NCBI GenBank assembly: GCA_951799425.1
Contig: OX637404.1
Location: 21,679,545 to 21,743,544 of the forward strand
Direction: 5' to 3'
Length of the DNA: 64,000 nt
Source: Ilex aquifolium
Lineage: Eukaryota > Streptophyta > Magnoliopsida > Aquifoliales > Aquifoliaceae
The position numbers and the translations under genes were made by a program. The notes below the pieces were generated by a model. It saw only the letters and a program-made list of their open reading frames with translations, did not search any database and had not been told where the DNA came from. The first letter of the stretch is position 1; the number at the start of each line of letters is the position of its first letter. Below are positions 1-64,000 of the stretch, piece by piece.

Positions 1-342
1 ATATGCATTTTCGTTGTCCTTGCCTATTCTGTCTCTACCTGAGCTTTTGACCCATCTTGAGTGGTTTTGAAACCTGCAATTTCTACCCTTTTTCTCTCGA
101 ATAATATTATACACACCATCGTTTTACACCACTTTTCTGCACTACCTTACTATGAACCATTAGATTAGTATTTAGTAGGTCCCAATGCATTGACTATTTA
201 AAAGTTAAGATCATGCCATATTAAGTGTTGTACACATAGTGGTGCACATATTATTATTGTTTTCTCTCCCTCTCCCAACCACCCCCCATATTGCATCCCG
301 TCACTCGTCACCAATATTTTTGGGATATGTCAATTTTCGTCC
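1..342. other. Gene-free AT-rich leader
   Basis: No open frame or known element is recognisable here. The stretch ends in the word ttttcgtcc (334-342), which is the left target duplication of the MITE that follows. Confidence 0.5.
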
Positions 343-523
343 GAGCAATGCTATTAGGACATAAATTTGAGGATATAATTTGGGGACTTAATGATTGTGG
401 TCATTAGATTATCAGTGGGTCCCAACATTATATTATCACTGGATCTCAACACTATCAATCCAATGGTCATAATGCATTAAATCCCCAAATTATGTCTTTC
501 AATATGTCCTAATAGCATTAGTG
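343..523. mobile_element. 181-bp fold-back MITE, Mutator-like
   Basis: A non-coding inverted-repeat element. The left end gagcaatgctattagg pairs with the right end cctaatagcattagtg, and the arms continue inwards as an imperfect palindrome. The 9-bp word ttttcgtcc flanks it on both sides (334-342 and 524-532), the duplication length typical of Mutator-like elements. A second 181-bp copy at 56501-56681 has the same end sequence and its own 9-bp duplication. It has no coding capacity and would depend on a transposase supplied elsewhere. Confidence 0.8.
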
Positions 524-636
524 TTTTCGTCCCCCACGGTTCACACTCCACTGTTCTCCTTGGTCGTTCTCACTCTTTAAATGTGAATGTGGGGCGTAGT
601 AACTGTTTTATGTGCATCTAGAATACTATTTAAATA

Positions 637-760
637 GAGTCATGCTATTTAGATTTGAAAATTTAAATTAATGCCAAATTTTAATATTTAATGAGACTTA
701 CAATCAATACAATAATTATAGTGGATTAGGTCAATAAATTAAATTTAAATAACATTGCTC
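637..760. mobile_element. 124-bp MITE of the same end type
   Basis: The left end gagtcatgctatttagattt pairs with the reverse complement of the right end (gagcaatgttatttaaattt). The termini match the family at 343-523. Flanks are atttaaata on the left and tttaaaata on the right, so a target duplication is only approximate. The interior is AT-rich and non-coding. Confidence 0.55.
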
Positions 761-835
761 TTTAAAATATAAATACAGAAATGAGGTTCACTATTTCCTC
801 ATATCCTATTATAAAAGAGCCAATGTAACTTTTGG

Positions 836-1130
836 GAGCTTTTACCCAAAAGCAAGGGGTTTTTCAGACTTATACCCAAAAGAGGGTAGTTTTCAAATTA
901 TTCCCAAACTCAAGTACTTTTAAAAACATCATTCTAACTGACGTTTTTAGTCGAATTGTTGTGTTGCATGGGAACGCTAGTGGGCGTATAAAACGTCAGT
1001 TCAAATGACGTTTTACAGAAAACGTTGGTCCAAATGACATTTTTAAAAAATGTCATTTGTACTAACGTTTTACAGAAAAGGTTAAAACGTCATTTGTACT
1101 GACGTTTTTTGTATTCCACCTTTTCTTCCT
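836..1130 (+). repeat. MULE-1 left terminal inverted repeat
   Basis: Starts gagcttttacccaaaagc, immediately after the target duplication aacttttgg. From about 940 it carries a run of short inverted motifs of the form AAAACGTCA, then a 6-10 bp spacer, then TGACGTTTT. The clearest lie at about 992-1016 and 1083-1108, with diverged copies between. These repeated palindromes are candidates for transposase binding sites. Confidence 0.75.
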
Positions 1131-1400
1131 CATAAAAAAATAGGAAACAAAAATTATATTTGCATTATTTCAAAATGATATAAGATTTTGAATTTCAAAA
1201 ACGTTTCAATATAAACATTGAAACGTTTATATTTAATTAATTTTAATTTAACTTTCAAACATAAGATTTTGTGACTGATGTCGACAATAATGCCTATTAA
1301 AACAAAGTGGAGTGTATGTAAAAATCTAACTTATTCATAACCAAAAAATAGAGCATTTATTTCATGATATTTTCCAGTGCACTTGATGGGTAAAAGGGTA

Positions 1401-2108
1401 TCAATAACGTAGTTGATGTTCAAAACAACATAGAGGATTACTGAGTACACATAAACTTGATGGAATAAAAGTGTCTGACGCATCAACGTCCAAATCAAAG
1501 AAATCAAAAAGTTTAAGATCGGAAACAAGTAACGGATCCTCTAAAATTTTAATTTCGGCATATTTAGGATCAAAATGCTCAGTTTTTGCATGCTCGATTG
1601 CATCCAAACGATCAAGTCAATGCTGTATTTGATCATTTTCATGTTCAAGCATTGTTATGATCTCGTCATGATTGTTTGAATTTTGTGGATCATAAATATT
1701 ACCCGAATGTGCCTTCAGTACCGCAAGTCCATGCCAACGACAAAATACTTCAAGTTCACAACGTTTGTTATATAACTGTCGTCATCTTAGTGTGGGTTCG
1801 ATATGAGCACCCGGAGGTAGATAGTCAGTTCCAAGCCCAACAATTACATGTCCAACTTGACCGAATGGGTGATAAGGGTCGATGGGCTCATTGCGGAATT
1901 CACGTTTTCGCCCATATCATGTTACACCACTAGAATCTGTATATGATCCAATAGAAGGAACTCTATTCAGCGATATTGATCTGTCAGTTGAGCGTTCACG
2001 TTTGTTGGTGGAAGATGAACTATTTTGTTCATTGCTTAAAGAAGAACCTTCATTGGTTTGGTTGTATTGTGTATTTGATGTACGTTTATACATTTTGTTA
2101 CGAATCAT
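1401..2108 (-). pseudogene. Unrecognised 236-codon ORF relic inside MULE-1
   Basis: One minus-strand frame runs from an ATG at 2108 to a stop at 1401, interrupted only by three internal TGA codons. The N-terminal third is rich in Ser, Asn, Arg and Lys. The middle reads YGRKREFRNEPIDPYHPFG and has a hydrophobic Gly-rich turn (VGHVIVGLG). Near residue 155 there is a stretch with CRWHGLAVLK, then an acidic tail rich in Asp and Leu. All three TGA codons could come from Trp TGG by one G-to-A change, which suggests a protein-coding past. I do not recognise the family. A loose resemblance to GRF zinc fingers around CRWHGLAVL is too weak to claim. It may be a captured host gene or an accessory gene of the element. 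Confidence 0.45.
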
Positions 2109-2544
2109 TTACACAACTGTGAATGCTAGTATATATATGCTCGGTTTGGCAATTTAAAATAACAATGAAATGACATCACACTACATAGTTGGGAACTGAT
2201 TTGACAATGAGAGGACATGACAATGAAAAAGTTGTGATATGACAAAACACTGAATAGATTGATAAAAACTATGAGATTGCTTAACACTAATTAGGACATA
2301 CACATAAATGTAATACGCTCAATCAGTTGGACAATGATTACATTTGTTAATTTTCATCAGACATATATTCATCTAATAGGTATTGTTCATTAGACAATAC
2401 AGTAGATCAATCAATAGTTGTCAACTCCCTTCCAAATACAGTGGCCACCATGTCAGTTGCTAATTGGAGCATATAATATCGACACTTCTGCACGATCATT
2501 GATTGTTCAAAAACGTTGTTATTCCTAACCCCTTAAGATCATCC
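2109..2544. other. Gene-free stretch in MULE-1
   Basis: AT-rich DNA upstream of the 236-codon relic. I see no coding signal. The word atcatcc at 2538-2544 recurs at 4438-4444, just beyond the retroelement fragment that follows. Confidence 0.4.
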
Positions 2545-4437
2545 CTTTAATTTGTATATGGTGTATGTGTGAAGGGAGTGTCACTCTCCCTCGGGGTGAT
2601 GCAAGAGATTAGGCAACAACGGATTGGTGGAAAATGGAATGAACAAAATGTATGAAATGAAATGTGTGAACAAAAGTGCTCCCCAATCGCAAAGAGTCTT
2701 TTGTGTGTCGGTATTTTACTTGGAAAAGTATTCCAAGGTCGTCTCCTCAAGGAAGGAAAGTTCAAGTGTGGTGAAGGTGATTTTGCAAAAGGTGAAAAAA
2801 ATGTAAAATCTTTTAGTTTGTTTTGTAGAGTTGTGTTTGTAATGAAAATGCAAGAAAACAAGTGTTGGTTAATCAAAAGGGTCATTCCAATGGGAATACC
2901 AACTCAACTCAAAACCTTCCTCCAAGGGTTTATAGATGAACGATTGATTCTTGGGAAGCTCGGGACAAATGGAAATGAGGATCTAAGCATAAACCGTGAC
3001 AAGTCTACGAAAAATCAAAGCCTCACAACCAAATGGAGGCGAGAATCCAAGCATACCCCGTGACAAATGCCTACGGGATATCAAGGACTCACTACCACGT
3101 CCACACTCAACCCAGTCAAACCGAACCATCGTACACCGGGGAGGAAAGAAAATAAGTTGAAATGGAGGGCCCAAGAGGAATTCTCCCTTTAATTAGCCAA
3201 CTAAAAATCTAGCTAGTCATGCATAAAGGAAAGACAAGCATAATGTAAATGGACATAGTGAAATGGAGCATGAAACTTGAACTAATACAAGAAAACTTAA
3301 ACTAAGAAGACAAATATGAAATACCCAATTTAAAAGCTTGAAATGAAGAAAACTTAAATAACAATGGTGAAATCTAAAACATGTAACTAAACTTGGAATA
3401 GACTTGAAGTAGAGGAGATTACAATGCAAGAAATAAAGATTACAAGAAGATTAAAGCTTACAGGAGCGAAAATGGAAAGGAAAATGCAAGAACATAAGCT
3501 TTCTACTATTCATCATCTTCTTCACTAAAACTACTCCTAGCTTAGGTAGCCACACCAATACAATGTGTGAATGTTGAATATAATGGAGAGTTAGCCTTCA
3601 ATTTTCGTGCATGGTGGTCCCCCTTAGCTGTGTGCAGGCCTCCCATCAATGGGAGGCTGAATGATGGCTCTTGACAGGCTAAGGAAGAGCTAGCCTGCAA
3701 CTCACTGAGCAGCCCCCTTCTCTCCCATCCTCCTTTAATGCCAAGCCTTAAAAGTCTTCAAAATGTGTAAGAGAGGCATGGAGATGTGCAAGGAAATGTT
3801 GGGGGCAAGTGGGAGAATCATTGGTGGGACCCCCAAGCAAGTGGAGAAGAGTTTGCAGGTGTTCTGGGTTGTTCTGGGAGCGTACCGGTACTGTGTACCG
3901 GTACTCTAAACCTTCTGGAGTTCGAAGTACCGGTACGCAATACCGGAACGGTATAGTACCGGTACTGTGTACCGGTACTGTTTTCTACTCCGGACCACTT
4001 TTCGTAGAATCGGCATAACTTTTGATCCAACCATCCGATTGAGCTGAAATTTTGACACAATACAGAAGACATCCAGATCTACAACTTTCATGTTTTAAAA
4101 TTTTTCATATTCGAAGCGGATCATAGTCAAAATGGAGGAAAACCGAGGCTCTGTTTCCAAATGGTGTGGCTGCTGGTGCTTTTGTTCCCAAACACCAATA
4201 CCTCCTTGATTTCTTCACTTTTAAGCCTCCAAATCTTCATGTAATGTGTCCATGCCCTCACCACACATCCATCATAGTTGCAAGGTCATAAAATCAATCA
4301 TTTAAGCTATAAAAACTTGCAACAATGAAAATTCAACATTATTCATAAAATTGGCTAACTCTAAGTACTTAGATGCAAAAGTTGATTTAAAATGAATGTA
4401 ATGAGGCCTTCAAATATACAATATTTTGTGCTCATCA
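2545..4437 (-). mobile_element. LTR-retroelement fragment (non-autonomous or LTR-rich) inside MULE-1
   Basis: On the minus strand the stretch begins TGATGAGCACAAAATATTG at 4437, a typical plant LTR start. It continues through sequence of the kind seen in long plant LTRs and shows no reverse transcriptase. The matching 7-mer atcatcc lies outside both ends (2538-2544 and 4438-4444), but the left end lacks an obvious TG/CA terminus, so that boundary is uncertain. It is a broken, non-coding fossil. It also contains five copies of the palindrome gtaccggtac (listed separately). Confidence 0.45.
3882..3978. repeat. Cluster of five gtaccggtac palindromes
   Basis: Perfect 10-bp palindromes gtaccggtac lie at 3882-3891, 3895-3904, 3927-3936, 3956-3965 and 3969-3978, with a diverged copy (ataccggaacggtat) at 3940-3954. 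The outer pairs are each spaced by ctgt or tgt-type linkers, giving a mirrored two-plus-one-plus-two layout over 97 bp. No coding sense is visible. Confidence 0.85.
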
Positions 4438-4810
4438 ATCATCCTATTATTCTCCTTTCATACAGGTTTAACTACTGCTTCATAGTCCACTCTATTCTTT
4501 CATTGTATGGTAAATGAAAGTCTATGTGGCACCGGTATTCCAAGTTCTCTTACATCTGTGCATAATGAGTGTGATTCATTAGTACGAAAAATTCACTCTC
4601 GTCAGAGTCCGACATAATACTCTTTTGGATCAGAAAATCTCTTACTCTTGTAATCATTATTTCGCCCCTTGTAACAACCAAACTCGTTGATGTCTACAGG
4701 TCTTGATGTAGACATAATGTTCAATACATGCGATATCAACCACCCCTTATTGTGTTCCACTTCAATGGAAGATCGTTACATAGTAAGGTTTTGATCATTG
4801 TGTTCAATGT

Positions 4811-5350
4811 AGACTGTGTAGTCATTTGTTTTATCGGACAAGAACATTTGTCATCTATGCAGTAGTGTGTAGTCACCTTTTTATTTTTGAGTTGATGGTC
4901 ATACATTGAAATAATAGTTCAGTCAGTGTGACTACACACTGTTACTTGTTGGTGTGACTACACACTGAGACTTGTCATTCATTGAAGTTACTAGACCCTG
5001 ATTCATACAGCTAAAAGGACAAATGCATCAGTGTTTTTTTCATTGTGACTACACACTGATACCTGTTATTCATGGTGACTACACACGTCACCTCACATCC
5101 CTACTGTATATTTAATCAACGTCTATGAAACATTCGATAGTATTAGGGTTTATGTCATTGTGTTCAGCTATGATATAGTTTGATTGTGACTACACACCGG
5201 TGCATTGAAGTGCATTGTAGTGTGTTGTCAATTCATTGGTTTGTCCTTATTTCATTCAATGTTGAGGCACTTCATTCACGTGGATTGCTGAACAAGAAAT
5301 AGATACAACATGACAACTGCATCTACGTCATTCATTGTGACTACACACTG
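4811..5350. repeat. Dispersed tgtgactacacactg repeats
   Basis: At least eight copies of a roughly 15-bp word lie in 540 bp. Direct copies are at 4926-4941, 4952-4967, 5044-5058, 5074-5086, 5185-5199 and 5336-5350. Inverted copies are at 4812-4824 and 4864-4877. Spacing is irregular, so this is not a simple tandem array. The sequence between has no long ORF. The copies may be transposase or transcription-factor binding sites, or remnants of a minisatellite. Confidence 0.8.
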
Positions 5351-5572
5351 GTTCAATGTCATTTATTGAGGCTATAGACTGGCATACTCACATCCATAAT
5401 GCATATAAATTTCAACGCATGTGCAATATTCAATGTACACACTTCATCTCTAACCATAAATTGTAGTCCGCGAACGGTGTTTGAAACTCTAGGTTAGTAT
5501 TGGATAATAAAGGATGAGTTCTTCTATCCAATGAATCATTGCTTACGCTATTCATGAATGGCTAGAAACATA

Positions 5573-5823
5573 ATGATGGCCGAATCGCAATATTGTTTGA
5601 TGGAAAGAGAAAATCTAAGCTTAGATTTACATTCTTGCAACTTACGAAGGGCTTGACAAATTGCCATTGGTATGCATATTACCACTCCTCAGGAATTAGA
5701 GCGAGCATTGTTCTGTATTCGAGCTGAGAACAATCGAATGGAAGTCCATTGCAATCGATACATCCTCTGTCGCATCGCAAGAGACTGTGCTGTAGAAGGG
5801 AGGATACAAAAGCAATTTTAAGC
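5573..5823 (+). pseudogene. Possible small ORF relic, plus strand
   Basis: From ATG at 5573 the frame reads 27 codons to a TGA (5654-5656), then stays open for 55 more codons to a TAA. The second part has a mixed, protein-like composition with four Cys (HCNRYILCRIARDCA). I do not recognise it. It lies on the opposite strand from the other MULE-1 genes. It could equally be chance, since a competing minus-strand frame spans the same DNA. Confidence 0.2.
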
Positions 5824-6188
5824 TTCCAATTGAGTGGAGAAGCTGGATGTATTTCTGATGTGAAGATGTCTGACGAAGATGAAGACCCATGAAGAAGTGT
5901 TATGCAACTCTTGTGTTGTAACATTTAGACAATATTGTCGTATTTCTCTTTTTAGTATGTTATTTTTTTTATGTTTGGATGAAATATGTTGTATTACTCC
6001 AGTTAGTGTTGTTCATTTGTATTCGATAAATTTTGTTAAAGTTGGTTAAAAAACGTTGCATACATTATTTGATAACTAATTTGAAATGCAGTAATGAAAG
6101 AACTGTATATCAAAATATGAACCCAAAGTGTTTGTATATACCATAGTACTTAACACAATTTATATACAACATAGATAAAACAAATGGA
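5824..6188. other. Gene-free stretch downstream of the PMD relic
   Basis: AT-rich DNA beyond the C-terminal end of the minus-strand PMD gene, probably its 3' flank. I see nothing else in it. Confidence 0.4.
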
Positions 6189-8974
6189 CTACGTCCCATA
6201 AGGTGGTGGTCTCCTCTGTCGCTTGGGCCGTTGTCCATCTGGAGGACCTAAAATCTCTTGAGTCATTCTACCATCTACAGGATCATGTGCATGGTGGGCA
6301 CAATGACTGACTCTATGCCCACCTCTGCCCCGCCCTCTGTGAGAAAGTGATGGTTCTTGTGTCACTCCCTCCATAAGAACCTCAGCATCATCAGAAGAGT
6401 CCTCATATGAGATAGGAGAGGTAGGCCAATGGAGCAGCGGTGACACAGTTCGTGGAATACAAGGCACATCGAAAAGTGATATATCTATTTGGTCCAGTAC
6501 ATGTGGCACATCTCCTATAACCACCGGCTCCTATGAAGGTGTGCATGGTGACGGTGATGTATCCACGTGTGGTGAGGTCAATGATGGAACACATGATGTC
6601 ACTGTAGGTGTCTGTGAAGGACGGTCAATAGGTGGTGTAGTGGCATGATCAACAACGGGTGATGGACTGTAATAATCAGCAACGGGGACATATAGTGTAG
6701 GTGGACACGCTTTGAAGGTCTGGGGAACATATGAAGACGATGGATCTGCATGTGATGATGGTGAAGTAGTATCCATGACCGATGAGGATGTCTGTCCATG
6801 TGAGCGTGCAGCTGGCCATCGTGGAATACGTACACCACGCTGGCGTGCAGACACTGGTGGTGGAAATGATGGCTGTTGAATGTTTGACGGTGGCTGCAAA
6901 AGTCGATGGTGCTCAGAAATAGCTGACAAAGAGTTGTAGCTGACATCCCAGATGCGGCTGATGGCTGCCAAACAAGTTTTCAAATCAGGCTGACCCCTAA
7001 CAGTATCACATGTTGTGTGATATATCTGCGTCAGTGTCTGCTCCTGCATAACCATAAAATAATGACTTAAAACAATATTAAGTAATTTCTGTAACACGAT
7101 AATTTTAACTAAAAATTTATTAACACATACCAACAGCTCGATGATACTGTCGACGGGCTGGAATCTAGCATCAGGTCGGGGCATAGGTTGTCCGACAAGT
7201 AGATGAGTAATGCGCCGATACCACTCCATATATGGATCAGTGAGATCCATCATGTCGATGGTAGGCTCGCCGTGAACAATAGTATCTCGCCGCTGCTCCC
7301 ACATGCTGATATAGCGCTGATGTGCAATGGCCCAGTCATAACTAGATCCGCCACACCTATTCGTGGCATGCAGCTCCCTACTCGAATCACATGTTGCTGG
7401 TATCGGATGTCTCCACCCAAACTGCCGGAGAATACGATAGGGAAAATTTCACTCTACTACATCAAAACAAACGAGTGGTGCCTGAATAGTCCATAATTCT
7501 CAACCCCGCAAACAATAATCTGGTAGGCTGTCCAACAAATCCATAGTGAAAGGTTGCCAGATCATCTGCAATATAAGAATGTAAATAGTTGTTATAAGAC
7601 ATTCGATAAAAATTTCGGTAGAGTTTCTCCTATAAGTATGCTCCCAAAAATTTTCAAAAACACCTGTTGCATATTATATTTCATTCATATATTAACCACA
7701 ACCCAAAAATTGCCACAAACATCCACCAACCATACAAACCTCCAATTACAGAACAACAAACCACCAACAACACAAATAACTCAAAAATATACGTGAAATT
7801 GTTAGTATACCTGTTTATCCCGCATTTGTCAAGCTGATCTCTTTAATGTCTGAAAACATGGATAGAAGTGTGTTACTCGGAAAATGAAATATCCCAACTG
7901 GATAGCTAAACAAAAAAATTACATATGACATTAGTTGTCAATAAGTATGAGTAAAAAAAATGAATCATACAATCCAAATATTGTCTTACCTACACCCATG
8001 AGGGCCTGCAGGCAGCTCATTATGCGGCGCGGCATGTGGTGATGGTGCCGGTGTAGGTGCAGCACCATCTGGTAGGCCATCCTCCGCATGTAAATCTCCT
8101 CTATCCGCTACTACATGTGGTAATGGGATACGCGGGAGTAATCTTTGTGGACAAATGTGTGCTAAACGCTCCCATGCCCACAGTTGTATAGATACATGAA
8201 ATAGTTGTAATGTAATACGTTATTATGACATTACATTAAACTTAAAACAAAAATTATAAGTACATGAAAGAGAAGGTTGAGCTAGGTCAATGCAGCGCTG
8301 CCCCCAACTGAATTGATTGGCAATAATAAGATCGGCAAGCAATGAAAGATATATCAACTTCACCTTGCTCGATGACTTCTCTATGAACAGATAAGAACCT
8401 ATCAATAGCATGATGTATGCTCTGGCATAACATGCTATGAAATCATCGTCAGCTTCAACAGGGACACCTCCATCCAAATAAGCTTACAACGCACTAAATT
8501 TGAGGAAAGACCCGTCAATAGCTCCCGCAGCTAGTGTAAAACCAAGAAACTACTAGCATAATGCAGGCCAAGTTGTGCCATTAGGACAGCTGTCCCTACC
8601 ACACACTGGCATACCATTGATCGATAGTCTAACAAGCACTGCAATATCCTAAAGTGTGATAGTAGCCTCACCCACAATAAAATGGAACGTATGCGTCTCA
8701 ACCCCCCACCTCTCAACTAGGGTTGTGATGAGATGCCAGTCCAACCACTTCAACGCAACCTTGCGCGCCCGTAAAACCCCACAGTAAGAAAATGATGAAT
8801 AACTCGCTCATATGTGACGTGTAGTTGTAGTACGGTGCGATCATTGCACCTACAATGCAAAGGTGGGGGATCTACGCCCTGCCATATATACTTTGAGAGA
8901 TGTTCTACCTGCAATGATAGAATAGAGTGGTCATGTAGACCAGGATGTAGTAAATGTCTACCATCATTGTCCAT
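6189..8974 (-). pseudogene. Plant mobile domain (PMD) gene relic carried by MULE-1
   Basis: The family is the plant mobile domain, often labelled aminotransferase-like or 'protein phosphatase 7 long form homolog'. Minus-strand exons can be followed: 8974 to about 8262, about 8190-7990, 7849-7811, 7565-7131 and 7043-6189, mostly with GT/AG borders. Hallmarks are VERWGVETHTFHF, TITLxDIAVL, YARAYIMLLIGSYLF, NQFSWG, LWAWERL, VVEWNFPYRILRQFG and YMEWYRRI, then a Pro/Ser-rich tail ending RQRRPPPYGT. About seven in-frame stops and one frameshift (near 8757) break it. The stops are each explainable by a C-to-T or G-to-A change from the residue the family has there. The acceptor near 8190 also seems lost (CAG to CAA). 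Host PMD proteins (MAIN, MAIL1) act in genome stability and silencing, and transposon-borne copies are known. The role here is unknown. It lies about 250 bp downstream of the transposase gene on the same strand. Confidence 0.85.
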
Positions 8975-9226
8975 GGCCAGAACAAAAAATCTGCAAAAAC
9001 TAGATTAAATACAATCATCAATTATATAACAAAACATCCACAATCATATAGTGACAAAGTTAAGATTTCCAACATAAAAGATAGCATAATGACATCATTG
9101 CAACAAACATCTCATTACCAGTGTTACCTTCAAAATATTACAATATAAACACATCATAATGTCCACTACACACCTTTAGTACAATATAGGACAATGTAAC
9201 AATAAAAATAAAAAAAGTACATATAC
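8975..9226. other. Spacer between transposase and PMD relics
   Basis: About 250 bp of AT-rich DNA separating the end of the transposase relic from the start of the PMD relic, both on the minus strand. It would contain the PMD promoter and 5' leader, but no clear core promoter stands out. Confidence 0.4.
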
Positions 9227-11893
9227 CTAGCGAAGTGATATTGGAGCTCGAGTGTTTCTAGATAAACACTTCCGACGATTGTCACCCACTTTGCCGCACA
9301 ACTCACAATGTATCTGATTACGACCATCTGGCGGAAATTCCATCTCATTTCGTATGCGCAGGGCTTGTGGACGACCAACCAAGTCTCAACGTTGGTTGCG
9401 ATTAGAGACTAACTTAGTACGTGGAGGATCATCCCAATAATGTTCATGCTCCAGATGATACATTTGGGGCACCTAAATTTTCTCTTAATTTTCGATGTTG
9501 TACATGGGATCTATGTAAGATTGAAAATGCAATTGAAAATGAGAGCATACAGTCAATACATGAGAGCAATGAATTCTATAAATTACCCATTTTTCGCATG
9601 TACACGACCGGTCTTCAAGACAAACAACTTGCTTCTGACGACCTCCAGTCACCACTTCAATAAGACCACACTTCTTATAAAATGGCGTCATTTCGTGGAC
9701 ACGACTCATTTGTTGTGCATGTTGTACTCGGTCCACAACATCCTTAGGAAATTTCAACTCATTTTCTTTCCATTTTTCCACCTTATCTCGATGTTCGAAA
9801 TGATACTTAGTGACCTAATAAAATATCGATTTCACATAAGCAGTTATGGGCAAATACCTAGCACCTTGAAGAACATTATTAAAAACCTCAGAAATATTGG
9901 TTGTCATTATGCCATATTGTCGTCCACTATCATGGGCTAATATCCACTTCTCCACAGGTATTCTGTTCAAGTACTCAGTTGTTTCTTCTTTAACGTTGCT
10001 TATCTAGGTCATCAGTGCATCGAACTTGCAAATCTGTCTTGCTTTGTCAGCCCTCCACATAAAATCGTACAAATGGGCATCCTTAAACTGTGTATTAAAA
10101 TTACTACACACATGCCTAAGACAAAAGCGATGATAAGCATGTGGTGGATGCCAAGCAGAATTTTCCATGTTCACAGCAGAAATGATTCCCGCGTGCCTGT
10201 CAGAAATTAAACATATCCTTTGCATATGTCTAAGAACTATCCGCCGAAGGTAATATAGGAAAAAAGACCAACTTGATTGAATTTCCTCTTCCATGATAGC
10301 AAATGCAATGAGAAACAGTTGCTTATTAGAATCAAAACCCGTTGCCACTAACAACTTTCCCTTGTACTTGGCACGCAAAAATGTCCCATCAATACTGACA
10401 ACAGGTCAACAATATTTAAACCCTTTAATGCTAGCCTTCAGTGCCCAGAATATTTGGAAAAACATTATATTCTTTAGATTCATAGTTATATTGTCACTTC
10501 ACAATCGAGCCAGGGTTATATTTCTTGATGGCACCCAAAAATTTAGGCAACATGTCATACGACGACGTCCCAATCACCGAAAATCATAGCAATTACCTTG
10601 TTCCTCTCAATCCAAACTTTCTTATAGGAAATATCATACTTAAAATTTTCCTTTATATTTTTCTGAATTGTTGACATTTTTGTTTGCGGGGGATCACCAA
10701 CAAGTCCCAATATATTATGACATATGAAATCAGAGTCTAACTGCCTGTAATCACGACTCATTCAAGGGTAGAAGTAGATATGAGGTCCATCATATTTCGT
10801 GATCTGAAATATTTTCAGCTTTTTCCTAAAACAAGCACGTAGTTTTTACTTGCGATTAGGCTGCATGTACATGTTGCGCTGTATAGCCCACACCGTTGTG
10901 TTCATCTCCACCACAACATAATCCTGATTTAGCTTGATGGAATACTATTTAACTGCCCTAATCAATGAAACTTTATCATTAAAAATCATGTCCTTCGCCA
11001 ACTCCATCTTTATTGGATCCCACAAATTCAATTCAACAGACGGTACTAAGCTATCTGCTTCAGAATGCTGACCAAATTCAATGTTTGTGAAAAAAGAGGA
11101 GTAAGACTTATGCATCTGAACCTCCCCACCAGTCTCAATTTGTTCACCATTCCCATCATCGTCATCCGGGTCATCAAGCATTATCTGACACACTTGTACG
11201 ATCATTCGCACACATTTCTTCATATTCCTGGATTGGGCTTTGTTGCATTACTGGTTGATGGACATCAACTTGTTCACCCAACTCAATCCCCTCCTTACAT
11301 ATTTGACAATTCTAACTCATTGGGTTTGAGTACCCACCATATGTAGCAGATCCAGAATTTTGGTGGGTATAGGTGTACTGCCCAGACATATCCACTAACT
11401 GCATCCCCACTGGAGTGGAACATTCACCCATCAACCCAGAAGTTGGAAATGTTGAGTTGTCTATCTCTCGCTTGGGCAACTCACTATAAGATATGGTAGT
11501 GGTGGTTAGGCACCCCCTGGTCTGACTACTGCCTACGATAACATTGATGTCCTCCGTCTCCACATACAAAGCAACACTAGCCATGTTGGGGTTGTCGACT
11601 ACAACATTAACCAAAGAAGTAACAAGTTCATCGTTCCCAATTTTCAGTTCGACATATGTATTCATGTTTGATCCTGCTCCTAGTGTAAATGGATATCTAT
11701 ATGTCTACCTCAACTTGTAATGCGACCTTCCCAACCCCACTATAGTATAAATTTTACTCAACAACTCCGGTAGTTTTGTGCCACTATTTATAACAATTCC
11801 ACCTTTGCGAGGAGAATTGTAAGATAAACCCTCCAATCCATATTCCATTTGTCCATCCCAATATAGCAAAACAGTAACTTATTTTCCTGCCAT
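9227..11893 (-). pseudogene. MuDR-type transposase relic of MULE-1
   Basis: Read on the minus strand from MAGK at 11893. The N-terminus has VTVLLYWDG, a start seen in plant Mutator transposases. The MuDR DNA-binding domain lies near 10960-10800 (YSIKLNQDYVVVE, KIFQITKYDGPH). The DDE catalytic region lies at 10430-10010 (SIDGTF, then FLIAFAIMEEE, then ISDRHAGI and HRFCLRH). A SWIM zinc finger, CTCEKWVIYRIHCSHVL, lies near 9560. A C-terminal zinc knuckle, CELCGKVGDNRRKC, lies near 9280 after GRPQALRIRNE. The gene appears intronless and carries roughly ten in-frame stops plus frameshifts, so it cannot make a transposase. Product role: cut-and-paste transposition of elements with matching ends. 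Confidence 0.85.
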
Positions 11894-12259
11894 TTTAATT
11901 AGTTTTCGTCATGGAATAAGTTCTGAATTCACAAGAACCTGAGAATTAATAAAAAAAAGGTTAATACTTGAGGAAGAATAGATCCATAGTTAAGTTTAAC
12001 GCATGCGACATACAAGAATTGATAAAATATGAAACCTCCTTAGAGTTGGAAGTGTCGAGCAAACAAACTAAGAAACCTGGAGATCAAACCAATACTAGGG
12101 ACTTTGATAAAAACAAGGACAATGGTGGTGCTTGCTTACTGAGAGACATAACTACAATGCTATTACTGAGGGTGAGAGACTGAGATGGTGTTGCAAAATG
12201 GTGTTGCTTGGATATTTATGAAAATTTTATGGAACTTTAACATTATACAAAATCTTAAA
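11894..12259. other. Gene-free stretch upstream of the MULE-1 transposase
   Basis: The probable promoter and 5' flank of the minus-strand transposase. A 71-codon plus-strand frame at 11968-12183 has no recognisable motif and is not called. Confidence 0.4.
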
Positions 12260-12499
12260 CAATTTATAGAAACGTTGATTCAATTGACGTTTTACATTGT
12301 GAGCAGAGGTTTAGGTCGTCTTAAAACTGTTATTTCAACTAAAGTTTTATATATAAAGACATCATTTCAACTGAAGTTTTTAAAATTGCATGAGTTTGGG
12401 AAATACTTTCAACACAACTTAGTTTTGGGTATAAGTTCCCAAAAATCACCTAGATTTGGCTATAAGTTCCCAAAACTACCTAGTTTTGGGTAAAAGCTC
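12260..12499 (-). repeat. Inner copy of the MULE-1 right end
   Basis: Ends ttttgggtaaaagctc at 12499, the inverted form of the left end at 836. Inward it has two to three tandem units related to ttcccaaaactacctagttttgggtataag, then aaacgttgattcaattgacgttttac near 12270. It is more diverged from the left end than the outer right end at 14047. The next 9 bp (gactcatta) do not match the left flank, so this end is not paired by a target duplication with 836. Confidence 0.65.
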
Positions 12500-13070
12500 G
12501 ACTCATTATACTTAAGTAAATAGAGAGAATGAAAGAGCAAAATGAACACATCAACCTTAACTCCATTGAATAAATGATTTATCCCACTCGATATGTATAT
12601 ACCTTTTTTTTCACCCAAAACATTATAAATGTGCTTCCATATATGCTCTAAAGTACTCAATTTCTCTATATGCATGAGCCAAGATTATTCTAACGCAGAT
12701 GGTTGAAATCAAAAACCAGTGAACTATAACCAACAAAACATGCTAGAAGCAATATGGTTTACTAATTACCATATTTTACTACATTTATAATTACATAAAA
12801 GTCATTTACATATACATCTAGAGAGTAATATCCTACAAGCTTCTTACCACAATATTGAAAAACACAGATTTGTTTCTAGTGTATTAGTGTAGAACACACA
12901 GATACCCTATCCTGTGAAGACTTGCATGTGAATGAGCTTCAAACCAGTATTCATGTTTATTTCCAAAAGGAAGGAAAAAGATAAGTTATTAGGAGGGACT
13001 TGTTCTCTAAAAGTGAGGCAACTAAATTATTTACATCCGAGGTGTTTTGTACAATAGTGAGTTCAATTTC
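12500..13070. other. 571-bp spacer between the two inner MULE ends
   Basis: Ordinary AT-rich DNA with no ORF or repeat that I can support. It lies outside both inner terminal repeats, yet inside the outer pair that carries the target duplication. If the composite reading is right, this is carried host DNA. Confidence 0.5.
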
Positions 13071-14046
13071 GAGCTTTTACCCAAAACCAAGGGTTTTTTC
13101 AAACATAGATACATCATAGATAAGGGAGAGGAGAGAGAAAAAACAGAGAGAGGGAGAGTTACATGTTGTGGAGGTGGCTATGGTGGAGGCGTTGTCAGAG
13201 CAGTGGTGGTTGCAGTGTGACGCTGGTCCGAATGATGTTGTGTGCATGGGTTTCTGATGGTGGGGTGGGTTTCAAAATTGGTTGTATCCGATGGGGTTGG
13301 TGGTGATTTCAAAAGGTGCTGGTGGTGGTGATGATTTGCAAAGGTGGGGGGTGGGGGTGATGATTTGTGAAGGTGTGGATTTTCAAAGGTGGGGATGGTG
13401 ATGATTACTGTTGGAGGGGGTAGCGGTGGTGGAGGCCTTGTCAGACTAACGGTGGAGGAGTGGTGGTTGCTGTGTGGCTGACAAGAGGTTTTTGTGGTGG
13501 ATGTGGTGATTTCCGATGGTGGGGGTGGAGGGGGTAGTGGGGATTTCGGGTTAGGGCTCTAATCTCAGAAAAGGGGGAAAATCAGAGAGAAGGAAAGAAG
13601 AGAAAGAAGAAAGGGGGAATGGGCGTTTTTGTGTGTGTGGTGGTGATTTCCGAAGGTGGGGGTGGAGTGGGTGGTGGTAGGTGGTGGGGATTTCGGGTTA
13701 GGGCTCCTAAAACAGAAAAGGGGGAAAATCAGAGAGAAGGAAAGAAGAGAAAGAAGAAAGGGGGAAATGGGTGTTTGAACTTACCGTAAAAAACGCTAGT
13801 TCGAATGACGTTTTTAAGGAGACGTCGGTTGGATTAGCGTTTTACATTGCCAAATAGTTTTTTATCTTTATTTAAAAACGTCATTTACAATAACGTCTTT
13901 TACTCAAAAACGTCAATCTAAGTGACGTTTTTAGATTAAAAACGTAGAATGACGTTTTTAAAAGTACCTAGATTTTGGAATTAGTTTGAAACCTACCCTC
14001 TTTTGGGTATGAGTTTGAAAAATCCTTTGCTTTTGGGTAAAAGCTC
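13071..14046. mobile_element. Non-autonomous MULE unit at the right end of MULE-1
   Basis: Begins gagcttttacccaaaacc and ends ggttttgggtaaaagctc-like sequence, so it has both types of end within 976 bp. The right 260 bp contain the same ACGTCA/TGACGT palindromes as the left end at 836. The middle (about 13131-13780) is rich in GGTGG and GA tracts and is internally duplicated. No transposase is present. It may have been a separate small element before becoming the right end of the composite. Confidence 0.6.
13507..13780. repeat. Tandem duplication in possible captured gene DNA
   Basis: Two copies of about 135-150 bp lie side by side. The first runs about 13507-13640 and the second about 13642-13780. 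Shared landmarks are gatttccga.ggtgggggtgga, gatttcgggttagggctc and aaaatcagagagaagg. On the minus strand the unit reads as a CT-rich leader followed by CCCTAACCCGAAATCCCCACC, which looks like a plant 5' UTR and start of a Pro-rich protein. Capture of host gene DNA, as in Pack-MULEs, is one explanation. Confidence 0.6.
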
Positions 14047-14047
14047 C
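13790..14047 (-). repeat. MULE-1 right terminal inverted repeat
   Basis: On the minus strand it begins ggagcttttacccaaaagc and aligns with 836-936. It contains inverted ACGTCA/TGACGT pairs near 13800-13830, 13870-13905 and 13908-13935. The target duplication aacttttgg follows at 14048-14056. Confidence 0.75.
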
Positions 14048-14056
14048 AACTTTTGG

Positions 14057-14173
14057 TACTTTACTGTTCAAACTATGAGTTTAAATATGAACTATGGTTA
14101 CTATCTTTTAGTTGTAAACAAACTAAGTGAAAAGAGAGTGTCTCATCGTGCAGTAAAAAGAAAGAGAAGAAGA
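14057..14173. other. Short host-like stretch
   Basis: AT-rich DNA between MULE-1 and LINE A. The 14-bp word taacgtgggggaat at 14174-14187 follows and is a candidate LINE A target duplication. Confidence 0.4.
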
Positions 14174-14218
14174 TAACGTGGGGGAATTTTTTTTTTGGAT
14201 AGAAATGATAGTGATTTT

Positions 14219-14984
14219 TCATTGATTGGAACTGGCTACATCATGTTGAAGGAGAGGTGTCAAGAACAAAGGACAATCCTCCCTCCAAATATGGGGTTCC
14301 ATACAATTTTCTGCATACTCTGCTAGGCAGTGCACTACAGCATTGCCTTCTCTACGGGTCCATGGAAAGGAAAGCTCAGCAAAACTACTTGCAAAGGATT
14401 TGATTTGATCAACAAACTTGCCTAGTTCAGATAACTCCGTCATATCACTTTGAAGTGCATCAATGACCAATTTATAATCGCCCTCAATAACAACTTTATC
14501 ATACCCAAACTCTGCCGCTATCTTAATACCACAACTTGCCGCAAATGCCTTTACATGATCAGGTTGAAGCAATCCTTGTATTTTTTGGCAATATCCCATT
14601 ATAAACGAACCATTCCAATCCCTAATCACCATCCCAACGCCTGAGGAGCCAGATTCAATAAAAAGTACACTATCAAAATTAATTTTCAGCACCCCAACTG
14701 GAGGGGCAGATCACACTCTTCTATCCTCTGTATATTCATGTCGCTGTGTAACGGGTTGGGGATCAAGGGTGCTACAATATTGTGTCAAATGGGTATTAGC
14801 AAAATCAACAATCTGGTATGGGGTGTAAGAATCATCACCAAGTCTTACCTTGTTCCCTATTAAACCACATTGTCCAAATGAGAGTGAAGATAAGACATAG
14901 GTGATGAGGGAGCAACAAATTTGAGGAGTTCATCACCCATTCTAGAAAAAAGGCTGAATTTCCTTGAGGAGGTTGTATACCTGC
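14219..14984 (-). pseudogene. LINE A piece 1: RNase H domain
   Basis: A 157-residue open stretch (14692-14219) is a plant LINE-type RNase H: LKINFDSVLF with the first catalytic Asp, then VGMVIRDWNGSF, then VIEGDYKLVIDAL, then the tail WTRREGNAVVHCLAEYA. The second acidic residue is not preserved: the KAE of the family reads KAFAASCG here. Upstream, to 14984, the frame degenerates. The DNA is cut by a solo LTR at 14985. Confidence 0.8.
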
Positions 14985-15542
14985 TGTTAGAAAAATAATT
15001 ACAACAAATTAGAAGGCTTTGATCGTGTATTCACTCTCCTTAAGGAAATTATGCCCCTACTATGTTGCTGCTAGGTTTGTGGCAGATTCCTCTAGGATTA
15101 ACAAAGCCAAATGGAATTTTAGATAGCAAACTCTAAAATTCTCCCAAGAACAGAATAGAGAAACGTTTTCTTTTTATATCTTTATTGAAAGATTTGTATA
15201 GGCATTTATAATACCTTTAGAGATGCAAAGAAGAGACACAACTCTTGGGCCAAGGGACACATAGCAGTTAAATAACTGCTTAATTAATATAAAACATTTT
15301 AATTACAAAACATTTAATTATTAATCAAGCCCAAGATGCTCCAAGTGCCTATCTTTTGACTTTAAATATTATTTTATTTAAAACCTAATCAAGACCCATT
15401 GATTTGAAATATTTGGAGCTTCCTTCCAAATCTTCCCACCATCCAAACTAATTGAATTTGGTGTATTCCTTCTTTTAAACTCTTACACTCCCTTTCAACT
15501 TTTCCAATGTGGGATAGCTTACTTTACTAACTATTTCTAACA
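14985..15542 (-). mobile_element. Solo LTR, Ty1/copia-like, in LINE A
   Basis: Terminal TGTTAGAAA and TTTCTAACA (inverted), length 558 bp, flanked by the 5-bp duplication cctgc (14980-14984 and 15543-15547). The minus strand reads TGTTAGAAATAGTTAG, has TCCCACATTGG soon after, and a TATAAATG box near 15205, all common in copia LTRs. No internal region remains. It looks like the product of LTR-LTR recombination and is a whole single LTR. Confidence 0.85.
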
Positions 15543-15547
15543 CCTGC

Positions 15548-17456
15548 TAGCTGCCAGACCGCATGAGCAGATGGACATTCCAGGAATATATGAGTAGTAA
15601 TTTCGTATGGGGCACCACACTGGAGAAAATCTGTATCAATATTGAGATGCCTATGTCTGAGGTTGCCTCCACAACTTTCCTAGAAGCCCATATACTGGGC
15701 CATGTGAGAGAAGGGTGCGATCCCAAAGTAACATCCATAATTGACGAGAAAGGAAAATATCTTGCTTTTAAGACTTTATGAAGCTTGGATTCAGGATTCT
15801 AAATCAAATGCAAAAATTGCTCAGCTAGCATCGCCAAATTGAACGTTCCCATATCCCTAAACCCTAGACCCCCACACGCCTTGGAAATACAAAGTTTATC
15901 CCATGTCAAGCAATAAATTTTCCTTTCATTAGTTTTTTGTCCCCGCCAGAAATTAGACAACATGCTATTAATTTTGGAATAAAGAGAAGAAGGTAACATA
16001 AAATAAGACATTGCGTATGTCGGTATTGCTTGCGCTATTACCTTAATCAAAATCTCCTTGCCCGCATTGGATAAAGTTTTCTCCTTCCACCCCTGAATTT
16101 TTGACCAAACTCTATGTCGAATCAAGCTAAATATCTCCTTTTTAGATCTACCCACAACAGACGGAAATCCCAAATATTTTTCATGGCACCTCGCGCTCGG
16201 CACTTGCAAAACATTCACAACTTGACACCTGACCTCTTCACTCACATCTCCACTGAATACTATAGCTGACTTTGAAATGTTAACCTTCTGTCCGGAAGCC
16301 CTTTCATATCTATATAGACATTCTTTCACATCGCCATAGAAGGTTATCGTCGGAAAATAGTAGATGAGAGAACACTGGACCCCCTCGGTCAGTCGATAAT
16401 CCATGGACTAAACCCTCACTTCCAGCATTCTTTAACAAAGCTGAAAACCCCTCAGAACATATTAAAAATAGGTAGGGCGACAATGGATCCCCCTGCCTAA
16501 TGCCTCTTTGAGGCTGGAAAAAACCTGTTTGCTCCCCATTAATTACCAGAGTCAGACACCATATTAATGCACGCCATAATCAAACGAATCCAACGTTCAA
16601 CGAACCCCAGCTTAGCCATTATTGATTCCAAATACTTCCATTCCACTCAATTGTAGGCTTTATTCATATCAAGTTTAATAGACATAAAACCTTTTCCCCT
16701 TTTTCGTTTCATCTTCAAATACTGGTTCAACTCGAAAGCTACCAAAATATTATCCGTAATAAATCTCTCTGGTACAAAAGCACTTTGGTATTCCGACATT
16801 ATATTTGGCAGTATTCTCTTCAAACGATTGGCTAACACCTCGGCCATGACCTTATAAATGACATTACACACTTATGGGGTGAAACTATGTCATATCCTCG
16901 AGAGATAGAACTTTAGGAATCAGAACAATATGAGTAAAATTGAGTTTTGGGCAAGACACACCTGCATTTAAAAAATCAAAAACAATTTTGGTAACATCCA
17001 CGCCAACCACATCCCAAAACTTCTGGTAAAATTCAGTAGTCATCCCATCCGGACCCAAGTGCTTTTGACAGGTGAATTTGACTTCTGCCTCTAACACTTC
17101 ACCCCCATTAAACTCCCTTAACAGCATCTCATTCATTTGAGTCGTGACCCTTTGCGGAACACAATCGATAACCTTGTCCAAATCTTCTTGAGAAAGATAA
17201 CTCGAAACAAATAAACTTTTGAAATAAGAAAGCCCAGTACTCTCAATTTGTTCTTTGTCAATAACCCACTGCACGTCCTCATTACGAAGACCCCTGATAG
17301 AATTTCTTTTCCTTTTCATACTTGTTTGGGCGTGAAAAAATTTAGTGTTCCAATCCCCTTCTTTTTAGCCATGGAGACTTTGATCTTTGTTTCCACATGA
17401 CCTCCTCTGCCTCAAGTAATTGGTGGGTATGGTTATGAATTATTTTCAATTCCATG
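15548..17456 (-). pseudogene. LINE A piece 2: reverse transcriptase region
   Basis: Minus-strand stretches in order: the pre-RT linker (EEVMWKQRSKSPWLK near 17400), early RT (LGPDGMTTEFYQKFWDVVG, TIVLIPK-type motif near 16920), RT palm (LANRLKRILPNIMSEYQSAFVPERFITDN, KLDMNKAYN near 16650), late RT and thumb (ASGQKVNISKSA, KYLGFPSVVGRSKKE, IPTYAMSYFMLP), then the connection domain (ACGGLGFRDMGTFNLAMLAEQ). Several stops and frameshifts split it into at least four frames. One lies at the KRRGLEH stretch near 17340, where the family has EGDWNT. It is bounded by solo LTRs on both sides. Confidence 0.85.
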
Positions 17457-18208
17457 TGGTGATGGTAAGATTTCGGTTTGGGCCGCCCATCCAAAACTCA
17501 AAGCATTTAATTGGCCCATTGAGTACGTCGCAGTCCAAACAACTCATTCGCAGCCTATCCACCCCGCAATAAGAATGGGCCACAACCCAAAGAGGAGAGC
17601 CCAATGACGCCTAGATCGATACATTCACACTTGGCCATATCGAGCTCAACGGAAATTAGCTCGGGAACAAAGAGCTCAGTATTCGTTAGATTCCAAGCAT
17701 CTCCCGTCGCGCCAAGTGTCCAGGGTACAGCTTCTGGAGCCACTAACGAACACGTACTCTCTGATAAAAGTAATATTTGTGCACATTCTATTTAAGGATC
17801 AGGGACACGATTTGCGTCAGGATGGCAGATTCCACTACAAGACAAAGGAGGAGAGGACCACGAAATAAGCCAAGAAAAGGAAGAAATCACAGGAAACCCT
17901 AGATAATTACTTGTATAAATAGAATACCACCACACTGTGTAAAAGAGTTCTAGAAATTTGAATTCACAAGACACTGTACGCAAAAGACTCTAAGTCAAGA
18001 AACCTACTGTAATCTTCTTCTTCAAGCAATATAAACCATAATGGGCAAGAGTCTCCATTGTAGTGGATGGAAGGTGAACCATTTATATACTGTTTTTTAT
18101 TCAACTTCATTATTTATTTTTCTATTAATCTAAATATTCACACTATCCCCTCGTTGAGTCTCATAACCACTGTTCTGCACTTGGGTCAAATATTTTCGAG
18201 CACCATCA
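17457..18208 (+). mobile_element. Solo LTR in LINE A
   Basis: Begins tggtgatggtaag and ends gagcaccatca, with inverted TGATGGT/ACCATCA just inside. Flanks are ccatg (17452-17456) and ccatc (18209-18213), a 4-of-5 duplication. A TATA box, tataaatag, at 17914-17922 sets plus orientation. The family is uncertain; the size (752 bp) and style fit a Ty3/gypsy LTR. It separates two LINE A pieces that belong together, which supports a true insertion. Confidence 0.65.
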
Positions 18209-18611
18209 CCATCCTTCCAGCTTCGTCTAACATTACATCTTGCATTTCAGAAATTCTTTGGCGGTTGCTTTGTAATTGATGGCCAACATGGCCAAACTTT
18301 TCTTTATTCCATTTCAAGAGACCAACTCGACAAGAATGCATCTTATTCATGAATTGTTTTTCTGAAGAGCCAGACTCAGATGCTACCCAGCAACTTCGAA
18401 CTACATCGGCACATAGAGAATCCTTTGTCCACATCGATTCAAATCTGAACCGCCTTTTCCTTCTGCTATTGACCCCCAAATTTTCTCCTGAATTAACACG
18501 TAATAGCAGTTGACAATGATCTGAATCTGTATTAGAGACGAAGACCATCTGGCTATTCGGGAAACAAGATGACCATGAGGTCGACGCCCAAACTTGATCA
18601 ATCCTCTCTTT
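18209..18611 (-). pseudogene. LINE A piece 3: endonuclease end and linker
   Basis: The minus-strand frame from RIDQVWASTSW through TDSDHCQLLLR (the SDH motif that closes the APE-type endonuclease), RFESMWTKD, and WNKEKFGHVGHQ into the coiled linker QSNRQRISEMQD. It is open for about 130 codons. The right edge is the 17-bp target site used by LINE B (18595-18611). The solo LTR cuts its left edge. Confidence 0.8.
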
Positions 18612-18642
18612 TTTTTTTTGAGAAGCAACGATAAAAAATTTA

Positions 18643-18757
18643 TTACTCATGAATGTCAGCAAGAAGGAGAGACATAACAAAGTCTGGTGCTTGCTCCAAC
18701 CATACAACGGAACTATTTAATGGTAATGCAAACCGAGCTAACTCATGGGCTACTTTA
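18643..18757 (-). pseudogene. LINE B ORF2 C-terminal tail
   Basis: Thirty-eight codons, AHELARFALPLNSSVVWLEQ through LLLADIHE and a stop. They complete the RNase H domain whose upstream part ends with NGNKV at about 19896. The two parts are separated only by the solo LTR and its cttta duplication. A T-run (the poly(A)) follows 30 bp downstream. Confidence 0.8.
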
Positions 18758-19895
18758 TGTTGAAAGTGTGGTACTTCAAATATAGTAAAATCACTTATTG
18801 AAACTTCTGATATTAAACATGTAATGTATAAAAAAAACAGTAACAATTAAATGTGAAACAGTTACACAGAATATAGTTTTAACGAAACAGTTACACAAAA
18901 GAGTTACACGTAACTATTTGTATAACTAATATAAAAACTAACCCGATTGCAGAACAGGAACTGTTATTGAACTTTAAGTAGATCAAGGCTAGTGTTTGAC
19001 ACTATGTCCTTAAGACAGATTTTGCCCCTACACACGGTGCTTATGGAATATCGAGCGCCTGCCTCCCAGGATACAATGATCTTTACACAGATAGAAATAG
19101 CACTTCAATCTATCTGTCCAGCGAACCAAACTTGTGTTGTGTACTCTCCAAATGCACTGCCTTAATGCTGAAATGCAGACTGCCTTAATGCCTTATTGTA
19201 ATGCACTAATCTCTGCCTTAATGGTGAAAAGCGGACTTACTTAAAATGAATAACGGAATGATTAAGTGTTTTATGAATGGTAATGATCCTGGGTAGTTAT
19301 TGACTCTTTGGTGACTTTGCGGACAATCACCACACTAAAGGACGCAACCTTGGAAGACTAAACAGAATAGCCAGTAGACACCTTGAATAACTGTTCACCA
19401 TGAACAGACACAATCCAATTTCGGAATAAATCCGAACCAGTGTGATCCACGGATGCCCAAAATTAATTTCGGGTTGCCCATTTATTTAAATGAATTTTCT
19501 CCAAAAAGATAGGGCTTGACCCACACCCACACCCACACCCACACCCGAGCCCGGCCCGGCCGGGTCGGGTCGTGGCAAGGCGGCCCATGGAGCAAACTTG
19601 GCCTATATATGCCCATGTTGGATCTCTTCCTCAACCAATATGGGATTGGTGTCAAATCCCACATTACACTTTCTTTTATTTCCACATTTCAAGAGGGTCA
19701 CTTTGGAGCCTATTTTCTCATTCATTTCTTACTCGATTTGAGCAAGTGAATATACTACATTATTCTCCTCACGGAGTAGAATATGAACCCACGAAATTTT
19801 ATTCAAAATAATAATTGGGTCCCACTTTAATTTAGGCTCAAAGTCGACCAAAATTCAGTTTTTACTCTTTAAAAAAAATCTGATTTGGTCCAACA
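18758..19895 (+). mobile_element. Solo LTR in LINE B
   Basis: Begins tgttgaaagtg and ends ggtccaaca; flanked by cttta at 18753-18757 and 19896-19900. Length 1,138 bp with no internal region. A TATA-like ctatatat near 19601 suggests plus orientation. A (CACACC) run with adjoining GC-rich gcccggcccggccgggtc lies at 19518-19570. It looks whole as a single LTR. It is the youngest layer here, since it sits in LINE B, which sits in LINE A. Confidence 0.85.
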
Positions 19896-22800
19896 CTTTA
19901 TTCCCATTGCGTCGGACCTCGGTCACTTCGAAGAAACGAAAACTCCTCGCTATGCTGCCAATATCATGTAAGATGGCTTCAAGAGGATCAAAATCACTAT
20001 CATCATTTCTTATTGAATTCATAACACTTATCGAATCCCCTTCCAAAATGACTTCTACTAGTTCTTGCTGCCTTGCAAATTGTATCGCTATCTTTGCCGC
20101 CATAGTTTCTGCTTTACGAATATCACAACTCATCACAATCCTTTTGGACAATGCCCCTACAAAGTAGCCCCTATCATCTCGTATGACTACCCCCACACCT
20201 AAAACATTCTGCTCTGCATATACAGCGGCATCAAAATTAACTTTGAATGTACCTGCCCTTGGAGGATGCCACCTATCGTCAGGAATTTGCTCGGCAAGAG
20301 ACCCAGCAACTGCCTCCCTATATTGACTGCAATATTCAGCAGCCTTTATTTGCACTTCGATGGGATCTTCAACCAAATTTTCAAAAATTCTCATGTTCCT
20401 GTTTCTCCACACAAACCAACAATGAATAAGAAACAAAGAGAACTCATCAGTTGTAAGGGAATGGTGGACTTCACGCAACCACTGCCCAGGGACAGGGAGC
20501 GTAATTTGGCTTACTGCCTTTAAAGGACTGCAGCTCCAAACTGCCTTGGCCCAAGTACAGTCCCTTAGACAATGTAACAAGGACTCATCTTCGTCTTGAC
20601 ACACTGCACACTTCCCGTTCACCTCAATTCTCCTTTTCCGAAGATTGTCCCCTGTTGGAAGCGCATTGGAGCAGACCCGCCAAGCAAAAATCTTAATTTT
20701 ATTTGGAAGTCTCTGATTCCAAATAAAATTCCAATTCAACTGTCCAGCGCTAGAAGAGGGAGCTGAATTGGTTGGGCCTGCACAAAGTAGCTTTTGATCC
20801 ATAATGATATGATACGCGCTCCGTACCGAGAACCTTCCATTTGAGTTATAGTGCCAGATCTGTCTATCCTCAATTGGAATTCTGCTCAGTGGAATGCTTT
20901 TAATCACTAACGCCTCATGAGGCAAGAAAATTTCATCCACCAGCTGATTATTCCAACTCCGCGTTTGCGCATTAATAAGTTCCTCAACCTTGGTCAAAAT
21001 GTGAGAATCCCTTCTAGGAGAGACTGGCTTAAAACTTACAGGGGTGGGTATCCATCTATCCGACCATATATTAACTTTGGATCCATCACCTATTCGCCAT
21101 CTCGATCCTGCCTCCACAACTTTTCTAGCTCCTAAAATGCTTCTCCATGTATAAGAAGGTCTATGCCCAATCTCCGCCTCCATGAAAGATGTCAAAGGGA
21201 AGTACCTTGCCTTGAACACATGATGAATAAGTGAATTAGCCTGTAAATTTATTCTCCAAGCCTGTTTTGCTAACATCGCCAAATTAAACGCCTTAAGATC
21301 TCTAAAACCCATCCCACCCTTCTCTTTTCTTGTACACATCTTCCTCCAATTAGCCCAATGTATTTTCCTCTCCCCTTGTCTTTGACCCCACCAAAATCTG
21401 GCCGCTAGTGTCTCTAATTCCTCACAAAAGTTATCCGAAAATTTAAAACAACCCATAGCATAAGTAGGAATGGATTGCACCACCGCCTTAATCAAAACCT
21501 CCTTCCCTGCTCTAGATAAAAGTTGTTCACTCCACCCTTGCATTTTTTTCCACACCCTTTCCTTTAAATTGCTGAAGACTTCTCTTTTTGATTTACCCAC
21601 CACGGTAGGAAGACCCAAGTATTTCTCGTGTTGATGGACCCGTTCTACCCCCAAAATTTGCTGAACTTGGCTGGCCTGTACCTCCAAAGAGTTGCTGCTA
21701 AAAACCACTGCTGATTTTTCCATGTTGATCTTTTGCCCTGATGCAGCTTCATACACCCCAAGAATTGACCTAACAGCTCCAGCCTCGTCCTGTGTTGCAT
21801 TAAAGAACAATAAGTTGTCATCGGCAAACAGGAAATGTGAGATTCGTGGTCCACTCCTCCCCACCGAAACTCCTGTGATTGAACCATTCAGCTCTGCATT
21901 GCGTAGAAGTGCTGTTAAACCTTCTACACATATCAGAAACAAAAAAGGTGACAAAGGGTCTCCTTGACGAAGGCTCCTTTCTGGATGGAAATAGCCCATT
22001 TGATCATTGTTCAGTAAAATAGAATACGAAACAGTCGTAACACATAACATCACCAACTTAACCCATTTTTTATCAAAGCCCAAAGTAATCATCATTTTTT
22101 CCAAGAACACCCATTCCACCCTATCGTAAGCTTTGTTCATATCCAATTTAAGAGAAGTATGCCCCGTTTTACCCCAATTCTTACACTTCAAGAAATGATT
22201 AATTTCAAAAGCAATTAATACATTGTCGGTGATCAACCTCCCAGGAAGAAAGGCACTTTGAAACTCAGATATGACCGAGGGGAGAATATACTTTAAACGA
22301 TTAGCTAACACTTTTGAAATGATTTTATAAATAACATTACACAAGTTGATTGGACGAAACTCATGCATAGACTCCGCATTTTCGCATGTAGGAATGAGAA
22401 CAATATGAGTAAAGTTGAACTCGACAGGGAATTGACCACCATTGAGGAAACTCAAGACACAATTTGACATCCGACCCGACAATATGCCAAAATTTTTGGA
22501 AAAATAAAGGAGACATGCCATCTGGATCGAGGGATTTATTTGGACACATCTGGGATAAATAAATACCTCATCAATACGAAAGGTCTGCAGCAGCATTGAA
22601 TTCATTTCTTCCGACACCTTGTGGTCCACCTTGCTTAAAACAGCCTCTAACTCTTTGGTTTGTGGTCTACTTGACGTAAACAGATTGTGAAAATACCCAA
22701 CAACCACTTGTTCCATTTCTTCCGAGTTTTCACACCAGCCCCCTTCACCCTTCCTAAGCTTAACAATTGTGTTTCTCCTCCGCCGTTGAGATGCCCAAGC

Positions 22801-23890
22801 ATGGAAAAAAGCAGTATTCTTATCCCCCTCCTTCATCCAATGGACTTTCGACCTTTTACGCCAGTAAGTCTCCTCCATATCAAGTAAATTATTCAATTCT
22901 GTAGCCACAATTCGAGCTTGTTGTCTTGAGTTCTCTGTTATACCGCCTTCCTTTAGACTTGCCAACTTACCCTTCATAGCTTCTATCTTGTTTGGAATAT
23001 GACCCACGTTCACCTGTTTCCACTTAAGTAGCTCCACTCTGCACTTTTGTATTTTCTTTGTGAACCCCTGAGAAATGCTCACCAAAATTCCACGCATCCT
23101 CAATAACCTCCTCACATCCCTCTCTCTTCACCCATGCTGCTTCGAATCAGAATAATCTTTTCTTTGGACGCCATACCTGAGTCGGCAACCCCATATTACT
23201 ATCAAGAAAAATTTTATAGTGATCTGACTCCTTCGAAAATTTATGACAAACTCTTGAATTGGGGAATCTCATCACCCAAGCCATATTTGCACACACCCTG
23301 TCAAGTCTCTCCCACACTGTGTTAGGTTCGTTCCAGTTGTTGCACCAAGTAAAAGGGAATCCTTCATACCCCAAATCTATCAGTGCACTATCGTCAAGAG
23401 CTTGCCGAAAATTTCTCATTTGCCATTCTGCCCTTCTTCCCCTCCCCTTCTTTTCGGTTTGTGAAACTATTTCGTTGAAATCCCCGGCACATACCCAAGG
23501 CAAATTACTGCTCCTTTTTAGCCGATCTAGCAATGCCCAAGTATCTCCACACTTCGATAGCTCCGGTTCCCCGTAGATTCCCGTCATCCTCCATGGTCCA
23601 AGTTCTCCACTCTCATGAACCACAACATCAATATGGCCTCGAGAGTAACTCTGTAACACAACATTTAACCCCTTCTGCCAAAACAACGCTAGACCCCCAG
23701 AATTTCCTTGAGACTCTACCGCCACACCACTCAATCCAAAACTCATTTTCAAAAAATCAATTTTCCTAGAATTACACTTAGTCTCCGACAAGAAGACGAA
23801 ATCGGGCTGCTCTTTCTTCACGAAATCGTGCAGATCTTGAACTGTCTGAGGATGCCCTAGTCCCCGACAGTTCCAGCTTAGGAGTTTCAT
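19896..23890 (-). pseudogene. LINE B ORF2: endonuclease, RT, zinc finger, RNase H
   Basis: ORF2 starts at 23890 (MKLLSWNCRGLG). The endonuclease (23890-23147) shows DFNEIVSQ, FTWCNN, ERLDRV and ESDH. A TGA after RPKKRLF (near 23147), where the next residue should be Arg (CGA to TGA), and one frameshift near 23080 separate it from a long frame (23115 to about 19896). That frame has RT motifs (KLDMNKAYDRVEW, SLRQGDPLSPFLF, FADD near 21830), the thumb region, a zf-RVT finger (CAVCQDEDESLLHCLRDC) and RNase H with DAA, KAE and EGDS, so its three visible acidic residues are kept. The product would copy LINE RNA at a nicked target. It is the best preserved coding stretch in the window, but it is not intact. 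Confidence 0.9.
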
Positions 23891-24119
23891 GGCGATCGGT
23901 GGGACTGGATCCCAGTTCCCACCGTTACCTCTTCCATTTCTATCGGAATTAAATCACTTTGGACAGGACTTACCCTAGCTTTTTTCTTTGCATTCCGTCC
24001 CGAATTTGACGCCAGGGCCTCCTTGCCTTCACCAGACTTTCGTTTGCCATTGGAATCCACCTGGGACTTAGTACGACCCATAGGTGTAGAACCCTTCTCC
24101 CTTCTTCTCCACTTCTTCG
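23887..24119 (-). pseudogene. LINE B ORF1, 3' end only
   Basis: The last 77 or so codons of ORF1, rich in Lys, Arg, Ser and Glu (GKRKSGEGKEALASNSGRNAKKKAR), ending QSHRSP. The stop overlaps the ORF2 start as ATGA (23887-23890). Such basic tails fit an RNA-binding ORF1 protein. The 5' part was never copied in, because the element is truncated at 24119. Confidence 0.75.
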
Positions 24120-24673
24120 TGATCAATCCTCTCTTTGATTGTGTAGGAATGTAGACTGCCATTACACCAAGTGAATTGATTGCCATAGTAACCCAAATCT
24201 ACCAACTGGCATTCATCAATAACGTTTATGTACTCATGGATTTGCCACACAGGTCGTGTTCCACCACCCAAATTCTCCTCATTCGAAACAATCTCGTTGA
24301 AATCACCTCCACAAACCCATGGTAAATTATCATGACTATGTAACTTGGATGGCAAATCCCAAGGTTTTCTCCGTTTAATCGCGTCTGGGTGTCTATAAAA
24401 CCTAACAAATCTCCACTGATGGTTACTTCCCTCTTCAATGACGGACACAATCTGAAAATTGGAATAGCTTTTAATACTAACCTGAAAGCCTCTTTTCCAC
24501 AGTAAGGCTAACCCACCAGACCTACCATGAGCATCCACAATTTGACCTTGAGTAAGACCAATGTTTTGTTTGATCCATTCGAACTCTCTTGCACATAACC
24601 TAGTTTCCATTAGGAATACTAGGTTGGGATCTTCCTTCTTCACTAAATCATGGAGAGCTCAAACTATCCGGAG
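24120..24673 (-). pseudogene. LINE A piece 4: endonuclease
   Basis: The minus-strand frame ALHDLVKKEDPNLVFLMETR through GGLALLWKRG, WVCGGDFNEIVSN, VDLGYYGNQFTWCN and TIKERIDH. This is the APE-type endonuclease of a plant L1, with the ET, DFNE and FTW motifs. It is cut on the left by LINE B at the RID codons, and on the right by Copia-1, which left the 5-bp duplication cggag (24669-24673). Confidence 0.85.
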
Positions 24674-25140
24674 TGTTGGGGTGCAAAGTGTAAACAAAAC
24701 AAACTAAGAAATATAAAGTGTCTATTTACTTAAAAGGAGGGGTGTTTTTGAATTTCTAATGAAGTGTAATGATTAAACTAAAATTTGAGTCTATAACTCT
24801 TCTCACACTGCTCCCTGCTGGTTCTCTGTCTTCCACTCAATGCTTTCATATTCTCTCTCATTCTCATTACATGAGATGATAAAATCTATGCCTTTACATA
24901 GGCAAATTACCTCCACAAGTTAACCACCATAGTGAGCTATCACCTAGTAGGCAATTCTTCCTTATGAAGCAAAACAATGTATCCAGACTTTTTCTCTCAA
25001 CCCAACTAACTCTATAAGCTTCAAGAAGTTTCCAGCCACCTAGCTCCAGTAGTCGTGAAGGACTTCAACACAGAATACTTCTATAACATTCTAGAAATTA
25101 ACTAACCGACATAATAAAATTACAAATTATATTTTTAACA
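24674..25140 (-). repeat. Copia-1 3' LTR
   Basis: A 467-bp LTR beginning tgttggggtgc and ending tttttaaca in plus-strand reading. It aligns with the right copy at 29232 onwards over its whole length once the CACTA element is set aside. Confidence 0.9.
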
Positions 25141-25147
25141 CACCCTC

Positions 25148-28100
25148 TTAATTTGTAATTTTCATACTCTGTTGAAATTGATAAAATTTCTCCGATGGTA
25201 CGACTTTATTAAAAATATCTGCTAGCTGCTCCTTAGTGTTGACGAAGTCAAGTTGCAATTCTTCTTTCTGAACCAAGTCTCTGATAAAATGATGTCTCAG
25301 CTCGATATGCTTTGTCCGACTATGAAATACTGGATTTTTGCTCATTGCAATTGCTAACATATTATCACAATAAATTGTAGTGGGCGCTTTATCTTTACTC
25401 TGCTTCAGCTGATGATAATGCAATAGTCTTCTATTTTTTAGAACTCCAAGAAATGATATTTGAACCCATGCAAAATACATAACCTAACGTGCTTTTGCGA
25501 TCATCGAGTGAACCTGTCCAATCATTGTCAGTGTAACCGATAAGTTTTCTTTCCTTTTCTTTGACATATCTAATGCCGAGTTTTTGGTGCCTTGAAGATA
25601 TCGTAGGATTAGATTTGCAACTATATAGTGTAGCTTGCTTGGATCATACATAAATCAAAAAATAAGATTGACCGAATAAATAATATCTGGTCTGGTGTTG
25701 GTGAGATAAATGAGTGAACCCACCAATCTTCGATACATAGTAGCATCAACTTGCTCCGATTCATCATTTTGTTGTAGCTTTTCATTCAAGGCAATTGGAG
25801 TAGAGACTGGCTTGCAGTTGGACATATTGAATCTTTTCAGCAAATCTTCAAGATATTTTTCTTGAGAGATAAATATTTCACATTTGCTTTGTCTCACTTG
25901 AATGCCGAGAAAATATCTCATAAGACCCAGATCAGTCATTTCATACTCCTTCATCATTGCTGCTTTGAATTCTTCAACCATTGCTGAGTTGGTGCCGGTG
26001 TAGATTAAGTCATCAACATATAAGCTGACAATAAGAAATTTTGAGTACCTTCTTTCTTGACATATAAGGATGGCTCACTTTGGCTCCTTTGAATTCCATT
26101 TTGCTGAAAATATTTATCGATCTTGCTATTCCATGCTCGAGGTGCTTGCTTTAACCCATATAATACTTTTCAAAGTTGATAAATTTTCTCTTCATTTCCC
26201 TTGATTAGATAGCCTTGAGGTTGCTCTACATATACTTCCTCTTAAAGTTCGCCATTTAAGAAAGGTTGATTTGACATCCAGCTAATATACTAATAACTTG
26301 CGCTGCTAATGCTAGAACTATCTTGATTGTCTCCATCCGAGTAACAGTGAAAATGTTTCGTTGAAATCGACCCCTGGCTGTTGTGAATAACCTTTTGCAA
26401 CTAGTCGAGCTTTGTGTTTTTAAATATAACCATCTTCCTTGTACTTGGCCCTACAAACCCATTTGAGTCCGATTGCTTCTTTTTCTTTAGGCAAGTTAAC
26501 AAGATCACAAGTGTGATTCTTTTCAATACTTGCAATTTCTTCATCCATAGCTTTTGTCCATATCTCCTCTTTTGATGCTTCTTCGAAATTATGAGGCTCG
26601 CAGGCAAAAAATGAAACATCACAGGATTGATATATATCCACCAATGAACGTACATTTCTTGGTGGTGTTTCAGAATCAAATAAATGTGGTGATGTACCTC
26701 CAGATGATTCTCTACTTGAACTTGGGCTTTGACTAGTGCTTGGAATAGATTGAGAGCTTTGACTTGGGCTTGAGTCTGGACTCCTTTGTGAACTTGTAGA
26801 TTCTTGGACTCTTGCAGGCTCAATAAATTGAAATTCTCCAGAATCATGGACTAGATTGTCCTTCCATTGCCATGCTGTCATCTCATCAAATATGACATCC
26901 CGAGAAATCACCAACTTATTTTTATCTGGGTTGTATAGACGATATCCTTTAGACTCGCTGCTATAACCTATGAATATATACTTCTTGCCTTTTTCATCGA
27001 ACTTTTCCCTTTTATGTGAAGGGATTAAGGCATATGCAATACATCCAAATACTTTGAGAAGATCCACCTTTGGCTTTTGCTGAAACCACACCTGATAAAG
27101 TGTCTTGTTTAGAATCGTCTTTGTAGGAGATAGATTGAGAATATAGACAACTGTGTTGACTGCCTCAGCCCATAAATTATTGGGAAGTCCTTTGCCTTTA
27201 AGTATGCTTCGTACCATTTCCAAGATGGTGCGATTTTTCCTTTCTGCCACACCGTTTTGCTGAGGTGATTGTTGGACTGTAAGTTGCCTTCTGATTCCTT
27301 TCTCCTTGCAATAATTCATGAATGGAGTATAGAGGAATTCTCCACCATGGTCTGTCCTGTGTGCCTTTAATTTTCTGCCACTTTGTCTTTCTGCCATAGC
27401 TTTGAAATCAAGAAATTTGGAGAAAGCCTCTGACTTCTGCCCGAGAAAATAAATCCACATCATGCGAGTATAATCATCAACAAATTGAAGAAAATATCTT
27501 TTGCCGCCAACTGATAGTGTTCTGCTTGGCCCCCCAGATATTAGCATGTACTAACTCCAGTGGTGCTTTAACTCGCCAAAAAATCTTTGGAAATGGTAAT
27601 CGATGCATCTTCCCATAAATACATCATTCGCATACTTTATCAATTCTATCAATACATAGTAGGCCATGTACCATACCTTTTTCTTTCAGCAGTCTTAGGC
27701 CTCTATAATTTAGATGCCCATATCTCAAATGCCATAAATAGGAATCATTGATTTTTTCAGTTTGAAGTGCAAGATTTTCATCAAGTGGCATAACAAGAGA
27801 AAAAACTTTATTTGGGGTCATTTGAACCTTTGCCACCATTTGATTATTCTTTTTGTCAGAAATAATGCAGCCACCATTATCAAAGTTAACTGCATATCAT
27901 TTCTAAAGCAGTTGCCCAACACTCAATAAATTCTGAGTCAGTCTAGGAACATAAAGAACATCAGCAACAAATTTCCTATTACCTCCTTTTGTGTAGACTG
28001 CAATAACTCCTTTGCCTTCGACGTTTTGCAGCTTTCCATCTCCAAGCTTTACTTGAGACGAAACTTTTTCATCCAGCTCTATAAACATCTTTTGGTTCCC

Positions 28101-29160
28101 AGTCATATGATTGCTGCATCCGCTATCCAAATACCATGTATTTTTTTACTCTTGTTGAATATTCATACAAGAGAGCATGGTATCTCCTTCCTTTGCTTCT
28201 GAATAATTTGTCTTGTTACGGTTGAACCAGCAATCTCGTTGAGGATGATTTGATACTTTGTAGTTCTTACATCTGAATCTGCAATCTTTGGTGGTATGGT
28301 TGAATCTTTTGCAAATAATACATTGAGAATCAGACTTACCATCAGAATTCCTTTGATTGGTGTAGCCTCTTCCTCTGCCCCGGGCTTGAAATGAATTTTT
28401 TCTTCCACGACCTCTTCCATAATGGCCTGCTTTTTTAAATTTGCCCATTCCTTGATTTTCTTGCTCCATTTTGGAATTGCTTGATTCTGCAATATTGACT
28501 TTGGACTGGAATGCTTGTTCCAAAGACTAATTTGTGAATCTGCTCATCCTTTTCTCGTGTGATTCCAAAGAACTCATCAATTCATGTCGAGTCAATTTTG
28601 ACAAATCCTTGGCTTCCTCGATTACTGCAACGATATGCTCGAATCTTGTAGGTAGACTTCGTAGGACTTTTTCAACAATCTTCTTATCTGAAAGGTATCT
28701 CCATAACTTTTGATTTGATTGACAATTCCAGCAACTCGGGAAAAGAATTGTTGTATTGATTCATGTTCCTTCATTACTAGATTATCAAAATCTCGCCATA
28801 AAGTTTGGAGTTTGATAGAGATTACCTTATCAAATCCTTAATACTCGATCTTCAATATCTCTCAGGCTTCCTTTGATGTTTTTGCACCCAGTATTCTTGG
28901 AAAAATAGTTTTGCTAACTCCTCGTTGAATATTAAGAAGTGATGCTGCATCTTTATTTTTGTTCTCCTTGTATTTCTTTTGATCTGCATCTTGCCATGTT
29001 TCAAATTCTTTGTCATTTGCTGGCGCTGTGAATCCAGCTTCGACTATATCCCACAAATCTTGTGAAATAAATAAGGTCTTCAATTGGATGCTCAAATACT
29101 CATAATTCTCACCCTCGAAAATTGGAATAAGGGCTTGCGCATAATTGAACGTGGAAGTGT
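25148..29160 (-). pseudogene. Copia-1 gag-pol region (broken)
   Basis: Parts on the minus strand: gag about 29160-28146, with a CCHC knuckle (CIICKRFNHTTKDC) near 28310; protease at 28130-27903 (MDSGCSNHMTG); integrase 27839-26400 (HLRYGHLNYRGL zinc-binding region, then FVDDYTRMMW, HRTDHGGEF and QNGVAERKNRT); RT about 26400-25655 (KYLEDLLKRF, MYRRLVGSLIYL, TRPDI); RNase H 25480-25148 (YCDNMLAIAMSKNP, RTKHIELRHHF, NTKEQLADIF). The order is typical of Ty1/copia. About ten breaks; treated as a fossil. Confidence 0.9.
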
Positions 29161-29652
29161 TAGTTTACATTGTAGATATTTATTTGGAAAGACTTTGAGG
29201 GGATTTAGAACCTTGGCTCTGATACCACAATTGTTGGGATGCAAAGTATAAACAATCAAACTAAGAAATATAAAGTGTCTATTTACTTAAAAGAAGGGGT
29301 GTTTTTGAATTTCTAATGAAGTGTAATGATTACACTAAAATTTGAGTCTATTTACTTAAGAAATATAAAGTGTCTATTTACTCTTCTCACACTACTCTCT
29401 GTTGGTTCTCTCTTTTCCACTCAATGCTTTTTTTTTTGTCATATTCTCTCTCATTCTCATTACACGAGATGATAAAATCTATGCCTTTATATAGGTAAAT
29501 TACCGCCACAAGTTAACCGCTACAGTGAGCTGTCAGCTAATAGGCAATTCTTCCTTGGGAAGCAAAATTATGTATCTGGACTTTTTTTTCTCAACCCAGC
29601 TAACTTTATAAGCTTCAAGAATTTCCAGCCACCTAGCTCCAGCTGCTATTTC

Positions 29653-31191
29653 CACTACAAGAAAAAGGAGTTTTTACGGCGGTAAAGTGTTGTCATAAAA
29701 GATCTATTTGCCGTCACAAATACTTTTTGTGGCGGCATTGTCTCGCCATAATAAGTGTGGTCTCAAAAGGTTTTTACGGCAGCAACAGTCTGTCTCAAAT
29801 AGTATTTACGGCAATAAGACACTGTCGTAAATAAGTTGTCACAAAAAATCCGACATTTTTGTTTTTATCATGGCAGCAAAAGTGCTGCCTCAAATACCAT
29901 ATTTGGCTGTCGTAAAAAATAGAAGATATATTTATGACGGCAACGATACCCGCCACAAAAAAAAAAAAATTTATTTTTAATTATTATGGACCGTTGGTAA
30001 CCAATGTTATATACCCTGTGCATATATGCACTACATACAACTTTTTTTTTTTTTTGGTGGGGGAGGGAGGAAGGGGGCTTGAACCCTTGACCTCAAGAAG
30101 GCATAACTTTTCACAATATAAGGAATACCATTAAACCAATGACCCATTGATATTCATACAACTATCCAATTTAATATATAGATAAACACAAAAGTAAATA
30201 TAATCAACATTTCCAAAAACATAGAAATATTTTCATATAAAGAAAAAAACAATCCCACGAGTTAAACAAAATGTAAAATATACACTTTTATAAAATATAA
30301 CGATCTATGAGTAAAAGAAATTAATGCAAAAAGTTGAACATCCTTCCCGAACCATCTACTCTCTCAATGACATCTGAAAAAAATATAAAATTATTGTCAC
30401 TATACTGAAATAATATTTATATACATATATACAATAAAGAACTAAAAGAAGTTAGAATATACATCAACAGAGGGGCACACAATATTTCTCTGAACGACTT
30501 GTCCAATTATGTAAATGGCATATAAACGAGTCATATCGTATACATTTCTTCTAATTGGTTTCGCCAATACCGAATTCGTTTATAATCGTATCGTGACGGG
30601 TCCACTCGTTTACTAAACAGATGGTTTAAGGAAGACTCAAACCCACTAATTTTATGTCGTGTTAACAGGTCGTGTCATATTTTGACACCCCTAATTTTGA
30701 TATAAAAACTTGACTTTGTAGAGTTTAAATTTTTTTTTCTTTGAACTAGAAATTGTCTTTTGATGTTAAACTACGTAATTTTATAAAATATTACTTGTAA
30801 CATGAAAAATAGTTGTTGCCAATATAAATTTTTTTTTAGAGTTTTTCTTTTTTAAACTATAAACTGTTTTTCAATCTAAAACAACATTTTAATGTTTTAT
30901 GAAATATTATATACGACGGAAAAAATAGCTGCCATAAATATAAAAAATTCTTTTGAATTTATAAAATATTATTTGAGGCAGGAAAAATAGCTGTCTCAAA
31001 TACAAAAATATGTTTTGAGTTTATCACACTATTTACGGCAGAAAAAATAACTGCCACAAATATTAACACAAACACGCTTTTTGTGACGGCAAACACAGCT
31101 GCCACAAAAAATTGTCTCAAATACGTCTTTTGTGACGGCGAACACATCCGTCGTAAAAAATTTGTCACAAAAGGCCCTTATTCTTGTAGTG
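29653..31191. mobile_element. Non-autonomous CACTA element
   Basis: Ends CACTACAAGAAAAAGG (29653) and, inverted, CACTACAAGAATAAGGG (31191). The 3-bp duplication ttc lies at 29650-29652 and 31192-31194, as expected for CACTA (En/Spm). Sub-terminal repeats of the type gccgtcacaaa / tttgtggcggc recur at both ends within about 250 bp. The 1.5 kb interior is AT-rich and has no transposase. It would depend on a related autonomous element. Confidence 0.9.
30520..30697. mobile_element. Possible hAT MITE fragment inside the CACTA
   Basis: The stretch ends ttttgacacccctaa, which inverted reads ttaggggtgtcaaaa, a classic hAT terminus. It also has repeated cgtgtc/cgtgt words. I could not find the opposite terminus, so it is either truncated or coincidental. 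Confidence 0.3.
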
Positions 31192-31287
31192 TTCCTTAGT
31201 CGTGAAGGACTTCAACACATAATACTTCTATAACATTCTAGAAATTAACTAACCGACATAATAAAATTACAAATTATATTTTTAACA

Positions 31288-31638
31288 CGGAGGTTCCCAA
31301 GCCCCCGACAGTTCCAGATAATGCCAATCATGGCTGTCGGTGAGATTGAATGTCAGTCTCTTCCGATAATAGTGGTTGATTTTGTGAAGTTCCATCCGTG
31401 ATATTAACTTTTTTCCTAGGACCATTGCTATCGATTCTGACAAGATCAGTGGCCTTTCTCTTTCGCCCAGACAAAATTTCCTTGATTGTCCAATCATCCG
31501 CACGAGGAGATGAGCTAGACGCCCCGATCCCCTTGCATTTTTCCTTTCTGGAAAAACCCTTCTTCTTGGTGATAGAAAGAACCAAATCGGATAAATTCTC
31601 TTTTCCAGCAGATGGGTTTTGGTTATCCACAGAGGGAC
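31288..31638 (-). pseudogene. LINE A piece 5: ORF1 end and ORF2 start
   Basis: ORF1 tail (31630-31328) rich in Lys, Arg and Ser (SRKEKCKGIG, ILSGRKRKATDL), ending QSHRQP. ORF2 begins at 31331 (MIGIIWNCRGLGN) in another frame, overlapping by ATGA. The ORF2 sequence continues in piece 4 on the far side of Copia-1. The right edge is the LTR of the Athila array, with gggac (31634-31638) just outside it. Confidence 0.8.
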
Positions 31639-33161
31639 TGATTCCACCTGTTTCGTGACCTGCTTTACGTCATACACCCAAGTATAACTTGTCAAATTGT
31701 AGTTTTCTTGATTTAAGTCCGAGGTCGATCCCACGAAGAGTTTTTATAACTGGGATTTAAAATAAGAACAGAGAAATTGTTATTAAAGCAGTGTAATATG
31801 AAATAACTTGTGATGTGAGCTTAAAACCGGTAAATAAAAGGTACCCTTCAGTTCAAGGATCTCATATATTTTATATTGGTTAAGTACTGAAAATGCCACC
31901 TTACAACAATTAACTCCCAGGTCACTGAAAAGTCAACCGATAGGTTTGACGTATATTAAACCATAACACAGCAACTGGTTAAGTTAGCCGGAAGGTATAT
32001 GCAACAATCAAATAATCCGAGTAAACCAAAAGGCAAGCCATTCTGGAGGAATACTTGAATTACTCAATTGGTAGTTCTGTACCATGCATCAGTTAAATAA
32101 CCCTAGCGAACCAGAGGGCAAGCCATTTAGTTGGAACACTATTGTTATTCAACCGGCAGGTTGAAGATTCACTGATGACGAGATTCCAGTTTATGTATTG
32201 AATCAAAAGCATTGGCTATGCCGAGACTTAACCCGTCTATAACCAATCAATCGACTTTTACATAACGCCCAATCACGTACATCACTGTATCATGCATGAA
32301 GTACATGACTAGTAGATAGTATGGTATAGAATATTAAGTACTGCTTGATGATCATAACCATGAGCATATTATAAATATAACCATCCATCAACAAAGGGAG
32401 GTATATATAACAATAAAATATAGTTAAACATCAGCATTTTCATAGCTTAAACAATAATATACATATGTTCACCCTTCACTAAAGGGTAAAAGTGAACTAC
32501 TCACGCCACATTGCTATTAACAAGCAAGAGGCACGAGACAGTTTTATTACAATACTAAATAAAACACAGACACTCCTTCCCCGAGGACTAGTTGAAATAC
32601 AACCACCCTTAATACCGATTAAGGCACAAAGGTGGAAGAAGTTCAACCTTCCAAGTAGAAAGGTATAACAGAAATGAAGAAATAACAGAAACTTTAGCTG
32701 GAGAGTAGGTTAGATAGGATCTCTCTCTTGATTCTCTTTGAATCTCCCTTGGTTTCTCTCTTAGACTTAAGCTTTCATTCTTCAGACCCCTGAAAATGAT
32801 GCTGGCAAGGCCTATTTATAGGCCTATGAATCTTCTGGAATGTAGAAGAAGGAAGTAAGGCAGTTTAGCCACCATCCGGACGCCATCACCACCGTACGGA
32901 CAGTGCTAAACCTCTAGATTGTTGTGGTGAAGTTCTTCCTTGTTCTGGCATGTTCTTGTTGTAATTACATTTTCATCCTTTGCTGGTTTAGACTTTGACA
33001 GATTGCTCCCCACAATTCCCAACAATTACGCACAAAACCCTACAAAATATAGAATTTTTGAATTAACCCTAATTTGCTGTAACATCACACTTTTAACCTA
33101 ATTTTATATACATGCTTAACTTATTAACCTAACTAATTAACACACTTTTTAGGGTTAATCA
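31639..33161 (-). repeat. Athila LTR1
   Basis: About 1.5 kb, TGATTAACCC to GGTGGAATCA in element sense. Its inner edge abuts the purine tract ggttggggagta (about 33162-33173 in reverse). On the outer side lies LINE A DNA, with gggac at 31634-31638. Confidence 0.85.
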
Positions 33162-33300
33162 TACTCCCCAACCTAAATATTAGTAGTCCCTAGTAAATAA
33201 AAACAATTACAAAATAAAATCACTTTCGTAGATTTCACGATTGCATTTAGCATATGCAAAATTATGCACCATTCCAAAATTATTCATCATTTGATCACAA

Positions 33301-33783
33301 TTAATCTGAATCACAATCTTCCAAATCAACAACACCAGTGACACGATTAATTTCACTTCTCACGTATCTTGACAACATGGGAGTGGAATAGGATGGCGTC
33401 TTATAATATTCCTTACTCTGTCCATACCTAATCCACTCAAGACGATCTAACGCTCGACCTGAAATTGGTTCCGCACACTGATTGTATTCTCTAAAATGCA
33501 TTAAACGACTGCACCTCACACAACCACCAAGACGATTTGCTCGTCGGCGTTTGGCATATGAACTTTTCCCACACAAGGATTTTGCTTGACTTTCGACGAT
33601 TTCTAACTTTCTAACAACTCTAGCTTTTTTCATGATCAAAGAATGTATATATTTTGGAAAACGGTGCATTATAATTAAACATAACCAAAACAGTTTTTCA
33701 TCCATTTTTTTGAAAAAGTTTTGAAGATTGTGAATTTTTTGGAAAATTTTGAAAAATGAAAATTGACTCAAAAATTGCCTCAC
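33301..33783 (-). pseudogene. Athila extra ORF after pol, copy 1
   Basis: A 160-residue open frame 3' of integrase in element sense. It is basic, with paired cysteines (CVRCSRLMHFREYNQC) and an acidic end, DLEDCDSD. A close copy lies at 44312-44716. I do not recognise a function. Its presence in both internal regions shows that it belongs to the element. Confidence 0.6.
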
Positions 33784-36700
33784 TATCCGGTTCTTTAACG
33801 TTAACCACTTACAAAGACGAATCTAAATACCTCCCCCCAACCTAAATTAAACATTGTTCTCACTGTGTAAGATGATGAAAATAGAAAATTTCCAATTAAG
33901 TCTTGAAGCGAGAGATATTCATAGTATAAGAATCGAATCTGTAAAACAAATAACAAACAATTAGTACTACTATTTACAAATAAACAACGATACAAATTTT
34001 TCAAAGCACATAAACTGGTTCCAAGAACTGTTTGGAAGTTACATCTTGATTAAATCTATCATAATATGGCTTAACCCTCTGACCATTTACTTTGAAAATA
34101 TTTCCAGTTAATGGATTCTCAATTTCAATTGCCCCATAATCAAAAATTTGTTTGACAATGAAAGGACCTGTCCATCTAGATCTTAACTTTCTAGGAAATA
34201 GACAGAGTCTGGAATTATATAATAAGACTTTCTGAAAAGGTTCAAAAGACTTCTGCACTATATTCTTATCGTGAAAATTTTTTGTTCTAGACTTAGCAAT
34301 CTTTGCATTCTCATATGCTTCATTTCTTAACTCTTCCAATTCATTGATTTGAAGTTTGCGAGATGCACCGGCTTTATCCACATCAAAGTTCATCATTTTG
34401 ATTGCCCAATATGCTCGATGTTCTAATTCCGCAGGCAAGTGACATGGTTTACCAAAAAGTACCCGATAAGGAGCTATTCCTAAAAGAGTTTTGTATGTTG
34501 TACGGTAAGCCCAAAGCGCATCAGTTAATCTCAATGACCAATCTTTACGATCTGGATTTACTATTTTCCTAAAATGTATTTTATCTCCTTATTGGCCAAT
34601 TCAGCTTGTCCACTTGTCTGGGGATGATAAGGAGTGAATATTTTGTGAGAAATCGAATATTTTTTCATAAGATTTTCAAAAACTTTATTGTAAAAATGTG
34701 TTCCCCTATCACTGATAATGGCTCAAGGAATTCCAAATTTGGACAAAATATTTTCTTTTAAAAACTTGACCACTGTTCGGTGATCATTATTTCTACTTGG
34801 AATTGCCTCTACCCATTTAGAGACATAATCCACTGCAACAAAAATGTACAGATATCCAAAGGATGGGGGAAATGGTCCCATAAAATCGATGCCCCAACAA
34901 TCAAAAATTTTGATAATTAAAATAGGGTTTAAAGGCTTCATATTTCTTATTAAAATATTTTCCATTCTTTGATATCTATCACAATTTAAACAAAAGATAT
35001 GTACATCTTTAAAAATGGTTGGCCAATAAAATCCACACTGCAGAATTTTAGCAATGGTTTTCTTTGAAGAAAAATGGTCTCCGCAAGCTTCAGAGTGACA
35101 AAATGCAATAACCTGACCGATTTCATGATTAGGTACACAACGCTTTATTATCTGATCTTTACAGTACTTAAACACATAAAGATCTTCCCAAAAAAAATTG
35201 CTAACCTATTTTAAAAACTTGTTTCTATCAGTCTAGGTATAATGAGAAGAAATAGTACCTGTGGCTAAATAATTTGCTATATGGTACTTCTGTTATTGCA
35301 AAAAGTTGCCCATCTGGAAAAATTTCTCTGATTGGTATTGATTCTTCATTCATATCATAATTTAGTCTTGACAAGTGATCTGCTACCACATTTTCAACTC
35401 CTTTCTTGTCTTTGATGATAAAATCAAATTCTTGAAGTAACAGTATTCGATGTAGGAGACGTGGTTTAACATTCTTCTTAGTAAGCAAGTATTTTAAAGT
35501 TGCATGATCAATAATTACAACGATTGACAATCCAACCAAATACGAACGAAATTTATCTAAAGCAAACACAACAACAATCAATTCTTTCTATGTAGTAGAC
35601 TAATTTATTTGTGCATCATTTAGAGTTTTGCTTGCAAAATAAATAACATAGGGTTTTTTTATCTTTTCTTTGACCTAACACAGCTCCTACTGCATAATCA
35701 CTAGCATCACACATTAATTCATAGGGTAAAGTCCAGTCAGGAGGTTGCATAATAAGTGTAGAAATAAGTATGCTTTTCAATTTATCAAATGCTAATTGAC
35801 ATGCATCATTCCATTCAAATAATACATCCTGATATAGAAGATTACACATATGTTTGGATATTGAACTGAAATTTTTAATGAATCTTCTATAGAATCCTGC
35901 ATGACCTAGAAAAGATCAAACATCTTTTACAGTCTTAGGTGGAGGGAGATTGGCTATCAAATCAATTTTAGACTTATCAACTTCAATTCCTTTTGTTGAA
36001 ACTACATGACCTAAAACAATACCTTGTGTAACCGTGAAATGACATTTTTTCCAATTCAAAACAAGGTTTGTTTCTTCATATCGACTAAGAACTTTTTCAA
36101 GATTTGCTAAACATAAGTCAAATGAATCACCATATACCGAGAAATCATCCATAAAAACTTATAAAAACCGTTCCACCATATCACTAAAAATACTTAACAT
36201 ACAACGTTGAAAGGTGGCTGGAGCATTACATAATCCAAAAGGCATCCTTTTATAAGCAAAGGTACCAAAAAGACATGTAAATGTAATTTTCTCTTGATCA
36301 TCCATTGCAATTTCAATCTGATTGTAACCAGAATAAATATGCATGACCAGCTATTTTTTCCAAGACTTTATCTAAAAAAGGCAATGGAAAATAATCTTTT
36401 CTGGTGAGGGAATTTAGCTTACGATAGTCAATACACATACGCCAACTTGTGACTGTACGCATAGGGACTAATTCATTCTCTTGATTTTTTATGATAGTGA
36501 CACCAGACTTTTTAGGCACTACCTGTGTGGAACTGACTCATTTACTATCAGATATAAGATAGATGATGTTAATATCTAATAGTTTAAGTACTTCACCCCG
36601 GACTACCTCTTTCAAATGTGGGTTCAACCTTCTTTGCATCTGGCAGGATGGTTTAAAATTTTCTTCTAAGTATATACAATGAGTACATAGAAGAGGGCTT

Positions 36701-39230
36701 ATACCTTTATATCTGCTATTGTCAATCTGATAACACTTTGATGATTCTTTATGACTTTTTTCAATTTATTTTCTTGGATTCCAGATAATTATCACTGGAT
36801 AAATTTCATCTTCCCCCAAGAAGACATATTTTAATTCAGTCAGGAGAGGTTTCAATTATGGCTTAAAAACTTTGATACTGGATTCTACAAACTTAAGCAA
36901 CAATTTTTGACATTTTGGATTCCATGCTGATATATCTTCAGACTCATTATTAGGTATAGACTCTAATGTATATGACTCCTTTTTCATACAAGTATTTTCA
37001 AACAGATTCTGAATCAATAACTTAGCACAGTTTACTTCATGCAACTCTTCTTCTTCTCTTGGTTGTTTTGCAATGTTAAAGATATTCAACTCTAAGGTCA
37101 TGTTTCCAAATGAAAGCTTCATGACTCCATTCTTACAATTAATCAATACATTTGATGTAGCTAAGAATGGTCGACCCAATATGACAGGTATGTATGCGGA
37201 TGCATGAAAAATTGACTATGTATCCAAAACAATAAAATCTACTGGAAAATAGAATTTATCAACTTGGACAAGAACATCCTCCATAATTCCTCATGGAGTT
37301 TTTACAAATCAGTCTGCCAATTGCAATGTGACATTGGTGGGTTTCAACTCACCCAACCCTAACTGCTTATACACCGAGTATGGCATCAAATTGACACTAG
37401 CTCCAAGATCAGGCAAAGCTGGCTCAATCCAGAAATTTCTGATAATACATGAGACTGTGGGACTTCCAGGATCTTTGTACTTGAGAAAAGTCTTATGCTG
37501 AATGATAGCACTAACTTGCTCAGTTAAAAATGCTTTCTTTTGTAGATTGATCTTTCTTTTTACTGTGCAAAGATCTTTCAAAAACTTGACGTAAGATGGA
37601 ACTTGTTTGATTGCATCCAACAAAGGGATGTTAATCTTTACTTGTTTAAACAGCTCAAGAATTTCATAATGATCTTTCAAAGACGGGGACTTCTTGACCC
37701 TTTGAGGAAAAGGCAATGGAATAGGACACAAATGATCTTGTTCATTTGGTGGTTCTGGTTCCTTTCCAGCTAAAGGTTCACACTAAAGTGGTTCATTTAC
37801 GGGGATTGACTTACGTATTTTTTTTAAAACTTTGGGTTTAATGGTCTTGTCAATCATCTTACCACTTCTCAAAGTGGTAATTGCTTGCACTTGACTTGGA
37901 GAAGGTTCAGATGACACAACATTAGTTTGACTTTGATCCTGTGGAGGTTTAGGTTGAGATGGGGATTTTCCCTTCTTTGACATACTCAGGGACTGGGTCA
38001 ACTTGGTTAGATGACTCTTGATGTCTTCAATACTCTGTGAAGTTTGAGTTTTAAAATCATTGAATGAATTAGTTGTTTGAGTATTGAAACTCATTTAACT
38101 TTGAATAAATTGATTCATAGTATCTTTTAGACTCCTTTTATGTGGGGGTTGATAAAGCTGATATTGTTGTTGAGTCTATGGCTATGGCGGAGGTGGACCT
38201 TTTGGTTGACTCATAGGTTGTGTATTTTTCCAATTAAAATTTGGATGATTCTTCCATCTTGGGTTATAGGTGTCAGAATATAGGTTGGAATAAGGCTTAG
38301 TATAATTTGGACTGACATTAGATTGTTCGATTAAAACTTCTTTAAATGTTGGTATAGTTGGACACTCCCCTGAAGGATGTCCTGACAACGCACAGATCTC
38401 ACATGTTTGTTTAGTGGAAGACACGACAGACACTTTCTTAATTTTTTTCATCTCTAAGGCTTCAAGCTTTCGGGACAAAGTAGCCATTTTAGCTCTTAAA
38501 TCATCATCTTCTTTTAACACATACTTTCCTCCTTGGGATGTAGATGGCTTAGGTTCAATGATATTTAAAGAAGTCGAGTCCCACATTTGGGAACTCTCAT
38601 AAATGATATCAAAAAATTGGAACTCTCAGGGTTTTTACTTATAAATTCCCCCTGGACCCTCATTTCAACAAGTTGTCGCAATGTAGATGGGAGGGCATCA
38701 TAAAAGAAACCAACTAAGGTCCAATTTTTAAATGCATGATGTGGACAGGCTTGGAGAAGATCCTTAAATCTCTCCCAACATTGATAAAAAGTCTCCCCTT
38801 CTTTTACAGAAAAATTCATTATTTGACGTCTTAATGCATTAGTACGATGCACAGGAATTTTTTTTTTTTTAAAACTCAGTTTGCAAAGCTTGCCAACTTG
38901 GGATAGAATTGACTTTTAAAAAATTAAGCCATTGTTTAGCTTTATCTTTCAGAGAAAAAGAAAAAAGTTTCAACTATGCCATGTCAAAGTTATCTTGCAA
39001 AGTTTCACAGACTTCTTCAAATTCTTTCATATGCACATAGGGGTTTTCAGATTCAAAACCGTGAAACTATGGTAGCAACTGTATTATCCCTGCCTTAATA
39101 TTAAGATTTGGAGCATCTGTTGGAAAAGCAAAGCATGACGAGATATTAGTACGTGTAGGATGCAAAAATTATCTTAAAGGTCGGACATTCTGAACTAATT
39201 CTTGTTACCTAGGATTATTTTGAGACATAC
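33784..39230 (-). pseudogene. Athila gag-pol region, copy 1 (broken)
   Basis: In element sense: gag about 39230-37783 (ETFYQCWERFKDLLQACPHH, a CEICALSGHPSGEC knuckle-like motif near 38390); protease 37731-36856 (DLGASVNLMP); RT about 36519-35900 (CIDYRKLNSL, MPFGLCNAPATFQRCM, MDDFSVYGD); RNase H 35849-35228 ([25 protein letters not shown]); integrase 35175-34001 (FCHSEACGDHF zinc-binding region, CWGIDFMGPFPP, ending [15 protein letters not shown]). RT precedes integrase, as in Ty3/gypsy. A dozen or so breaks; treated as a fossil. Confidence 0.9.
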
Positions 39231-39424
39231 TTAAGTCAAATGATGCTTGTGAAGATGAAGATGTTGAAGATGACGGAGATGACTGATTTACAGATCCTAC
39301 TGAAGACTAAACAGACAAAAACTATGAAAAGACAGCAAACAATATATAAACATATAATACAACTAAACAACTTCCCTATTCGAATTACAATCACTGTAAC
39401 TCCCTGGCAACGACGCCAAAAACT

Positions 39425-40968
39425 TGATTCCACCTGTTTCATGACCTGCTTTACATCATACACCAAATTATAAGTGGTCAAATTGTAGTTTTCTCAGTTT
39501 AAGTCCGAGGTCGATCTCACGAAGAGTTTTAATAACTGGGATTTAAAATAAGAATAGAGAAATTGTTATTAAAGCTGTGTAACATGAGATAACTTGTGAT
39601 GTGAGCTTAAAACCGGTAAATAAAATGCATAGGTAAACTGATGAAAGACAATAATATAAAAGGTACCCTTCAGTTCAAGGAACTCATATGTTTTATATTC
39701 GTTAAGTACTGAAAATGCCACCTTACAACAATTAACTCCTAGGTCAATGAAAAGTGAACCGGTAGGTTTGATGTATATTAAACCATAACACAACAACTGG
39801 TTAAGTTAGCTGGAAGGTATATGCAACAATCAAATAATCTGAGTAAACCAGAAGGCAAGCCATTCAGGAGGAATACTTGGATTACTCAATCGGCAGTTCT
39901 GTACTATCCATTAGTTAAATAACCCTAGCGAACTAGAAGGCAAGCCATTTAGTTGGAACACTATAGTTATTCAACCGGCAGGTTGATGATTCACTCATAA
40001 CGAGATTCCGGTTTATGCATTGACTATGTCGAGACTTAGCCCATCTATAACCAATCAATCGACTTTTACGTAACGCCCAATCACGTACATCACTGTATCA
40101 TGCATGAAGTACATGACTAGTAGATAGTATGGTATAGAATATTCAGTATTGCTCGGTGATCATAACCATGAACATATTATAAATATAACCATCCATCAAT
40201 AAAGAGAGGTATATATAACAATAAAGTATAGCTAAACATCAGCATTTCCATAGCTTAAACAATAATATACATATGTTCAACCTTCACTAAAGAGTAAAAG
40301 TGAACTACTCACCCCACATTGCTATTAACAAGCAAGAGGTGCGAGAGAGTTTCATTACAATACTAAATAAAACACAGACACTCTTTCCCTGAGGACTAGT
40401 TGAAATACAACCACCCTTAATACCGATTAAGACACAAAGGTGGCAGAAGTTCAACCTTCCAAGTAGAAAGGTATAACATAAATGAAGAAATAACAAAAAC
40501 TCTAGTTGGAGAGTATGTTAGACAGGATCTCTCTCTTGATTCTCTTTGAATCTCCTTTGGTTTCTCTCTTGGACTTCAGCTCTCATTCTTCAGACCCCCG
40601 AAAATGATGTTGGCAAGGCCTATTTATAGGCCTAGGAATCTGCTGGAATGTAGAAGAAGGAAGTAAGGCGGTTTAGCCACCGTCCGAACGCCATCACCAC
40701 TTTCCGGACAGTGCTAAACCTCTGGATTGTTGTGGTGAAGTTCTTCCTTGTTCTGGCATGTTCTTGTTGTAATTACACTTTCATCCTTTACTGGTTTAGA
40801 CTTTGACAGATTGCTCCCCACAATTTCCAGCAATTACGCACAAAACACTGCAAAATATAGAATTTTTGCATTAACCCTAATTTGCTGTAACATCACACTT
40901 TTAACCTAATTTTATGTACATGCTTAAATTATTAACCTAACTAATTAACACAGTTTTAGGGTTAATCA
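39425..40968 (-). repeat. Athila LTR2 (shared between two internal copies)
   Basis: About 1.54 kb and collinear with LTR1. On its left is the primer-binding site; on its right is purine-tract-proximal sequence like that beside LTR1. It therefore serves as 5' LTR of copy 1 and as 3' LTR of copy 2. Confidence 0.85.
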
Positions 40969-43900
40969 TACTCCCCAACCTAAATATTACTAGTCCCTTT
41001 TTTTTTTTTTAAAATATTACTAGTCCCTAGTAAATAAAAACAATTACAAAATAAAATCACTTTCGTAAAATTCACGATTGCATTTAGCATATGCAACAAG
41101 TCGTTAAACCCCTAGGTGATTCCTAATGGACGAGTTTTGTCTCGTGAAGGTTTCCAGTGAAAATACCTACAAAATAGTTAGGAGTGCATAATTCATATTT
41201 TTCACAGATAAAATTAAATTAAAATTCCTCTGCGTTGCTAAAATTAAATTAAAATTTTCACGTTAGCTGTAATATTATCCATATATTTTTAGAAAAACTT
41301 GGGTGTGTGTGTGCAATGATTCCTTTATCTCAAAAATCACTCAGGAAATATTATGATCTTTCATCTTAGTCTTGATGTCAATTCTCTCCTGAAATACACT
41401 CAGCAAAGAATAAACATGTGTTATAGTGATTATTCACTCAGTAATTACATATGATTGGAATACTATTTACAAAGCAATGTAATATCACATGAAATATAAC
41501 AAAAGAACGGTTATTTGAATTGAACTGGAATTTGACATAATCTCATGAAAGAATATTAACACTACATTAAATATATTATTAACATTTTTTTTTTTGCATA
41601 GGTAGAAATAATACACATGTATGACTTCTAGAATCAAAAAGGACTTTCTTAGGGTTTTAATGTGGCCATAGGTTTCTTAATTTAGTGTGGCACACCTCAT
41701 CCTTATTTTTTTGGACTTTTTATACATGATATTTTTTCATTTTTTCGATTCCAGTCGCATTTTTCACTTTCTTGGCTCTTTTCTTTCTTTCTTTTTTCAC
41801 ATATTATTTTAAACTGTAATCACCTCTTTCTTTTCTTCTTCTTTCCTTTCCCTTTGTCGTTATATCACTGATATTGTAAAGAGGGTGCAAGAAAATTTGA
41901 TAGCAAATGTAGGTTTAATATATATTCTTATGTGGCTCGGTTATTTCTTGGATTTTATGAACAGAATTTATACTCTTTTAGGCTCAATCACAACTTACTA
42001 AGGATATAATTTTGTAAAAGAAATGGCCAAGACTCAAAATTAATCAAAAATTGCCTAAGATCATTTTCCAGAAACCATACACCTGCATAATTTCTAAGTA
42101 AAAATTTCAAGGAAAATGCTAACAACAAAATTCAATGAGTGCTAACCAAAACAAATCTAATGAAATTATTCAAAGAAAATTTATCGTTGAATCGAAGATT
42201 CTTACTTGAGTAGATGTAGAATATCTCTCCAAGAAGAATTGGCTCAAAATCTGCAATAGGTTTTACATCTCCATTATATATGAAAAGAGTGTAATATTTC
42301 AAAAGGTTTTCAAAATAAAGAATTCTATTTGTGCTCAAAAGAACAAGTTTTAATAAAAATATTAAGATAATACACAACTAAAATATAAAAATTCCGCGTG
42401 ATCAGATTAGAACTATCCTTGCAAAGCATTAGAATAATAACTTAATTTAACTGTAAATTATATGAAGTAATCCTCCTAATTCACAAAAACATAATTACTA
42501 CATTAACTAACAGAAATAAGTTCAAAACCAACATTCACAATATAAAGTAAATTTAAATGCATAGACAAAAGATGAGTAAGAGATAGCAAGATGTGGAGAA
42601 TCTCTGATCAAGAAGTAGATGGGCCTCCACCAAAATGTTCTCTGAGTAACCACAATATCTCGGACTGGTTCTGCTCGTAGTCAGCCATGCGTTGATCAAG
42701 CTGGGTGATGCTGGTCCCTAGCTGGGTAACAGTGGTCTCCAACCCTAGTAAAATTTGTCTGTCAGACCTATCATCCACTGGTATATACGGCTGATCCTCT
42801 TGTGGTTGAGGCTGCTCTGGTGGGTGAAAATCTTCAGTTCCTTGGAATGCTTTTTCCTGCGGTGCTGGTGGTACTTTAGGTTGCTCCTTAGGCTGGACTC
42901 CATGGCTCTTCTTCAGAGATGTCTTGTCTAACGGTGCAAAATGCTCCACCGTCAGCCACGAAGGATCTGTGATCACTCCCATCTCCTTGCATAACTAAGA
43001 AACTAACATAGCATATGGAATGATCACTCCCTTCTCCTTGCATAACTGAAAAACTAACATAGCATATGGAAGTGAGGGTTTCTTTGCTTTCACAGTAATC
43101 ATCATCTGGTCCATGATTAAGTTTGGGAGATCGATAGTATGTCCCATCCCAAAAGCATATAGGAAGTAGGCTCGCTCAGTATATATCTAGTTTTTCTGGG
43201 CATGGGGTAACAGACTATTAACAATAATCAAATTCAAAACCCGGTATTTGTCCGTCAAGTCCCCTTACTTTATGTACTTGTTCGGCCTCCCCCATACATA
43301 ATTTGGATTTTTCGTCAATTCTATCCCTATTTCAGTCATATTAGGCAATTGAGTATAAGAGTATTGCGAGTTGGGATATCTTGGCATGGGCTGGAAAAAA
43401 TTGGTATTAGTAGCCGGTGTAACTTGAAAGACAACACCCCTAACATAAACTCGGAGTTCCCTTGGTCCAGTTTCTTTTGCATTACTATAAAACTCACGGA
43501 CTAGGCATTCAAAAGCAGGAGCAACAAATTTAACATAATTCAACCACCCACGCGTAGCAAGAATTTGTCTAACACCAATATGTTCAAAATCCTCATAAAT
43601 AACAGGTTGTTCAGGAATTATTGTTTTGGAAAGAAAGTGAGTATCAAACCATACTTGTTGTTCCAAAGTTTCAAATATCGCAGTATCAAAGATATTTCCT
43701 ACCTGGGATTGCTGCGGTGGTGCTTCGGATTGCGAAGATTGACCTATCGTTGCCCGCCTTGAAGAACCTCTTGTTCTAAGTCTTGGATCCATCTTTTCTT
43801 GATTCCTCCCTTGATTCCTGCTTTTAGTGAATTCTGATCGGTATAAACCTAGAAAATGGCACAGGTAAGTGTTTAATCAGAAGAAATTTGAAGAAAAACG

Positions 43901-45361
43901 ATCATATCTAGCAGATTTGAGAAGAGATTGTAGAGGAGAGGCGCTGGTTTTTCGTATTCTGCTGCGAGGGAACTCTGAAACTGCTGCAATTCACGCTGTC
44001 TGGTTTTTAAATAAGCAGTACCATCCGGACGCCATCACCACCGTCCGGACAGTGAGGATGCACAGGAATTTGCCATGCAGGCTACAGGCTGCTGACTCCT
44101 GGTGTTCTACCTTCTTCAGTTATGATCCTGCAGTTACAAGATTAGTTTCAACTTTACACATTCTACATAATTACTAACTCATTACTCTTTTTTTTTTTTT
44201 TAAGAATTTATTTATTCATTATTTATTTTTAATTATTTACTATTTTCTTAATTAATCTATAGCTATTTATATTTATGCACCATTCCAAAATTATTCATCA
44301 TTTGATGACAATTAATCTGAATCAGAATCTTCCAAATCAACAACACTAGTGACACGGTTAATTTCACTTCTCACGTATCTTGACAACATGGGAGTGGAAT
44401 AGGAAGACGTCTCAGGATATTCCTTACTCTGTCCATACCTAATCCACTCAAGACAATCTAATGCTCGACCTGAAATTGGTTCTGCACACTGATTGTATTC
44501 TCTCAAATGCATTAAACGACCGCACCTCACACAATCACTGAGACGATTTGCTCGTCGGCATTTGGCAAATGAACTTTTCCCGCACAAGAGTTTTGCTTGA
44601 CTTTCGACGATTTCTAACTTTCTAACAACTCTAGCTTTTTTCATGATCAAAGAATGTATATCTTTTCGAAAACGAAACATTATAATTAAACTTAACCAAA
44701 ACAGTTTTTCATCCATTTTTTTGAAAAAGTTTTGAAGATTGTGAAATTTTTTGCAAAATTTTGAAAAATGAAAATTGACTCAATATCCGGTTATTTAATG
44801 TCTGTCAGTCACAAAGACAAATCTAAATCCCTCCCGCCAACCTAAATTAAACATTGTTCTCACTGTATAAGATGATGAAAATAGAAAATTGCTAATTAGG
44901 TCTTGAAGCAAGAGATATTCATAGTATAAGACTCTAATCTGTAAAACAAACAACAAACAATTAGTACTACTATTTACAAATAAACAGCGATACAAATTTT
45001 TCAAAGCCTTTGACCATTTACATCTTGATTAAATCTACAAATAAATTGGTTCCAAGAACTGTATGGAAGTTACATCTTGATTAAATCTATCATAATATAG
45101 CTTAAGCTTTTGGCCATTTACTTTGAAAATATTTGTAGTTAATGGATTCTCAATTTCAATTGCCTCATAATCAAAAATTTGCTTCACAATGTAAGGACCT
45201 GTCTATTTATATCTTAACTTTCCAGGAAATAGATGGAGTCTGGAATTATATAACAAGACTTTTTGAAAACGTTCAAAAGACTTTTGCACTATATTCTTAT
45301 CATGAAAAATTTTCGTTCTAGACTTAGCAATATTTGCATTATCTTATGCTTCATTTCTTAA
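40969..45361 (-). pseudogene. Athila internal region, copy 2 (partial)
   Basis: In element sense: the integrase end (about 45361-45040), then the extra ORF (44716-44312) matching copy 1, then two ORFs seen only in this copy. These are 43792-43265 (starting MDPRLRTRGSSRR, with LVREFYSNAKE and VYVRGVVFQVTPATN, like the 'plant transposon protein' region of Athila-class elements) and 42982-42608 (a Pro/Gln-rich stretch, then a heptad-like LETTVTQLGTSITQLDQRM). About 1.5 kb of AT-rich untranslated DNA then leads to LTR2. Broken, with a few breaks. Confidence 0.7.
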
Positions 45362-45713
45362 TATTATTTGATTATCTTAATATTTGATTATTTGATTAAT
45401 ATTTGATTATTTTAATATTTAATTATTTGATTATTTGGGGTATATGGGTTATATGGGGGTATAAATGTCATTTATATGTTCAACCCTTTAACCCCCATAT
45501 GAAACCAAGCCCCCACCAGGTTTCATGAAACCCATGAACATGGGTTTAAATTGCGGGCCTAAAGCGGGCTGGGTTTGGTAACCTGGGCTAGAAATGTAGT
45601 TGTCAAACATGAGTTTGATGAGTTTTGTGGTTTTTTATTCCCAACCCATCTTCCAAATTCCCCCTTGTCCCACATACCAAACAGGCCCTAGAAGGGGTAG
45701 GAAAAGCTCCTAT
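45362..45713. other. AT-rich repeat and possible MITE remnant
   Basis: From 45362 to about 45437 the sequence is a degenerate (taatatttgattatt) array. A possible hAT-like remnant with gggcc/taccaaacaggccc ends lies at about 45557-45690. No coding signal is visible. Confidence 0.35.
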
Positions 45714-46340
45714 AGGGTTTGTTTGTTTAGCGGGAGAATAGTAGAAAATGCAAGAAATATAAACTTTTTAAAATTTTCATGTGTTTGGTTAGCATGAAAA
45801 TGAAAATGATAGAAAAAATAATTTTCTTTCATCCTTGAATTTTCTCATAAATAACCAACTTTTTTTTCTTGTAAAAAACACAAGGAAATGCAAGAAAGTT
45901 ATGATCTATAACTAACTTCTCATTTTACCCTTATTTTTCTTAAAATATTTTATTGGTTATTAATTTTAAAAAATTTTGGTATGAATTTAATTAATCACAT
46001 AATTTGGCCCAAAGACCTTTGTGTTTGTGACTGTCTTAAAATTAGGTTTCGAGCCACTTTTTTAAAAAAATTTAACTTTCAATTGTAATTACATATTTTT
46101 TTTTCTTTTTTAGACCGATTTAATATAATTAAGGGTAATTTAGATAATTACAAAAAAATTCTTATGACTTTACTTTCTTTCAAACAATATAATGAAATTG
46201 CTTTAAAACTTTCCCGTAAATTTTTCATTCTAACCAAATACATTCATGAAAATATATTTTCTATCATTTTCTTTTCTTTCACTTCACTTTCTATCATTTT
46301 CACTTTCCATCTTTTTTTTCATCCTAACCAAACAGACCCA
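45714..46340. mobile_element. Possible hAT-type MITE, about 627 bp
   Basis: The left end gggtttgtttgtttagc pairs with the inverted right end (tatgggtctgtttggttag). Inner arms also pair: gaaaatgatagaaaa against ctatcattttc. The interior is AT-rich and non-coding. No exact target duplication could be assigned, so the boundaries may be off by several bases. Confidence 0.5.
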
Positions 46341-46372
46341 TAGGAAATCCTACCGAAAGATCGACAATAACC

Positions 46373-46386
46373 TAACGTGGGGGAAT
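46373..46386. repeat. Candidate far target duplication of LINE A
   Basis: taacgtgggggaat, identical to 14174-14187 beside the LINE A poly(A). A 14-mer match at exactly that site is unlikely by chance. However, no LINE 5' sequence is recognisable immediately to its left, so the pairing is an inference. Confidence 0.45.
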
Positions 46387-46859
46387 CTTGTCCACATAAA
46401 TAGGGATAATTTTTTATGAGATAATTTCTTCTCTCTTTTTTTACCACATATTTTTCTCTCTCTAAATGAACATGGAAAATGAACACTCAAACCTGTAGAG
46501 ACGTGCGTCTCTCTTTCTCAAAAATCTCATCTATCTAAAGATTGCAGAGAAGACAAATCTGGACACCCACTTCTCCATTCTGTAGAAACTCTTCTTTCCC
46601 CTCACCTTCAAATTGAAAATTAAGGAGAAAATTAATGAAAATGTTCCCTTCTCTCCCTCTTTCTCTCTCAGTGCAAATCATTATTGAGGGAGGAGACATG
46701 CCCCCCTTTTCCCTTACTTTTTTTTTTGGTTATTTATGAGAGAGCAAACTACCAGGAGAGAGCAAGACCAAATTCTCAAGAAGGAAATTCTCTATTTTTT
46801 AGGTATTGTTCTACAAACTTATTTATTTTTAACAGAAATTCACAAAAGATGAGATCTTT
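46387..46859. other. Gene-free stretch, probably host DNA
   Basis: CT-rich and AT-rich DNA resembling plant intergenic or promoter sequence. No ORF with recognisable motifs. Confidence 0.35.
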
Positions 46860-48219
46860 ATTTAAAGCCTAAAGTTTCAAGTACTAGTAGTTCGGTATGA
46901 AAATTGCATTGAATTAAACATTAATGTTATATTGTTAGCAAAAAAATTGTAGTAAATTGTTTTGTTATAAACTTCATATATAGATGATTTTTCCATTGTT
47001 CTTGATTTCAAAACTCTAGTGCTTGGTATTGAATAATAAAATGGTATTTTTGTGAGGATCTCTTGCATATTTGCTTAATTTATTCTATTGGAATAATACA
47101 TGTAAAATTTGGGATCTTGGATTTTACTAGTGATTTGAGAAATTGGTTGGTATTGTACCTCTTGCGTGGATGTTTGGATGACCATGGGTGGCCATTGACC
47201 GGGTATCGTAGAGTGGATAGATGCGTTTTTTACTCCGTGCGAGTTTGAATTTTTCCTACCACTCGTAGTGAGGTTGGTGCCTTGTGAGGACCAAACCACT
47301 ATTCGTTATTATGCAAATGGTTGGTTATGGTTTATTATGGAAATGAGTCTATTGTGGACATGGTTATTGTGGAAATGGTAACTCGTTGGAATTGTTATTT
47401 TTGGGAATTGGTTTTACTTTTCATTTAATCATTGTTATTGTGTAAACTTGAGATCCATTGAAATGTCTCTGTTTTCCTTCAAAAGCTATATATGATATTT
47501 GTAAAATGAGACCGACTGTTTTATATGCTTTCGAAACCTTGTTCGAGTTTGGGAGGATTTCCCTACAAAGCTTAGTGCTCACCCCCTACAAACAATATCT
47601 TTTTCAGATTATGGTCTAGAGGAGGAGCTCGGAGTTGATGAGCCGGTACATTGGGAAGCTCCAATAGAAGGGAACGTGAATCCCGAGGTGGACGTTTAGA
47701 ACTATATTCCCCTATGTTCTAGACTAGAAAATTCATTTTGAAACAATGTGAAGTTTAATATTTTTGTTATTTCGCGGCAAGATAATAGTTGATTTGTTTT
47801 TGGATGTAATTGTCATAGTTGGGCATATCATTTTGGATGATGTTGTATATATTGTGGAGGATGAATGAAATTCTCTTTTGTTATGAAATCCATTTAGTTG
47901 CTCTCATGATGTGAATGGTTTTAGATACTAATGTTGTCCAAAAGGGATTTTGGGGCGTTACAAATCGAACTCATATGGACTGTTTTAATGTAAAAGAAAA
48001 ATTACATGTGGTTATATGAGTATGAATAAATGGACCCGGTGTGGTCAATGTTTACTTATAAATGGACCCGGTGTGGTCAATATTTATTCATAAATGGATC
48101 TGGTGTGGTCAATATAGTATAATTGCACAGGTTGTGTTTTGGGTAGAGCTCTCCGTACAAAGAAGACTCTGCCCGAATTTTGTTAAATTAAGGACCCCCG
48201 ATTTTTGGGGCGTTACACA
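46860..48219. mobile_element. LTR-like sequence with two ggggcgttaca ends
   Basis: The word ttttggggcgttaca closes two stretches, at 47948-47962 and about 48203-48217. Read inverted, it gives TGTAACGCCCC, a common plant Ty3/gypsy LTR start. The DNA between about 46860 and 47962 has the look of a long LTR (tagtgctcaccccc, tttttcag, gaggaggagctcgg). The outer limits and orientation are unclear. It is probably one LTR fragment plus part of another, both non-coding and broken. Confidence 0.4.
48028..48123. repeat. Three tandem 32-bp units
   Basis: aaatggacccggtgtggtcaat plus ten variable bases, at 48028-48059, 48060-48091 and 48092-48123, with a few substitutions in the third unit. It lies within the LTR-like DNA. 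Confidence 0.8.
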
Positions 48220-49046
48220 TGTATCCACAGTCTCCTTAAGATAAATTTTCTCCCTCTTGGTGCTCAAGGTTGATGAGTAATTGTCTCCCAAGATAGAACG
48301 GATTTACGTTCTTGGAGAAGTAGCACTTCAATCTCCAAGATTCTAGCGAACACAACTTTGTGGCTTGTAGTTGAACCGACGAAGAAGAACAACGATGCAA
48401 CAATATGTATGCAGAGGGAGAGAAGTATGAAAGTCAGAAGAATTGTTCCTAAATTTCAGTGTTACGGTATTTTTCGTATTTTCAAATGGCAGTAGGGGTG
48501 GCCCTTTTATAGACTCTAGGCGCCTGTTCAATTAAACAGAACAAGCAAATGACTCCACTGTTCGTCACACCTATTCAGAGACACACTCTGGATGACGAAA
48601 ATTACGTGTGGCGCGTATTTTAAAAATTAATTTAAAAGACGGTTGGGTCAGGTACTCGAAGGTGAAGGCAACAGTCCGCGAGACAAGGCGAGGCGAGGTG
48701 AGACAAAGTGAGGCGACCACGGGAGGCGGCGCCCCAAGCCAAGCTCCAAGACCTTGGGCCCCACTTGCCAAGGCACCAAGCAAGGCTACCAAAAGCCTTG
48801 GGCGTCACCTAAGCATTGGGCACCACCTCCGATGCTGCTTTGTCCACTACTCCGATCTGATCTATTTTTGACCCAACTCTAAATCCAAAAATTCAGTCTA
48901 TTATACAATTAAAATTGATAATTTTTGAGACATAATTTCTCATTCAAATATTAATGATTCGACACAAATAATTAAAAATCATGGTCCCACTAATTTCAAT
49001 GGGTAAGTCCTATTTTAATTTAGTTTCCATAACCATTTTTCCAACA
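48220..49046 (-). repeat. Copia-2 3' LTR
   Basis: 827 bp. It includes a GC-rich stretch near 48715-48810 with repeated ccaag/ccttggg words. It matches the right copy at 54192-55010. Confidence 0.9.
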
Positions 49047-49596
49047 ATCCCCCACATGAATGAAAATTCAATGTATGATAATGCAGACACTGGTTCAAGT
49101 ACAGGTGAAATGTTACTGCATCTGGATAAGTAGCTAGTGGCCTTGAACTTTCCGTAGTGACAAACTATCGGATTTACTTGGCTATCCAGTGGACATGATG
49201 TCTTTGAACTGTCAGCTGTTTGTGTAAACCAAGACAATAGAATTCACACAATTTTCCTTCGGGCACAGTTGGTTCTCACGTTTGTGTTCATTTTGGCCTT
49301 GAACACCACTTGTTTTCATGAGTAATATTAGAGTAATCAGCCTACGATTCTCATAGAAACGGCCCCTTCTTTACTCACAGAGGTGATTTCTGATTAAGAG
49401 TATCTTGCTATACTCCACTTGAATATTTTCAAGTCACAAAATATCATTAAAAGTGTAACTTAATCTGGTTCTCACGGTAGATATGCACTATTTCATCATA
49501 GGAATGGGAAGGAGTTTAGAAAATCTTCTCAGTGCGTACTGAGTTACACATAATTTGGTTGTCCCTTTGACTTTAGATTTTGGGATCTTCAGTCAA

Positions 49597-52500
49597 CTAA
49601 GTTGTGTTGCCGTTATGGTGACTCTTGGTTAAGCAAGTAGAATTTAAGCCCATTCCCCTCGATGAACTTTTCACTTGCTCTCTAGTCAAACCTTTTGTAA
49701 CCAGATCTGCAATATTATCCTTTAACTTCACATAGTCAATGTATATAATACCATTAGAGAGAAATTGTCTAACGGTATTGTGTCTACGACGTATGTGTCT
49801 AGACTTACTGTTATACATACAATTTTGTGTCTTTTCAATCACAGATTGGCTATCACAGTGAATGCATTTTGCAGGCACAGACTTTGGCCAATTTGGAATA
49901 TCCTCTAAGAAGTTGCGAAGTCATTCTGCTTCTTCTCTAGCTTTATCTAAGGTAATGAACTCAGATTCCATTGTAGATCTAGCAATACAAGTTTGCATTG
50001 AGGATTTCCAAGACACGACAGCACTACCCAAGGTAAAGGCATATCTACTTGTGGATTTTGAATCTTTAGTATCGGATATCCAATTAGCATCAGTATATCC
50101 CTCAAGTACTGCTGGGTGCTTCATGTAGTGTAAATTATAGTTTTGAGTATGTCTTAAATATCCAAAAACTCTAATAATTGCTTTCCAGTGGTCTTTTTCG
50201 GGATTATTTGTATATCGACTTAGCTTACTCACTGAATATGTTATATCTAGACGGGTACAATTCATTATGTACATTAAACTACCAATATACGTGTATATTC
50301 TAACTGCAATATGCTATTACCCTTATTCTTTGAAAGATGGATATTAATATTGATAAGTGTTCTCATAGGTTTTATCTCATAGTTCTTGAACTTATTAAGT
50401 ATTTTATCAATATAATGAGATTGAGATAACACAAGTCCATCTGACGTTCTAGAAATTTTAATTCCTAGTATAACGTCAGCAACACCTAGGCCTTTCATTT
50501 CAAACTTATTTCTCAACATCCGTTTGATAGTTTTAATGACATCGTTATTGTTGCCTATAACATAAAGACATACAATAACATATCCACTATGAGTGCTCTT
50601 GACATATACACATTTGTCACACTCATTTATTTTGAACCCATTTGACAATATTGCTTTGTCATACTTTTCATTCCACTACTTCGGTGCTTGTTTTAAATCA
50701 TACAGAGATTTAACAAGCTTGCATACTTTCTTTTCTTGTCCATTAGCAATGAACCTCTCAGGTTGTTCCATGTATATTTCTTAATCTAATTCACCATTTA
50801 AGAATGTTGTCTTTACATCTATTTGATGTATTTCAAGACCATACAATGCAGCTATAGCAATTAACATCCGTATGGAAGTAATTCTAGTAATTGGTGATAA
50901 GTGTCAAAATAATCCAATTCTTCCCTTTGTTTTTATCCTTTGGCTACAAGTCTAGCTTTATACTTGTCAATGGATCCATTAGCTTTCATCTTCTTTTTAA
51001 AGATCTATTTACAACCTAAAGGTTTGTTACCTTGTGGAAGGTTTACCCACTCCCATGTATGATTTATCATAATGGATTCAATTTCAAAATCGACAGATTC
51101 CTTCCAATAAGGAGCTTCGGGGGAGGACATAGCTTCTTGAAATTTTAAGGATCATTTTCTAATAGATAAGTTAGAAAATCAGGACCAAATGACTTTGAAG
51201 TCTTTGTCCTCTTGCTACGTCTAGGTTCATTTTCAATGAACTTCTCATTTTGACCATTATTAGTTGTAGGCTCAATTGATCTCTTTAATGAGCTTGATTC
51301 ATGTGACAAATGAAAAATTATTTTCAAAGAATGACGCATTCCTTAACTCTATAATTATATTAATATGCACATCAGGAATCTCAGATTTATGAACAAGAAA
51401 TCGATATGCACTATTGTTATGGCATAACCAATGAATACACCATCACTGGTTTTTGGTCGTAGCTTAACCTTTTTAGGTTTAGGAACTGCCACTTTTGCTA
51501 GACACCCCCACACTTTTAAGAATTTATAGGAAGGTCTTCGACCTTTTCCATAATTCATATGGTGTCTAGTTAGTTTTCTTATGAGACACCTTGTTAAGAA
51601 TATAATTAGCAGATAATAAGGCTTCCCCCCCTCAAGTTTTGGGGTGTTCCTGAACTTGACAACATAGCATTCATAATTTCTTTCAATGTTCGATTTTTAC
51701 GTTCAGCTATGCCATTTGATTGATGTGAATAGGGGGCATTCGTTTGGTGAATGATTCAATGTGTTGTACAAAACTCCTCGAAATGAGATTCATATTTACC
51801 ACCCCTATCACTTCTTAGTGCCTTTATCTTTCTGCTAAGTTGATTCTCAACTTCATTCTTATAAAGCTTGAACGTATCAATAGCCTCATATTTACTTCTA
51901 ATTAAGTGAACATAACAGTATCTTGTGCAATCTTCAATAAAAGTAATAAAATACTTTTTACCACCTCTTGTTTGCACAAACTTTAATTCACAAACATCAC
52001 TATGAATTAATTCAAGAGGTTTGGTACTTTTTTCAATTAACTTGAAAGATGTTCTTGCCAACTTTGATTCCACACAAGTCTCACATTTATGATTTGGATC
52101 AATAGATATCTTAGGCAAATCATTCAAATTAACTAATCTTCTAATTGCATCATAATTAACATGTCCTAGTCTAGCATGCCACATATTAGAAGACTCAAAC
52201 AAGTAAAAAGAATTTATCTCATTCTTATTATTAGAAGATGTGGGTACAACAGTCATTACATTGAGCTTAAAAAGCCCATCACTCATGTATCCCTTCCCTA
52301 CAAACATCTCATTCTTAGTGAGTACAAATTTTTCGGATAGAAAAACTAACTTAAAGCCATTTTTACTAAGCAAGGAACCAGAAACTATATTCTTGCGAAT
52401 GTCAGGGACATGAAACACTTCATTCAAGTTGAGTTCCTTGCCGGATGTCATCTTGAATATCACATTTCCACAGCCTTCATCCTTTGAAGTAGAGGAGTTT

Positions 52501-53558
52501 CCCATGTAGAGCTATTCATCATACTCTATCTTCTTGTAAGTAGAAAACATCCACTTAATTGAACAAATGTGTCGGGTGGCGCCAGTATCAACCCACCATT
52601 CCAAGGGGTTACCCACCAAGTTACATTTGGAAACCACTGCAGAGAGGTTCATGTCGGAGACTTCCATTGAAAGCTTGTCCGATTCAGTCATGTTTGCTTG
52701 TGTATTAGGCTTCTTGAAATTCTTTGGCTTACGGCAATCTTTTGAAATATGGCCCGATTTGCCGCAGTTGTAGCACTTGCCCTTGAATTTCTTCAATCCT
52801 TGACTTGGACCATCATCATTATGCTTCCTCTATTTTGTTAGCCTTTGTTCCTCCTTCCACGATGTTGGCTTTGGATTATATTGAGTTAAAGACACCATTT
52901 TTTGTTTCAGATTTACGGTTGTCTTTTTCTATCCTCACACGAACAATTAATTTGTCAACTTTCATCTCCTTGTGTTTGTGCTTGAGATAGTTCTTAAACT
53001 CCTTCCATTGGGGTGGTAATTTTTCCACAATTGCAGCCACTTGGAATGACTCACTAAGAGACATACCCTCGGCATGGATGTCATGAAGGATTACTTGAAG
53101 TTCTTGAACTTGGGATATAACCATCTTAGAATCCACCATTTTGAAATCTAAGAACTTGCCAACAATGAATTTCTTCGTTCTGGCATCTTCAATCTTGTAC
53201 TTTTTGTCCAAGGTGTCCCAAAGTTCCTTTGTTGTTTTGACTACACTACAGACATTATATAGTACATTGTCTAACCCATTGAGGATGTATTTCTGCACAA
53301 AAAATCCGAATGCTTCCAAGCATCCACAATAGCCACCTTTTCCACATTAGTATCATTCTCATCAAATGAAGGAACATCTTCCTTAAGAAACTTTGTAAGA
53401 TTAAGGGTGGTGAGATAGAAAAGCTTCTTAGATTGCCAACGTTTGAAGTCCGAACCATTGAACTTCTCGGCATTCTCCCCATGAGACACATTCACAGTAG
53501 TAGGAACAACTGTTGTACGAACAACAACAAGAGGAATAGAATCATTTATAGTAGCCAT
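49597..53558 (-). pseudogene. Copia-2 gag-pol region (broken)
   Basis: In element sense: gag from 53558 (MATINDSIPLVVV; NGSDFKRWQSKKLFYL; LDKKYKIEDA) with the zinc knuckle CYNCGKSGHISKDC near 52780; protease near 52605 (WWVDTGATRHIC); integrase about 52200-51355 (WHARLGHVNYD, CETCVESKLARTSF, FITFIEDCTRYCYVHL, LRSDRGGKYES); RT about 50870-49921 ([34 protein letters not shown]); RNase H 49878-49597 (HCDSQSVIEKTQN, RHIRRRHN, LKDNIADLVTKGLT). About ten or more breaks; treated as a fossil. Confidence 0.9.
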
Positions 53559-53695
53559 TTTTGTTACCCAAACAGAAGCAATACAAGTCTTGTTTTAATT
53601 ATGTAAAGCACTTACTAATTCAAACAAAATACACAACATCTGGTTTAAACACTTAAAATGGTAAACTAACAGAATACAAAATTCTATTTTTCAAT

Positions 53696-53880
53696 TTGGG
53701 GACAGGGGGCCAAGGACGCCTACCAAAGGAGGAGGGCAACAACAATAAGGGTCAAGGGGTGCCTATCGAGGAGGAGGGCGCCAACAGGTGCCCTTGGAGG
53801 GCGCCTGCTTTTGGGAGAGGGTGCCTTTGGAGGGGCGCCTACTTTTTTGGGAGAGGGTGTCTCCTGGAGACAGGATACAA
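53696..53880. repeat. GC-rich imperfect repeats in the Copia-2 leader
   Basis: Between the primer site and gag, units related to gggcgcctacttttttgggagagggtg recur, including near 53800, 53830 and 53855. It is GC-rich in an AT-rich element and is untranslated leader in element sense. Confidence 0.55.
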
Positions 53881-54191
53881 AATTCTATTTTTTTAAAATT
53901 TAAAATATCGTATTAAACACAAGAATCATAATACAAAATTCTGTCTTTAACACAACTGTCTTAGATTATAACAGTATGTAATCTAATTAGATAACAAAGT
54001 CATAAAACATAGCAAAATTTGTCTTAAGATTGTTATACAAAAATATTGTGTATATAATTAAATTTAGGAAACTAAAAAAACTATTGCAAATCTAAAACAG
54101 AAAGCCTATTGTTTAAACAAATTAATGAACTCACATGGACGCAGAACAACAGCAACGATCAGAACCAGAAAGCTAGAATAAATTCGAGTCT

Positions 54192-55010
54192 TGTATCCAC
54201 AGTCTCCTTAAGACAAATTTGCTCCCTCTTGGTGCTCGAGGTTGATGAGCAATTGTCTCTCAAGATAGAACGGATTTACGTTCTTGGAAAAGCAACACTT
54301 CAATCTCCAAGATTCCAGCGAACACAATTTTGTGGCTTGTACTTGAACCGACGAAGAAGAACTATCATGCAACAATATGTATGCAGAGAGAGAGAAGTAT
54401 GAAAGTCAAAAGAATTGTTCATGAATTTCAGTATTTCGGTATTTTTCGTATTTTCAAATGGCAGTAGGGGTCACCCTTTTATAGACTCTATGCGCCTGTT
54501 CAATTAAACTGAACAGGCCAGGGACGCCACTGTTCGTCACACCTATTCAAAGACACGCTCTAGATGACGACAATTACGTGTGGCGCGTATTTTAAAAATT
54601 AATTTAAAAGACGGTTGGGTCAGGCACTCGAAGCCGAAGGCAGCAGACTGCGAGACGAGATGAAGCGAGGCGACCACGCTAGGCGGCGCCCCAAGCCAAG
54701 GCGCCAAGACCTTGGGCCCCACTTGCCAAGGCACCAAGCAAGGCTACCAAAAGCCTTGGGCGTCGCCTAAGCATTGGGCACCACCTTCATCCTCCGATGC
54801 TGCTTCGTTCACTACTCCGATCTGATTTTTTTTTACTCAACTCCAAATCCAAAATTTCAGTCTATTATACCAATAAAATTGATAATTTTTTAGACATAAT
54901 TTCTCATTCAAATATTAATGGTTCGGAACAAATAATTAAAAATTATGCTCCCACTAATTTCAATGGGTGAGTCCTATTTTAATTTAGTTTCCCTAACCAT
55001 TTTTCCAACA
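54192..55010 (-). repeat. Copia-2 5' LTR
   Basis: 819 bp, collinear with 48220-49046. In element sense it begins TGTTGGAAAAATGG. The region following it on the inner side (from 54191 downwards) lacks the standard initiator-tRNA primer site. Confidence 0.9.
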
Positions 55011-55099
55011 GCTTGCATATGTACTTGATTTTGTTTTGATATTTACTTCAATAATATGTTCAAACTTTCAGCCTTTATCTTGCATTGTTGTTTCTATAG

Positions 55100-55162
55100 G
55101 TTGATATGACCGAGTTCATTTACGTGACTGATGATGATCTCAATTCTATGGGAATACCAATG
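55100..55162 (+). CDS. Orphan exon resembling part of a SAM domain
   Basis: A 63-base, 21-codon stretch, VDMTEFIYVTDDDLNSMGIPM, preceded by a pyrimidine-rich tract and tctatag and followed by gtaagc, so both splice borders are consensus. The pattern (V)DM..F..VTDDDL..MGIPM matches the middle of SAM (sterile alpha motif) domains in plant proteins, where GPRKKI usually comes next. I could not find the neighbouring exons in the window. Upstream, Copia-2 begins 90 bp away. It is either one exon of a host gene split by insertions or a stray gene fragment. SAM domains mediate protein-protein or RNA contacts. Confidence 0.5.
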
Positions 55163-55369
55163 GTAAGCCAATTATAGTTTACAACGTGCACGAGTACTTT
55201 GTGCCAATTATACCTTTTTTCTCATTGCTGTTGTTAAGTATTAAGGGTTTATGGACATGGAATTTATAATCTTAAATTTCATTATGTATTGTTTTTTGTT
55301 ACTACTTTCTGCATGTATTAAATCATGAAGAATCCTACTTGAAAGGAAAAGGAACAGAAAATATTTAAC

Positions 55370-55534
55370 ATGAATGAGATTATGAAGAGATCAGGGATAA
55401 CAGATATGCAACTAGAGGTGTTACAATTAGTTAGAGAAGATAAACAAGACTATCGATACATTGAATTTGTGTTTAAGTACCCTTCACTCCGCTCTTCTTT
55501 GCCAAGAAATCTACTTTTAGATCTACACGTTTAG
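55370..55534 (+). CDS. Small ORF of unknown origin
   Basis: Fifty-four codons, MNEIMKRSGITDMQLEVLQL through LLLDLHV, in mixed protein-like composition with no recognisable motif. It lies 200 bp after the SAM-like exon on the same strand but lacks an acceptor in the right place to join it. It may be chance. Confidence 0.15.
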   Translation: MNEIMKRSGITDMQLEVLQLVREDKQDYRYIEFVFKYPSLRSSLPRNLLLDLHV

Positions 55535-56500
55535 GAATCCATTAGATGGTAAAGAGGTTTGATTTAGTTAAATTATTGAAGGATCACTTTTAAATATGAT
55601 AAACTCCAAAGGCCTCGTGGGATGTGTCGATTTTGAGGGAAAATGTGGTACAATGTAGTGGTTTTGAGCCGAGAAAGTGGTGGCTGATGGCGGTTTTGTG
55701 GCAAATAGGTGGATGTGGTGGGTTTAATATTAGAAACAAAACTATTTTAGAAACAAAAAAAAAAACTTTATTGATGGAAGTGATTATATTTGACTTGAAT
55801 TTAGGATAAATACAAGTTAATTTGCGAAATTGATTAGATTTAACAATCTGATGTTTTTTAAAAAATTTAATTTATTGAAATTGGTAAGAATTGGATGAAC
55901 TTTGACATAAAATTGACCTCATTTAGTTTTAATTTGTTATTTGACTTGAATTCATGTTAAATTTTGCTTCACATGTGGAATTTATTAAAAGAAGGTAGAG
56001 GTGATGGGTGGTGGTGTGTGGCGGTGGGCGAGGAAGTTGGGGTTGGGGGTATGGGTGAAGCGTGGTGGGTGGCTTAAACTATTTTGGAGCCTTAATTAAT
56101 CTACACTCACATTTAAGGCTCCAAGCATATGACTTTTGAAGCTACTTTATTGCCATGCGGATCAAAGGTGGTAGAGCAGAATAATCATAAACTGTTTTCT
56201 CTTTATATTTAATTGACAACCATGACCAAATTCTCTTTTATGGTCCTCAGTTTTATGTTAATGAATTAGAGATTACATCATCTAATACTACCAACTGTAA
56301 CGATCATGGAAGGTAAGAGATGAATTAAATATAAACCTGAGAGTAGAATAGTTAATGTTTTGTACACAGACTGCGGCTCTTTCGGTATGTTTGTGTACTT
56401 GAATAGAAAATTTCTTAATTTTGCCTGTTGAACCGAAGTTGTGCTTATCTTGGTGTGACCTTCCCCATGGCGATCCCCGAAGAATTAAGCATAGTGAGTT
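55535..56500. other. Gene-free stretch
   Basis: AT-rich DNA with a G-rich patch (ggtggtgtgtggcggtggg, near 56010). I see no exon with splice borders or a recognisable domain. It ends in tagtgagtt (56492-56500), the target duplication of the next MITE. Confidence 0.4.
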
Positions 56501-56681
56501 GAGCAATGCTATTGTGACCTAATTTACTGACATAATTTGTTGACCTAATTCACTATGACCTTTAGATTTACTGTAGACCCCATCAAATATTGGAACTTAG
56601 TGTTGATCCAATAATTCCTATGAAGCCACATCATTATGTCAATAAATTATGTCAAATTTTTAGGTCCAAATAGAATTACTC
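56501..56681. mobile_element. 181-bp fold-back MITE, second copy
   Basis: Begins gagcaatgctattgtgacc and ends with inverted sequence (ggtcc...gaattactc). The 9-bp word tagtgagtt lies on both sides (56492-56500 and 56682-56690). Its length equals that of the copy at 343-523 and the ends agree. It has no coding capacity. Confidence 0.8.
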
Positions 56682-56816
56682 TAGTGAGTTACTACAGTGA
56701 GAGGGATTACAATGGTTGCTCATTGCTACAACTTCTTTGGTTTTAGTTTATGCACCTAGCATGAGCTTGCCATGTGAGGATATTTCTAGACTTTTCATTG
56801 TTTTTAGGGTAAATTG

Positions 56817-57038
56817 CACCATTAGTCATGAGGTTTGACATTTGTTGCACTTTCGTCCCCGAAGTTCTAATTTCGACAATTTCGTCCTCCATGTTACAAC
56901 ATTGACTGACTTTCGTTCTTACCCCTAACTACCGTCCAAAAGAGTGACGGAAAATGGTACATGAGTGGCATGTGATGGAGTTAGAAGGGCAATCTAATCA
57001 TTTAATGGTCCTTCCCGTCCATTTAACCTCTTCAGCTG
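56817..57038 (+). repeat. MULE-2 left terminal inverted repeat
   Basis: About 222 bp starting gggtaaattgcacc. Its inner part contains ccgtccaaaagagtgacgg, an inverted ccgtc/gacgg pair that is also present in the right copy. Confidence 0.85.
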
Positions 57039-57146
57039 TGTTGCCCTAGCTAGCCCTAGCTAACAGTTGAACCATATCAACCACAAACCAGTCTGAGGAC
57101 AACGAAGACGAAGAGCAAAGGAGCAACTAGCCGAAGGAAGAAGAAA

Positions 57147-57525
57147 ATGGAACGTATGTCTTGCTATTGTGAGAGAAGGACAAGGATGTTTACTTCGTGA
57201 ACGGATCAAAATCCCAGTAGGAGATTTCCTTCGCTGCGAGAATCATACGGTAACTTTCAGTTGGTTTGTTTTGAATTACTTAATTTTTTCGAAGGTTGGA
57301 CAATATTTTTGTTGTCTGTTGTATGCAACAAAGTGGAGGATGTGGGTATTTGAATGGTATGACCCTCCCATGTGTAACCGATCGAAGAACATCATTCCCA
57401 GCTTTGTGGTGAGAATCAAAATAATGGAAGCACAGTTAACAAGAATTCGACATAGAGAGAAGGTGTTGGGGATCTTGCTGATTTTTACATGGGTGGTGGT
57501 GTTGATGAACTGGAAGAACTCATGA
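57147..57525 (+). pseudogene. GRF-type zinc-finger gene relic in MULE-2
   Basis: From ATG at 57147: MERMSCYCERRTRMFTS, a TGA, then TDQNPSRRF, and in the next frame LRCENH, which together give the CYC...NPxRRF..C core of the GRF zinc finger. After a probable intron (gtaactttcag onwards) comes FEWYDPPMCNRSKNIIPS, the second half of the finger with its last Cys. A run of hydrophobic residues (LGILLIFTWVVVL) near the C-terminus looks like a membrane segment, as in many small plant GRF proteins. One stop and two frameshifts break it; one of these, just before FEW, displaces the Cys of the usual GCGYFEW. GRF fingers bind single-stranded nucleic acid in known proteins. The role in the element is unknown. 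Confidence 0.75.
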
Positions 57526-58299
57526 GTGAACAAGAACAAAGAGAGTAATCCTACACCTAGTTATGAATTAGGAAAGTAAGAATCTCATGTGTTATTTGGT
57601 TAGTCCTGGTGTTTTGTTTAGTCCAGAAGGGTTTGTTTAGATGTCCAAAAGGGTGCGTTGTTTATGTAATTAAGAAAAGGCATTTGTGCCATTTAATTAT
57701 GAATGAAGTTCTCTTGTCTTCTTTTCCAAAGACCTGCTTATTTGTTTGATGGAATGTACTATGTAAAATACAAGAATACAAGAGGCAAAATAGGTGTACA
57801 TAAACAAAAGAGTGGTTCATAGACAATGTTCAAGCTACTCAATTCTATTACATTGTCCGCAAAAACAAGTACTGGAACAACTACTTTAAGTAGGACCCAA
57901 AATGCGGCATCTACACCATTATCTATATTATACCCCTTTCCCCTTGGCCTTCACACCATTATTATCTGGATTCCCTCCATTCTTCCCCCTTTTTGCTATT
58001 GATTCAAGTGATGTAAGGGTTGTACAGCTCTGACATTTCCACAAGAATGGTGCTGGATTTGGAGTAGAACGAGGTGGTTTGAACTGTTGTGACTACGTTG
58101 GTGGGATAACATTTCTGTTGACCTGTAACTTCTCTCTCTTATGTGAATAAACACTTTTTCCAACTCCAACACTTGCATTTACAACCTTTTCTTTGGTCAC
58201 ATTTGTTGTAGCAGTAGTTGTGTTTCCACTCCTACACCCACCTCTCTGTGTTGGAGCTGTGTTTCCACTCCTATTCACAACTCTTTGTGCAGAAGTTGG

Positions 58300-58440
58300 A
58301 GTAGTCCCATAAGTTTAAGCAGTCCCATAAGTTTGAACAGTAGTAGTCCTAGAAGTTTCAGCAGTAGCAGACCCAGAAGTTTGAGCAATAACAGACCCAC
58401 AAGTTTGAGCAATAGGAGTCCCAGAACTTGTCGTACAACT
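58300..58440 (-). repeat. Coding repeats at the transposase C-terminus
   Basis: Six or so units of 18-24 bp on the minus strand encode variations on Q-T-S/Y-G-T-A (QTCGSVIA, QTSGSATAE, QTYGTA). The frame stays in register across them. Length variation here would be tolerated by a flexible tail. Confidence 0.7.
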
Positions 58441-59241
58441 TCTTTTGTTGTGTCTCTTTTCACCACAGTTGCCACACTTCAATAAAAACTGGAATTTTCT
58501 CTGTTTTGTGGGATTTGGATTTTGATTTGTTGGCTCATCTGGTTCTCTTCTTCTCAATTTCTTTGGCCTGTCTGGCTGCTTATGGTGAAATGGAGGTAGA
58601 AGAGGAACTTAATTTGACTTAACCCATAGCTTGGACCCATTTATTGGATGAATAATCTTCTCATAAGCCTTCAGGTAAGTGTCCTTCGTATACCAATCAT
58701 CCACAACAAACTGATCTCTATAACAGTGCTTAACCTCAAATTGTGATCCTCCAGACCAATAAGCAATGCAAAAAGAAGCTTCTTTCTTATTCTTCTCTAA
58801 AATTTCTTGGATTTTAGGGCATATCTTACCCTCCCATTTTTTCATTATATCTCTCTTTGCAAATAACCTCCTCATTAGTAAGTGTCTTATCCTCTCCAAC
58901 AATGATATAATAGGTTTGTCTCTTGCCCCAATTATATAGGCATTGAAACATTCACACATGTTATTCAGAAGTAGGTCACACTTACATAATGTGCTGAAGT
59001 GTGACCTAGACCAGTTCCTTGGATGCTTATCTTCGAACCAGGCAAATGCCTATGAATCTTCATTTTTCATTTTCATCATATTCTAATGAAACTGGTTGAC
59101 ATAAGTTGCTCTTGCAGCAGCCCAAACTATGTCTTTTAGTGTCGTTCCCTTGTATTTAATCTTGAAATTGTTGTGTAGATGCCTAACACAGTGCCTATGT
59201 TCAACATCAGGAAGCAACTCATGAATGGCATGCTCCAGTCC

Positions 59242-59328
59242 CTATACAAACATACAAAAATGAATTAGTTAAGCTATAACAATTGTAAAACAAACATGTT
59301 TGACAAAATAATTATTTAACCAACATAC
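59242..59328 (-). other. Intron 2 of the MULE-2 transposase gene
   Basis: Eighty-seven nucleotides, minus-strand donor AG|gtatgttgg and acceptor tttgtatag|GG. It splits the DDE region between SDKQK and LEHAIHELLPD. Removing it keeps the reading frame. Confidence 0.8.
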
Positions 59329-60255
59329 CTTCTGTTTGTCAGACATTATAGTCCAACCATGTGCATTGGTTATTCCCAGATCTTCTACCATAATGGTTAG
59401 AAACCATGTCCATGTGTCTGTGCCCTCCATCTCAACCACAACATAGGCAACTGGGTACATACTATTATTAGCATCTACACCAATTGCTGAGAGTATCTCT
59501 CCATTATGTGTACTTTTCAGATGACATCCATCCAAGCACACCACATGCATGCATGCTTCCTTAAATCCCTTTTTCAGTGCATCTAAACATGTGTACAATC
59601 TCTCAAACCTAGGTTCACATTCCATCTCAAACACATCATCCATTTTCATTGCTATAGTACTACCAGGGTTAGTCCTCGTCAATTCATCACAGTAATCCCA
59701 CAGTTTAGCATACTGCCCTACATGGCTACCTTCAACAACTCGCATAGCTTTTTTTCTTGCCCTGTAACATTGATCTCTACAAAAACTCAATTGATGTTCC
59801 TTCATGGCCCTTTCTATAATTGCCTCAACAGGCCAGTTGGGATTCCCTCTAAAGTCATTCAGGTAAGTTTTGGCCAGCCAATTAGAATTTGCCATTGGGT
59901 TCTTAAATGACCTGCCACATGTATGTTTACCATTGAAATGTTTTGACTTGGAATGTTTTGTTGACATCCATAATAGATGCAAAAATCATCCACTTGCACT
60001 TGCTCTTGCAGACTGCTCTAACTCTCACATGATCATTTTTCTTAAAGGGTTATTTGTTTTCCCTCCCTAATTGAATATTCCTTTACTGCTTCTTTGAATT
60101 CAGCTGGTGATCCAAAAAGCATCCCCAACTTGAATGTTGGATTCCTCATATCAGTCTCAGCCCTAATCTCAGGGTACTTTGGCATTCTCATTTTATTACT
60201 ATCTTCATCTCATAAGGAACCATCTGTGCTCAACAGTTCATCAGATGGTGGGTAA

Positions 60256-60909
60256 TAGGGGTGCAACTCGGGCGGGTTGGGCGGGTTAGAAAGTCAACCC
60301 TAGCCCAACCCTAGGTATATAACGTTCAACCCTAACCCTAACCCTAACCCTAACCCTACCTCGGGTTGAGGAACTCAACCCGAGCACTGCCCGAGTTTAA
60401 TTCGGGCGGGCTCGGGTTGAATTCGGGTTCACTGCAAGAGAGACAGAGAGAGGGGGAATAATTACAAATTCATAAAACAATCCATATATTTCATTCATAA
60501 CAGTGCACGATTGTTGATCATCTACTTTCACACAAAAAAACTAGTGATTTCAAAATACAATTCCAAAAAACATAGAAATTAGACCCATAAAAACATTAAA
60601 CTTAAAATATCACATTATCACCACTAATCACGCATAACAGAGTAACAAGTAACAAGAAACAAATGACGATGGAGTAAAAATGAAAAAAAGTGCTAATGCT
60701 TTATATATATATAATTATTTTTTAATTTGTCGGGTTCGGGTTGAAATCGGGTTGCCGATGCCTCAACCCGAGCCCGGCCCAAATTAAATTCGAGTTGAAG
60801 TTTTTTGACCCAAGCCTAACCCAAGTATTAAAAACCCTAGCCCAAGCCCTAATTTTTTCGGGTTGGGCTCGAGTTGAAATCAGGCTGCCCAACCCAAGTT
60901 GCACCCCTA
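60256..60909. mobile_element. hAT MITE inserted in the MULE-2 transposase gene
   Basis: Ends taggggtgcaac and gttgcacccta-type inverted sequence (classic hAT TAGGGGTG). An exact 8-bp duplication, gtgggtaa, lies at 60248-60255 and 60910-60917. The 654-bp interior has repeated gggttgggc/caacccg words near both ends, an AT-rich middle, and a (ccctaa) run at 60330-60357. It splits the transposase codons reading VEFDYP and PSDEL. There is no transposase of its own. Confidence 0.9.
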
Positions 60910-61045
60910 GTGGGTAATCAAACTCAACACCATCATTTCAGCATCACCATGGTCTGTTGATTTATCCTTTTCCACACCCTTCCCAATGTTAGTCACACCT
61001 GCTCATTCAACATCTATGTCAACATAAGCCTCAAACATCTCTTTC

Positions 61046-61234
61046 ATTCTCAACCCCATCTCTTTCATTCTCTATGTCACCCCCAATTGTTGCACTGTTT
61101 CATTCAACCTCAGCTCTCTCATTCTCTGTGTCATCCCCAACGGTAGCACTGTTTCTTTCAACCCAGCTCTTTCCTTCTCTATGTCACCCCTAACTATTGC
61201 ACCGTCTCTTTCAATCCCAGCTCTTTCCTTCTCA
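61046..61234 (-). repeat. Coding minisatellite, period 53-54 bp
   Basis: About three and a half units in the transposase between the PB1-like and DNA-binding domains. Landmark tctatgtcac (plus strand) recurs at 61071, 61125 (as tctgtgtcat) and 61178. One unit of 54 bp encodes EKERAGIERDGAIVRGDI. A neighbouring unit is one base shorter, which shifts the frame. Confidence 0.75.
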
Positions 61235-62157
61235 CGATACTCCATAAAATATGGTTGCTTATTATTTCTTGTACTAGATATAGTAGTTACTTGACTTTCC
61301 TATAAATCATTTAAATCTTCATCATCAATCTCTTCAATAATAACAGAATGCCTAATCCCAATATCTACATCATTTCTTACCCCCTCCTCATCAAATACAT
61401 CAAACAGTGATCTAAGTTCAATGTATACATCAGCAACTGTGTTGAGATATAATGAATTAAACGTTGTGAACACTTGACTATCAGTATACAGTAAAATCAA
61501 ACCATTATTCAAATTCTTGCCTGGTATCAGATAATAGTACCTGAGAATCTCTTCATCATATCCTAACCCCCTCGCCATCTTATCAAGTTCCAGTAAAGAC
61601 ATTAAGTTTGGATGTCTGTGGTGGAAGACATCGACCCTACCTCCAACATATTCCTTATGTGGGTTGTCTCGAAACACCCCATCATGATGCATTTTCAATG
61701 TAAAATATTTGGAATCTAGCTCTGCAAAACATAATGGGTACCACAAAATTATCAAACGTTGTGACCACATGCATATAAAACAAAACAAATCGGGGGACCA
61801 CATGTGCATATAAAACAAAAAATTTGCATAAAATAATCGCAGATTGCATGCAAGAACTACTTCGTATACGTCCAATTCATGAAATTTTTTTCAGTAAAAT
61901 CGATGTGTTAAAGAGTGAATAACAAATTTATTCAAGCTTTAAGGGTCCTTGATTTACCGTATTCTAGATTGAAGTCATCGTCTTCACATCATTGACAATT
62001 GAACCAGCCAGCCATTATAGGAGTATCTGAAACACAACTTAGGTGAGAAACTACTCTTGATTTCAACAGCACCAGAAGAAGAAGACGAAATCCCCAAATC
62101 CAATAGTGAACCCTAGGTAGGAAGGACAAACAGAAACATCCTTAGGCAATTGAAGAG

Positions 62158-62379
62158 GTTAAATGGGCGGGAAATAACATTAAATGACTAGATTGTCTTT
62201 CTTACTCCATCACATGCCGCTCACATGCTATTTTCCGTCACTCTTTTGGACGGCAGCTAGGGGTAAGGACGAAAGCCAATCAATGTTGTAACATGGAGGA
62301 CAAAATTGCCGAAATTAGAACTTCGGAGACGAAAGTGCAACAAGTGTCAAACCTCATAGACTAACGGTACAATTTACCC
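62158..62379 (-). repeat. MULE-2 right terminal inverted repeat
   Basis: An inverted copy of 56817-57038, ending caatttaccc at 62379, followed by the target duplication ttgttttta (62380-62388). The transposase start codon at 62015 lies about 140 bp inside it, so this repeat probably carried the promoter. Confidence 0.85.
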
Positions 62380-62388
62380 TTGTTTTTA

Positions 62389-63290
62389 TGTTATCGATGA
62401 TGTTAGCTGATTGTCCTATATCAATAAGGCTAGTTGCTTTAGTGTGTATAGGTTGGCGTAAGTATACTTGAAACACTATCATGTGTCTTCTCAGCATGAA
62501 GATAACGGCGACGTCAACAACCTCTTAACCTGAACTAAATCTAGGCCCAGCTTGACTCCATCGAGACTAGATTAGACTGTCTTATGTGGTCCGCCCACAA
62601 GGTTATTTATCCATGACCAATCAGTGCAACTATACTAGCTATTATGTCGTTTACTATCATTTCTTGTGTTTGATGTTTGCCAAACGTTGGGCCAAGGAAG
62701 AGGCAGAACATTATAGTAACTCCAGAGATCTATCTTCTATATGATGAAATATAAAAACTTCATGTCCATGTAGTTGAGCTTTATTAATTAAATAATTATG
62801 AATTAATAATATTTTGTTCAATTAGTCACATCTAATACCATTTCATTTTTTTGTTTGCTGCGTACATTTTTTTTTTTTATGTATACATAGTAATCTAGAT
62901 TACATAACAAATCTTTTGCAAATACTTAAACTCATATTAGTCTAAATACTTTGATTTAGTACTAATTAAGGAAAATCACATAAAACCCGAGTGTCGTCTT
63001 TATTATATAGCTTAGTGCAGTGAAATAAGTTATAGTTGTCTATTGAAATGCATTTCAGGTAGTCCAAAATTTTTTATTTTTCAGAAAAATATGCTTTAAT
63101 TAACGTACAAGACAAGTGTGACTTGCACACGAGCATCTTACTAGTATTTGTTGTACCAAACGAAAATACAAGGCATGGTCTCACAATCGACCAACAAAAA
63201 GTGGAGGAGAAAGACAGAGGCATGGGCTGATGAATCACAGCGACCCCCACAAACTTTTTCTTCTTTCCAACTTTTATTTATCAACAATTC
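62389..63290. other. Gene-free stretch
   Basis: AT-rich intergenic DNA. I found no ORF with motifs and no continuation of the SAM-like exon. It runs up to the LTR of Copia-3. Confidence 0.4.
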
Positions 63291-63540
63291 TTGAAGATCA
63301 AGTTATAATAGCTAAAGATTAAGTTATTATTTGATAAACAGAAGTCTATTACAGATGGTTTAGGGATAGATGTAGTTACATAATAGTAGGAGTTTGTTAT
63401 TTAGTTTTTTATACAGCTGTGTTACAGCTGGACATAGCTGTACAATTGTAACTTCCTTTCTCACATATATATATATAAACTCTCCTCTCTAATCTCTCAT
63501 TAATGAGAATAGAGATTTCCTTTACTTACACAGTTTGTCT

Positions 63541-63552
63541 TGGTATCAGAGC
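63541..63552 (+). promoter_or_regulatory. Copia-3 primer-binding site
   Basis: tggtatcagagc, complementary to the 3' end of initiator tRNA-Met, directly after the LTR. It is the same site as in Copia-1, in the opposite orientation. Confidence 0.85.
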
Positions 63553-63607
63553 TCTGAGATTTTTTTTTTCTCTCTTTGCGATCCAATCACTTTTCTGGTG
63601 ATCCACC

Positions 63608-64000
63608 ATGACTTCTTCTCCATCATCTTCTTCTTCGAATCTCGGATCAAGTGTTGCTTCTTCATCTGCTTCGTTGATGATCAATCACTCTCTCTCCGTA
63701 AAGTTGGATCGATCAAACTATGTCTTATGGAAATCTCAGATGGATAATGTTGTTTTTGCGAATGGATTCGAAGATTACATCGAAGGTAGCTCTGTTTGTC
63801 CTTCTCGTCTTCTAAGCACTGGATCGATTAATCCAGAATTTGTTGCTTGGAGGCGTCAAGATCGAATGATCCTAAGTTGGATCTATTCGTCTCTCACTCC
63901 AGAAGTAATGGCTCAAATCATTGGACATTCAACTTCTCACTCTGCTTGGACAGCACTAGAGAAGATTTTTGCTTCTTCCTCACGAGCCAGAGTTATGCAA
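63608..64000 (+). CDS. Copia-3 gag, N-terminal 131 residues
   Basis: An open frame from ATG at 63608 to the window edge. A Ser-rich start (MTSSPSSSSSNLGSS), then LSVKLDRSNYVLWKSQM, FVAWRRQDRMILSWI and TSHSAWTALEKIFASSSRARV, the typical order of the copia gag domain (UBN2 type). Gag forms the particle that packages the element RNA. The frame is cut only by the end of the window. Confidence 0.85.
   Translation, partial: MTSSPSSSSSNLGSSVASSSASLMINHSLSVKLDRSNYVLWKSQMDNVVFANGFEDYIEGSSVCPSRLLSTGSINPEFVAWRRQDRMILSWIYSSLTPEVMAQIIGHSTSHSAWTALEKIFASSSRARVMQ

Follow-up and report, generated by a model that had tools for sequence, protein, structure and literature searches.

When a Mutator-like element (MULE) appears to hold four termini rather than two, which of them were used to insert it, and how did the others come to lie inside? 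These questions are raised by a 64,000-nucleotide stretch of the Ilex aquifolium genome (C14:21679545-21743544), hereafter the window, in which the end word GAGCTTTTACCC occurs in four exact copies, at 836-847(+), 12488-12499(-), 13071-13082(+) and 14035-14046(-), with no fifth exact copy in the window. An original prediction, made from the sequence of this stretch, had located the same four words in these orientations (placing the last at 14047, one base beyond its terminus at 14046(-)) and proposed that two neighbouring elements and the spacer between them had moved as one unit, in the manner of a bacterial composite transposon. In such transposons the outer ends move the load between them. 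To follow up this proposal we searched one genome, comprising about 800 Mb in 103 contigs, and all copy counts given here are lower bounds.

The outermost ends delimit a single insertion

As predicted, only the outermost pair of ends is flanked by the duplicated word: in a search of both strands of the window, AACTTTTGG was found exactly at 827-835 and 14048-14056 alone. Between the right terminus and the right duplication lies an additional C (14047), and the unit is thus 836-14046/14047. The flanks of the two outer ends match at 9/9 positions with a 1-bp offset, compared with 4/9 for outer left and inner right, 3/9 for inner left and outer right, and 3/9 for the two inner ends; among random pairs from the window, the background is 2e-5 for a 9/9 match at two offsets and 4.9e-4 for 8/9 or better. 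The outer ends are also the most alike, again in agreement with the prediction, at 84% over 122 bp in local alignment and 82% over 115 bp end to end. The corresponding values for outer left and inner right are 75% (74.6%) over 122 bp, in a local alignment that falls on a sub-repeat lying 30 bp internal to the terminus, and 64% over 115 bp. TIR likeness of the inner left end is limited to about 36 bp.

The prediction had suggested looking for an empty site in related accessions, and one was found within the same genome, at C14:21610567 (right-flank search, 12 of 12 candidates scored), where the left and right flanks are continuous through a single AACTTTTGG with nothing between. This site was either never filled or cleanly vacated, and either way the unit is 836-14047. 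The 9/9 duplication and the empty site show that the outermost ends inserted the whole as one unit, and the locus is probably a single MULE, a member of a large family. Its assignment as a MULE follows from long terminal inverted repeats (122 bp, 84%), a 9-bp target duplication at the element ends (9/9, with the empty site) and a MULE transposase domain (PF10551, 7.5e-21, at 10007-10405(-); SWIM, 6e-5). Insertion of one MULE into another was rejected, as the inner ends are ordered right then left and carry no duplication of their own.

Two segmental duplicates, C14:21482039 and C14:21596198 (L025 and L024), share the left flank, the duplication (with one mismatch in C14:21482039) and the left end, and seem to hold the same insertion. 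In each, the left 554 bp are retained and the sequence gives way, at the same base (window 1389), to other DNA that is 96% alike between the two; the right-flank search, with 12 of 12 candidates scored, returned no right flank for either. At C14:21544297, a further duplicate of the site, other DNA interrupts near the insertion point. Immediately right of the element, at 14222-14710(-), lies a reverse-transcriptase-like (RVT_3) open frame (2.8e-25) whose DNA is also present in the empty-site duplicate. Inside both ends, self-matches reveal subterminal inverted arrays of AACGTCA/TGACGTT words, at 990-1108 and 13871-13962.

Table 1. Features of the MULE and its target site (positions in the window)
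Feature	Position	Strand	Basis or remark
Left target-site duplication, AACTTTTGG	827-835	+	Present once in the empty site
Outer left TIR, functional left end	836-955	+	Outer right end 84% alike over 122 bp; groups with outer ends in trees
Open frames	6192-8483	-	Plant mobile domain (PF10536) in two, 6534-7448 and 8226-8483
MULE transposase region	9169-11704	-	PF10551 at 10007-10405, SWIM at 9488-9814; several separate frames in raw translation
Block common to plain relatives and C2-type right ends	12265-12328		12328 is the last shared base in five of nine plain relatives read
Inner right TIR of a different end subtype, unused here	12329-12499	-	Clusters with termini from other MULEs and separately from 23 outer and relative ends
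Spacer part a	12500-12673		Abuts the inner right end on its outer side; resembles C11:31666765
Spacer part b	12673-13065		90% match at C5:8055369, with carotenoid dioxygenase coding blocks on either side
Inner left end, its TIR sequence limited to about 36 bp	13071-13106	+	End alignments
G-rich right arm, as in two plain relatives	13148-13930		Sequence comparison
Outer right TIR, functional right end	13931-14046	-	End alignment; tree
Right target-site duplication, AACTTTTGG	14048-14056	+	After the extra C at 14047

The inner ends and spacer recur at other sites

The predicted spacer length of 571 bp proved exact, and a search with this spacer, in which 12 of 12 candidates were scored, yielded 14 matches at 12 loci. 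Nine of these are MULE copies with recognisable ends: the window, C11:4994737, three on C10, C4:19359689, C6:1791603, C5:14931562 (the C5:149 copy) and C1:38767808. At the remaining three (C5:8055369, C11:31666765 and C6:36340390), allowing for up to two mismatches, no end word lies closer than about 1.5 kb. The nine copies represent seven sites, whose flanks, seen on at least one side, differ from one another; the three C10 copies were counted as one duplicated site, as the three C10 outer ends share a flank. These outer ends lie about 20 kb from the C10 spacers to which they would belong, a related MULE having probably nested in the C10 right arm and parted the two. At C10:17770349-17773958 (L011), the inner left end is followed about 350 bp to its right by another left end of the family, together with the interior belonging to it.

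The inner right end is present in eight of the nine copies, the ninth (C10:18182619) having an inner left end and no inner right end in the fetched piece. The prediction's call for further copies with the four-end layout is answered by the C11 copy, whose outer ends at 4993720 and 5027503, 33.8 kb apart, enclose the same inner right end, spacer and inner left end. Its target duplication matches at 8/9 positions, and a separate empty site for it lies at C11:5099521, with 81% identity across the junction. The C1 copy carries the inner right end and part a, with an 8/9 duplication at a 1-bp offset; its empty site was searched for and not found. Target duplications were thus compared at three of the seven sites (window 9/9, C11 8/9, C1 8/9). 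No left ends were seen in the 6-kb pieces fetched for the C4, C6 and C10 copies, and no right end in the 2 kb added to the C5:149 copy.

Nine copies at seven sites, together with the C11 copy's own duplication and empty site, establish that the inner right end and spacer, common to all seven sites, form a layout that is inherited and mobile. The spacer is accordingly not local DNA of the window site. Recurrence also bears on whether the inner 12-mers are accidental or the product of a wrong join in the assembly. A 12-mer is short, and this one has 192 exact matches genome-wide against 89 for its reversed control; however, the inner right similarity spans 120 bp and recurs in eight copies, each followed by part a, and the inner left end is complete in five. 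Chance 12-mers were therefore rejected, and we regard accident or mis-assembly together as very improbable.

The inner right end is of another end subtype

The eight inner right ends match that of the window at 83% or more over at least 139 of 171 bp, and in 8/8 cases part a follows (40 of 214 candidates scored). In a tree of 31 ends they formed one group (95/99, with bootstrap values that had not settled), separate from the 23 outer and relative ends. Adding nine ends of this subtype from other loci gave a set of 17 that again stood apart from the same 23, at 100/99, and only six of the eight inner right ends remained together (91/94), the two identical C10 ends falling on a long branch weakly joined to another end (77/74). 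The inner right ends as one clean group thus held in the 31-end tree and not in the enlarged one. Assignment of the inner right end to a foreign end subtype is well supported by these trees, and the six grouped ends with their shared spacer suggest that it was acquired once. Towards its terminus (12438-12499), the inner right end repeats the end word in about three versions at a spacing of 30 bp, with ends at 12438, 12469 and 12499.

Elsewhere in the genome this subtype occurs on C2 and C5, where three different flanks follow and the ends are therefore taken to be termini. The two C2 ends compared carry the 12265-12328 block (65 and 68 of 76 bases), and the element at C2:21.38 Mb has a separate match to 12200-12272 about 780 bp upstream of its end-type match.

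Two plain relatives share the right arm

At 14 loci, similarity covered the stretch leading up to 12328 and ended there; nine of the 14 were read, so that this ending was a selection criterion. These nine plain relatives match the window up to 12312-12333, and for eight the right end lies within the fetched sequence. Two of the eight diverge at 12312, rejoin the window sequence at 13148 (C11_242) or 13313 (C9_936) and continue to the outer right end, indicating that most of the supposed second element resembles the right arm of these relatives. In the other six, the match does not return before 13720. Two relatives, C1_3266 and C8_301, contain internal right-end-like pieces that lack the last 40 bases, and end-like pieces inside arms are therefore not unique to the window lineage.

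In the C6 copy, part a and 70 bp of part b are followed by about 500 bp that are mostly without a match and then by matches to C11_242, at 352-517 and 1859-1964 of that relative, which itself leaves the window at its position 281. Plain right-arm sequence in the C6 copy therefore resumes about 70 bp past the relatives' divergence point, and no inner left end was seen in it. Under a two-neighbour origin this would be a coincidence, in that the second element would have to start near the point where the first one stopped.

Could 12499 instead be the ancestral right end, with right arms of a new end type added beyond it and the old end lost from the plain relatives? The 12265-12328 block precedes both the divergence point of the relatives and the C2-type ends, as this would lead one to expect, and C1_3266 and C8_301 also have their internal right-end-like pieces. 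However, the outer left ends of the window element and its kin are of the other end subtype, and the C2:21.38-Mb element keeps its 12200-12272 match well upstream of its end-type match, making a fossil former end improbable.

The spacer matches two chromosomes

The spacer joins pieces that match two different chromosomes. Part a is 85% alike over 132 bp to C11:31666765, and in the longer part a of the C1 copy a weaker similarity of about 36 bp reaches the first base past the inner right terminus (0/1000 shuffles were as good). Part b stops 5 bp short of the inner left terminus. Its matching locus, C5:8055369, has a colinear paralogue at C6:36340390; PF03055 (RPE65-family) matches occur in four open stretches around C5:8055369, two above the curated cut-off, and one of the four matches carotenoid 9,10-dioxygenase chains (2e-25). 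Because it falls between coding blocks, part b is probably mostly intron.

In the C1 and C5:149 copies part a is longer, and both part b and the inner left end are missing. A complete inner left end is present in five copies only, all of the window element's lineage. No stand-alone element with the inner left end was found among 10 of 10 candidates scored, and no stand-alone partner ending in the inner right end among the 40 of 214 inner right candidates scored.

Origin of the inner ends

The proposal of composite-like movement divides at this point. Use of the outer ends stands, as does the reading of the 13.2 kb as one insertion, with C11 behaving likewise. The second part, two neighbouring elements with a local spacer, is less well supported, given the right arm as found in two relatives, an inner left end found complete in one lineage only, a spacer matching two chromosomes and the resumption in the C6 copy. 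As the simplest reading, it is weakened by the lack of a lone inner left element, by the right arm of the plain relatives and by the C6 copy.

We favour, with reasonable though incomplete confidence, an account in which foreign filler, comprising the inner right end, the spacer of 571 bp and the inner left end of 36 bp, was copied by repair into the right arm of one MULE, which then spread. An ancestor MULE would have been broken near 12328, and repair may have entered the right end of a MULE of the other subtype through the common 12265-12328 block. Copying would have continued through the foreign right end and out into its host flank, giving part a, before a template switch to a piece of the carotenoid dioxygenase gene (part b), then to a left-end fragment, and a return into the right arm. 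The product is found at no fewer than seven sites, to which it would have spread after these events with its inner ends as passengers.

Several lines of evidence lead us to this account: the window has its 9/9 duplication and empty site; C11_242 and C9_936 leave at 12312 and resume in the same right arm; in the C6 copy, pieces of plain right arm persist beyond the inserted block; other MULEs terminate in the inner right subtype, and both C2 ends compared have the 12265-12328 block joined to it; the spacer parts match two chromosomes; the C11 copy shares inner right end, spacer and inner left end, with an 8/9 duplication and an empty site; and the C1 copy shares inner right end and part a, with an 8/9 duplication. 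More than one step would be needed, since the C1 and C5:149 copies have the longer part a with neither part b nor inner left end. Against filler, part a abuts the intact inner right end on its outer side and only 5 bp separate part b from the inner left end, joints also expected from two adjacent insertions. Further points against it are the C10 pair of inner right ends, which fall outside the group of six on their weakly placed long branch, the roughly 500 bp of mostly unmatched DNA before the C6 right-arm pieces, and target duplications compared at three of seven sites.

Those joints are accounted for equally well by end bypass, or macrotransposition. Here a MULE ending at 12499 would have lain beside a family member, and a transposase that skipped the inner pair and used the outermost ends would have taken along the host DNA between, with later deletions shortening the parts. 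The inner ends are oriented as those of two neighbours would be, part a can be traced to the base after the inner right terminus, the inner right subtype is a terminus elsewhere with three different flanks, and hybrid elements arising from neighbours have been described for Pack-CACTA (PMC13317346). End bypass accounts less well for a spacer drawn from two chromosomes, for partners missing as stand-alone elements (40 of 214 candidates scored for the inner right end) and for the C6 copy, whose right-arm sequence returns about 70 bp after the point of divergence; two plain relatives have a similar right arm, and likeness of the inner left end covers only about 36 bp. We therefore consider end bypass unlikely, if still a serious competitor. 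The same doubt attaches to its corollary of a natural MULE macrotransposon lineage, in which an intact internal right terminus was repeatedly ignored, a farther one used and host flank carried to at least seven sites. Were it true, such a lineage would offer a direct route for the gain of host sequence by MULEs.

How MULEs acquire host DNA is unsettled (PMC8277862, PMC13317346), the former paper discussing gap-filling, template switching and end bypass. Around an internal terminus joined to copied host DNA, one genome here offers plain relatives, intermediate copies and likely source loci, which together make template copying through an element end testable against end bypass.

Relation to known systems

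The closest known system is the set of MULEs with extra TIRs reported by Ferguson and Jiang 2012 (PMC3310237), who describe 61 tomato MULEs with extra TIRs, outer target duplications and no inner ones. The prediction's statement that such movement is seldom documented is in this respect rather strong. By the standards of that study, similarity of at least 100 bp for an extra internal TIR is reached by the inner right end, weakly, and the inner left end (36 bp) would fall short; an outer duplication without an inner one is present (9/9 versus 3-4/9). The window element is alike in having a TIR inside it, an outer and no inner duplication, and several copies. In PMC3310237, one solo TIR is reported in 13 of the 61 elements, and another copy for only one of 12 distinct ones; this near-absence of copies is called 'death on birth', and the sole solo-TIR element with transposase similarity had stops and frameshifts. 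In contrast, the extra end here occurs at seven sites in a transposase-bearing lineage, with frames interrupted in raw translation, and adjoins copied host DNA on its outer face. A lineage at seven sites runs counter to 'death on birth' for elements with one extra TIR.

Like Pack-MULEs and Pack-TYPE elements (PMC8903248, PMC8277862), the window element holds a host gene piece of about 390 bp (12673-13065) between TIRs that has spread by transposition. It differs in also having a transposase region, whose domain is present with frames interrupted in raw translation and which places the element outside the strict Pack-MULE class, and in that the captured piece comes from between a gene's coding blocks and lies near an internal MULE terminus. 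In Pack-CACTA hybrid capture (PMC13317346), the outer ends of two neighbours likewise enclose host DNA, but the inner ends there were lost by terminal deletions, whereas here the inner right end is intact and the spacer matches two chromosomes.

As in bacterial composite transposons, the outer ends were used to move the whole, as tested here. No pair of independently mobile flanking elements was found (10 of 10 inner left and 40 of 214 inner right candidates scored). A literature search judged by title or abstract opening returned no report of composite or macro-transposition by MULEs, and we make no claim of absence. In PMC3169594 'composite' denotes repeat-rich TIRs and is not relevant, and PMC9168764 was likewise set aside as not relevant.

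Other features of the family

The PF10536 frames at 6534-8483(-) sit in the same MULE as the transposase; their two matches score 9.5e-9 (35.3 bits, cut-off 34.9) and 9.2e-5 (under the cut-off). At C3:4153757-4208024, pairs of end words 13.1 kb apart occur in three repeats with a 20.57-kb period, a tandem array of segments holding a family member.
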